Shown: piece by piece, positions 1 to 27,053 of the stretch | Layout: each line of letters opens with the position of its first letter | How positions within the stretch are numbered: position 1 is the stretch's first letter | IMG/VR virus record: IMGVR_UViG_3300029263_000579 | Coordinates: 1 to 27,053 of that record | Direction: 5' to 3' (one strand) | Origin: a virus | Length of the DNA stretch: 27,053 bases | The notes under the pieces: model-generated | Databases searched by the model: none | What the model was told of the DNA's origin: nothing | Seen by the model: only the letters and a program-made list of their open reading frames with translations | Position numbers and translations under genes: made by a program

Positions 1-11
1 AGGAGGCTAAT

Positions 12-323
12 ATGAAAATCATTACGAAAATGGAACTCGATCCCGAATGTTTTCTTTACATGACGGAATCTGACACGTTCGAAAATGGTACGGATCTCTG
101 GTGGTACATCGGATCAGCCGAAGATCGTCGCCCGAGCGGTCGTGGACGCGATTTCGTCCGCGTGAGTGACGATATCGCACTTTCCTTGTTCAGTCTACGA
201 CAGACGAAGGACACTTCTGTGGCAGGATACTGTAAGGACTTCGATTCGGACGATTGGAAAACCGAATGCGTAGCACGATACGAACAATGGATCGATAACT
301 CATTAGAAGGAGCGGGATCATGA
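12..323 (+). CDS. hypothetical protein, 103 aa
   Basis: A perfect Shine-Dalgarno AGGAGG occupies the first six bases of the window, and the ATG follows five bases later, so the start is well supported. The product is acidic and soluble, with a WWY motif near residue 30 and an RRPSGRGRDF stretch near residues 39-48; I see no signal peptide or membrane segment. The stop overlaps the next gene's start (ATGA), so the two are translationally coupled. I do not recognise the family. It is the first visible gene of a co-directional run of small phage genes, and whatever drives the run lies upstream of the window. Confidence 0.8.
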   Translation: MKIITKMELDPECFLYMTESDTFENGTDLWWYIGSAEDRRPSGRGRDFVRVSDDIALSLFSLRQTKDTSVAGYCKDFDSDDWKTECVARYEQWIDNSLEGAGS

Positions 324-598
324 CATTCACCAAAGAAGCAAAAGAACTCATCGACTACATCGCTTTTCTCAACGAGAAGGCGAAGGGTGGGTTCATGCTG
401 ACCCAGTGTCTCACCCACTGGGCAGAATACGGAATCACCACGAAGGAAGAACTCGGCGACTATCTCGACGATTGTGTGGCGATGACGAAGCCGTACAATT
501 CGTGCGACTCCAACGACGATGACTATGACGGCGGATATGATCCGATTGAACCCACATGGGACGCAGTGTCCCGCCACGACTCCAACGAAGGATGGTGA
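320..598 (+). CDS. hypothetical acidic protein, 92 aa
   Basis: The ATG overlaps the stop of the preceding gene by four bases (ATGA), and an AGAAGGAG ribosome site lies just upstream inside that gene. The N-terminal half looks helical (KEAKELIDYIAFLNEKAKGG), followed by a short ITTKEELGDYLDD helix. The C-terminal third is very acidic (SNDDDYDGGYDP) and probably disordered. No known domain is recognised. Its position suggests expression with the upstream small gene. Confidence 0.75.
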   Translation: MTFTKEAKELIDYIAFLNEKAKGGFMLTQCLTHWAEYGITTKEELGDYLDDCVAMTKPYNSCDSNDDDYDGGYDPIEPTWDAVSRHDSNEGW

Positions 599-603
599 AC
601 ACC

Positions 604-1053
604 ATGAATGAATATGAAGATGCTCTACATCATACCCCGCCATTAATCAAGCACAGTGGCATCCCCAATCACTTTTTGGTTGGTGAGTTTTATCTTCGTA
701 GCAATCACCAGACATCACACAGTCGTGTTATAGTCCGATTCACTCGTTATCAATGCGGAGTCACTGTAACTTCTTCTAAAGCCAATTTCAAGGTGGTTGT
801 TGAAGTTTGGAACAAGGTCAATAAGTGTTGGAGCCCTCATCCTTCTTGTTCGTCCATTTTCGAAAATGTTCGCTACATGACTGATGATGAAGCACGAAAC
901 CTGTGGGATGAATCCCACTTCGCTAATTTCACTCAGTTTATTCCCAAGACGAACATCGAGATCGACAGGGATTTCCCCACTACACTACACAAAGATATGC
1001 CAAGCCTCGAAGAGGTTGAGAAGGAAGATTGGAAGGCCTACCATAATTATTGA
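604..1053 (+). CDS. hypothetical protein, about 149 aa
   Basis: I chose the ATG at 604 rather than an in-frame start at 556, because 556 lies deep inside the preceding gene while 604 follows a GGATGGTGA ribosome-site-like stretch by a few bases. The product has a beta-rich middle (VIVRFTRYQCGVTVTSS, FKVVVEVWNKV) and a helical acidic C-terminus ending KEDWKAYHNY. There is no signal peptide and no membrane segment. The function is not recognised. Confidence 0.7.
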   Translation: MNEYEDALHHTPPLIKHSGIPNHFLVGEFYLRSNHQTSHSRVIVRFTRYQCGVTVTSSKANFKVVVEVWNKVNKCWSPHPSCSSIFENVRYMTDDEARNLWDESHFANFTQFIPKTNIEIDRDFPTTLHKDMPSLEEVEKEDWKAYHNY

Positions 1054-1086
1054 TTTTCTAGTGGCAGGCAAACATTGGACTGAACT

Positions 1087-1179
1087 ATGACCCTTTCCGA
1101 AATTAACTCAATTATTGTCTGTATTACTCTCGTCCTCTCTTGTATCTCGGTGGTTCTTATGGTACAATCATCCGAATGA
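1087..1179 (+). CDS. 30-aa single-pass membrane peptide
   Basis: This short frame begins ATG ACC CTT and ends TGA. It encodes a hydrophobic stretch (IIVCITLVLSCISVVLMV, about residues 9-26) long enough to cross a membrane once, with short polar ends. The stop overlaps the ATG of the next gene in an ATGA junction, the usual coupling in this cluster. No clear Shine-Dalgarno is visible and the frame is small. It could be a holin- or antiholin-like accessory or an inner-membrane modifier, but nothing in the sequence decides this. Confidence 0.5.
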   Translation: MTLSEINSIIVCITLVLSCISVVLMVQSSE

Positions 1180-1343
1180 AAAACTACACGATCAAATACG
1201 AAATGGAATCGGAACCATCTGAACTCTTTACTTGGAATGGCGATGGCGCCAGTATCGGCGATGTATTGTATAACTTCTACAAGTCGTCTGATGAATTCAA
1301 CTACGAAACCCCTGTAATCATAGACATTCTGGAAGACAAATGA
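1176..1343 (+). CDS. hypothetical protein, 55 aa
   Basis: The start used is the ATG at 1176, which overlaps the stop of the 30-aa membrane peptide (ATGA); an in-frame upstream start at 1140 lies inside that peptide gene. The product begins MKNYTIKYEMESEPSE and looks like a small alpha/beta protein with an acidic C-terminus ending IIDILEDK. Its stop overlaps the next gene's start (ATGA). It resembles many small phage proteins of unknown role and no domain is recognised. Confidence 0.65.
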   Translation: MKNYTIKYEMESEPSELFTWNGDGASIGDVLYNFYKSSDEFNYETPVIIDILEDK

Positions 1344-1750
1344 AGTACGAAAAGAAGAACTACATTATCGGGTATCCTAAGTCGGGTTGTACAAAGGATC
1401 AAGGTATCATGGTCGTCGATGCCATTCGATGGTTCCTGAACCGCTACAACATGCAACGCAACGATCATTATCATAGTTTCGAGAACGTCGGTATTACCAC
1501 GAACGCACGGCAATACAAGGATATCGAGTGTTACGGACAATGCTACGAATGGGATCATAGCGACGATGTGGATTATGTGATTGACATTGCAGTCGATCAG
1601 CCGATCCGCGACATGCTCGCTACGGTGTTCCACGAATGCGTACATCTCTGGCAGTGGGAACGCGGATCATGGAAGGGCGAAGGCGAACGAGAAGCAAGTC
1701 AACTGCAATACGAACTGGCCGATGAATACTGGAGATGCGGTAATGTCTGA
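1340..1750 (+). CDS. HExxH zinc-metallopeptidase-like protein, 136 aa
   Basis: The predicted zinc-peptidase motif HECVH lies at residues 98-102 inside a helix (TVFHECVHLWQWERG), preceded by an LAT segment as in minimal zincins. A possible third ligand is E118 in GEGEREA, about 16 residues downstream, a layout like SprT/WLM- or M78-type single-domain peptidases. The two histidines and E99 of the active-site helix are intact. The start overlaps the upstream stop (ATGA), and the end overlaps the next gene by eight bases. The substrate is unknown. A small phage metallopeptidase could act on a host regulator or a capsid or scaffold protein, but this is inference. No signal peptide is present, so it should act in the cytoplasm. 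Confidence 0.7.
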   Translation: MKYEKKNYIIGYPKSGCTKDQGIMVVDAIRWFLNRYNMQRNDHYHSFENVGITTNARQYKDIECYGQCYEWDHSDDVDYVIDIAVDQPIRDMLATVFHECVHLWQWERGSWKGEGEREASQLQYELADEYWRCGNV

Positions 1751-1904
1751 TGGTGATATGACCAAAGAAGAAGCGATCAAGAAGGCACGCGAGAACTACA
1801 TGAATTGTTACTGGGATCAACAGACGATGCTATCGAATCTATACAACGAATGCGAAGAACTCGAAGATGGTGATCTCGACGAGTACGATATTGGAAACTG
1901 CTGA
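1743..1904 (+). CDS. hypothetical acidic protein, 53 aa
   Basis: The ATG at 1743 lies inside the last codons of the metallopeptidase-like gene. A longer in-frame start at 1581 would overlap that gene by 170 bases and is rejected. The product (MSDGDMTKEEAIKKAREN...) is a short helical protein with a strongly acidic C-terminus (ECEELEDGDLDEYD). Its stop TGA overlaps the next ATG (TGATG). No family is recognised; the close coupling with its neighbours is the main support. Confidence 0.6.
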   Translation: MSDGDMTKEEAIKKARENYMNCYWDQQTMLSNLYNECEELEDGDLDEYDIGNC

Positions 1905-1990
1905 TGGAAAATCGATACGAATCGGCAGAACTCCAGCGTGAGAGGGATGAACAAGAACAGAAAAAGGAACAGGAGAAGAAAAATGAGTGA
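1904..1990 (+). CDS. 28-aa charged helical peptide
   Basis: The ATG overlaps the upstream stop (TGATG). The peptide is almost entirely charged and glutamine-rich (about residues 9-27: ELQRERDEQEQKKEQEKK), so it would form one amphipathic or coiled-coil helix. It overlaps the next small gene by eight bases. The size is at the limit of what can be called, but it fills the space between two coupled genes exactly. Confidence 0.4.
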   Translation: MENRYESAELQRERDEQEQKKEQEKKNE

Positions 1991-2093
1991 ATCATTAGAA
2001 GTGTGGGGAATGACCGCTCGCCTCCTAGTTTTATGGTGGGTGATTTGTATGAACTGCATTGAAAGTTTGGATAAATGCTATGAAAGATCCTGA
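1983..2093 (+). CDS. 36-aa possible membrane peptide
   Basis: An ATG at 1983 follows a good ribosome site in AGGAGAAGAAAA. The frame runs 36 codons with a hydrophobic core (ARLLVLWWVICM, about residues 12-23), then a polar cysteine-containing tail (NCIESLDKCYERS). The hydrophobic segment is short but tryptophan-rich, so it may be membrane-associated. It overlaps the start of the following gene. No function is recognised. Confidence 0.45.
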   Translation: MSESLEVWGMTARLLVLWWVICMNCIESLDKCYERS

Positions 2094-2271
2094 ATCTGTT
2101 ATCAATCAGTGTGAAAATATGATAAAATTGTACGAAGAAGGAATTCTTCTCTGTAAAAAATTGCGGAAGCACGCTATCACAGAACATCGAAAAAATCAGC
2201 GGAAAAAAATGGCGCTGAACGCACATGGAGCCTACATCAGAGTGTGGGAGAACAAATCGAATGACGAATAA
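2080..2271 (+). CDS. hypothetical basic protein, 63 aa
   Basis: I prefer the ATG at 2080 (MKDPESVINQ...) over an in-frame TTG at 2059. The protein is helical and becomes strongly basic in the middle (KKLRKHAITEHRKNQRKK), which would suit nucleic-acid contact, though no motif confirms that. It overlaps the following nuclease-like gene by eleven bases. The function is unknown. Confidence 0.55.
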   Translation: MKDPESVINQCENMIKLYEEGILLCKKLRKHAITEHRKNQRKKMALNAHGAYIRVWENKSNDE

Positions 2272-2767
2272 ATCACAACCGTACAAAGGACAACTGGCGA
2301 ACATGAAGGGAAAGTGGGCCGAATATTTTTGTGCGGCACATGCATTGAAGAAGGGTTACGAGGCTGCGATGACAACGGGTGGCCATGTCGATCTTCATCT
2401 TACAGACGTAAACAAGACCGTGTATAATGTTCAGGTAAAGACTCTGAAGCGTGGTGGTAAGCACTACGACAATGATGGCATTGCTCTTGAGCATGAGCGT
2501 CCGTTCACCAACATCGAATTGTATTTCCGAAATAATCAGAAAGAAAAGATTTACTACGTCGATCGTGGTATTGATTTTCTCGTTGGCATTCACCCCGTAA
2601 CCGAAGAACAGCATTGGTATAGTAAAGATCAACTTCTTGCCGCTGGTGGTTCTACTTCTTTTAATGTTACGGTTGTTCCAGCAGCAGGACTACCCGATGC
2701 TGGAAGAATGCAAAGAATCAAGCAAGCCATGGAGATTCCCGCTACTCTCGAACCGTTTGGAATTTGA
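2261..2767 (+). CDS. PD-(D/E)XK nuclease-like protein, 168 aa
   Basis: The start is the ATG at 2261, overlapping the end of the upstream gene; an earlier in-frame ATG at 2225 lies well inside that gene. The layout matches the restriction-endonuclease-like fold. An N-terminal helix GKWAEYF carries the conserved acidic residue E21, a glycine-rich turn follows, VDLHL carries D44, and NVQVKTLK carries a Q58-x-K60 version of the usual ExK catalytic pair. A Q in place of E occurs in several branches of this superfamily. Such small proteins include resolvase-like and restriction-like nucleases. The role here could be DNA processing or attack on competing DNA; the sequence does not decide. Confidence 0.6.
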   Translation: MTNKSQPYKGQLANMKGKWAEYFCAAHALKKGYEAAMTTGGHVDLHLTDVNKTVYNVQVKTLKRGGKHYDNDGIALEHERPFTNIELYFRNNQKEKIYYVDRGIDFLVGIHPVTEEQHWYSKDQLLAAGGSTSFNVTVVPAAGLPDAGRMQRIKQAMEIPATLEPFGI

Positions 2768-2768
2768 A

Positions 2769-2879
2769 ATGGATGAACTAGATAAAGAAAATACTAATAA
2801 TTCAATATGCGACTGGCTTACAAAGTGGTTTTTAGTTTTTTTACTTAGTCTTATTGTAGCAATGGAGATCGTAGGATGA
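2769..2879 (+). CDS. 36-aa single-pass membrane peptide
   Basis: The ATG at 2769 starts one base after the preceding stop codon. The peptide has an acidic N-terminus (MDELDKENTNNS) and a strong transmembrane segment (WFLVFLLSLIVAMEIVG, about residues 20-36) at its C-terminus. This is a tail-anchored-like arrangement. Its stop overlaps the next ATG (ATGA). A longer frame reading from 2637 overlaps the nuclease-like gene and is rejected. Small membrane peptides of this type are common in T4-like phages; no specific role is seen. Confidence 0.55.
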   Translation: MDELDKENTNNSICDWLTKWFLVFLLSLIVAMEIVG

Positions 2880-3085
2880 TGATGTCAGAAAGAATTGAAA
2901 ATGAACCCGAGATCTATGCGTATCTTGTAGAACTTCTCGACGAAGATATGGAACTGTCTATGCAGAATTCTGCGAAGATCATCGAAGGACTATTTGGTAT
3001 CGATAGATATGATGCAATTCGTATAGTAGGAAGATTCATGCGTGAACGATCGGCGGCTCGAATTGATATGGAAAACTCAGAATGA
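2876..3085 (+). CDS. hypothetical acidic helical protein, 69 aa
   Basis: Three ATG codons in a row open this gene, the first overlapping the upstream stop; a GTAGG sequence just before favours the first or second. The product is all-helical and acidic (EPEIYAYLVELLDEDMELS) with a basic patch near the C-terminus (VGRFMRERSAARI). Its stop overlaps the next gene (ATGA). No domain is recognised. Confidence 0.65.
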   Translation: MMMSERIENEPEIYAYLVELLDEDMELSMQNSAKIIEGLFGIDRYDAIRIVGRFMRERSAARIDMENSE

Positions 3086-3237
3086 AGCGTACAACTAGTC
3101 GAAGAGGATCCGATTGGAATAAGGACGGATCAGGCAGACCAGCAAACCGATCGAAGACTTGGGGTGAAAGATCCGACAAGGATGTCCGTAAGGATCGGCG
3201 AAACTGGAAGAAGGATACTCATGGAATTACTTCATGA
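3082..3237 (+). CDS. 51-aa basic, low-complexity protein
   Basis: The ATG overlaps the preceding stop (ATGA). The frame of 51 codons gives a very basic, disordered-looking protein rich in R, K, D, W, G and S (MKRTTSRRGSDWNKDGSGRP...). It contains repeated W-[NG]-[KE] style segments (DWNKDG, TWGERS, NWKKDT). It ends at a TGA in TTCATGATCA, just before the ribosome site of the next gene. Nucleic-acid binding is plausible from the composition only. Confidence 0.5.
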   Translation: MKRTTSRRGSDWNKDGSGRPANRSKTWGERSDKDVRKDRRNWKKDTHGITS

Positions 3238-3255
3238 TCAGGAGAGAAGATCAAT

Positions 3256-3468
3256 ATGTCACATCTTGAATGGCAAGAAAGAACTTTTTGGGATGGGACT
3301 ACTGCAATTTTTATCAACAATTATGGTAGAATGTCTTGTCATGACATCTACTCGGACAAACTTTGTGGTATAATTAACAAAAGGATCGCAGAGTGCGATC
3401 GAGAAAAGTCCATATGGTTAGAATTGCAACAGAAGTATAAGGATGCAAATGCCGAAGCGAGTGATTGA
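3256..3468 (+). CDS. hypothetical protein, 70 aa, paralogue of the gene at 15444
   Basis: The ATG follows a strong AGGAGAG ribosome site. The protein aligns by eye along its length with the 68-aa product at 15444-15650: both have TWDG or FWDG near the start, then IF, then C-x-D-[IL], a conserved I-x-x-x-RI-x-x-CD-x-EK-x-x-WL-x-L core, and a charged helical tail. That repeated pattern supports both being real genes. The function is unknown. The gene overlaps the start of the next one. Confidence 0.7.
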   Translation: MSHLEWQERTFWDGTTAIFINNYGRMSCHDIYSDKLCGIINKRIAECDREKSIWLELQQKYKDANAEASD

Positions 3469-3634
3469 TCAGTTTGATTTGGAAGCAGAACGAGAAGGTG
3501 GAGCAATACGAAAACATGGAGGTATTCCTAGAACGGCACTAGGGAAAGGAATTACCAAACAGCGTAACATGCATAAACGTGGTGCCGAAATAATCACTAC
3601 TCGTATTGTGAAGAGAGAAGGTTGGTTCGATTGA
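3449..3634 (+). CDS. hypothetical basic protein, 61 aa
   Basis: I place the start at the ATG at 3449, which has an AAGG ribosome site at a usual distance; an ATG two codons earlier is closer to that site. The product begins MPKRVIDQFDLEAERE and is basic and glycine-containing in its C-terminal half (RKHGGIPRTALGKGITKQRN). It overlaps the upstream gene by 20 bases. After the TGA stop the same frame stays open for 49 more codons, noted separately. No family is recognised. Confidence 0.5.
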   Translation: MPKRVIDQFDLEAEREGGAIRKHGGIPRTALGKGITKQRNMHKRGAEIITTRIVKREGWFD

Positions 3635-3655
3635 ATCCCTATTACGAAATCTCAT

Positions 3656-3784
3656 TTGTTCAAAAGACTGTTCCGTATCCGCCGTATTAGGCTGTATCTA
3701 AAACGATATCGCCGAAATCAACATTATTTTACCACCCTATCTGGAAGATATCAGGACTGGGGTAGACCAAGACCCCTTCCGTAA
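3656..3784 (+). CDS. possible 42-aa arginine-rich peptide (TTG start), doubtful
   Basis: The gap from 3635 to 3789 holds an open frame directly after, and in frame with, the TGA of the upstream gene. It has no ATG; the first usable start is a TTG at 3656. The peptide would be very basic (LFRIRRIRLYLKRYRRN) and then proline- and arginine-rich (WGRPRPLP). A second overlapping frame from a TTG at 3632 gives only 19 codons. The basic amino-acid pattern looks non-random, but there is no clear ribosome site. It may be a real small gene, a readthrough extension, or nothing. Confidence 0.25.
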   Translation: MFKRLFRIRRIRLYLKRYRRNQHYFTTLSGRYQDWGRPRPLP

Positions 3785-3789
3785 AAATT

Positions 3790-3999
3790 ATGAATTGTAT
3801 TGATTGTAACAACCCAATTGCTCCCGCTCGTATGGAAGCACTCCCCGATACAGACTATTGTGTGAACTGTGCAGACAACCATACTGAACGTGTGGTTGGA
3901 CGGATGATCTACAGTCACAAGACTGCTGGTGAACTTGTCTTTGCATCTGGTAAAGAAAACATTCGGCGATTGAACCGAGAATATACGAGGTCACGATGA
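3790..3999 (+). CDS. DksA/TraR-type zinc-finger protein, 69 aa
   Basis: The N-terminus carries a four-cysteine zinc finger with the spacing of the DksA/TraR family: C3-x2-C6, the I-x3-R-x3-x-P connector (PIAPARMEALP), then C24-x2-C27. The family member DksA binds the secondary channel of RNA polymerase through a coiled coil before the finger; here that coiled coil is missing. What follows is a 40-residue basic tail (GKENIRRLNREYTRSR). Phage proteins of this size may act on polymerase or simply use the finger as a fold. The stop overlaps the next ATG (ATGA), coupling it to the lysozyme-like gene. Confidence 0.7.
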   Translation: MNCIDCNNPIAPARMEALPDTDYCVNCADNHTERVVGRMIYSHKTAGELVFASGKENIRRLNREYTRSR

Positions 4000-4415
4000 A
4001 AACTTTCCTGATCTCTCTTCTTGTATTATCTTCTCCCGCATACTCTCTAACTGATAAGGAACTAGATGACGTTATCTCTGCCATTCGAATCGTCGAATCT
4101 AACAACGATCCTAACGCTGTTGGTGATAGTGGTAATGCTATTGGTGTGTATCAGATTTGGCGTTTTTATTGGAAAGACGCTGTGGAGCATTCTAACCTAC
4201 AGGGTAAGTATTTGGACTGCTATGATCCTACTTATGCTGATTCTATTGTGCGTTCCTACATGAAGCGATACGCAACCAAGCGAAGACTTGGACGCGAACC
4301 AACCCAAGAAGATATTGCTCGCATCCACAACGGTGGACCGAACGGATATAAAAAGAAAACAGCGACAAACAAATACTGGAATAAGGTAAAAAGAATACTC
4401 AACAAAGAACGGTGA
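3996..4415 (+). CDS. secreted lysozyme/transglycosylase-like endolysin, 139 aa
   Basis: An N-terminal Sec-type signal peptide is visible: MKTF, a hydrophobic LISLLVLSS core, and a likely cleavage after SPAYS at about residue 17. The mature part starts with a helix holding the candidate catalytic glutamate in AIRIVESNNDPNAVGD, followed by NAIGVYQIWRFYW, which is the ES...G.YQI pattern of goose-type/SLT and i-type (destabilase-like) lysozymes. The C-terminal part keeps the IARIHNGGPNGY segment also found in that fold. It would cut the glycan chain of peptidoglycan after export, giving host lysis. A signal-carrying endolysin does not strictly need a large-hole holin. It overlaps the zinc-finger gene, and a terminator begins within its last codons. 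Confidence 0.8.
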   Translation: MKTFLISLLVLSSPAYSLTDKELDDVISAIRIVESNNDPNAVGDSGNAIGVYQIWRFYWKDAVEHSNLQGKYLDCYDPTYADSIVRSYMKRYATKRRLGREPTQEDIARIHNGGPNGYKKKTATNKYWNKVKRILNKER

Positions 4416-4430
4416 AACCCGTTCTTTTTT
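4407..4430 (+). terminator. intrinsic terminator after the lysozyme-like gene
   Basis: A 6-bp stem GAACGG/CCGTTC with a 6-nt loop is followed at once by six T. The left arm includes the end of the lysozyme-like gene. It closes the run of small genes and sits directly before a consensus promoter, so it isolates two transcription units. Confidence 0.8.
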
Positions 4431-4432
4431 AC

Positions 4433-4461
4433 TTGACAGATTTATTAATTTAAGTTATAAT
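4433..4461 (+). promoter_or_regulatory. consensus sigma70 promoter (17-bp spacer)
   Basis: TTGACA at 4433-4438 and TATAAT at 4456-4461 are both perfect matches, 17 bp apart, with an AT-rich spacer. It lies right after the terminator and about 45 bp before the gene at 4509. A CTAAATA string at 4488-4494 might add a T4-late-type start, but that is weak. Confidence 0.85.
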
Positions 4462-4508
4462 TTCTGTGTTGCTAGTTTTAAGTACTACTAAATAATAAGG
4501 AGTAGACA

Positions 4509-4778
4509 ATGAATAGAGAACAAATGATTGAGAATCTTCATCGTGGCATTTGCAGTGTCATTTTTGAAAAGAAGGACGGGAGCATTCGTAGTATGAATTG
4601 TACTCTACATCCTGACAGACTTCCTTCTCGTCAGTCACTGAACGAGGTTGAGTCTGCTACTGCTCCACAAACACAATCCAACATTCGGGTGTTCGATACG
4701 GATCTACAAGAATGGAGGTCCTTTCGCGTGGAATCCGTGCAAACATTTAGCACCCCACAATTTTTAACGGAGGCTTAA
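4509..4778 (+). CDS. DUF2693-like T4-type phage protein, 89 aa
   Basis: The ribosome site AAGGAG lies a few bases before the ATG. The N-terminal half (MIENLHRGICSVIFEKKDGS, then RSMNCTLHPDRLP) and the C-terminal segment (IRVFDTDLQEWRSFRVESV) match my recollection of the small DUF2693 family of T4-like cyanophages and related phages. Members have the pattern R-G-x-C-x-V-x-F-x-K...M-x-C-T-L-x-P, then V-x-D-x-[DE]-x-x-x-WRSFR. The biochemical role is unknown. It is the first gene behind a strong promoter and is coupled to the next gene by TAATG, which suggests early, abundant expression. Confidence 0.75.
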   Translation: MNREQMIENLHRGICSVIFEKKDGSIRSMNCTLHPDRLPSRQSLNEVESATAPQTQSNIRVFDTDLQEWRSFRVESVQTFSTPQFLTEA

Positions 4779-5011
4779 TGATGGCAGGTAAATCAGTAGG
4801 TATTGATTGGTATCAAGGTGCATATACAATATTAGAAAAAGTTGAAGACAGGTTAGTTCCTGTAGAATCATTTTCTGAAGTTTACGATTGTATTAGACAT
4901 GTGTGTAAAACATATGATCACTTAGATGAAGTTAATGTATCAGAAGCTATATCCGAAATTGCTAAAATGGAAGCTTCGGCAGAAAATATAAAAACATTTA
5001 ACCCCCTGTAG
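4778..5011 (+). CDS. hypothetical acidic protein, 77 aa
   Basis: The first of two ATG codons overlaps the upstream stop (TAATG), and ACGGAGG just before it is a strong ribosome site. The product starts MMAGKSVGIDWYQGAYTILEK and continues as a helical acidic protein with cysteines at about residues 37 and 43. It is notably more AT-rich in codon use than its neighbours. No family is recognised. Confidence 0.7.
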   Translation: MMAGKSVGIDWYQGAYTILEKVEDRLVPVESFSEVYDCIRHVCKTYDHLDEVNVSEAISEIAKMEASAENIKTFNPL

Positions 5012-5062
5012 TAATAATTATTTTTGTCATGTATAAAGTGAACGATTTGATAGGAGAGTCGT

Positions 5063-5356
5063 ATGGATCCGAAGAACCGAGATCGAAGATTTCCAGAAAG
5101 GGATCAATTCATGGCAAAGAAAAAGGCTACACCCAAAAGATCACAAGCATTTACATATCCAGAGGATCACGAAGAGTGGTTGGCGGATTTGATAGAAATT
5201 GGAGAGTCTGCTGTTATTGCTTATGAAAAATATCTACTAGATGAACTAGGTCATCAAGACTTGGCTAAAGTTATGTCTCTACTGAGAGACAATCTACCCA
5301 TGAAAAAGAAAAGACCCTTGTCGTATAAAGCCAGGGCTAAAAAGAAAGAAGATTAA
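5063..5356 (+). CDS. hypothetical basic protein, 97 aa
   Basis: The ATG follows a GGAGAG ribosome site. The N-terminus (about residues 1-28) and C-terminus (from about residue 80, MKKKRPLSYKARAKKKED) are lysine/arginine-rich tails. Between them is a helical middle with an EDHEEWLADLIEIGESAVIAY segment. The charged tails suggest nucleic-acid or ribosome contact, but no motif is recognised. An overlapping frame from 5029 is a shadow. The gene ends four bases before the next. Confidence 0.65.
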   Translation: MDPKNRDRRFPERDQFMAKKKATPKRSQAFTYPEDHEEWLADLIEIGESAVIAYEKYLLDELGHQDLAKVMSLLRDNLPMKKKRPLSYKARAKKKED

Positions 5357-5359
5357 ATT

Positions 5360-5677
5360 ATGAACAATCAATATCGTCTACACATTGACATTCCACTTGG
5401 AACCAATGAGACTGAGGCTATTGCTAGTGCAAAGTCTATTATGGAGTGGCACTTCAAGCATAAGGAAGCCCAAGAGAAGATTCAGATGCTTACCTATGAT
5501 AGAACTCCTCTCACAGAGATTAACTATCGTCTTGGACATGATGAGGATAGACAGCGTTCTAATTATCTTCACATGAATGAGAACGGACATGTGAATAACA
5601 AGAAGAGTAAGATTATGTTGTCGGTCTCTATTCCAGGTCAAACTTCATTTGAATGGACTTCTTCTTCGGATTGTTGA
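5360..5677 (+). CDS. conserved T4-like phage hypothetical, 105 aa
   Basis: It starts three bases after the preceding stop. The order YRLHIDIPLGTNETEAI at residues 5-21, then INYRLGHDEDRQRSNYLHMNENGHVNNKKSK, then a beta strand, agrees with a small protein I associate with T4-like marine phages, especially the R-L-G-x-D-x-D-R-Q and NENGHV segments. I know no function for it. The 54-bp gap that follows contains only the leader of the large virion gene. Confidence 0.65.
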   Translation: MNNQYRLHIDIPLGTNETEAIASAKSIMEWHFKHKEAQEKIQMLTYDRTPLTEINYRLGHDEDRQRSNYLHMNENGHVNNKKSKIMLSVSIPGQTSFEWTSSSDC

Positions 5678-5731
5678 TCTAGTATTACTTCTCTGCATAT
5701 ATAACTAAGGTTTCTTATGTGGAGAATATGA

Positions 5732-8700
5732 ATGCGTCGAGAATTCAATCCAACTTTACGGGCTGCTTCGTCTCGTAAGGCTGTTAAAAAAACAATAGAA
5801 GATATAGTCGTCGATCTCACTCTTATGGAGGGGGATTCGACGACTTTGTATTATAGTGGAAGTCCTTTGATGCAAACGGGTGTGGTTGGCGATCCGAACA
5901 ATCAAGATATAATAGCAGGTGATGATGTGCCGAAGCCATCCGCCGTGTTTCCCGTTCTCGCTATTGGTCTTGCTACTGATGATGCAACAACAGACTCAGG
6001 AGATCCATCAATAAGACCTCCAGTTGGAGGATCTATCAAATACAATCAGGACGCTCCAAATAGGCCTTGTGTATTTTTCGATCTTAGTTCAATTCCTAGT
6101 GACGCTATCATAGAAGAAGCAACTTTAGAATTAGAATTAATGGAAGAAACCGACCCGACGCATAATTTATTTCTTAGTCTGTTCGACGGTCCCGGCCGAT
6201 CGCCGTTGCCACAGGAACTTCCTGAAAACGTATGGCCTGATTCGTTAACTCTTGAGGCTTTAAATTTAAGTCGTCACGCTACTCCTAATGCTACTTGGAA
6301 TTATTATGATAGTAGTATTAACAATAGCAATAGATGGAAAAGTATTCCCGCCGAAGAAGGAACTTTTCTTCCCAATCCAATTGGTATGATGCAAAATACA
6401 AGAAGAAGTGATTACCCAGAACCTTCAGAGAGTTATGATGAACAGAGGATTGATCCGAGTAGCGACAGTTTCCCCACCGAATCCTATGGTCATATTGGAT
6501 ATGGTATAGACGGTGGTGGTTTCGTTGAAAATTACCCGCATACGTCTGAGGATCTGGTAGTAGAGGATAGTGACTCCACATTTGTGTTTGATGTCACCGA
6601 TCAGGTTCAATATGGATATGACACCAACAATAAAAAATGTAACCTGATTGTTCGTGCTACCAATCAGGGACCAAATTTGGCGGCTGCTTCTCCAGACGCT
6701 CAAGTTGAAATTGAACCAGTGAAGTTAGATTCTGTTCATATATCAGATACACCAACTGGTGCTGTGCTTGACCCCCCTGAAGAAGAACAAGAACAAACAG
6801 TACATTGCGTTCTCGAAGGTCTAGAAAATGCCACAGAACCTGTAACATATCAGTGGTGGAAAGAATCTGCTGCCTTGGAACCATTTGGTGAGTTAGATGT
6901 CACTCCGGCTGGGAACGTGAAAGAAAACGGCGTCGGCCTTGTGGCGGTATCTAATGCAATATCTGTTGGTGGTGATCCACCAACAAACGTACTTCAGTTT
7001 GATTGGATTACTATATCGCCTGGAGGCGTCCAAACGACGCAACAAATTTCCAGTTCCACCCCAATTCGAGATGATGTACTTGACTCCTACAGTATCCCCG
7101 GAGATTTAGGAAATCATAATTTAAAATGTGTTATTACAATTTCCAATCCAGAACTAGAGTTCGACGAGATGGATATCATTGACTTCGGCACGATCAGTTT
7201 TGATTTAGAGGGAGTTTTAACTGTTACTGTCACGACTGGTCCGGATGCTCTCGAAGAAGTGGTAAATGGAAATAGATTGCAAGTCACATCGACGGTTACT
7301 GGTGTAGTTGCACCTACGTTCGATTATGAATTTGCTAAAGATGGCACCATAATTGATTCGCAATCGGATGTGAGTGATTTAAATTCTGGTCTCTACGATA
7401 TTATTTTACCCCCAGATGTGCCTGGGAATGGTATTTATAGTATTACCACTGTTTTAAAAGAGGGTGGAATTCAGGTTGATGATAAAACATTAACGTGGAG
7501 TTATGATGTTGAAGCAGTACCTCCTGTTTCTTGGGTTGAGGTTCCTGAATATAGAAGTGGAGTGTACAAATTAAAGGACACTCCTACTTCTCCCCCACTT
7601 CTTACACAACCTAACAGATGGGATGACTCGGTCTCAGAGCCTTGTCTTGATTTTCCAAGCGATATTCAGTTTTCTCCTGACTTTAATGTAGATCTGGAGG
7701 TAATTGAGGTTTCTAAATGTGCAGGTGATGGTAGTTTCAGTGGTAAACCATACCTCCTAAACAATACTAATACTACTATTGCATTCTTGGCTCCCAACGG
7801 CGCCCAGTCGAACGGGGCCACTCCCTGCCCGCAAGGACTGAATCAGTTTGGTGTAGCATTAGACAGATATCCTCGGCTCATCGAGGGAGAAGATATTCCA
7901 ATTACCGTATTCTCCAAGTTTGGATTTGGCGGAGAATGGGAAGCCGGTAGCGGGCCGGATGGAAATGGATTAACACGACCCACGGACATGGCAGTATGGT
8001 CAGCCAATGGGGGTTGGAGATATTATGTTGCGTACAGTTATTTGTGTAAATTGGTTCCTATTACTGTGTGTCTTACTGGAAATATACAAGCCTTAAATAA
8101 CCCATCCCAACTTAATGATATTTCTCTCGCCGATACGGAATATAGCAACACATTGGGTGATGTAAATAGGGAATTGAATACTTGTAGTAGTACGTTTGGC
8201 AATGATGCAAGCTCTACAGTTACAGGATGGTTACAGATCGCTGGGCCTCCTTTACCAACCGAAGGTACAGATCTAGGAGAAACATGGTTCTTCCATTTCC
8301 GAGATGGTTGGTCTGCTGGAAGACTTGGCGAAAAAGGAAAGTTTGAACCAACTGATATTGATTCATCTCTTCACTTTACTGGAGGAATACCACGCCCAAC
8401 TGAAGAAATGCTTACTAGTTGGCCAAATCCGTCTGATTTTATGACTGAGACTGGTGGTACGCCAAGCGGACAAAGCTTAGCCATGATACCAGAAGCAAAT
8501 CCTTTACTGTGGAATCCTCAATCTGGATTTGATCTAACGTACCCATCTCATATAGTACATGCTCGACTCGGTATTGATCCGGAATCACCAAATACCTTTA
8601 ATGGAGATCCATGTGCTGGTGTTCCCACTCCACTATTAGTTAGAGAGTCTCAACTAACTAAAAATGAATCTCTTTATGGGTATATGAAATTAGGTGATGA

Positions 8701-9277
8701 TTTCAGCCACGAGGCAAATCCTTCTAACGCAAACCATTATGGACCAGGATCTGTATCACCGTTAATTTGTGGTACATATATGGCCGTGTGCGTTGAACCC
8801 GATCAGGAGTCTCCTGATAATACGGACTACTTTGATCGATTCGGTAATCCGTTACCACCCGATGACCGCGAGTCGTTGGCGTTTCATAAATGGGTGATCG
8901 ATCATCCCGATTATCAATACATTGTCGAAGTTTATAGAACTGATGTTTTGGGCGTTAGGAATCTGCACGGTATAATATGCAGCAACAGTAGCAAGGCATT
9001 CCGAGCTGATATTACTGTTGAGAACGAAACCCAATTTCCTAGAAGTATATACTGGCAATGGAGCAGTAATAAGTTCTTAAGTTCTGCTTTCTATAAAGCA
9101 GGTGACGAATTGATAGTGTACATGTTTAATGATAGTAGTGAGTTGACGAATGCCATTACACAGGCTAAAGTAAAGTATGTGGGTGCATTCTCTGGAATTA
9201 ATGATAATGGATCTAACCTAGTCACATTCAATGAGACTTCAGCAATAAACATAGGAATTCCTGATATACCTACTTGA
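5732..9277 (+). CDS. large virion/adhesin protein with DNRLRE-like and Ig-like domains, 1181 aa
   Basis: The start is set by a GGAGA ribosome site. After a basic N-terminus (about 1-30) comes a DNRLRE-like beta-sandwich: NRPCVFFDLSSIPSDAIIEEA near 110-130, TWNYYDSS near 190, and FVFDVTDQVQYGYDTNN near 285-300, which match the FDLSSIP, TWN and DVT-x-x-VQ marks of that family. At least two Ig-like segments follow, one around 350-400 with VTYQWWKES and one around 500-600 with YEFAKDG. The remaining half is Gly/Pro/Asn-rich with no assigned domain. Such proteins usually sit on the virion surface, as fibres, whiskers or capsid decorations, and bind glycans. It lies alone on the + strand among small genes, far from the other structural genes. 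Its stop codon is part of the next promoter. Confidence 0.8.
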   Translation: MRREFNPTLRAASSRKAVKKTIEDIVVDLTLMEGDSTTLYYSGSPLMQTGVVGDPNNQDIIAGDDVPKPSAVFPVLAIGLATDDATTDSGDPSIRPPVGGSIKYNQDAPNRPCVFFDLSSIPSDAIIEEATLELELMEETDPTHNLFLSLFDGPGRSPLPQELPENVWPDSLTLEALNLSRHATPNATWNYYDSSINNSNRWKSIPAEEGTFLPNPIGMMQNTRRSDYPEPSESYDEQRIDPSSDSFPTESYGHIGYGIDGGGFVENYPHTSEDLVVEDSDSTFVFDVTDQVQYGYDTNNKKCNLIVRATNQGPNLAAASPDAQVEIEPVKLDSVHISDTPTGAVLDPPEEEQEQTVHCVLEGLENATEPVTYQWWKESAALEPFGELDVTPAGNVKENGVGLVAVSNAISVGGDPPTNVLQFDWITISPGGVQTTQQISSSTPIRDDVLDSYSIPGDLGNHNLKCVITISNPELEFDEMDIIDFGTISFDLEGVLTVTVTTGPDALEEVVNGNRLQVTSTVTGVVAPTFDYEFAKDGTIIDSQSDVSDLNSGLYDIILPPDVPGNGIYSITTVLKEGGIQVDDKTLTWSYDVEAVPPVSWVEVPEYRSGVYKLKDTPTSPPLLTQPNRWDDSVSEPCLDFPSDIQFSPDFNVDLEVIEVSKCAGDGSFSGKPYLLNNTNTTIAFLAPNGAQSNGATPCPQGLNQFGVALDRYPRLIEGEDIPITVFSKFGFGGEWEAGSGPDGNGLTRPTDMAVWSANGGWRYYVAYSYLCKLVPITVCLTGNIQALNNPSQLNDISLADTEYSNTLGDVNRELNTCSSTFGNDASSTVTGWLQIAGPPLPTEGTDLGETWFFHFRDGWSAGRLGEKGKFEPTDIDSSLHFTGGIPRPTEEMLTSWPNPSDFMTETGGTPSGQSLAMIPEANPLLWNPQSGFDLTYPSHIVHARLGIDPESPNTFNGDPCAGVPTPLLVRESQLTKNESLYGYMKLGDDFSHEANPSNANHYGPGSVSPLICGTYMAVCVEPDQESPDNTDYFDRFGNPLPPDDRESLAFHKWVIDHPDYQYIVEVYRTDVLGVRNLHGIICSNSSKAFRADITVENETQFPRSIYWQWSSNKFLSSAFYKAGDELIVYMFNDSSELTNAITQAKVKYVGAFSGINDNGSNLVTFNETSAINIGIPDIPT

Positions 9278-9301
9278 CATCCGTGAAGTATCGTGTATAA
9301 T
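9274..9301 (+). promoter_or_regulatory. consensus sigma70 promoter for tRNA-Ile (16-bp spacer)
   Basis: Perfect TTGACA (9274-9279) and TATAAT (9296-9301) are separated by 16 bp. The -35 box contains the stop codon of the 1181-aa gene. The expected transcription start, about 9308, is only a few bases before the tRNA, so the tRNA has its own promoter and heads the accessory island. Confidence 0.88.
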
Positions 9302-9314
9302 TACATGAACTGAA

Positions 9315-9387
9315 GCGCCGTGGGAGGAATGGTTTTCTCAGGCCGACTTATAATCGGCCAAACGTGGTTCGAATCCACGACGGCGTA
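9315..9387 (+). tRNA. tRNA-Ile (anticodon UAU)
   Basis: A full cloverleaf can be drawn. Acceptor strands GCGCCGT and ACGGCGT pair with one terminal G-U. The D arm contains TGG. The anticodon stem GCCGA/TCGGC encloses loop CTTATAA with anticodon TAT at 9349-9351. The T arm is CGTGG-TTCGAAT-CCACG, and the discriminator is A. No CCA is encoded. UAU would read AUA, a codon the phage uses but G+C-richer hosts often avoid. The D stem is weak (three pairs), which slightly lowers certainty of the amino-acid call. Confidence 0.85.
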
Positions 9388-9406
9388 TTAACCAAGGATA
9401 TTTGTT

Positions 9407-9775
9407 ATGGAACGAGAACCAACAATCTATGTTGCAGGACCCATGCGTGGGTTCGAGAACTACAACTACCCTGCCTTTGACCGTTGCGCCCGTGTGCTTC
9501 GTGAGCAGGGTTGGCAGGTAATCAATCCAGCAGAACTGGATCGTGAACAGGGCAAACCTACTTCGCCCTCTTACGACTTTGATCCAGACAACTGCTACGA
9601 GGACCATGAGTTTATGCGTGCCGCACTGAAGCGGGATATGGACTCTATCTGTGATCAGTGTACGGCAATCTACATGATGTCTGGGTGGGAGAAGAGCAAG
9701 GGAGCAAATGCTGAACTTGCCTTAGCTAGAGCATTGGGTATTAAAGTTTTTTACGAGGCACCCCTCCCTAAATGA
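9407..9775 (+). CDS. DUF4406 / nucleoside 2-deoxyribosyltransferase-like protein, 122 aa
   Basis: The N-terminus IYVAGPMRGFENYNYPAF followed by LREQGWQVINPAELD is the mark of the DUF4406/NDT-like Rossmann fold: the nucleotide-site AGPMRG loop, then an N-P-A-E strand end. A later DMDSICDQCTAIYMMSGWEKSKGANAELALARALGIKVFY gives the D-x-x-x-x-x-x-L-x-GWE-x-S-x-GA-x-x-E pattern with a candidate catalytic glutamate in GANAELA. Relatives cleave or exchange N-glycosidic bonds of nucleosides, so a role in nucleotide metabolism is likely; the exact substrate is unknown. The ribosome site is AAGG. It overlaps the next gene by four bases (ATGA). Confidence 0.8.
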   Translation: MEREPTIYVAGPMRGFENYNYPAFDRCARVLREQGWQVINPAELDREQGKPTSPSYDFDPDNCYEDHEFMRAALKRDMDSICDQCTAIYMMSGWEKSKGANAELALARALGIKVFYEAPLPK

Positions 9776-10578
9776 TCTCCCCGATCAATCACACTCATGA
9801 ACTAATAAATCTAGATCCCCAAAAAATATCGATGTCTCTGGTATCGATGTCTGAAGTGGTAAAGATCCAGAAAGAAATTAGCAAAGCGGTCTGGCGTCCT
9901 GCACCAGGCCGCAAATTTGGTTTTATGGTTTTCCATGATACTCAGGTGATTGGTGCTTTGTCTTTTGCCAGTCCAGTGATCAATCTTGGAGTCCGAGACG
10001 AGTACCTCAATCTGCCTAAAGATAAGTCTGAAAAAGGCAGATCTCTTAGGCAGTATGTTGACATGTCAGTCTGTGTTGGACTACAGCCTCTTGCATGGTA
10101 CTGGAATATAGGCAAACTCATAGCGTCTCTAGGAGCGTCTAGGATCGTCTCTGATCATTACCACAGATCCTACGGAGATACCCTCCAAGGAGTCATCACA
10201 ACGTCTCTGTATGGACGAGGGACGCAGTACAACCGCGTCTTTCGGTTCTTAGGGTATACGAAGGGATACGGACACGAACATGTCTCTGAGGACGCTTACA
10301 GAGAGATGCTGAAGTGGATGAAGGAGAACGATGTGCCTATTCCTTCCTGTGCCTTTGGTGCGGGTAGTAATCCTCGGATGCGAAGAATATCTGCCTATAA
10401 TAAGGCAAGAGGATTGAAGAACAACCTAAAGCATGGAAAGAAACGAGGAGTGTATTACCGACCGTGTGAAAATAGGTCTCTTGAAGATATCGTAGATCTC
10501 TGGTATAATCGCTGGGGTAAACCAAGATATGAAAGGGTCAAAGATATGACTCCCCCCTATAGAACAGGACTAGAATGA
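9772..10578 (+). CDS. DUF4338 (DruA-like) protein, 268 aa
   Basis: The sequence follows the DUF4338 pattern. A strand pair FGFMVFHDTQVIGALSFASPV lies at residues 49-69 with RDEYLNL near 75-81. Next come DMSVCVGLQPLAWYWNIGKL near 97-116 and YGDTLQGVITTSLYGRGTQYNR near 134-155. Then FLGYTKGYGHEH, as in proteins with the G-K-L-L-A and TTSLYG-x-x-S-Q-Y-N-R blocks. The family includes DruA of the Druantia defence system; many phages carry single members of unknown biochemical role, and the fold is thought to be acetyltransferase-like. Here it is coupled by ATGA overlaps on both sides to a DUF4406 gene and a DNA-repair-type gene, which points to nucleotide or DNA modification. No partner Druantia helicase is present. 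Confidence 0.65.
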   Translation: MISPINHTHELINLDPQKISMSLVSMSEVVKIQKEISKAVWRPAPGRKFGFMVFHDTQVIGALSFASPVINLGVRDEYLNLPKDKSEKGRSLRQYVDMSVCVGLQPLAWYWNIGKLIASLGASRIVSDHYHRSYGDTLQGVITTSLYGRGTQYNRVFRFLGYTKGYGHEHVSEDAYREMLKWMKENDVPIPSCAFGAGSNPRMRRISAYNKARGLKNNLKHGKKRGVYYRPCENRSLEDIVDLWYNRWGKPRYERVKDMTPPYRTGLE

Positions 10579-11159
10579 ACATATTTGCCGTACAAAGTAA
10601 TCCAAAAACTGCCGCAATCGAACTGTGCGATCAGCACATCGTCAAGATGCCTATCGAATCGGCACAGATGCTCTCGACGGCACATCGCTGCCTCGACGGA
10701 GATCGCTTCGAGGATCGTACCAAGAACGGACGTAGATACACCCGATGGATCCTCTCAGACGAGCGTGAGAGCGTCCTGTACAAGTCCACGATGCGTGGAC
10801 ACCCGTGTACTCAGTGGACGATGGAGAGTCTACAGAACTACCTCTGGTTGTCTATCCATGCTCTCGAAATGTGCGAGGAATACACACGACGGTACGACAA
10901 GAGGCATGGATCTCAGGATGTCATCGAATACCTTCGAGTCAACTACCCCAAAAACATGCCTAATGATTCTATGCGGTCATCCTTTGCTCAAGCAATGCCT
11001 AATGATTACAAGAGGCAAGATTCAGTGGAAGCCTATAGGCAGTATTACATCGGAGACAAACTGAGATTTGCCCGATGGAAAAATCCAGATAAAGTCCCTA
11101 GTTGGATTGACAAGGAACTTCTTCTAGAGTATAATAGTGGAGTACTGGTAAGGACATAA
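10575..11159 (+). CDS. pyrimidine-dimer DNA glycosylase-family (Pyr_excise-like) protein, 194 aa
   Basis: The N-terminus MNIFAVQSNPKTAAIELCDQHIVKM, with IESAQMLSTAHR at residues 27-38, is the signature of the PF03013-type family related to T4 DenV and widely found in phages. HPCTQWTMESLQNYLWL (about 76-92), then CEEYTRRYDKRH and FAQAMPNDYK, then AYRQYYIGDKLRFARWKN, complete the usual order. DenV removes pyrimidine dimers in DNA as a glycosylase/lyase, but for this longer family branch the activity has not been proven as far as I know. It is joined to the upstream gene by an ATGA overlap. A consensus promoter for the next unit lies inside its last 50 bases. Confidence 0.8.
   Translation: MNIFAVQSNPKTAAIELCDQHIVKMPIESAQMLSTAHRCLDGDRFEDRTKNGRRYTRWILSDERESVLYKSTMRGHPCTQWTMESLQNYLWLSIHALEMCEEYTRRYDKRHGSQDVIEYLRVNYPKNMPNDSMRSSFAQAMPNDYKRQDSVEAYRQYYIGDKLRFARWKNPDKVPSWIDKELLLEYNSGVLVRT
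11107..11135 (+). promoter_or_regulatory. consensus sigma70 promoter inside a gene end (17-bp spacer)
   Basis: Perfect TTGACA (11107-11112) and TATAAT (11130-11135) with a 17-bp spacer lie within the last codons of the glycosylase-family gene. It would start RNA at about 11142, reading through the structured non-coding region into tRNA-Lys. The match could be chance inside coding sequence, but it is identical in quality to the other promoters and is placed directly before a non-coding unit. Confidence 0.7.
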
Positions 11160-11354
11160 ACTTCTAAGGACGTAAACCATGTGGGAATGATCAACAATAT
11201 ATGACTGTTAAATAATTTATAATCTATTATGACAGTGACCTGAACACAAAAACTCAGGTGGTTCTAGGTTAACCAGTCCCCAGCACCTTGGCGGTTTAGA
11301 GATTACCGTACCCAAAACTCCAGGCGTAAGCGGGATTCGCCACCCGCATCTTTT
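11160..11354 (+). ncRNA. structured non-coding leader before tRNA-Lys (candidate RNA)
   Basis: This 195-bp stretch has no credible reading frame but several hairpins. They are ACCTGA/TCAGGT with a 10-nt loop; a GGTTAACC palindrome; a two-part stem TTGG-CGGT/ACCG-tac-CCAA (about 11288-11315); and GCGGG/CCCGC (about 11330-11347), followed by ATCTTTT just before tRNA-Lys. A TATAAT string at 11218-11223 has no good -35 partner. With the promoter at 11107 it would be transcribed as a 210-nt leader of the tRNA. It could be a small RNA or a processed tRNA leader; no known class is recognised. Confidence 0.45.
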
Positions 11355-11427
11355 GCCCTCTTAGCTCAGTTGGTAGAGCATCGGCCTTTTAAGCCGCAGG
11401 TCGAAGGTTCGAGTCCTTCAGGGGGTA
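11355..11427 (+). tRNA. tRNA-Lys (anticodon UUU)
   Basis: Acceptor strands GCCCTCT and AGGGGGT pair with two G-U wobbles. The D arm is AGCTC-AGTTGGTA-GAGC. The anticodon loop CTTTTAA gives TTT, with one T-C mismatch at the outer end of the stem. The T arm is GAAGG-TTCGAGT-CCTTC and the discriminator is A. No CCA is encoded. Confidence 0.93.
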
Positions 11428-11460
11428 TTTAAAAAACTTCGGAAAAACTCTCCAAGAGGG

Positions 11461-11488
11461 TTGACAACGAACACAGATCTGGTATAAT
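11461..11488 (+). promoter_or_regulatory. consensus sigma70 promoter for the HTH gene (16-bp spacer)
   Basis: Perfect TTGACA (11461-11466) and TATAAT (11483-11488) lie 16 bp apart. The predicted RNA start near 11495 gives a leader of about 75 nt with a GTCGA tandem, before the 90-aa gene at 11571. Confidence 0.88.
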
Positions 11489-11570
11489 TTACACAGTCGA
11501 GTCGAGGAACACGGATGCGATTCCAAGACTCTTAAACGAAAACAGCATCCACAATCGGAGTATTGCCACT

Positions 11571-11843
11571 ATGAGCAACACCACCACCAAGCGTCGTAAG
11601 GTCATGAACTATCTCTCCAACGGTAAGGGCCTCACCCCTCGGGAAGCCAAGAGCCGATTCGGTGTCGGTAACCTTCGGGCCACCATCAGCGACATCAAGT
11701 CGCAGGTTGAGTGCTTCGGAAACTGGGAGATCACGACCGAGTCGTGTGCTAACGGTAGCATCCGCTACTCGATGCAGGACACTCACCCTGGCACCCGCAT
11801 GTACGGGTTCGCCAACGACGGAAGTCGTTTCATGATCGCCTGA
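11571..11843 (+). CDS. small winged-helix/HTH-type protein, 90 aa
   Basis: The protein has a basic N-terminus (TTTKRRKVMNYLS), a helix-turn-helix-like block (GLTPREAKSRFGVGNLRATISDIKSQ, about residues 19-44) and a beta-rich C-terminal half ending YGFANDGSRFMIA. The G-L-T-x-x-E-A-x-x-x-[FY]-x-[IV]-x-x-[LP]-x-x-x-I-x-x-[LI] pattern is that of small phage HTH proteins annotated as HTH_39-like. It is preceded by its own consensus promoter and a weak GGAG site, and followed by a long palindrome. Its codons are clearly richer in G+C than its neighbours, suggesting strong expression or a separate origin. It is likely an early DNA-binding regulator; the target is unknown. Confidence 0.7.
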   Translation: MSNTTTKRRKVMNYLSNGKGLTPREAKSRFGVGNLRATISDIKSQVECFGNWEITTESCANGSIRYSMQDTHPGTRMYGFANDGSRFMIA

Positions 11844-11861
11844 TCATACAGGGTTCTGTTG

Positions 11862-11889
11862 GGGGGGAGGAATTGCAATTCCTCCCCCC
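11862..11889 (+). repeat. 28-bp perfect palindrome (14-bp arms)
   Basis: GGGGGGAGGAATTG is followed at once by its exact reverse complement. As RNA it would form a hairpin of at least 11 pairs. There is no T run after it, so it is not a standard terminator. It lies between the HTH gene stop and tRNA-Gly (six bases before the tRNA), so it could block 3'-exonucleases, guide tRNA 5' processing, or be a protein-binding site. Confidence 0.85.
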
Positions 11890-11895
11890 ACCAAT

Positions 11896-11968
11896 GCGTC
11901 TATAACTCAATTGGTAGAGTGTTAGTTTTCCAAACTAAATGTTGACGGTTCGAGTCCGTCTAGACGCT
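11896..11968 (+). tRNA. tRNA-Gly (anticodon UCC)
   Basis: Acceptor strands GCGTCTA/TAGACGC pair perfectly. The D arm is ACTC-AATTGGTA-GAGT. The anticodon stem TTAGT/ACTAA encloses loop TTTCCAA with anticodon TCC. The T arm is GACGG-TTCGAGT-CCGTC and the discriminator is T, as usual for glycine. It reads GGA. The tRNA ends two bases before the ATG of the next gene. Confidence 0.94.
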
Positions 11969-11970
11969 TT

Positions 11971-12570
11971 ATGAAGAATTTTACGATCTATCGTATTGGT
12001 AAAAAAGATGCAAAAGATTTACTTCTTGAATACCATTACTTGAAGGATCATTCCCGTGGATTTAAGAGTGGATATAACTATGGACTCTTTCGAGACGAAA
12101 CAATTTCATCAGAAGGACTTCTTGGGGTATGCATTTTCACAGGATTACCAGTTCCCGAATTGGCACAATCAGCATTCGGGTTACAACGTAATCAGCAGGA
12201 CGGACTTTTCGAACTTAGCAGGTTGTGTCTGCACCCATCCGTCCAAGGAAGTGAAAAAAATCTGGCGTCATGGTTCGTTTCAAGATGTCTGCGAAGGTTG
12301 CGAAAAACAACTATGGTTAGAGCGGTGTTAAGTTATGCTGATGCAGATTACCATGAAGGTACGATCTACAAAGCATCAAATTTTAATTACTATGGTTTGT
12401 CCGATTCAAAGAAAGATTTCTGGATCAAACAAGAAGATGGATCATTCTTAAAGCATAGTAGAGGTAAGATGAGCGGACTCGACGGAGAGTGGCGCCAACG
12501 AAGTAGAAAACACAGATACCTTATGGTCTACGATAAGACTTTGAAGGTACTCTGGAACAAGGAGAACTAA
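11971..12570 (+). CDS. Mom-like DNA-modifying acyltransferase, 199 aa
   Basis: The central block FELSRLCLHP (80-89), then ASWFVSRCLRRLRK (99-112), followed by SYADADYHEGTIYKASNF (121-138) and a C-terminal KHRYLMVYDK (180-189), matches the phage Mu Mom-like family of GNAT-fold proteins. Mom converts adenine in phage DNA to a carbamoylmethyl form that resists host restriction enzymes. The S-Y-A-D...H-x-G-T-I-Y-x-A-S-N-x-x-Y-x-G motif is the strongest mark. The start is forced by position: the ATG is two bases after tRNA-Gly and no other Met occurs for about 100 residues. There is no Shine-Dalgarno, so processing of the tRNA 3' end would leave an almost leaderless message. It is coupled to the next membrane gene with one base between. 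Confidence 0.75.
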   Translation: MKNFTIYRIGKKDAKDLLLEYHYLKDHSRGFKSGYNYGLFRDETISSEGLLGVCIFTGLPVPELAQSAFGLQRNQQDGLFELSRLCLHPSVQGSEKNLASWFVSRCLRRLRKTTMVRAVLSYADADYHEGTIYKASNFNYYGLSDSKKDFWIKQEDGSFLKHSRGKMSGLDGEWRQRSRKHRYLMVYDKTLKVLWNKEN

Positions 12571-12571
12571 A

Positions 12572-12838
12572 ATGTTTCGTAATACTGAAGTTAATACACT
12601 TGGATTTCTTACGGCGTCTGGTGCATTCTATGCACAACAGACCGATCAAGCAAATCTTTTCATGGGTTTGATTATCGCTACTGGAATTATTCTTGTGTAT
12701 CGTTTCCGAAAGGAAACCATCGAGGCACAAAATAATCTTGAAGAGCGTGAACGTGATGCCCGTCACGACGAACTTTGGACTCAGATCAGTAAGATCGAAG
12801 ATCAAGTTCATGATGAAATTTCTAAGATTAGGGATTGA
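12572..12838 (+). CDS. small membrane protein with C-terminal coiled coil, 88 aa
   Basis: The AAGGAG ribosome site lies at the end of the Mom-like gene. After a short N-terminus come one or two hydrophobic stretches (LGFLTASGAFYA, and FMGLIIATGIILVYRF near residues 30-45). A long charged helix then runs to the end (RKETIEAQNNLEERERDARHDELW..., ending EDQVHDEISKIRD). That is an inner-membrane anchor with a cytoplasmic coiled coil. This layout occurs in spanin-like, holin-like and superinfection-related phage proteins, but no family can be named. Its stop TGA forms part of the next -35 box. Confidence 0.6.
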   Translation: MFRNTEVNTLGFLTASGAFYAQQTDQANLFMGLIIATGIILVYRFRKETIEAQNNLEERERDARHDELWTQISKIEDQVHDEISKIRD

Positions 12839-12862
12839 CAAACCCACCACAACGAGTATAAT
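12835..12862 (+). promoter_or_regulatory. consensus sigma70 promoter of the ncRNA (16-bp spacer)
   Basis: Perfect TTGACA (12835-12840) and TATAAT (12857-12862) with a 16-bp spacer. The -35 box overlaps the stop codon of the 88-aa gene. RNA is expected to begin near 12869. What follows is about 330 bp without an open frame, so the promoter serves a non-coding RNA. Confidence 0.9.
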
Positions 12863-12868
12863 ACTCGT
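12852..12868 (+). promoter_or_regulatory. operator-like inverted repeat over the -10 box
   Basis: ACGAGTA and TACTCGT are exact reverse complements separated by TAA. The -10 box sits in the centre, so a dimeric DNA-binding protein here would block or modulate RNA polymerase. The nearby HTH gene is one candidate; this is inference. Confidence 0.55.
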
Positions 12869-13184
12869 ATGACAAGTGAATAAGAAATAATGTGAGGGAG
12901 ACTAATTACCTCCCTTACGGGACTCGCATAACAATCCTCTACGAATGGGGATAGTGCAAACTCCAAATGGTTTAGCGACCTGTCCGTATGATGCAGAAAT
13001 GCTTGTATGAGATGATCCTTAGCGGGATGTGTGGAGTAGTGGAAGCAGATTACTACAGAAATTGTACGTTCGTGCTGCTTCCTTCAGGTATACAATAACC
13101 CTGAGTCCCATATTTTAACACCGCCAGCGGGAGATCCAAGATACGGAGGAGAGTCTTGTGAGCTCCCGTTGGCGGTTTTCTTTT
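12869..13184 (+). ncRNA. structured phage ncRNA, about 315 nt, class unknown
   Basis: No frame longer than a few codons follows the promoter, yet complementary segments nest into one fold. A 9-bp hairpin (12892-12900 with 12910-12918, one G-U) abuts a 7-bp closing stem GGGACTC/GAGTCCC (12919-12925 with 13103-13109). Inside the closing stem are three arms: GCAT/GTGC plus ATCCTC/GGGGAT (12926-12957), ACTCCA/TGGAGT (12960-12965 with 13032-13037), and an 8-bp GGAAGCAG/CTGCTTCC (13041-13048 with 13075-13082). A 13-bp terminator closes the unit. Arms do not cross, giving a four-way junction. It does not look like tmRNA, RNase P or a known phage RNA I can recall. Confidence 0.7.
13121..13184 (+). 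terminator. long-stem intrinsic terminator of the ncRNA
   Basis: CCGCCAGCGGGAG (13121-13133) pairs with CTCCCGTTGGCGG (13163-13175) over 13 bp with one G-U, followed by TTTTCTTTT. The 29-nt loop contains GGAGGAGAG, unusually large for a terminator. The ribosome site of the next gene begins right after the T run. Confidence 0.8.
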
Positions 13185-13196
13185 GAAAGGATATTT

Positions 13197-13355
13197 ATGG
13201 GTGGACAACACGGCGCCGGTAAAGGTGATAAATATAGAAAAGTAGATCTCGATAAGTATCGAGAAAATTATGAAAAGATCTTCGGATCCAAGAAAGGTAA
13301 AAAGAATGAACATTCAGATCGTAAGACTAAACAGCGGCGAAGAGGTAATCGCTGA
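13197..13355 (+). CDS. small basic GKGDKYR protein, 52 aa
   Basis: The start at 13197 follows a GAAAGGA ribosome site; a longer in-frame start at 13158 lies in the terminator stem and is rejected. The product MGGQHGAGKGDKYRKVDLDKYRENYEKIFG, with a lysine/arginine-rich tail, resembles a small protein of T4-like marine phages (typical form MGG-x-H-G-x-GKGD-x-YR). The function is unknown. It overlaps the next gene by 50 bases in another frame. Confidence 0.65.
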   Translation: MGGQHGAGKGDKYRKVDLDKYRENYEKIFGSKKGKKNEHSDRKTKQRRRGNR

Positions 13356-13638
13356 CGTGGGGAGTACGAAAGATGGTAGCGTACCTCGTAATCGACGCAC
13401 TGTAACCCTAAAGAAGCCCGCACTTATCCTTCCAACAGGACAGGGCAGCATTGGATTGATGCCTTGGATGCCCTACGTTGATATCTCAGATGGTATTACT
13501 ATCAAGGAAAGTTTCATTCCTTTTATGGTAAAGCCCCATGACGAACTTATCAACGAATATAATACTGCGTTTGGTAATGGTTTGGTAATTCCTACTAAGC
13601 AGTCTATTAGTGGACCTGCATTGACTCTAACTGAGTAA
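13306..13638 (+). CDS. LSm/Hfq-like small phage protein, 110 aa
   Basis: I start it at the ATG at 13306, behind an AAAGGTAAAAAG site. The segments NIQIVRLNSGEEVIADV (2-18), LKKPALILPTGQGSIGLMPWMPY, and then ELINEYNTAFGNGLVIP match a conserved T4-like cyanophage protein. Its first strand pair resembles the Sm fold (I-V-R-L-x-x-G-E-E-[VI]-I). Such proteins have been described as LSm-like; RNA binding is a plausible but unproven role. Lying just behind a structured RNA gene makes an RNA-related role attractive, though this is inference. Confidence 0.75.
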   Translation: MNIQIVRLNSGEEVIADVGSTKDGSVPRNRRTVTLKKPALILPTGQGSIGLMPWMPYVDISDGITIKESFIPFMVKPHDELINEYNTAFGNGLVIPTKQSISGPALTLTE

Positions 13639-13645
13639 ACCCTAG

Positions 13646-13719
<74 letters not shown>

Positions 13720-13726
13720 TATTTTT

Positions 13727-13799
<73 letters not shown>

Positions 13800-13806
13800 T
13801 TTAATT

Positions 13807-14172
13807 ATGAATAGTAAAACAATGACAAAGGTTATGGATACTGCTCTTCCCGTCTCTCTAGAAATACCGAGACCGAAAAAGCATGTTTCTATCATAGTTC
13901 GTAAGAATGAAATTGTTTCAATTGGAACGAACAAGTTCCGAACACACCCGATGGCGAAAAAGTACGGCTACCGATTTGATGAAGTACATTCTGAATTGGA
14001 TGCACTTCTTCGATATAAAGGGTCCAAAGATAATTTAACACTCTGCAATTTTAGATTTAATCGGTTTGGTGAAATGAGAAAAAGTAAACCTTGTCGTTTT
14101 TGTTTACCTTGGTCTATTGCACTATTCGACAAAATCTACTATACTACAGACTCTGACATAGAACTTCTCTGA
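13807..14172 (+). CDS. cytidine-deaminase-fold protein, 121 aa
   Basis: A zinc deaminase motif pair is visible. HSE (residues 61-63, in DEVHSELDALL) provides one zinc ligand and the proton-shuttle glutamate, and KPCRFC (94-99) is the P-C-x-x-C ligand pair, with the expected strand-helix pattern (VSIIVRKNEIVSIGTNKF before, ALFDKIYYTT after). This is the cytidine/deoxycytidylate deaminase superfamily. The protein is short, and the substrate-binding regions do not match T4 dCMP deaminase well enough to name it. It could act on free nucleotides, tRNA or DNA bases. Its only Shine-Dalgarno is GGGGGAG inside the 3' end of tRNA-Asn, so tRNA processing would remove it. Confidence 0.65.
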   Translation: MNSKTMTKVMDTALPVSLEIPRPKKHVSIIVRKNEIVSIGTNKFRTHPMAKKYGYRFDEVHSELDALLRYKGSKDNLTLCNFRFNRFGEMRKSKPCRFCLPWSIALFDKIYYTTDSDIELL

Positions 14173-14183
14173 AAGGAAACACA

Positions 14184-14318
14184 ATGGCTAAGAATTCTTC
14201 ACAATCTAAGCACGTTAATAACATGATGAAGGCAGGATCTCCCCGAAATTCAAAGGTGACTAAGGGTAACGCTCCTGCGAAAACTTCTCGTAGAGGTAAC
14301 GGTAAGAAGGTTCGATAA
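14184..14318 (+). CDS. 44-aa basic protein
   Basis: A GAAAGGA ribosome site precedes the ATG, and the gene ends six bases before tRNA-Leu. The peptide is very basic and low in complexity (MAKNSSQSKHVNNMMKAGSP, ending RRGNGKKVR), resembling small nucleic-acid-binding or ribosome-associated peptides. No family is recognised, but start signals and spacing are good. Confidence 0.55.
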   Translation: MAKNSSQSKHVNNMMKAGSPRNSKVTKGNAPAKTSRRGNGKKVR

Positions 14319-14324
14319 ACTAAA

Positions 14325-14409
14325 GCGGCTGTGGCGGAATTGGCAGACGCAACAGACTTAAAATCTGTCGAGGGTTTCCCTCATGTGGGTTCGAGTCCCA
14401 CCAGCCGTA
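14325..14409 (+). tRNA. tRNA-Leu (anticodon UAA)
   Basis: A class II tRNA. Acceptor strands GCGGCTG/CAGCCGT have a terminal G-U. The D arm contains TTGGCAGA. The anticodon stem ACAGA/TCTGT encloses loop CTTAAAA with anticodon TAA. A long variable arm GAGGG-TTT-CCCTC, T arm GTGGG-TTCGAGT-CCCAC and discriminator A follow. It reads UUA. Confidence 0.95.
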
Positions 14410-14416
14410 TTAGATA

Positions 14417-14424
14417 CATAAATA
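14417..14424 (+). promoter_or_regulatory. T4-late-type promoter candidate (CATAAATA)
   Basis: Seven of eight bases match the T4 late -10 box TATAAATA. There is no -35 box, as expected for late promoters, and it lies between tRNA-Leu and a structural-type gene with the ribosome site AGGGAG just downstream. gp33, the late co-activator, is encoded in this window. Confidence 0.5.
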
Positions 14425-14442
14425 GAATAAAGGGAGATCACT

Positions 14443-14895
14443 ATGACATCAGCAAAGCATGATATTAATGTGGATCGTGGATCATCTTTTAAACTATTTG
14501 TAGAGTATCAAACATTAGGATCAGTTGGGATTGATCTTAGTGGTTATACTGCCGATCTGCAAGTCCGTAGACATATCGATGCATCAGGAATTCTACTTCA
14601 TTTTTCGGGTAACACCTACGAAAGAGGACTGACTGGTGGCGGATCGACGGGTGAATATGTGGTTGGTGCGACATACGATGGAACTTCTGGATCTGGTGGT
14701 ATTTACCTCAACGCTGGTTCTACTGGAACCACCGCAGGAATAACTGGTGGTATATTCGTTCTTGCAGACCACACTACAATGAAGAATGCACCAAAGGGTA
14801 GACATTTCTATGATCTAGAATTAACTGCAACCGATGGAACTGTTTCTAGAATTGTCGAAGGGCGATTTAATGTTTCTTCGGATGTAACACGGTAA
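14443..14895 (+). CDS. putative virion structural protein (BppU-N-like start), 150 aa
   Basis: The N-terminus INVDRGSSFKLFVEYQ, then IDLSGYTADLQVRRHIDASG, has the pattern of small phage beta-sandwich proteins (RG-x-x-F...DL-x-GYTA-x-x-x-[VI]R). These occur in baseplate, receptor-binding or head-decoration proteins. The middle is Gly/Ser/Thr-rich (GGGSTGEYVV...GTSGSGGIYLN) and the C-terminus closes with HFYDLELTATDGTVSRIVEGRF. It is preceded by a late-type promoter and a strong ribosome site, fitting a virion component. The exact place in the particle is unknown. Confidence 0.65.
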   Translation: MTSAKHDINVDRGSSFKLFVEYQTLGSVGIDLSGYTADLQVRRHIDASGILLHFSGNTYERGLTGGGSTGEYVVGATYDGTSGSGGIYLNAGSTGTTAGITGGIFVLADHTTMKNAPKGRHFYDLELTATDGTVSRIVEGRFNVSSDVTR

Positions 14896-15134
14896 TGAAA
14901 AATAAAATCGTAATACATGATACGGATAATACACAGATGAAAACTAAACTTTCGTCTAGCACTACCAATAAAGTAAAAATCTACATCGAAGGTTTACATA
15001 ATGCCAATTTTACCCAGACTGGCTTAAAAATTAAACAACCAAAAACAGAAACTAGAAGTGTGACAATATTCGGCATTCCTGATGTTAAAATTGTTACAAA
15101 CACAGCAAGTACAAAAACGTTATTTACTAATTGA
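14895..15134 (+). CDS. hypothetical protein, 79 aa
   Basis: The ATG overlaps the upstream stop (TAATG). The protein is rich in K, T and N with short beta-like strands (KVKIYIEGL, SVTIFGIPDVKIV) and no membrane segment. Coupling to the structural-type gene suggests a virion accessory, but no family is recognised. Its TGA stop is embedded in the next -35 box. Confidence 0.6.
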   Translation: MKNKIVIHDTDNTQMKTKLSSSTTNKVKIYIEGLHNANFTQTGLKIKQPKTETRSVTIFGIPDVKIVTNTASTKTLFTN

Positions 15135-15159
15135 CAGTTCTCTTGAAGGTTTATATAAT
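15131..15159 (+). promoter_or_regulatory. consensus sigma70 promoter almost abutting a start codon
   Basis: Perfect TTGACA (15131-15136) and TATAAT (15154-15159) with a 17-bp spacer. The first base after the -10 box is the ATG of the next gene, and a second in-frame ATG lies at 15166, where transcription should begin. Any message from here would be leaderless or start inside the gene. Confidence 0.7.
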
Positions 15160-15447
15160 ATGAGCATGGAAAAAAATAAAAATCTAAATTGGATAGACTT
15201 CAAAGAAGACATCTGCTTTATCACTGGTAAGATTATGGGTAAGAATGATCTTGCTCGATTCACTTATGAGTTTGATGCATGGATCAGCGAAGAAGGACAG
15301 GAAGAAGTCGAGAAGTTGGCAACCTTCTCTCCTGAAGGGGCAACTCGCCTAGATGAAGCAGGAATTATTTACGCCGAGTGGTATGCACAAGATGCCGCGG
15401 CGGACGCAAATGATAACAATAATCAGTTTAGGAAGAACCACAAATGA
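15160..15447 (+). CDS. hypothetical acidic protein, about 95 aa
   Basis: Two in-frame ATGs, at 15160 and 15166, are possible starts. A GAAGG site upstream favours 15160 for long messages. The protein has the block LNWIDFKEDICFITGKIMGKNDLARFTYEFDAWISEEGQEEVEKL and an acidic, helical C-terminus (IIYAEWYAQDAAADAND). It is probably a soluble cytoplasmic protein. I do not recognise the family. Its stop overlaps the next ATG (ATGA). Confidence 0.65.
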   Translation: MSMEKNKNLNWIDFKEDICFITGKIMGKNDLARFTYEFDAWISEEGQEEVEKLATFSPEGATRLDEAGIIYAEWYAQDAAADANDNNNQFRKNHK

Positions 15448-15650
15448 ATACAGAATGGATGTCCGAAGTAACTTGGGATGGTAAAGAACTCATATTTGTA
15501 AGACAGCATTCTTGTTATGATCTAACTTCGAGTCACCTTAGAGATATAGCAGAGATTCGAATTAGACAATGTGATAATGAAAAGCAACACTGGCTCGATC
15601 TTCTTGCAAAAAGAGAAGATGCCCTTAAGGTGGAGAAACTTAATGTTTGA
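15444..15650 (+). CDS. hypothetical protein, 68 aa, paralogue of the gene at 3256
   Basis: It is coupled to the upstream gene by an ATGA overlap. It shares with the 70-aa product at 3256 the TWDG start, an IF strand, C-x-D-L, and the I-x-x-x-RI-x-[QE]CD-x-EK-x-x-WL-x-L core. The conserved cysteine and W-L pair suggest a small helical domain. No function is known. Having two copies in one window suggests an ancient duplication with both copies kept. Confidence 0.7.
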   Translation: MNTEWMSEVTWDGKELIFVRQHSCYDLTSSHLRDIAEIRIRQCDNEKQHWLDLLAKREDALKVEKLNV

Positions 15651-15897
15651 ACAGCAGTACGCAATGACTATGCTTTTGATGATGACTACACTGAATGCCT
15701 TTCTTGGTATTCTAATGATCGCAGGATTTATTCCGATTGAATACGGAATGTCGTTTGCTTTCTTCGTAATGTGTGGTATGATCTGGAAGTGCAAGGTGGA
15801 TCTCATGGGCAATGTTCGTCTGTGGGAGAATCCGAAGCAGTACCGTGATCGTATGGATACTAGAATTCTTCGAGGAAGATTCGAAGAAGAGAAGTGA
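15643..15897 (+). CDS. small two-pass membrane protein, 84 aa
   Basis: The start at 15643 is behind a GGAGAA site and overlaps the upstream stop by eight bases; the longer in-frame start at 15571 is inside the upstream gene. Two hydrophobic segments are visible (TMLLMMTTLNAFLGILMIAGF, about residues 9-29; GMSFAFFVMCGMIWKC, about 35-50). A charged cytoplasmic-type tail ends RGRFEEEK. The size and layout fit a holin or other phage inner-membrane protein, but there is no decisive motif. It is the last gene before the long-stem terminator. Confidence 0.55.
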   Translation: MFEQQYAMTMLLMMTTLNAFLGILMIAGFIPIEYGMSFAFFVMCGMIWKCKVDLMGNVRLWENPKQYRDRMDTRILRGRFEEEK

Positions 15898-15943
15898 TAC
15901 ATATGGTGTTCCCCTACAAGCGAAACCTGCAAGACTAAAAATC

Positions 15944-16037
15944 ACCTCGACTCAAATTGGCAGGCAGTGTTTTTGATAGCATTCCCAGCCTTCTCTCTGC
16001 GCCCCACCTTGAGGAAAATTTGAGTCGAGGTTTTTTT
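15944..16037 (+). terminator. long-stem, probably bidirectional terminator
   Basis: A perfect 15-bp inverted repeat pairs 15944-15958 with 16017-16031. The stem continues inward as GGC/GCC and GCAG/CTGC across a two-base bulge, leaving a 29-nt loop, and seven T follow. On the other strand the stem is followed by GATTTTT, so it may also stop the minus-strand virion operon. The 15898-16081 gap holds nothing else except a 14-bp palindrome, CATGAAATTTCATG, at 16055-16068. Confidence 0.8.
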
Positions 16038-16081
16038 ATATACATATTAGATGACATGAAATTTCATGAAAGGAAATGTAC

Positions 16082-16210
16082 ATGGAAAATTTAGATTTAA
16101 CCGATATTCTTGGGACTACTTTTTATACTCTGGTAATCTTCGGTCTAGGCGCATTATGCGGTAGAAAGATTTGGTATTGGGTACGAAAGTTCTTTCCTTG
16201 GAATAAGTGA
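16082..16210 (+). CDS. 42-aa single-pass membrane protein
   Basis: An AAAGGAAATG ribosome site precedes the ATG. The peptide has one transmembrane segment (TTFYTLVIFGLGALCG, about residues 12-27) followed by a basic aromatic tail (RKIWYWVRKFFPWNK), so the C-terminus should be cytoplasmic. Similar tiny proteins ending in a W-[IV]-[KR]...FPWNK tail occur, as I recall, in T4-like cyanophages. The role is unknown. It lies between a terminator and the convergent virion operon. Confidence 0.65.
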   Translation: MENLDLTDILGTTFYTLVIFGLGALCGRKIWYWVRKFFPWNK

Positions 16211-16230
16211 ATTCAGTTGGAAAGATTCGA

Positions 16231-18720
16231 CTAGTCTGGTCTTTCTTCGTAGCGTAATTTAATATTACTTGGAATATCACCGTCTATTACGATGGTGATA
16301 TTTCCGTCTACTTCCCCATCAGAAGTTATAGTGAAGTCGTTGATGCTTCCTGCCGATGAAGTAAATTCATCTCGGATATCATCCATATACTCAACATCTA
16401 AATCTCTATAACTTATAGGCACATACGTCGCGGTGTCTAAATTTAGACTAGGATTACTCCAGTCCGCTATCACCTTTTTAGAATTGAATTTTACTTCTAT
16501 TTCGTCGTTAGTTTCCCAATTGTTTAACCAACTGGTAGATTCATTGGTGTACACTGCTACTACGAAATTCTCTTTAGTATCTAGATCGGCACCATTAGAA
16601 TCTTTAGAGATACGCTTCATGAAAGAAGATGAGGGGAAGTTCTTAAATTCATTTTTTGTTTTATTTCTTACTCCGATACCATCGAATGTATCTTTCCATC
16701 TTTCCATCGAATGATTAGGGGTGGATCCACCCGACCCACTCATTCTTAAAATTTCATCAGTCTGACTGATATCAAAGAATATAGCATCAACTGGACTTCC
16801 CGAATTTACATAGTTGTTTACCATAAAACCTTGGTCGTTGTCTGTAAATTCACGGTATAGGGTTTCTCCCGAGTATGCTGGTATTACGATGTCTGTACAC
16901 GAAACTGAACCCGTAAAATCATAATCACCTAAACCTGATCTTGATCCTGCGTCGGATAGATTCAGGGTAAAGGTTATTGAATCTGGATTATTTTGCTCTT
17001 TTAATTGCCACCCATACCCATCAGGTTCTATGTAATATTTTGCGGAGACTCTATTCCAACTGGGATCGGTTACTCCATTTCCATCATAGTCACGATTGTC
17101 TGCCTCCCACCAGTTACCAGACTCCAGACTAGAGTCTGTTATGCTGTGACCTAATGTTATGTGATTACTTCCGAGATCGTTTTCCTCACTGAGATCTGCT
17201 GCATATAAGCATGGGGGTCTATGGACGCATGATAATGGATATTCAATTCCCCGTTGACCTTGAGAAATCGGACCAGACACAATATCATATTTCATATTAA
17301 AGAATGCTTTACCTTCTGCATCTGGAAATCCGTTGCCGGCTTGGTGGAATAATGATATTGATGCTCCGTTGAATTTAAATCTATTCAGGAATCTATATGC
17401 TTTTCTCCACGGAGTTACTCTCTTTTCTTTATCTGGGCCTTCTACTGTAACAAAAGTGGTACTCAATTCGATAGCATTAAAACCTGTTGCTTTAGGACCA
17501 TCCATTATCCCTGTGTGCCACTGTCCCCAGTTAGGTTGCCTTATCCCACCCAACCCAGCGAGGATAGAGTTTCCGTTGTCATCTCCGAAAAAATAATTCT
17601 TTGGATCGTTTTCTAAATCGCCAATCCATTGGTTGAGTGGTTGAACTCCGTTGTTCGAAAAATGATGATACCCAAAAGTACTATTGGATGTGTCAGTACT
17701 GAATTTAAATATTTTATTGGTAGCATCTCGATCCGGATCGGTTACATTAGATGTATTGTCCGGTGCTGGTATTCTATATCTAATTCTTAATTTCGGACGC
17801 ATGGATACGTTTTTAATATCGTAGTTTATTGGAGTTACGTCTTCGGAGAGAGGAGTGCCATCTACACTTATAACCTCAGTATGTCCTGATATAGATTCAT
17901 CTGGGTTAGTTAATTCGACGTATCTACCAACTTGAAAAATTCTGTCTGCATTTGATCCGGCAGGTTGTGAACCCGGCTTCTGGAGTTTTATATATTGACC
18001 TTCTTCGGCAAATTTACCAGTAGCAGTAGATGATACTAACCAATCTGATTCTATTTCATCTTCGGTAATTTGGTGTTCGAATGGTAACCATTGTATAGTA
18101 CCGCCTTCGACAAACGTGTTGTTAGTCGTGAAAGGGACATCGGTACTTAGTATTAATCGAAAATTACTTACTGTTATACTGTACTTATCAGAATCATCGA
18201 TAATTGTAAGTGGACCTGGGTCGTCTACGTCTACGAATGAAGTTTCGACAAAATATCTAGAGTTGCTGACATCTTGGTTTATACTACTTTCATCTAGGAT
18301 AGTACCGAAATCTAAATAATCAGTTATATTTCTTTCGAATAATCTTTGAAGAGAATCTTTATACAATTCGAATTTGGCTTGATCATCCGTATTTACCGGT
18401 GGTTTCATGATTTCAATTTGAATACTGTTATCATTAACTTTATACCTGAATATAGTGGTTGTGTCACTATATGTCGTCACATTTGACGTTAAATCATCAG
18501 GCCAAGTTTTTATAGAGGCTTCAATAGATGACGGTGGTAACTGTGTGTTTACCTTTGTCCCTAATTCAATATTAAACCCCAAGTTCACTTGGGCCGAAGT
18601 AGAGTGTAACAACTTAATCGCTGTTGGATATGTGTTACTATAATTTCGACTTGTGGCAGTTCCCCACGGATACCATTCACCGTAGTTTTCCGAATCATAA
18701 ACTTTATCAATCAGGGGCAT
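16231..18720 (-). CDS. large virion/fibre-type protein, 829 aa
   Basis: The gene starts three bases after the stop of the 756-aa gene, with an AGGATAT ribosome site, so the two form an operon. The protein is acidic, Asn/Ser/Thr/Asp-rich and beta-type throughout, with no signal peptide or coiled coil. It begins MPLIDKVYDSENYGEWYPWG. The middle contains a W-rich segment (NQWIGDLENDPKNYFFGDD, then GIRQPNWGQWHTGIMDG). The end is ITIVIDGDIPSNIKLRYEERP. Composition, length and operon position fit a virion protein such as a fibre, whisker or large head/tail decoration, but I cannot name a family. Confidence 0.7.
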   Translation of the reverse strand: MPLIDKVYDSENYGEWYPWGTATSRNYSNTYPTAIKLLHSTSAQVNLGFNIELGTKVNTQLPPSSIEASIKTWPDDLTSNVTTYSDTTTIFRYKVNDNSIQIEIMKPPVNTDDQAKFELYKDSLQRLFERNITDYLDFGTILDESSINQDVSNSRYFVETSFVDVDDPGPLTIIDDSDKYSITVSNFRLILSTDVPFTTNNTFVEGGTIQWLPFEHQITEDEIESDWLVSSTATGKFAEEGQYIKLQKPGSQPAGSNADRIFQVGRYVELTNPDESISGHTEVISVDGTPLSEDVTPINYDIKNVSMRPKLRIRYRIPAPDNTSNVTDPDRDATNKIFKFSTDTSNSTFGYHHFSNNGVQPLNQWIGDLENDPKNYFFGDDNGNSILAGLGGIRQPNWGQWHTGIMDGPKATGFNAIELSTTFVTVEGPDKEKRVTPWRKAYRFLNRFKFNGASISLFHQAGNGFPDAEGKAFFNMKYDIVSGPISQGQRGIEYPLSCVHRPPCLYAADLSEENDLGSNHITLGHSITDSSLESGNWWEADNRDYDGNGVTDPSWNRVSAKYYIEPDGYGWQLKEQNNPDSITFTLNLSDAGSRSGLGDYDFTGSVSCTDIVIPAYSGETLYREFTDNDQGFMVNNYVNSGSPVDAIFFDISQTDEILRMSGSGGSTPNHSMERWKDTFDGIGVRNKTKNEFKNFPSSSFMKRISKDSNGADLDTKENFVVAVYTNESTSWLNNWETNDEIEVKFNSKKVIADWSNPSLNLDTATYVPISYRDLDVEYMDDIRDEFTSSAGSINDFTITSDGEVDGNITIVIDGDIPSNIKLRYEERPD

Positions 18721-18723
18721 ATA

Positions 18724-20994
18724 TCAATATCCTATTACATAAACATTCATGTTGACTAGACCAGTTTCGCATATAAGTCCTATTGTATCAGTGAACTGTT
18801 GTTCTATGAACAAATCTTCTCCGGGATTTAACATGTAACCGCTTGACACAGTTACATCTGTACCACCCACATACACGGGACCAGATGCATCTTGATGTAG
18901 TTTAATTCTAATTCCCGAATTAAACGCTGTTGTGTTTGCTGTACCAGTACCATGAGCCAGTTGCATCTCCTCAGTAACAACAACTCGATAAGTTAGTACG
19001 CTGGATGGAGCCGAAACAGAAACTGGAACGGTTGCTGGAACTACACCGTTAACATAAGCCGATACCATTGAATCGAGACTGCTGTTGGTGGTGGTTATGT
19101 TGCTATTTAGAGTTCCTAATTCGGTGTTAGTTGCAGTGAACGTCGCATCCTGCAACGTTATTGCAAGACTAACACCTGCAAGTGCATTGTGCAGAGCAGT
19201 GATTCCACCAGAGAGTCCTTCTAGTTCGTGCTTGAACTCAAAGGTTACGCCGATTGGGGCATCAAGTCCATTTCCGGTGGTGTAACCCTGAACCATGATG
19301 GGCCACGCACTTGTCGATCCAGCAGTACCCGACACATATATTGCCGTAGCATCTGTAGTTGCACCATGAACTGGAATTGCTGCGTTTGCTGCATTTGCAA
19401 CCGTGGTGTTGGCATCAACTGTAGCACTGAATGATACTGCGTCAGTGTTGACTAAGTTAACATTAAGAGCGCCACCAGAGATTCCAACTGGTACAATCGC
19501 TTCGTTTCCTATTGAATTTGGAGCAGATACTCCGACTAGGAGACTATTTACATACGGAGAGTTGTGTGCGGTTACTCCTGCTCCTACGACGGTTTGGATT
19601 CCTGACTGATCCCATGTTACACCTAGTTCATGTCCGCCTTTGCCCGTGGTTCCTATGATGGAGACTGGGAACAGGGTAAGTCCATCATTTCTTCCTTGAA
19701 CTTGTAGAGCAGTTACATTGGTGATACCAGAACCCTCGACACGAACATGGAGAAGTTCAGTTGTTATACCACTTACCTGTTCTTTACCTATGGTCACACC
19801 TAACGGTCTTGGATGTGATGTAGCAACACCACCATATAAAATTGCAGGCATTGCAGATAGTCCTGCTGGACCACTGAATCCCATAGCGGTAATTTTATCG
19901 GCGGAGTTCAACGCTCGAATATCTAGATCCGTGGAGGTAACAGCAATAGATGCGTTGGTTATATTGGCGTCTATCTCTGAAGTTGCATCCCATGTAATTC
20001 CTAATGTGGCACCAGTGGATATGGGGAATATAGTTCCGTCATCGAAAGTTATACCGATAGTTACACCATTTGCAACAGTAGCAAGGTTTATATCTGTGTC
20101 GGTTATGGTAGCACTAACGGTTCCGTTAGCGAATGAAACTTTAAGTTCATCTCCAGAAATTCCTACTGGATATTGATTTCCGTCTCCTGATATACCCGTT
20201 AAGTGAACCGCTACTGGATAGGCGTTTGTTACACCTTGAACTATAACTGTGTCGGTGCTTGCAGCAACGTGCATCGCTGTGCTACCGTGAACACCCATAG
20301 ACAGTCCACGAATATCCAAATCAGTGTTCGTTATGTTGGCATCTAATTGTGTTCCAGCGTCCCATGTTACACCCAAAGTACCAGTGGTAATTGGGAATGT
20401 GGTTGCAGTGTCAAAAGTTATTCCAAGAGTGACACCACTGGCTACAATATTGGCACTTACTTCACCAGTAACACCTACAATATCACCACTATAGGTTCCG
20501 CCACCTGCGGTGTAGGTGGCCGTCAACCCTCTAATGTCAAAGTCAATTGCAGAAACTTCAACAGCAGTCATTCCTCCGTATCCAGAGACATATAATACAT
20601 CGGCAGACTTACCACTTCCCTTGACGGTTACAGTATCAGTGATCGTTACTTCACCAGTAACACCTACAATGTCGCCACTATAGGTTCCACCGCCGGCGGT
20701 ATACTCCGCAGTGAGTCCTCTGACTCCAAGATCAGTAGTTACGCTAATGGAAGAAGTTTTTAGATTTACATCAAGTGCATTACTAGTAGATGTTATCGCA
20801 CTGCCGCCAATGTATAATTGAACAGGAAGGTGAGTTCCTGTAGCAGCACTAACGGGAGTTGCGGTTCCGTCTGCTCCCCATGCAACCTTCATGTACTGAT
20901 AGTGTGCGGATGTGCTGCCAGCAGTAACAAAGTCTGTAGCAATTCTTTCCGCAGTCGATCCTTCAATTATGAGTACGCTATCGTCAACAGCCAT
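18724..20994 (-). CDS. repeat-bearing virion protein, 756 aa
   Basis: The start lies behind a CGGAGAG site. The N-terminus SVLIIEGSTAERIATDFVTAG, then MKVAWGADGTATPVSA, resembles phage virion proteins that open with an A-W-G-x-DGT-x-x-x-V element. The long middle is built from beta repeats of the type LD[IV]RGL...YTAGGGTYSGDIVGVTGEV (two clear copies) and V-T-[LI]-G-I-T-[FW]-D...[FL]-[PD]-I-[TS]-T-G. This suggests an extended beta-helical or fibrous shaft. The C-terminus (LNPGEDLFIEQQFTDTIGLIC, then NVYVIGY) looks like the terminal beta-sandwich of a head- or tail-surface protein. It shares an operon with the 829-aa protein and is likely a late gene. No precise T4 counterpart is seen. Confidence 0.7.
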   Translation of the reverse strand: MAVDDSVLIIEGSTAERIATDFVTAGSTSAHYQYMKVAWGADGTATPVSAATGTHLPVQLYIGGSAITSTSNALDVNLKTSSISVTTDLGVRGLTAEYTAGGGTYSGDIVGVTGEVTITDTVTVKGSGKSADVLYVSGYGGMTAVEVSAIDFDIRGLTATYTAGGGTYSGDIVGVTGEVSANIVASGVTLGITFDTATTFPITTGTLGVTWDAGTQLDANITNTDLDIRGLSMGVHGSTAMHVAASTDTVIVQGVTNAYPVAVHLTGISGDGNQYPVGISGDELKVSFANGTVSATITDTDINLATVANGVTIGITFDDGTIFPISTGATLGITWDATSEIDANITNASIAVTSTDLDIRALNSADKITAMGFSGPAGLSAMPAILYGGVATSHPRPLGVTIGKEQVSGITTELLHVRVEGSGITNVTALQVQGRNDGLTLFPVSIIGTTGKGGHELGVTWDQSGIQTVVGAGVTAHNSPYVNSLLVGVSAPNSIGNEAIVPVGISGGALNVNLVNTDAVSFSATVDANTTVANAANAAIPVHGATTDATAIYVSGTAGSTSAWPIMVQGYTTGNGLDAPIGVTFEFKHELEGLSGGITALHNALAGVSLAITLQDATFTATNTELGTLNSNITTTNSSLDSMVSAYVNGVVPATVPVSVSAPSSVLTYRVVVTEEMQLAHGTGTANTTAFNSGIRIKLHQDASGPVYVGGTDVTVSSGYMLNPGEDLFIEQQFTDTIGLICETGLVNMNVYVIGY
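20454..20728 (-). repeat. two diverged direct repeats of about 85 bp inside the 756-aa gene
   Basis: Segments at about 20454-20540 and 20645-20728 are closely similar (both contain TTCACCAGTAACACCTACAA, then TC[AG]CCACTATAGGTTCC). They encode two copies of the YTAGGGTYSGDIVGVTGEV module. This suggests growth of a fibrous shaft by internal duplication. Confidence 0.75.
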
Positions 20995-21029
20995 GTATTC
21001 TCTCCGTTAGGATGTGTTCCTATATTCTT

Positions 21030-21041
21030 AGTATATATACT
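21030..21041 (-). promoter_or_regulatory. possible late promoter, palindromic AGTATATATACT
   Basis: A 12-bp perfect palindrome containing TATATATA lies about 35 bp upstream of the 756-aa gene on the minus strand. It differs from the T4 late box TATAAATA by one base. Being symmetric it could also work towards gp33. Support is only by position and similarity. Confidence 0.35.
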
Positions 21042-21069
21042 TGTAGTGTGATGGTAAATTTGATATAAT
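21041..21069 (+). promoter_or_regulatory. likely promoter of gp33
   Basis: A perfect TATAAT (21064-21069) is paired with a poor -35 TTGTAG (21041-21046) at 17 bp. It lies about 20 bp before the gp33 start, whose ribosome site is AGAGGAG. It is weaker than the consensus promoters elsewhere in the window and might need an activator. Confidence 0.5.
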
Positions 21070-21090
21070 AATCCCCAGAGGAGATTTATA

Positions 21091-21309
21091 ATGTTTGAAA
21101 AAATCGAGAGACTGTTTACCACGGATCTCCAAGAATACGTTAAACTGCATGGTGGTTCTTACATAGATGCCATTATAGGAATATGTGAAGAAAATGAAAT
21201 TGAACCAGCCGCTGCGGCTAAGTATTTATCAAAACCAATAATCGAGAAGATACAGGCAGAAGGAGAAATCCTTAATATGCTACCTTCTACACCAAAATTA
21301 CCAATTTAA
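21091..21309 (+). CDS. 33: gp33-like late-transcription co-activator, 72 aa
   Basis: The segment YIDAIIGICEENEIEPAAAAKYLS, then KPIIEKIQAEGEILNMLPS, lines up with the core of T4 gp33 (Y-L-E-A...EEN-x-I...AKF...IIEKIQ-x-EA...N-L-L). In T4, gp33 bridges the beta-flap of host RNA polymerase and the gp45 sliding clamp to activate late promoters. The clamp contact in T4 is at the extreme C-terminus, and this protein ends LPSTPKLPI without the T4-type hydrophobic tail, so clamp binding needs checking. It is shorter than T4 gp33 (112 aa), lacking most of the N-terminal extension. In T4, genes 33, 59 and 32 are adjacent; here 33 and 32 are neighbours and 59 is absent. Confidence 0.8.
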   Translation: MFEKIERLFTTDLQEYVKLHGGSYIDAIIGICEENEIEPAAAAKYLSKPIIEKIQAEGEILNMLPSTPKLPI

Positions 21310-21312
21310 TAT

Positions 21313-21340
21313 TTGACACGGTACGTTATCGTGTTATAAT
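21313..21340 (+). promoter_or_regulatory. consensus sigma70 promoter of gene 32 (16-bp spacer)
   Basis: Perfect TTGACA (21313-21318) and TATAAT (21335-21340) at 16 bp. The sequence ACACG...CGTGT forms an imperfect dyad across the spacer. It starts three bases after the gp33 stop, so gene 32 has its own strong early promoter. Confidence 0.88.
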
Positions 21341-21348
21341 ATACCAAG

Positions 21349-21402
21349 TGTTGGGGAGTTCCCAACAGTATCATTAGTCCGAGGTAGTCCCTCGGGAAAG
21401 GA
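21349..21402 (+). promoter_or_regulatory. structured 5' leader of gene 32, candidate autoregulatory site
   Basis: Two hairpins occupy the leader. The first is TGTTGGG/CCCAACA (21349-21367, 7 bp, 5-nt loop). The second is CCGAGG/CCTCGG (21379-21395, 6 bp), ending just before the AAAGGA ribosome site. T4 gp32 represses its own translation by binding cooperatively from a leader pseudoknot over the ribosome site. The placement here suggests a similar control, but I cannot show a pseudoknot. Confidence 0.55.
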
Positions 21403-21409
21403 AATGCAT

Positions 21410-22294
21410 ATGAGTTTTTCAGATTTTAAGAACAAGTCCAATTCAAGTCTAGAAAGTCTCCAGAAGAAAATGGAGAACATGGACAAGACAAACAACTACA
21501 AGGATGACCGCTTTTGGCGTCCTGAACTGGATAAGGCTGGTAACGGTTTCGCTGTTATTCGTCTTCTTCCAGCCGCAGACGGAGAAGACATTCCGTGGGT
21601 TAAGTTGTACAATCATGGATTCAAGGGACCAGGTGGCTGGTTTATCGAGAATTCACTGACTACTCTTGGTCAGAAGGATCCAGTCTCTGAGATGAACAGT
21701 AGACTTTGGAACAGTGGAATTGAGAGTGATAAGGATATCGCTCGTCAGCGTAAGCGTCGTCTCAGTTATATCTCTAACATTCTTGTGGTGAGTGATCCTG
21801 CAAACCCTCAGAACGAGGGCAAGGTTTTCCTCTATAAGTATGGTAAGAAGATCTTCGACAAGATTCAGGAGTCAATGAATCCAGAGTTTCAGGACGAAGA
21901 GGCAACCAACCCCTTCGATTACTGGAAGGGTGCAAACTTCAAGTTGAAGGTGCGTAAGGTTTCTGGATTTGTCAATTATGACAAGTCAGAATTTGAATCT
22001 GTATCACCTCTCTTTCATGGAGATGATGACAAGTTGGAAAGTCTGTGGAAGACTCAATACAAGTTGGATGAATTTGTAAGTGAGTCGAACTTCAAGTCGT
22101 ATGACGAACTCAAGGCTCGTCTCGACGCGGTTCTTCAAGGTGATGAACGTGGTGGGGAAACTACTGCGGAGTCTGACAATGTGGAGAGTGTTTCACACAG
22201 TAACGCTTCAGAAAAGGAAGAGGACTTCAAGCCGAAGGTTGACGAGGGTACGGACGCAATGTCCTACTTCAATCAACTTGCAAACGAAGATTGA
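21410..22294 (+). CDS. 32: gp32 single-stranded DNA-binding protein, 294 aa
   Basis: The T4 gp32 core is clear: an N-terminal basic cooperativity region (SLESLQKKMENM), then RFWRPELDKAGNGFAVIRLLPA (35-56), NHGFKGPGGWFIENSL (68-83), RRLSYISNILVVSDPANPQNEGKVFLYKYGKKIFDKI (116-152) and FDYWKGANFKLKVRKVSGFVNYDKS (169-193). The C-terminus is acidic and Ser-rich, ending in FNQLANED, as in the T4 protein-interaction tail. It coats single-stranded DNA in replication, recombination and repair. The T4 zinc ligands are mostly gone: one His aligns but the three Cys are replaced, as I recall for cyanophage gp32. I chose the second ATG (MSFSDF) for ribosome-site spacing; the first, at 21404, would add two residues. 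Confidence 0.95.
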   Translation: MSFSDFKNKSNSSLESLQKKMENMDKTNNYKDDRFWRPELDKAGNGFAVIRLLPAADGEDIPWVKLYNHGFKGPGGWFIENSLTTLGQKDPVSEMNSRLWNSGIESDKDIARQRKRRLSYISNILVVSDPANPQNEGKVFLYKYGKKIFDKIQESMNPEFQDEEATNPFDYWKGANFKLKVRKVSGFVNYDKSEFESVSPLFHGDDDKLESLWKTQYKLDEFVSESNFKSYDELKARLDAVLQGDERGGETTAESDNVESVSHSNASEKEEDFKPKVDEGTDAMSYFNQLANED

Positions 22295-22320
22295 AATCTT
22301 TTTAAAGCGTTAGAGCGAGA

Positions 22321-22353
22321 GGAGAGTGGGTTTATCCCACTCTCCTTTTTTTT
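22321..22353 (+). terminator. strong terminator after gene 32
   Basis: A perfect 10-bp stem GGAGAGTGGG/CCCACTCTCC with a 5-nt loop is followed by eight T. It ends one base into the stop codon of the convergent tape-measure gene. On the minus strand no T run follows, so it works mainly for gene 32. Confidence 0.92.
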
Positions 22354-24019
22354 AACTTGCATTCCTACCGCTGCGGCCAGGAATAGAACCCGCGGGTTGT
22401 TGATCGTATGAAGATCTTCGTAATTCTTCAGTGCTAGAAGGTCTAGTTTCTAACTCTCTAGTTGGTAGAGACGCTTCTTGATTTGTTTGGGGAGATTGTT
22501 GATTGATTATAGTTACCTGACCAGGACTTTCTCGATTGGTGGTCGCACGATCGCCTGGTTGCATTTCATATGATTCAAACTCTGAATTCGACATAGTTCT
22601 GGACATAGAAGGAGTAGAAGTCACAGGTCCCATATCCATTGATGGGTTTACCATCTCTTCTGGTAAATCAACTAAATCACTGGTCAGCGAACCTATTCTA
22701 TATTCTTTAGCAGGTATTAAACTATCACCACCACCGACATGCTCTTGCCCAATTAACTCTCTATGTTTTCCTGCAAGTTCTGAGAAGGATGAGGCACTTA
22801 TTTTTCTCATACCACTTACTGGATTTTCAAAAGTAGAAGTCATCATTCCCCCTATAAACTCTTGTTCTGTGATTGCAGACTCTCCTCCTGATACCCTTCC
22901 TTTATTCACTTCTTCAAATACACCCGATGCTTCATTTTCATAAAAATCTGCCATCTGTTTGTGGTATTGATTTCCCGACATACCATTGAATAATTCCATC
23001 AGGTTGTTTCTTTGTTTCATCTTAAACTCTGGACTTCCTTCTTTATATCCAAGGGCATTCATCGTATCTTGACTGTGACGATTTGTTTCGTCTGCTGCAT
23101 CAAGGCCGTAGAATAATCCTTCAGATGCCACTAAGAATGGAAGTCCCCAAGGAGATTTGAAGAGCATTCTGGCTGTTCCCCTCATCAATGCCCGTGATCC
23201 TGTCTTTACGTTTCTGGCTACGTTCATGGTTCGAGCAGAGTTTGCAAAAGATGTTCCAAACTGTGATGTTGCTGCACCTACACCTCTGACCTGATTCATC
23301 ATTCTCTGTATAGGATTGATAGATCTGAATGCGTTAGCACCTAATGAACCTGTCGTTTGTGTTGATATTCTTCCAACACCAAGAGATAACTCTCTTGCAA
23401 GTTTAGCTTCTCGAACCATATTTGGTAGTCTACTGACAAAACTTGTAAGTGATTTTCCTGTTGCTGCCATTAACTGTGTAAAACTTTTAGTTCCATCTAT
23501 GTACGGTTTTAATCCAACTCCCATTGGTAAAAATGCTCTAAATGGGCTTAGTATTCTGGCTAAAATTCCACTGCCACGGCCAACGGCGAGGGCGCCTTTG
23601 CCAACGGCGAGGGCGCCTAGGGCACTAGTAATTGGATTTCTTTTAATAATGCCAGGAAGAAAAGAATCAGTACTACCGTCAGGATCACCGTCAGGACTGG
23701 TAGTAGGATTGTTAGCACCACCCAAACCAACTGCACCACCAACTGCACCACCACCAAGACTACCGACTATTCCCTTTCTTCTTCTCTCTAAATCTTCTTC
23801 TCGTCTCTCTGATCGTGTGGTTTTGTCCACATCATCTGATCCTAGAATAACGGTCTTGGGGTTGTATATGTTTATTACTGATTTTTTAATTTCTCTCGAC
23901 ACTTCAAATTTATTGGTGTCTGCTAAAATTACATCACGGGTGTCATCATTTAAACCTTGGGTAGAAGATTTAGATGAAGAACTTTGTGCAGAGATTATTG
24001 ATTCTAGTAATGTTGGCAT
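22352..24019 (-). CDS. candidate tail tape-measure protein, 555 aa
   Basis: It starts in a TAATG overlap with the gp51-like frame, directly downstream of the tail-chaperone-like genes, the usual place of the tape measure. The length is close to that of T4 gp29 (590 aa), which sets a tail of about 100 nm. The sequence has a charged N-terminal helix (RSERREEDLERRRKG, about 68-82) and Gly/Ala-rich hydrophobic stretches (SLGGGAVGGAVGLGG; ITSALGALAVGKGALAVGRGSGI). Further helical segments follow, then a disordered Q/S/T/P-rich C-terminus. The hydrophobic segments fit the membrane-interacting parts of tape measures. Direct similarity to gp29 is not evident by eye, so the call rests on context and composition. 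Confidence 0.6.
   Translation of the reverse strand: MPTLLESIISAQSSSSKSSTQGLNDDTRDVILADTNKFEVSREIKKSVINIYNPKTVILGSDDVDKTTRSERREEDLERRRKGIVGSLGGGAVGGAVGLGGANNPTTSPDGDPDGSTDSFLPGIIKRNPITSALGALAVGKGALAVGRGSGILARILSPFRAFLPMGVGLKPYIDGTKSFTQLMAATGKSLTSFVSRLPNMVREAKLARELSLGVGRISTQTTGSLGANAFRSINPIQRMMNQVRGVGAATSQFGTSFANSARTMNVARNVKTGSRALMRGTARMLFKSPWGLPFLVASEGLFYGLDAADETNRHSQDTMNALGYKEGSPEFKMKQRNNLMELFNGMSGNQYHKQMADFYENEASGVFEEVNKGRVSGGESAITEQEFIGGMMTSTFENPVSGMRKISASSFSELAGKHRELIGQEHVGGGDSLIPAKEYRIGSLTSDLVDLPEEMVNPSMDMGPVTSTPSMSRTMSNSEFESYEMQPGDRATTNRESPGQVTIINQQSPQTNQEASLPTRELETRPSSTEELRRSSYDQQPAGSIPGRSGRNAS
23581..23619 (-). repeat. 21-bp period tandem repeat in the tape-measure candidate
   Basis: Two identical 18-bp blocks (CCAACGGCGAGGGCGCCT) lie 21 bp apart. 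They are much richer in G+C than their surroundings and encode two copies of a GALAVG[KR] heptad. This is probably a recent in-frame duplication. Confidence 0.8.
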
Positions 24020-24192
24020 TAAGATTTATTTTCTTTTTCTTTTGTAATTTCACTTAAAATCATATCAATATAAAGTTTCTTTTCCCAAGGATATAATGAA
24101 TCTAATTCTGATAACGAATATTTGTGCCAGTACATCAGTTCGTGATTCGTTTTATAATAGTCATAAAGACTGGTATGACTATTAATCAGGTA
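24019..24192 (-). CDS. 51: gp51-like frame, expressed as -1 frameshift extension of gp26
   Basis: This 57-codon frame (YLINSHTSLYDYYKTNHELM, then YWHKYSLSELDSLYPWEKKLYIDMIL, then KENKS) begins at the gp26 slippery run in the -1 frame and ends in a TAATG overlap with the tape-measure gene. The only internal ATG is about 20 codons in and would cut the helix that carries YDYYKTNHELM. The S-L-x-[ED]-L-[DE]-x-[LM]-x-P-[WF]-E-[RK]-x-[IL]-Y pattern agrees with gp51-type proteins and with the C-terminal T regions of tail-assembly chaperones. T4 gp51 is needed for baseplate hub assembly. The product would be a gp26-gp51 fusion of about 289 residues. Confidence 0.7.
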   Translation of the reverse strand, partial: YLINSHTSLYDYYKTNHELMYWHKYSLSELDSLYPWEKKLYIDMILSEITKEKENKS

Positions 24193-24199
24193 AAAAAAT
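24155..24199 (-). promoter_or_regulatory. -1 ribosomal frameshift signal (slippery U7 plus hairpin)
   Basis: Read on the minus strand, seven T (24198 down to 24192) in codons GAT TTT TTT form a T-TTT-TTT slippery heptamer three codons before the gp26 stop. Eight bases later a perfect 10-bp stem TAATAGTCAT/ATGACTATTA (24184-24175 with 24164-24155) closes a 10-nt loop. The spacing and stem match known -1 frameshift stimulators. Confidence 0.75.
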
Positions 24200-24887
24200 C
24201 GACTAGATTGTCCAGTTCTCTTTTTATTTGTTTATTACAATGAGGGCATTTATAATTTATGTCGATGACATTTTTTGGTAATTTACCTATATATCCTTCA
24301 GCTATTTTTTTAGCATCTTCAATACTCAAGTCATCTACAAATTTGTTCTTTTCGTCGTCTGTATAATCAGAGAAAACATATACGTTTTCTTTATCAAATA
24401 CAGACTCTATTGCTGAAACGATAGAATTAGTCAACAGATCTTGTTCTGATATTAGGTTATCGTTTATGGAAGACATGGTTGGTGGTTTTAATTGTAAACC
24501 ATAGTCCTCGTTGAGTCGAACCACACTCTCTATCGTTATGTCACTAATTTCTTTCATGTTTTCTAGATTTATCTCTATATCGGTTTTCTCTTCGCAATAC
24601 GGACAACTCAGTGCAGTTTTTGTGGTTTCTCCTACCGACTTTGATCTAATGGAAACCATTAATTTTTCCAGATCAGTAATAGGTAAATCTTTAACAATAA
24701 TATCGTCAAAAATGCATGACTGACATGATCGTAATATTGTCTCCATTACTTCTTTATGTTCTCTTGACTGAACAGCCATCAATAATACTTTTTCTTCTTT
24801 TACTGTGTATGCTCGATATTTGATTGTCTTGTTTATACCAGACAGTTTTACGCTATACGTCGGTATTTCAATTTTTGGTAAACTCAT
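24186..24887 (-). CDS. 26: gp26-like baseplate hub / tail-chaperone protein, 233 aa
   Basis: The start follows a GGAGAAATT ribosome site. The sequence fits the T4 base plate (gp26) family: IPTYSVKLSGINKTIKYRAYTVKEEKVLL at residues 8-36, and LEKLMVSIRSKSVGE in the middle. Two zinc-type CxxC pairs, LSCPYCEEKTDI and YKCPHCNKQI, are spaced far apart. In T4 gp26 belongs to baseplate hub assembly. The gene lies between the tube-like gene and the tape measure and carries a frameshift site at its end, so the short form (233 aa) and the gp26-gp51 fusion would both be made. This is the two-product arrangement of tail-assembly chaperones in lambda-like and P2-like phages. Confidence 0.8.
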   Translation of the reverse strand: MSLPKIEIPTYSVKLSGINKTIKYRAYTVKEEKVLLMAVQSREHKEVMETILRSCQSCIFDDIIVKDLPITDLEKLMVSIRSKSVGETTKTALSCPYCEEKTDIEINLENMKEISDITIESVVRLNEDYGLQLKPPTMSSINDNLISEQDLLTNSIVSAIESVFDKENVYVFSDYTDDEKNKFVDDLSIEDAKKIAEGYIGKLPKNVIDINYKCPHCNKQIKRELDNLVDFFT

Positions 24888-24905
24888 AATTTCTCCATGT
24901 TAATA

Positions 24906-25610
24906 TTAGGCTTCAAACCATTCTGTTCCGTCTTCATCTACTGTGATTGGGGCAACTTGGTTTAGCCACCATTCATCTGCTGATCTTTGATGCGTATCTA
25001 TCCATTCTTGTTTTCCTGGCGGGAGAGATTCTCTTGGGAATTGTGGATCTCCTGTTACTGGTAACTCTACGAAGTAACGTCTGAACGATAGTTGTACTTG
25101 CATAACTGCAATGGTGTCTGTAAGACCCTGACCAACAGAGACTCTACCGATTGACTTGGGCCAAACTTCACTTAATCTAATTCTAAACATCTCTTTATCA
25201 TTATCAACTAATGCTGATATGAAAACATTACATCGATATTGATCGGGGTAGTAAAATTCTTGTGTTACTCTGTTTACTGTGCTGTCCATCCAAGTTTCAA
25301 AGAACATTCTTTCTTTAAAATCAGCAGAAACTCGCATTGCTATATCAAGATCTCCGCTGTATGTTGACTCGTATGGGATCTCATCAACAGGCCCTGCTGT
25401 CTTGTATGGTTCGCTTGATATATTTCTGGAGGGGAAAAATATACTTTCTGTTGCGAACTGTAATTCTGTATCGATTTGTGAAGCAGTTCCAAACAAGGTA
25501 GATTTGTTTGCAATGACATTTGGTAGTTTGGGAATATGAAGTCTAAACTTCGTAGGCTTGTATAGCCTAGAAGCCAGTGTAATTGCTTGGTTTATACTAG
25601 GTGCAGGCAT
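24906..25610 (-). CDS. tail-tube-fold baseplate protein (gp54/gp19-like), 234 aa
   Basis: The protein starts MPAPSINQAITLASRLYKPTKFRLHIPKLP and continues through FFPSRNISSEPYKTAGPVDEIPYESTYSGDLDIAMRVSADFKERMFFETWM. It then reads RIRLSEVWPKSIGRVSVGQ, then IAVMQVQLSFRRYFVELP. The F-x-x-W-x, L-x-x-x-WP-x-x-[IV]-G and final V-x-L-x-[FY]-x-Y pattern is that of the phage tail-tube fold, shared by T4 gp19 and by the tube initiator gp54 and cap gp48. Being longer than gp19 and in a baseplate/hub operon, it is more likely the baseplate-tube junction (gp54-like) than the main tube subunit. It starts one base after the stop of the upstream gene. Confidence 0.6.
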   Translation of the reverse strand: MPAPSINQAITLASRLYKPTKFRLHIPKLPNVIANKSTLFGTASQIDTELQFATESIFFPSRNISSEPYKTAGPVDEIPYESTYSGDLDIAMRVSADFKERMFFETWMDSTVNRVTQEFYYPDQYRCNVFISALVDNDKEMFRIRLSEVWPKSIGRVSVGQGLTDTIAVMQVQLSFRRYFVELPVTGDPQFPRESLPPGKQEWIDTHQRSADEWWLNQVAPITVDEDGTEWFEA

Positions 25611-26384
25611 TTATATTTTTCTTTCTTCTTCGAATATTATTTTTCTGGAGTCATCCCAAACTTCTTTTCTTGACTTACCTTCAAATTTAGAAATTGGTAG
25701 TAGAGCTGCTATCAACCAATTTTCTATTGGTATTCTTACCAACCTAGAAGAGACACCATCATATTTATAACGTTTGTATGTCGGTTTTATAAGTTTATAG
25801 GCAGATATTACGTTTAATCTGGATTGAACATCACTCTCTGCGTCTACTTTAGAAAAATCAACACTAGAAAATAACTTTTTCAGTAAGGCTATTCTATATT
25901 TTTCAGGGAGGTAGTGTAGATTCAACCCTATGAATCCATCGCTAGTTCTTCCTATCATGATTATGAGTGGGATTGCGTCATAATATTTTAGATCATTTTT
26001 TGTAGTAGGGTCGTACTTGAACATGAACATACCACCATCTGAAATGTCATATGGACTTATTGCTTCATCCGAAGTCAGTAGATATTCGGTAACTTCGTTT
26101 GGAGTAGCCTCTTCTCCTCCGAATCCAAGTTCTATAGTCTTGGTAAAGAAGTTTATAAGATCATCAAAAGTTTCGAGTTCACTTGCTTTTTTTGGTTCTA
26201 CTGTTGACTCCTTTTCGGATGGGTAGAACTTTTGAAATATTGCTTTAAAAGCAAACCCCAAAGATAGAGTTTCGAGTAACTGCTTTCTTAGGTTTCTTTT
26301 TATAAAAACATTTCTCTGGTATATCACAGTTCGGGTAGCATTGCCTATTTCTATAGCCTGTTCTTTTATAAGTTGATCTGCCAT
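25611..26384 (-). CDS. conserved structural/baseplate-associated protein, 257 aa
   Basis: The start chosen is MADQLIKEQAIEIG at 26384, which overlaps the gp4 stop (TAATG); a frame start 14 codons earlier lies inside gp4. The most telling segment is YYDAIPLIIMIGRTSDGFIGLNLHYLPEKYRIALLKKL, a P-L-[IV]-x-x-[IV]...DGF-[IL]-GLN-x-HYL-x-x-x-x-R-x-x-L-L block seen in myovirus structural proteins of unknown role. It sits where T4 has the baseplate wedge gene 53 (after gene 4), but I see no similarity to T4 gp53. It may be the local wedge/hub component. It is translated in series with gp4 and the tube-like protein. Confidence 0.5.
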   Translation of the reverse strand: MADQLIKEQAIEIGNATRTVIYQRNVFIKRNLRKQLLETLSLGFAFKAIFQKFYPSEKESTVEPKKASELETFDDLINFFTKTIELGFGGEEATPNEVTEYLLTSDEAISPYDISDGGMFMFKYDPTTKNDLKYYDAIPLIIMIGRTSDGFIGLNLHYLPEKYRIALLKKLFSSVDFSKVDAESDVQSRLNVISAYKLIKPTYKRYKYDGVSSRLVRIPIENWLIAALLPISKFEGKSRKEVWDDSRKIIFEEERKI

Positions 26385-26818
26385 TATGGTTGTAATTCTT
26401 TCTCTGTTAGAATTTGAAAAACCCACCCACGACTTTCGGCATATTCAGTTGCTGCCTCCCATTTTGCAGAATTGACCCCCCATGTTTTTACCTCATTGAT
26501 ATACCGTCTGGTTTTTCTTGATTGTCTCTTCGGAGGTAAACATTGTTTCTTTGGTTTGACTTCAATCAGTTTCATAGAAGTGTTCCCATCTTTGGTTTTT
26601 ACCTTTACAATGAAGTCTACATAGTATCGGTGCATCTTACCATCTACGGGAGACTTATAAGGTACAACTACCTCTTCAGATCCCCAAGATAGTACATTTT
26701 CGTTATCATCACAGTACAACATAAAGCGTCTTTCCCACAAACTACGATAAATAATCTTAGTAGGATCGCCTATATACTTGGAGGGATTTTTAGATTTATA
26801 CCTTCCCTTATAACTCAT
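26384..26818 (-). CDS. 4: gp4-like head completion protein (TnsA-like nuclease fold), 144 aa
   Basis: The sequence SYKGRYKSKNPSKYIGDPTKIIYRSLWERRFMLYCDDN, then VLSWGSEEVVVPY, then HRYYVDFIVKV and MKLIEVKPKKQ, is a clear T4 gp4 family member. The R-S-x-WER-x-F, W-x-SE, D68 and E86-x-K88 positions also make up a TnsA-type PD-(D/E)XK nuclease core. In T4, gp4 (also called gp50/65 in older work) finishes the filled head before the tail joins. It heads the minus-strand operon that runs to the tape measure. Its start is only 26 bp from a divergent + strand gene, so promoters on that side must overlap coding sequence. Confidence 0.88.
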   Translation of the reverse strand: MSYKGRYKSKNPSKYIGDPTKIIYRSLWERRFMLYCDDNENVLSWGSEEVVVPYKSPVDGKMHRYYVDFIVKVKTKDGNTSMKLIEVKPKKQCLPPKRQSRKTRRYINEVKTWGVNSAKWEAATEYAESRGWVFQILTEKELQP

Positions 26819-26844
26819 ACTCTATGTATCTTTAGGAGTTTTAA

Positions 26845-27053
26845 ATGCCATCAGCAGGCAATACATCTAGATCATCCCGTGATGTTTTCCACAGGCTCAA
26901 CAATGAACCTTCTGGTATTTTTGATTATCATAGACATAATGTAGTTTCTGGTCCCAATAAGGGTCAAGTTGATTTGCAATATCCCGACAATCTCGGTGGT
27001 GATGAATATAATCAATTTGTTATGTTCACCATGTTCGAGAAAACAAATGCAGA
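26845..27053 (+). CDS. structural protein, N-terminal 69 residues (runs off the window)
   Basis: TTTAGGAG is a strong ribosome site eight bases before the ATG. The visible part (MPSAGNTSRSSRDVFHRLNN..., then GQVDLQYPDNLGGDEYNQFV, MFTMFEKTNA) ends open at the window edge. The L-x-YP-x-[DN]-L-G...[FY]-V-x-F-x-x-[FY]-E pattern is typical of marine T4-like baseplate or tube-associated proteins of the gp48 type, but the fragment is too short to name. A GATAAATA string at 26746-26753, inside gp4, could be its late promoter. Confidence 0.65.
   Translation, partial: MPSAGNTSRSSRDVFHRLNNEPSGIFDYHRHNVVSGPNKGQVDLQYPDNLGGDEYNQFVMFTMFEKTNA

Follow-up and report, generated by a model that had tools for sequence, protein, structure and literature searches.

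Since 2010, the manA RNA has been filed as a cis-regulatory element, probably a riboswitch, and has been tied to sugar, nucleotide and photosynthesis genes. It was reported from marine metagenomes and cyanophages as certainly an RNA, rated "Y" for cis-regulation and "y" for riboswitch, with a drawing that bears the remark "pseudoknot?" (Weinberg 2010; PMC2864571), the strands of which we take to be the loops of helices P4 and P5. The structure was corrected in Rfam 14 (PMC7779021), and the cis-regulatory reading has been repeated in cyanophage papers and a review (PMC9964418, PMC10665884, PMC12197685). No functional study of manA was found in the open-access literature searched. Other phage RNAs, RNAC and RNAD, sit in the tRNA cluster of phage T4. 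These are small RNAs of unknown function (PMC9697503).

Here we address a 358-nt gap (12839-13196) in a stretch of viral DNA of 27,053 nucleotides (IMG/VR record IMGVR_UViG_3300029263_000579), referred to as the window; the features of this locus are on the plus strand. On balance, we judge that the region is probably an RNA gene in its own right, a manA-family member from a divergent clade that scores below the Rfam cut-off, and that its product would act in trans.

Kinship to manA and the clades of relatives

The preliminary description of the region held that it did not resemble tmRNA, RNase P or other familiar phage RNAs. This was overturned by the Rfam family manA (RF01745), which matches over its full length (12893-13114, model positions 1-192 of 192; 51.5 bits, E 2e-12), with reciprocal confirmation. 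As the score lies 3.7 bits below the curated gathering cut-off of 55.2, standard annotation misses the RNA: at the gathering threshold, the Rfam matches in the window are tRNAs only, and in E-value mode manA is the single family appearing for the RNA region. None of 14 loci of the window clade (clade W) reaches the RF01745 cut-off. Compared to the 142-193 bits of manA copies in cultured cyanophages and the 71-88 bits of a further group (group B), the score of the window RNA places its clade on a far branch. In the opposite direction, a covariance model built from clade W alone (R1) retrieves 38 further loci of manA type, drawn from the classical group, group B and L035; nearly all match at full length, with E from 3e-10 to 0.02. 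Of 15 control loci, which represent chance matches to the search pattern, it retrieves none. R1 does not reach the manA copies of cultured cyanophages, which RF01745 does find. With matches both ways, kinship to manA is well supported, while the window RNA is a borderline case for the curated RF01745 family, and is best seen as a divergent manA member, not a new class of RNA. The helix order of manA (P0, P1, P2, P3, P4, P5) recurs in the window clade, with covariation, and the manA 3' core, GGUAUACARUAAYCC, is present in the window as GGUAUACAAUAACCC. BLASTN of the window region against cultured phages found no homologue.

The relatives were gathered by pattern scans of IMG/VR, which, with patterns of 15 bases, yield many chance matches, some of them used as the controls. 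Clade W is represented by 21 distinct RNA sequences that were aligned, L150 and L151 having been added later, outside the alignment; the other groups from the scans are clade C (classical, cyanophage-like) and group B. Within W, a first sub-clade maintains a mean column identity of 89%, despite differing flanks and neighbours. In a second sub-clade (L137, L138, L141, L142, L144, L146, L147 and L149), the GGUAUACA core is replaced or altered with the helix kept, and likewise the GGUAUACARUAAYCC core is lost in members such as L137 and L141, the helix again being kept. Group-B sequence had no match among cultured phages. The exact W-clade pattern was not found in bacterial and archaeal genome contigs, and the classical manA pattern was found there twice, in a single cell of Prochlorococcus and in a contig of a MAG; both matches are true manA, possibly on phage DNA. 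Judged by sequence, then, this is a new, divergent manA clade, carried by marine T4-like phages within their tRNA islands, on contigs without psbA.

Fold and covariation of the RNA

The region had been described as highly structured, and this is borne out by the folding energy of the predicted transcript, -118.4 kcal/mol versus -82.4 kcal/mol (sd 4.6) for shuffles (z -7.8), with 0 of 100 shuffles folding as well. Preservation of the stems in relatives, set beforehand as the test, was assessed in the alignment of the 21 distinct W sequences, by comparing the named structure with shuffles, and compensatory changes do preserve the stems. In the named structure, 93.9% of cells are paired, 27 pairs carry double changes versus 16.0 in shuffles, and double-change cells number 119 versus 36.1; when the 3' partners are slid by 1-3 columns, pairing falls to 40-49%. 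Double-change pairs are present in P0, P2b, P3, 3b, 3c, P4 and P5, while P1, P2a and hairpin 3a do not vary and are thus uninformative. Most helices that vary are, on this alignment, backed by compensatory changes.

The 9-bp hairpin named at the outset corresponds to P0 (12892-12918), with double compensatory changes in 9/9 pairs. The closing stem, P1 (12919-12924 with 13104-13109; 12919-13109 overall), is paired in 21/21 relatives; described as 7 bp, it stands, at 6 bp once G13103 is assigned to P5. The remaining topology had to be redrawn. Instead of three arms, P1 encloses four (P2 to P5), and P3 itself holds three hairpins, so that the proposed four-way junction becomes a five-way junction with a four-way junction nested inside it. 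The P2 arm (12926-12957) consists of 12926-12929 paired with 12954-12957 and of 12934-12939 paired with 12947-12952, with one double-change pair in P2b. The P3 stem (12960-12965 with 13032-13037; 12960-13037 overall) has double changes in 5 of 6 pairs, and encloses hairpins 3a (12969-12980), 3b (12982-13013) and 3c (13015-13028); the loops of 3a and 3c both read UUAGC. P4 (13041-13048 with 13075-13082; 13041-13082 overall) has double changes in 5 of 8 pairs and is paired in only 73.8% of cells, because the shape of the second sub-clade differs. P5 (13085-13088 with 13100-13103; 13085-13103 overall) bears the manA 3' core.

The helices were also said not to cross, and this fails at a pseudoknot (13062-13095) between the P4 loop, UUGUA (13062-13066), and the P5 loop, UACAA (13091-13095), which is paired in 98.1% of cells, with double changes in 3 of 5 pairs in the W alignment, and was paired by RNAalifold unprompted. 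Its versions in W are UUGUA:UACAA, UCGUA:UACGA, CUUAC:GUAAG and AUGUA:UACAU, with CUGUA:UACAG in clade C and CUUUA:UGAAG in P-TIM40; a 5-bp match between the P4 and P5 loops at this place was found nowhere in group B. A free search for any 5-nt match between these loops was rejected as evidence, as 52% of shuffles succeed, and so only position-specific covariation counts for the pseudoknot.

Transcription signals, genomic place and neighbours

The perfect sigma70 promoter of the preliminary description is indeed in place (TTGACA at 12835-12840, a spacer of 16 nt, TATAAT at 12857-12862; 12835-12862 overall, a 12/12 match). Since perfect promoters are habitual in this phage (seven in the whole window), it marks a phage transcription unit and nothing special. 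Its -10 box sits inside a palindrome, CGAGTATAATACTCG (12853-12867), common to W-clade promoters with small variations and possibly an operator. The terminator placed at the end of the gap is likewise found, as a hairpin (13120-13176; -37.7 kcal/mol) followed by the T tract TTTTCTTTT, 13120-13184 overall. The positions of these two signals would define a transcript of about 316 nt (12869-13184), comprising the manA-family RNA and its terminator. At its presumed start lies a conserved element, ATGACAAGTGAATAA (12869-12883), of the form RTGACAAnTGAATAA in most relatives and retained even in some of those without a promoter. The same element also reads as a start-stop mini-frame, Met-Thr-Ser-Glu-stop.

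Scans for promoters (at least 10/12) and terminators were carried out identically on true and dinucleotide-shuffled flanks. Promoters were found in 11/21 W, 10/13 C and 5/12 B loci (expected 0.2, 0.4 and 0.4), and terminators in 14/21 W and 9/12 B loci (expected 1.5 and 0.9), the terminator scan being empty for clade C (0/13, expected 0.3). The hairpin sequences of the W terminators vary while the RNA stays conserved. Inspection by eye also picked out strong hairpins and short T tracts in the W loci L088, L140, L142 and L144, and terminator-like hairpins follow manA in cyanophages P-HM1, MED4-213, S-SSM5 and P-SSM7. In eight distinct group-B loci, the next gene has a promoter-like site of its own 3' of the terminator. 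In cultured cyanophages, a sigma70-like promoter is present between the upstream gene and the manA RNA, and in most of them it overlaps a terminator-like hairpin behind that gene (GAGGGTGCTTGACACCCTCTTTTTTT in P-RSM4 is one example). The 10 of 21 W members lacking a promoter are positioned after a gene or a tRNA and may thus be co-transcribed. In L150 (2357-2450), the promoter region ahead of the W-clade RNA appears to be duplicated in tandem.

Exactly one copy of the RNA is present in 43/43 matching phage records (13 cyanophage, 13 W-clade and 17 group-B), a count in which some records are not independent (G000 and G001 represent one phage, and near-identical contigs occur in group B) and from which fragments or weak second copies could be missing. 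For W, copies were counted with R1, because a whole-record prefilter with RF01745 loses most W members. The neighbours are diverse. In cyanophages, the upstream gene is gp23 in five, regA in two, pstS in two, and ferredoxin or other genes in the rest, while downstream are purL, talC, gp32, a carbamoyltransferase or hypothetical genes, and once a gene on the opposite strand. The W RNAs are located in tRNA islands, with a tRNA gene as the next feature in 5 of 22 distinct loci and various ORFs in the others. The psbA gene, present in both cyanophages searched alongside, was absent from W contigs (up to 142 kb) and B contigs (up to 206 kb), which makes a photosynthesis-gene switch unlikely as the general role of manA.

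A number of other features were observed in these contigs. A gene for a Mom-like DNA modification protein (PHROG 1384, E 2.6e-33) lies inside the tRNA island of the window (11971-12570), and several W loci keep it close to the RNA. A tRNA-Ile (TAT) of unusual sequence, GCGCCGTGGGAGGAATGG..., with its own perfect promoter (9274-9387), was detected in the window by ARAGORN and missed there by Rfam's tRNA model; similar ones are present in L089, L109, L139 and L147. A perfect promoter and a leader, GGGGAGTTCCC...GTCCGAGGTAGTCCCTC, are located ahead of gp32 (21313-21404). Leaders resembling it are present in L141, L142 and L147, and this candidate structured leader recalls the autoregulatory pseudoknot of T4 gene 32. 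One phage contig bearing a W-clade RNA, L079, also encodes a permuted tmRNA (8728-9111, minus strand; RF04321, 74.3 bits).

Downstream of the RNA, the LSm-like gene that was said to follow directly is confirmed as to its fold and corrected as to its position, since a gene for a basic protein of 52 amino acids (GKGDKYR; 13197-13355) intervenes, overlapping the LSm start by about 50 nt. In tblastn over the clade loci, GKGDKYR is directly next to the RNA in four distinct loci and further downstream elsewhere. The second protein (13306-13638; 110 aa, PHROG 527; AlphaFold pLDDT 80) has the Sm/LSm fold and resembles in both fold and sequence an Sm/LSm-like marine metagenome protein, 3by7 (Z 14.5, rmsd 1.1 A over 81 residues; profile E 2.8e-15). 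In the majority of W loci its gene is found downstream of the RNA, as a rule no more than about 2 kb away. No match to it was found in group-B contigs of up to 206 kb, nor in several manA cyanophages, and it was rejected on these grounds as an obligate partner of the RNA. A partnership of the LSm protein and the RNA is possible in W, and would not be required across the family.

Alternative readings and comparison with known systems

With their own promoter and terminator, and often a tRNA or an unrelated gene next, the W-clade manA RNAs look like stand-alone RNA genes, and the relatives suggest that members of the family are often independent RNA genes and not switches before other genes. The main alternative is a terminating riboswitch, in which the manA RNA would serve as aptamer and the hairpin at 13120-13176 as expression platform, together controlling an operon of the 52-aa and LSm-like genes. 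The order of promoter, aptamer, terminator and gene fits such a switch, as do the recurrence of GKGDKYR as the next gene in four distinct loci and the filing of manA as cis-regulatory and probably a riboswitch (Weinberg 2010; PMC2864571). However, P1 and the terminator coexist in the lowest-energy fold, no alternative pairing recurring in relatives was seen, the terminators vary beside a conserved RNA, a tRNA gene is the next feature in the 5 of 22 distinct W loci, and there is one copy per record, with varying neighbours. A location in the 5' UTR of a regulated gene is opposed in W and B by the terminators and the separate downstream promoters. We regard a riboswitch as unlikely at this locus. 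The reading has most force in clade C, where the terminator scan was empty (0/13) and some copies lie a few tens of bases before purL or talC, and could be leaders.

Less probable still is a self-assembling cage or ring, of the kind formed by GOLLD and ROOL, phage tRNA-island RNAs that assemble into RNA-only nanocages (PMC12286853). The window RNA shares with these its tRNA-island setting in phages and its ornate, pseudoknotted fold, but it is much smaller, has no Rfam match to either family, and its repeated loop, UUAGC, is not self-complementary. We give very little credence to a 3'-UTR or processing element that would protect or end upstream mRNAs: manA in cyanophages lies just 3' of gp23, regA or pstS, and promoterless W copies lie close behind a gene, but the sigma70-like promoter separates the upstream gene from the RNA in cultured cyanophages. 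Coding for a small peptide is hardly credible and was rejected, as the single 36-codon frame (MMQKCLYEM...) is broken in 11 of 21 relatives, with mostly nonsynonymous changes (49, versus 20 synonymous, in gap-free relatives), in agreement with the original view of the gap as lacking an open frame, and despite a leaderless AUG-ACA-AGU-GAA-UAA at the RNA start.

Under the preferred reading, of a stand-alone RNA gene, host RNA polymerase with sigma70 would transcribe the RNA from an early-type phage promoter and would stop at the private terminator, after about 316 nt. The RNA would fold into P0 and the five-way junction of P1-P5, with P3 as a nested four-way junction, locked by the P4-P5 kissing pseudoknot. 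It would act in trans, most likely by binding protein, such as host machinery, perhaps with the phage Sm-fold ring as a helper, and the next gene in cis would not be switched by it. The sequences themselves show the family relation, the fold, the single copy in each searched record, and the promoter and terminator signals; expression, early timing and the independence of the transcript are here deduced, and action in trans is suggested by anatomy alone. More tentatively, manA overall may be not a riboswitch but a widespread, single-copy, independently transcribed and trans-acting RNA of marine T4-like phages of different host kinds, perhaps forming an early RNA-protein complex on host machinery. 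The relatives of the window RNA shift the question from which metabolite is sensed to the role of the manA RNA in trans, and the new clade, together with the covarying pseudoknot, offers a better model for the members missed by standard annotation.

Compared to manA as represented in RF01745, the RNAs of the window clade share the 5' hairpin, the order of P1, P2, a branched P3, P4 and P5, the 3' core and the pairing of the P4 and P5 loops. They differ in the arms of P3, in the absence of the internal GUGACUGAAUAA element and the presence of the 5' RTGACAAnTGAATAA, in having their own terminator, in their location in tRNA islands, and in the lack of psbA from their contigs. GOLLD and ROOL are likewise ornate, pseudoknotted phage RNAs near tRNA islands, though much larger and unmatched here in Rfam. 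RNAC and RNAD of T4 are, like the window RNA, small RNAs encoded by a T4-type phage, but they are classed as late, whereas the promoter of the window RNA is of the early type.

What the first reader, a model, noticed from the sequence alone, without database searches (positions are those of the whole stretch)
24019..24887. Complete -1 frameshift cassette fusing gp26 to gp51 in front of the tape measure
Seen directly: a T-TTT-TTT slippery run three codons before the gp26 stop; an 8-nt spacer; a perfect 10-bp hairpin with a 10-nt loop; and a -1 frame that stays open for 57 codons with gp51-like sequence and no start codon near its beginning. Many tailed phages make two tail-assembly chaperones by frameshifting just upstream of the tape-measure gene (lambda G/GT, P2 E/E+E'). 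I know of no established frameshift for T4 genes 26/51. If real, this recasts gp26/gp51 of this T4-like group as a G/GT-type chaperone pair rather than separate hub parts.
Basis: partly seen in the sequence, partly recalled or inferred. Interest (0 to 1): 0.9.

Follow-up and report, generated by a model that had tools for sequence, protein, structure and literature searches.

The report
Frameshift-made phage tail-assembly chaperone pair
A marine T4-like virus makes a short and a long version of one tail-building helper protein by having some ribosomes slip back one base near the end of the gene; the signal is real and very widely conserved, but this trick was already reported for T4-like phages in 2022.

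Summary
On the minus strand, gp26 (24887..24186) ends GAT TTT TTT ACC TGA. The slippery heptamer T TTT TTT is at 24198..24192. A perfect 10-bp hairpin follows after 7 nt. The -1 frame stays open for 59 codons and encodes the gp51 domain (PHROG 634, E 1e-15), with no ATG/GTG/TTG before its codon 21. In 214 gp26 genes from relatives, 211 have T TTT TTN in frame just before the stop; only 11 of 1,048 control ORFs do. Where located, the gp51 domain is in the -1 frame. Where no start codon exists, the stretch before the first possible start still evolves as -1-frame protein (third-position excess, P about 5e-14). This leaves little room for anything but -1 frameshifting. Complete phage genomes with the signal carry one copy of the family; T4 lacks the signal and carries two, gp26 (short) and gp51 (long). 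That is the tail-assembly-chaperone scheme published by Vladimirov, Gautam and Davidson (Virology 2022). Added here: a new lineage, breadth, selection tests, and evidence that the stimulator differs between lineages (upstream Shine-Dalgarno-like site or downstream hairpin).

The parts
24186..24887 (-). gp26 / TAC-N: short chaperone form, 233 aa, ATG at 24887, TGA 24188..24186; carries two CxxC pairs (C95/C98, C214/C217; zinc-ribbon-like)
   Evidence: PF12322 E 1e-46; PHROG 150 E 1e-48; AlphaFold2 pLDDT 91.8
24192..24198 (-). slippery heptamer T TTT TTT (codons GAT TTT TTT)
   Evidence: sequence; T TTT TTN in 211 of 214 relatives against 11 of 1,048 control ORFs
24155..24184 (-). downstream hairpin, perfect 10-bp stem, 7 nt after the slip site; probable frameshift stimulator
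   Evidence: -10.8 kcal/mol; 91-nt region z = -2.65; 1.3% in synonymous null; kept in some of the nearest relatives, partly with compensating changes
24022..24198 (-). -1 frame coding stretch (gp51 / TAC-C domain), 59 codons FFYLINSHTSLYDYYK...; no ATG/GTG/TTG before codon 21; stop TAA 24021..24019
   Evidence: PHROG 634 E 1e-15; 57 homologous -1 stretches align from the FF; AlphaFold2 four helices, pLDDT 87.7
24022..24887 (-). predicted long form gp26-gp51 / TAC-NC, about 290 aa, junction ...ELDNLVDFFYLINSHTSLYDYYK...
   Evidence: inferred from slip site plus -1 frame; comparative tests
22352..24019 (-). 555-aa ORF, putative tape measure protein; its ATG overlaps the gp51 stop (TAATG)
   Evidence: position and size; no significant family match; equivalent ORFs in phiM12 and Cr30 match tape-measure PHROGs

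Best explanation
This is a tail assembly chaperone gene with a programmed -1 ribosomal frameshift. Most ribosomes finish gp26 at the TGA and make the short form (TAC-N). A fraction, probably paused by the hairpin 7 nt downstream, slip back one base on T TTT TTT and read on in the -1 frame, adding a helical gp51 domain of about 57 residues to give the long form (TAC-NC). By analogy with lambda G/GT, the two forms together coat or load the tape measure protein, encoded immediately downstream, during baseplate-hub and tail-tube assembly, and are not kept in the virion. Shown here: the signal, its conservation, the -1 coding constraint, single-copy status, homology of both T4 proteins. Inferred: shift efficiency, that the hairpin stimulates it, the chaperone role, and that the 555-aa ORF is the tape measure.
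For: Signal and open -1 frame. 211/214 relatives with in-frame T TTT TTN against 1.05% of control ORFs. In 170 non-redundant junctions the first Phe codon is always TTT and the codon before always ends in T, although TTC makes up 27% of Phe codons in gp26. The gp51 motif is in the -1 frame wherever it is detected (190 loci -1 alone, 1 also in another frame, 15 without motif, 8 cut). In 41 of 170 a -1-frame stop sits directly before the slip, so that frame can be entered only there. In 72 of 173 junctions no ATG/GTG/TTG precedes codon 20, yet codons 5-19 show third-position excess 61/37/130 in 25 disjoint pairs, P 5e-14. One PF12322 copy in each of 7 complete relatives' genomes, two in T4. T4 gp51 is a whole gp26-like protein plus the gp51 domain. 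A T4 review lists both as hub assembly chaperones, gp51 absent from virions (PMC3004832).
Against: No protein or ribosome-profiling data. Fold match of gp26 to a known chaperone (HK97, 2ob9) is weak: probability 0.33-0.38, E 1.3-1.5. The 555-aa ORF shows no homology to known tape measures. The hairpin is kept only in part of the nearest relatives.
Confidence: 0.93

Rival explanations
1. gp51 is a separate gene started by its own codon (re-initiation after the gp26 stop); the slip run is incidental.
For: Public records annotate gp51 as its own CDS, and several cyanophages have an ATG five codons into the -1 frame.
Against: In the window the first start codon is codon 21, inside the conserved domain. 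In 72 of 173 junctions no start precedes codon 20, yet that stretch is under -1 coding constraint. It would not explain 211/214 slip sites.
Confidence: 0.03
2. Transcriptional slippage: RNA polymerase adds or drops a U on the T run and normal ribosomes read the altered mRNA.
For: The window has seven T in a row.
Against: About half of the 170 junctions are TTTTTTC, six T only, which is short for slippage (general knowledge); the codon phase (T TTT TTN) fits tandem tRNA slippage; the downstream hairpin and the upstream Shine-Dalgarno-like site exceed synonymous expectation over the set.
Confidence: 0.03
3. Assembly error: a lost T in the run breaks a normal in-frame fusion gene.
For: Homopolymers are error-prone in some platforms.
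Against: Another contig has the same gp26 to 100% (L002); 211 relatives have the same phase, half of them without a 7-T run; none was found with an in-frame fusion at this place.
Confidence: 0.01

Closest known systems
[quoted passage not shown] paper not held, known from its title, two citing papers and memory)
   Same: Same genes (26/51 family), same short and long forms, poly-T slip sites in part of the T4-like phages, two separate genes in the T4 group.
   Different: This window is a new uncultured lineage; the downstream hairpin and the start-codon-free constraint test are added here. I could not read whether that paper covers this lineage.
Phage lambda G/GT and P2 E/E+E' frameshift pairs (own knowledge)
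   Same: Short and long chaperone from one gene by -1 shift just upstream of the tape measure gene.
   Different: No sequence relation was tested or claimed; the slip site here is T TTT TTT; gp26 is larger (233 aa) and has zinc-ribbon-like CxxC pairs in this lineage.
E. coli dnaX frameshift signal (own knowledge)
   Same: Slip heptamer with an upstream Shine-Dalgarno-like site about 10 nt away and/or a downstream hairpin. Many relatives have GGAGG exactly 10 nt upstream (27 of 170).
   Different: The window has the hairpin but no upstream GGAGG; here the shift lengthens the product instead of shortening it.
T4 gp26 and gp51
   Same: Both match PF12322 over full length; gp51 adds the same C-terminal domain.
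   Different: T4 uses two genes on opposite strands and no slip site (GAG TTC TTT GAG).

Membership tests
[quoted passage not shown]
   T TTT TTT one codon before the stop; 211/214 relatives
G/GT-type tail assembly chaperone with -1 frameshift (TAC-N/TAC-NC) | -1 frame open past the stop and encoding a conserved C-terminal domain | tested here: met
   59 codons, PHROG 634 E 1e-15; 55-82 codons in 166 complete relatives; -1 coding constraint
G/GT-type tail assembly chaperone with -1 frameshift (TAC-N/TAC-NC) | gene lies directly upstream of the tape measure gene | tested here: inconclusive
   555-aa ORF overlaps the gp51 stop; in 94 of 121 loci an ORF of 300 aa or more starts within 20 nt; no homology of the window's ORF to known tape measures, but phiM12 and Cr30 equivalents match tape-measure PHROGs
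G/GT-type tail assembly chaperone with -1 frameshift (TAC-N/TAC-NC) | fold of known tail assembly chaperones | tested here: inconclusive
   HK97 chaperone 2ob9 among the highest-probability PDB matches but only 0.33-0.38, E 1.3-1.5
G/GT-type tail assembly chaperone with -1 frameshift (TAC-N/TAC-NC) | both forms are made, bind the tape measure and are absent from the virion | not testable with these tools
   needs proteomics, binding assays and virion analysis
T4 gp26/gp51 family (PF12322) | sequence match above the curated cut-off | tested here: met
   E 1e-46, 159.8 bits against 24.5
T4-type two-gene arrangement (separate short and long genes) | two PF12322 genes in the genome | tested here: not met
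   one copy in the 68.8-kb contig with the identical gp26 (a fragment) and in each of seven complete relatives; two in T4

The most novel reading that the evidence does not exclude
Across T4-like phages outside the T4 group the T TTT TTY core is fixed while the stimulator is exchangeable: many lineages use a Shine-Dalgarno-like site 9-10 nt upstream (dnaX-like), and this window's lineage lacks it and relies on a downstream hairpin. The ratio of short to long chaperone would then be re-tuned by swapping stimulators rather than by changing the slip site.
Probability: 0.4. Interest if true: 0.4.

Novelty: new member of a known kind. Interest (0 to 1): 0.3.

Why it matters
Gp26 and gp51 are annotated almost everywhere as baseplate hub parts or as two separate genes. 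The evidence here says that in hundreds of marine and other T4-like phages they are two products of one frameshifting chaperone gene, and that T4 reaches the same two products by carrying two homologous genes. It corrects annotation of abundant ocean viruses and supports treating T4's hub proteins 26 and 51 as tape-measure chaperones. The scheme itself was already published.

Tried and rejected
Separate gp51 start: rejected by coding constraint upstream of any start codon. Assembly error: rejected by 211 relatives and another identical contig. T4-like second gene elsewhere: one family copy per genome in the relatives checked. Proving the 555-aa ORF is a tape measure: iterated profile search reached only 16-18 near relatives and none of the reference tape measures; left as inferred. 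Anti-correlation of Shine-Dalgarno strength and hairpin strength: no clear sign (Spearman 0.13, P 0.08). Fold of the gp51 domain: no significant viral match. Solved structures by sequence: none. The key prior paper is not in the library.

Full report
WHAT IS IN THE SEQUENCE. The window is a 27-kb uncultured virus record. On its minus strand gp26 runs from 24887 to 24186 and matches Pfam T4_baseplate (PF12322, E 1e-46) and PHROG 150. Its end reads GAT TTT TTT ACC TGA. The heptamer T TTT TTT lies at 24198..24192. After 7 nt comes a perfect 10-bp hairpin (24184..24155). The -1 frame is open from the slip to TAA at 24021..24019, 59 codons, and this stretch matches PHROG 634, baseplate hub assembly catalyst = gp51, with E 1e-15. 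Its first ATG, GTG or TTG is codon 21, inside the conserved domain. The stop overlaps the ATG of a 555-aa ORF (TAATG).

CONSERVATION OF THE SLIP SITE. Related gp26 genes were collected from viral contigs through gp26, gp4 and gp32 and from phage records. In a first set all 91 junctions had in-frame T TTT TTN. In the larger set 211 of 214 had it (102 TTTTTTT, 101 TTTTTTC, 8 TTTTTTA). The exceptions were T4, Salmonella phage Det7, and one contig with an early stop inside gp26. Among 1,048 other ORFs of at least 150 aa in the same loci only 11 have such a run in their last 24 codons. In 170 junctions less than 85% alike, the first Phe codon is always TTT and the codon before it always ends in T, although TTC makes up 27% of Phe codons elsewhere in gp26. 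These rows are related by descent, so the raw probabilities (about 1e-23 and 1e-26) overstate the case, but the contrast with the control ORFs does not depend on them.

THE -1 FRAME IS TRANSLATED FROM UPSTREAM. Wherever the gp51 motif could be located it was in the -1 frame (190 loci -1 alone, 1 with a second frame, 15 without the motif, 8 cut short). In 41 of 170 junctions a -1-frame stop stands directly before the heptamer, so that frame can be entered only at the slip. Fifty-eight gp51 stretches align from the two Phe onward. In 72 of 173 junctions no ATG, GTG or TTG occurs before codon 20. In that set, codons 5-19, which lie beyond the gp26 stop, changed 61, 37 and 130 times at positions 1, 2 and 3 in 25 disjoint pairs (P 5e-14). 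A stretch that evolves as protein and has no start codon must be reached by ribosomes coming from gp26.

STIMULATORS. Over the 170 junctions the 21 nt upstream pair with the anti-Shine-Dalgarno sequence better than synonymous reshuffling predicts (-6.4 against -4.8 kcal/mol). The core sits at a fixed place: GGAGG ends exactly 10 nt before the heptamer in 27 junctions, and GAAGG or AGAGG ends 9 nt before it in 34. Downstream hairpins are also stronger than the synonymous null, reaching its best 5% in 38% of junctions. The window lacks the upstream site (rank 0.76) but has the strong hairpin (-10.8 kcal/mol, none of 20 reshufflings as good). Its nearest relatives keep the stem in part: 67% of cells paired against 28-41% when the partner is slid, and one pair with changes on both sides. 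Given the encoded protein, such a perfect stem arises by chance in 1.3% of reshufflings. The hairpin is therefore a probable, lineage-specific stimulator, not a proven one.

T4 AND OTHER GROUPS. Vibrio phage nt-1 and Aeromonas phage Aeh1, both Straboviridae, have GAT TTT TTC and the -1 gp51 domain. T4 has no slip site. Its gp26 (208 aa) and gp51 (249 aa) lie on opposite strands and both match PF12322 end to end (E 9e-64 and 4e-52); gp51 carries the gp51 domain after the gp26-like part. Seven complete genomes, six with the T TTT TTY signal and Det7 with a variant site, have one PF12322 gene each, and T4 has two. The short and long forms are thus made by frameshift in most groups and by two genes in T4. 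Ackermannviridae (Det7, phiMAM1) and the similar phage Madison, Pseudomonas phage Cygsa01 and Vibrio phage VPALA keep gp51 in the -1 frame but show N NTT TTC instead of T TTT TTY, which resembles the T7 gene 10 site (own knowledge). ACP17, OLIVR6, Astolliot, phiM12 and HTVC008M have T TTT TTY.

FUNCTION. In T4, gp26 and gp51 are listed as hub assembly chaperones, and gp51 is required but absent from virions (PMC3004832). The gp26 model is confident (pLDDT 91.8). The HK97 tail assembly chaperone 2ob9 is among its highest-probability PDB matches, but weakly (0.33-0.38, E 1.3-1.5). The gp51 domain is predicted as four helices. An ORF of 300 aa or more follows gp51 within 20 nt in 94 of 121 loci, median length 574 aa. 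The equivalent ORFs of phiM12 and Cr30 match tape-measure PHROGs; the window's own ORF matches nothing significant. The tape-measure identity is inferred.

WHAT IS KNOWN. [quoted passage not shown] the paper is not held. PMC10885494 cites it for T4-like phages that carry one short gene and one fused gene. PMC12846349 cites it for poly-T slip sites in TAC-N genes of T4-like phages. From memory, its abstract says frameshifting is conserved in several T4-like groups and that T4 uses separate genes 26 and 51. The present finding is therefore a new, well-supported member of a published scheme.

Noticed in passing
L096, L259, L260, L262, L266 (Det7, Madison, phiMAM1, Cygsa01, VPALA) at the gp26 stop: gp51 domain in the -1 frame but with N NTT TTC (ATT TTC, GTT TTC, CTT TTC) in place of T TTT TTY, a second slip-site class resembling T7 gene 10.
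   Followed up: partly
window 24186-24887 (-), residues C95/C98 and C214/C217: gp26 of this lineage has two CxxC pairs (zinc-ribbon-like, weak Pfam zinc-ribbon hits) that are absent in the P-SSM2, S-ShM2, S-SRM01 and Cr30 proteins.
   Followed up: no
window 22320-22346: Perfect 11-bp hairpin in the gap between the convergent gp32 (+) and 555-aa (-) ORFs, probably a two-way terminator.
   Followed up: no
window 11862-11889 and 11971-12570 (+): Perfect 12-bp hairpin about 80 nt upstream of a Mom-like DNA modification gene (PHROG 1384, E 2.6e-33).
   Followed up: no
window 16231-18720 (-), 18724-20994 (-), 5732-9277 (+): Three large ORFs (829, 756 and 1181 aa) with no PHROG match; the 756-aa one is built of GVTGEV/DIRGLTATYTAGGGTYSGDIV-like repeats.
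   Followed up: no
L011 (T4) genes 26 and 51: T4 gp26 keeps the FF motif but as GAG TTC TTT GAG, so the slip site is gone where a second, fused gene exists.
   Followed up: yes

Follow-up and report, generated by a model that had tools for sequence, protein, structure and literature searches.

A probable -1 frameshift joining gp26 to a gp51-like extension at a tail assembly chaperone locus of T4-like phages

Background

When a gp51-like reading frame overlaps the end of gp26 in a T4-like phage, do the two frames encode separate baseplate hub proteins, or a short and a long form of one tail assembly chaperone? The question is raised by a stretch of 27,053 nucleotides (hereafter "the window", IMG/VR virus record IMGVR_UViG_3300029263_000579, positions 1 to 27,053), in which gp26 ends on a run of T and a gp51-like frame continues beyond its stop codon (Table 1).

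In phage lambda, the short chaperone gpG and a minor long form, gpGT, made by a -1 frameshift, bind the tape measure protein, and neither is present in the virion (PMC5009743). For T4, gp26 and gp51 were listed as hub assembly chaperones in a table of a tail review as early as 2010 (PMC3004832). The gp26 and gp51 genes were then described as the tail assembly chaperones of T4-like phages by Vladimirov, Gautam and Davidson (Virology 2022, 566:9-15), according to the passages of PMC10885494 and PMC12846349 that cite this work; both papers refer to it on poly-T slippery sites, and the passage in PMC10885494 also on T4-like phages that carry the short and the long genes separately. Our literature search for a frameshift linked to the T4-like baseplate hub genes returned no direct paper, and this prior art was reached through a citation in PRFect. 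The first-pass annotation of the window, which knew of no established frameshift for genes 26 and 51, is to be corrected on this point: the chaperone role and the two-gene solution of T4 were published in 2022.

The gp26-gp51 junction of the window

The product of gp26 matches the PF12322 family with 159.8 bits, above the gathering score of 24.5, and the 3' end of the gene reads CTA GTC GAT TTT TTT ACC TGA. The T-TTT-TTT run that the first-pass annotation had pointed out near the stop is present and in frame as an X_XXY_YYZ heptamer, with ACC TGA next. As a check on chance occurrence, every stop-to-stop ORF of the window with a length of 100 aa or more was scanned for this in-frame pattern. 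Among the 31 heptamers found, no other than that of gp26 lies within four codons of a stop, and just two others are, like it, followed by at least 50 open codons in the -1 frame.

After the slip, the -1 frame begins with YLINSHTSLYDYYKTNHELMYWHKYSL... and stays open for 57 sense codons up to a TAA at 24021-24019, overlapping the short ORF in the -1 frame. Its gp51-like character, also claimed from the letters alone, is borne out by a match of the peptide to phrog_634, "baseplate hub assembly catalyst". The same annotation was right that no start codon lies near the beginning of the extension, since the first ATG, GTG or TTG in the -1 frame is found 53 nt past the first base of the gp26 stop codon.

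Table 1. Coordinates of the features of the putative chaperone locus and its neighbours in the window
Feature	Position	Strand	Evidence
Tail tube protein, upstream neighbour	24906..25610	-	phrog_45, 2.5e-21
gp26 ORF, putative short tail assembly chaperone (TAC-N), 233 aa	24186..24887	-	PF12322 T4_baseplate, 1e-46; phrog_150, 1e-48; model pLDDT 92
Slippery heptamer T_TTT_TTT, in-frame X_XXY_YYZ, then ACC TGA	24192..24198	-	conserved T_TTT_TTN, 61/64 families
gp26 stop codon TGA, frame 0	24186..24188	-	
Downstream hairpin, candidate stimulator (24184-24174 paired with 24165-24155): 11-bp stem, 8-nt loop, 7-nt spacer from heptamer	24155..24184	-	dinucleotide-shuffle P about 0.001
-1 frame extension (gp51-like, putative TAC-C), 57 sense codons and stop, post-slip reading YLINSHTSLYDYY...	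24019..24192	-	phrog_634, 4e-15; tail always -1 in 256 loci
555-aa ORF directly downstream, probable tape measure by position	22352..24019	-	no homologue found

Conservation of the overlap and of the slippery site

We assembled 262 gp26 loci from IMG/VR and a phage collection and located the extension by profile. A gp51 tail lies 3' of gp26 in 256 of these loci, which form 64 families at 60% protein identity, and every such tail is in the -1 frame. Of the six loci without an extension match, four lie on contigs that break off at or before the junction; the remaining two are those of T4 and of the divergent Vibrio phage VPALA. This distribution bears on the alternative that the overlap arose by chance or that one gene was broken by a sequencing indel during assembly. 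A single-base change would indeed join the gp26 and gp51 frames, but the arrangement is shared by hundreds of independent isolates and metagenomes. Because it is conserved in this way, which is the decisive argument, we reject chance and assembly error and regard their probability as negligible.

An in-frame T_TTT_TTN heptamer is found near the gp26 stop in 240 of the 256 loci, as TTTTTTC (193 loci), TTTTTTT (40) or TTTTTTA (7). It is placed 10 nt before the stop in 226 loci, and in each of the 240 an uninterrupted -1 frame runs through it. The 16 heptamer-less loci belong to Ackermannviridae (L017, L022, L184-L196) and to Pseudomonas phage Cygsa01 (L021); they keep both the -1 frame and the stop spacing, with N_NTT_TTC in place of the heptamer, where the shift may use T_TTC or another mechanism. 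VPALA (L020), which also shows the -1 overlap, likewise has CTT TTC.

Codon choice at the site was compared with synonymous-choice expectations computed from each gene's own codon usage. All 64 families have T at the end of the codon before the Phe pair (39.3 expected), 61 of them use TTT for the first Phe (40.7 expected), and the second Phe is TTC in excess (34 observed vs 20.3 expected); the T excess is absent from control codons. These figures also help to decide whether the shifted product could come from slippage of RNA polymerase on the T run, not of the ribosome. A run of seven T, such as that of the window, could permit some transcriptional slippage. However, 193 of the 240 loci carry T6C, a shorter run, and TTC is enriched at the second Phe, two observations that disfavour this origin; moreover, the phasing of the heptamer on the 0 frame is strict, as is needed for tandem tRNA slippage but not for RNA slippage. 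Transcriptional slippage is in our opinion very improbable.

Coding constraint at the start of the extension

Selection was measured on the first 14 extension codons of the 95 loci that have no ATG, GTG or TTG before +33. For the -1 frame, 530 pairs gave a dN/dS of 0.06 and 36 disjoint pairs one of 0.08. The same stretch read in either of the other frames gave about 0.9-1.1, so that the purifying selection is specific to the -1 frame. Since such low values are obtained from loci without start codons there, standard initiation codons cannot account for the constraint at the start of the extension, whereas entry from gp26 can.

The same result weighs on the possibility that gp51 is made on its own as a small protein, from an internal ATG used by re-initiation or coupling, with an incidental overlap. 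This would agree with the separate gp51 genes annotated in records and with the ATG lying 53 nt after the gp26 stop in the window's phage. A start at this ATG would nevertheless cost gp51 19 conserved codons, the stretch that precedes it is under strong -1 frame purifying selection in families without an earlier start codon, and a -1 phase with an open overlap would not recur in every case if the genes were independent. Independent re-initiation is therefore rejected on the dN/dS of the start-less loci, and we consider it highly unlikely. Some free gp51 fragment may be made in addition to the fusion, because gp51 is given its own gene, starting later, in several records; the joined gp26-gp51 CDS is annotated in none of the database records examined.

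Candidate stimulators of the slip

Downstream of the heptamer and of the spacer ACCTGAT, the sequences TAATAGTCATA and TATGACTATTA form the stem of a hairpin closed by the loop CCAGTCTT. Such a hairpin had been proposed with 10 bp, a 10-nt loop and an 8-nt spacer; it is indeed present, but these three dimensions had to be revised (Table 1). The 40-nt fold has a P of about 0.001 against dinucleotide shuffles, and 6% of the 40-nt segments of the minus strand are at least as stable. Over 61 families, the folding z downstream of the heptamer reaches its lowest mean at offset +6 and differs between lineages, the hairpin being strong in some of them only, including that of the window's phage. With a mean z of only -0.99 at this best offset, universal conservation of the hairpin is unsupported. 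The comparison of junctions from relatives, which the first-pass annotation had suggested as a check, has thus upheld the slippery run but not a hairpin common to all.

Upstream of the heptamer, anti-Shine-Dalgarno pairing shows a sharp minimum about 15 nt before it across families. This signal is partly due to a Glu-Gly-Leu motif, but it exceeds what synonymous resampling gives (-6.05 vs -4.30 kcal/mol; GAG 23 vs 10.7 expected). Most families (e.g. L002, L023, L061) have a Shine-Dalgarno-like GAGGG element about 11-18 nt upstream of the heptamer, and the element is weak in the window's phage. An upstream Shine-Dalgarno-like element combined with a slippery heptamer resembles the arrangement of E. 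coli dnaX; the GAGGG element is possibly a frameshift stimulator of the dnaX type. More generally, a dnaX-like cassette might be conserved at the T4-like chaperone site. Its Shine-Dalgarno-like stimulator, lying about 15 nt before the heptamer, would be selected beyond the amino-acid constraint and be weak in some strong-hairpin lineages such as that of the window, and in Ackermannviridae and relatives the heptamer would have been swapped for a weaker N_NTT_TTC at the same place. We see the chances for and against this generalisation as evenly balanced.

Two genes in T4-type phages

In T4 gp51, residues 1-201 match PF12322 and residues 147-246 match phrog_634; the -1 extensions can also be aligned with the C-terminus of T4-type gp51. 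Judged from these alignments, T4 gp51 is a continuous, single-frame version of the whole gp26-gp51 fusion, and T4 gp26 corresponds to the short form. T4 differs from the window in having genes 26 and 51 on opposite strands and no slippery heptamer. The ten T4-type loci of IMG/VR similarly contain both the short and the long genes on opposite strands; no heptamer was found at the 3' end of gene 26 in the nine readable ones or in T4 itself, the tenth contig ending before this position. T4-type phages therefore make the two forms from two genes. Relatives with a separate intact gp51 and no slippery run, which had been named beforehand as evidence against a frameshift, do occur in T4, but as a replacement by gene duplication and not as a counter-example. 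The abstract of the 2022 study reportedly describes frameshifting as conserved in several T4-like groups, T4 using genes 26 and 51.

As a separate observation, the gp51 gene of one T4-type phage (L271:3482-4255) consists of two overlapping frames because of a single-base indel in its middle, which is probably a sequencing error or a recent mutation.

Predicted fold of gp26

Fold searches were run with an alignment-based predicted model of the window's gp26 (pLDDT 92). For its first ~85 residues, the best matches were 3fgx (Z 7.3), HK97 gp13 (2ob9, Z 7.1) and YqbN (3klu, Z 6.9), the next row being at 4.8. Z values near 7 are moderate, and of these three structures only 2ob9 is titled tail assembly chaperone; YqbN is a prophage chaperone relative. 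A chaperone fold is thus recovered, at moderate Z, over the N-terminal ~85 residues of the predicted model. HK97 gp13 shares this fold (rmsd 3.9, 84 residues aligned), but with 8% identity, and nothing in its solved chain (107 residues) corresponds to the C-terminal part of gp26. A profile search with gp26 against PDB sequences found no relative among solved chains, and a structural search with a T4-type gp51 gave no chaperone row, the best Z being 4.7 to C1QBP, a result that excludes nothing.

Against a viral library, the best named matches of the gp26 model are phage baseplate hub or hub assembly proteins. The model also matches longer, mostly unannotated proteins (315-438 aa) of jumbo and other myophages (PaBG, phiRSL1, Motura), which may, from these model-based matches, be unrecognised chaperones.

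Genomic context

The ATG of the downstream 555-aa ORF (24019-24017) overlaps the TAA of the extension as TAATG (24017-24021, minus strand), which suggests translational coupling of the gp51 stop to the probable tape measure gene. Profile searches of the PF and phrog type and homology searches found no homologue of this ORF, and phmmer over the collected loci returned its own copy only. A downstream ORF of at least 300 aa on the same strand is found in all of the 141 loci with enough sequence, and genes annotated as tape-measure-like are present one ORF further downstream of gp51 in phiM12 and HTVC008M. The location in front of a tape measure gene, as first annotated, is likely by position, but homology to a tape measure was not found.

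Beside the tail block, on the plus strand, inspection by eye pointed to a likely gp33-like late transcription co-activator and a likely gp32-like single-stranded DNA-binding protein (21091-21309 and 21404-22294).

Proposed function

Sequence comparison makes it very probable that gp26 and the gp51-like frame constitute one tail assembly chaperone locus, with a short form and a -1 frameshifted long form. This reading is strongly supported by the common frame, the slippery site, the coding constraint on the extension, the homology of T4 gp51 to the fusion and the chaperone-like predicted fold, which together sustain the G/GT-type pair advanced in the first-pass annotation. Most ribosomes would read gp26 and stop at TGA, giving the short form. 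A minority would move one base back on T_TTT_TTT, with tRNA-Phe re-pairing in both the P and A sites, and would read 57 further codons to give a long form of 289 residues with the junction VDFF-YLI. We infer stimulation of the slip by the hairpin, as we do the frameshift efficiency and the ratio of short to long form. By analogy with lambda gpG/gpGT, the two forms would bind the tape measure protein as a coat, and binding and recruitment of the tail tube protein would fall to the extension.

Lambda likewise has a short chaperone and a -1 long form. It differs from the present locus in its unrelated protein sequence, in the extra zinc-ribbon-like C-terminal part of gp26, and in its slippery site, which is GGGAAAG in lambda and T_TTT_TTT in gp26.

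Conclusions

The chaperone pair of the window is a well-supported new example of a mechanism and a role already described in T4-like phages: it belongs to the same gene family (gp26/gp51) as the chaperones of the 2022 study, whereas the window's uncultured phage is probably outside that paper. In many cyanophage, pelagiphage and related genomes, gp51 carries the label of a separate "baseplate hub assembly catalyst", no annotation or a wrong start; the comparisons show it to be chiefly the C-terminal portion of a fusion with gp26, and these annotations should be corrected. Finally, the comparisons strongly support the published view in which T4 genes 26 and 51 encode tape-measure chaperones, two genes replacing the frameshift.
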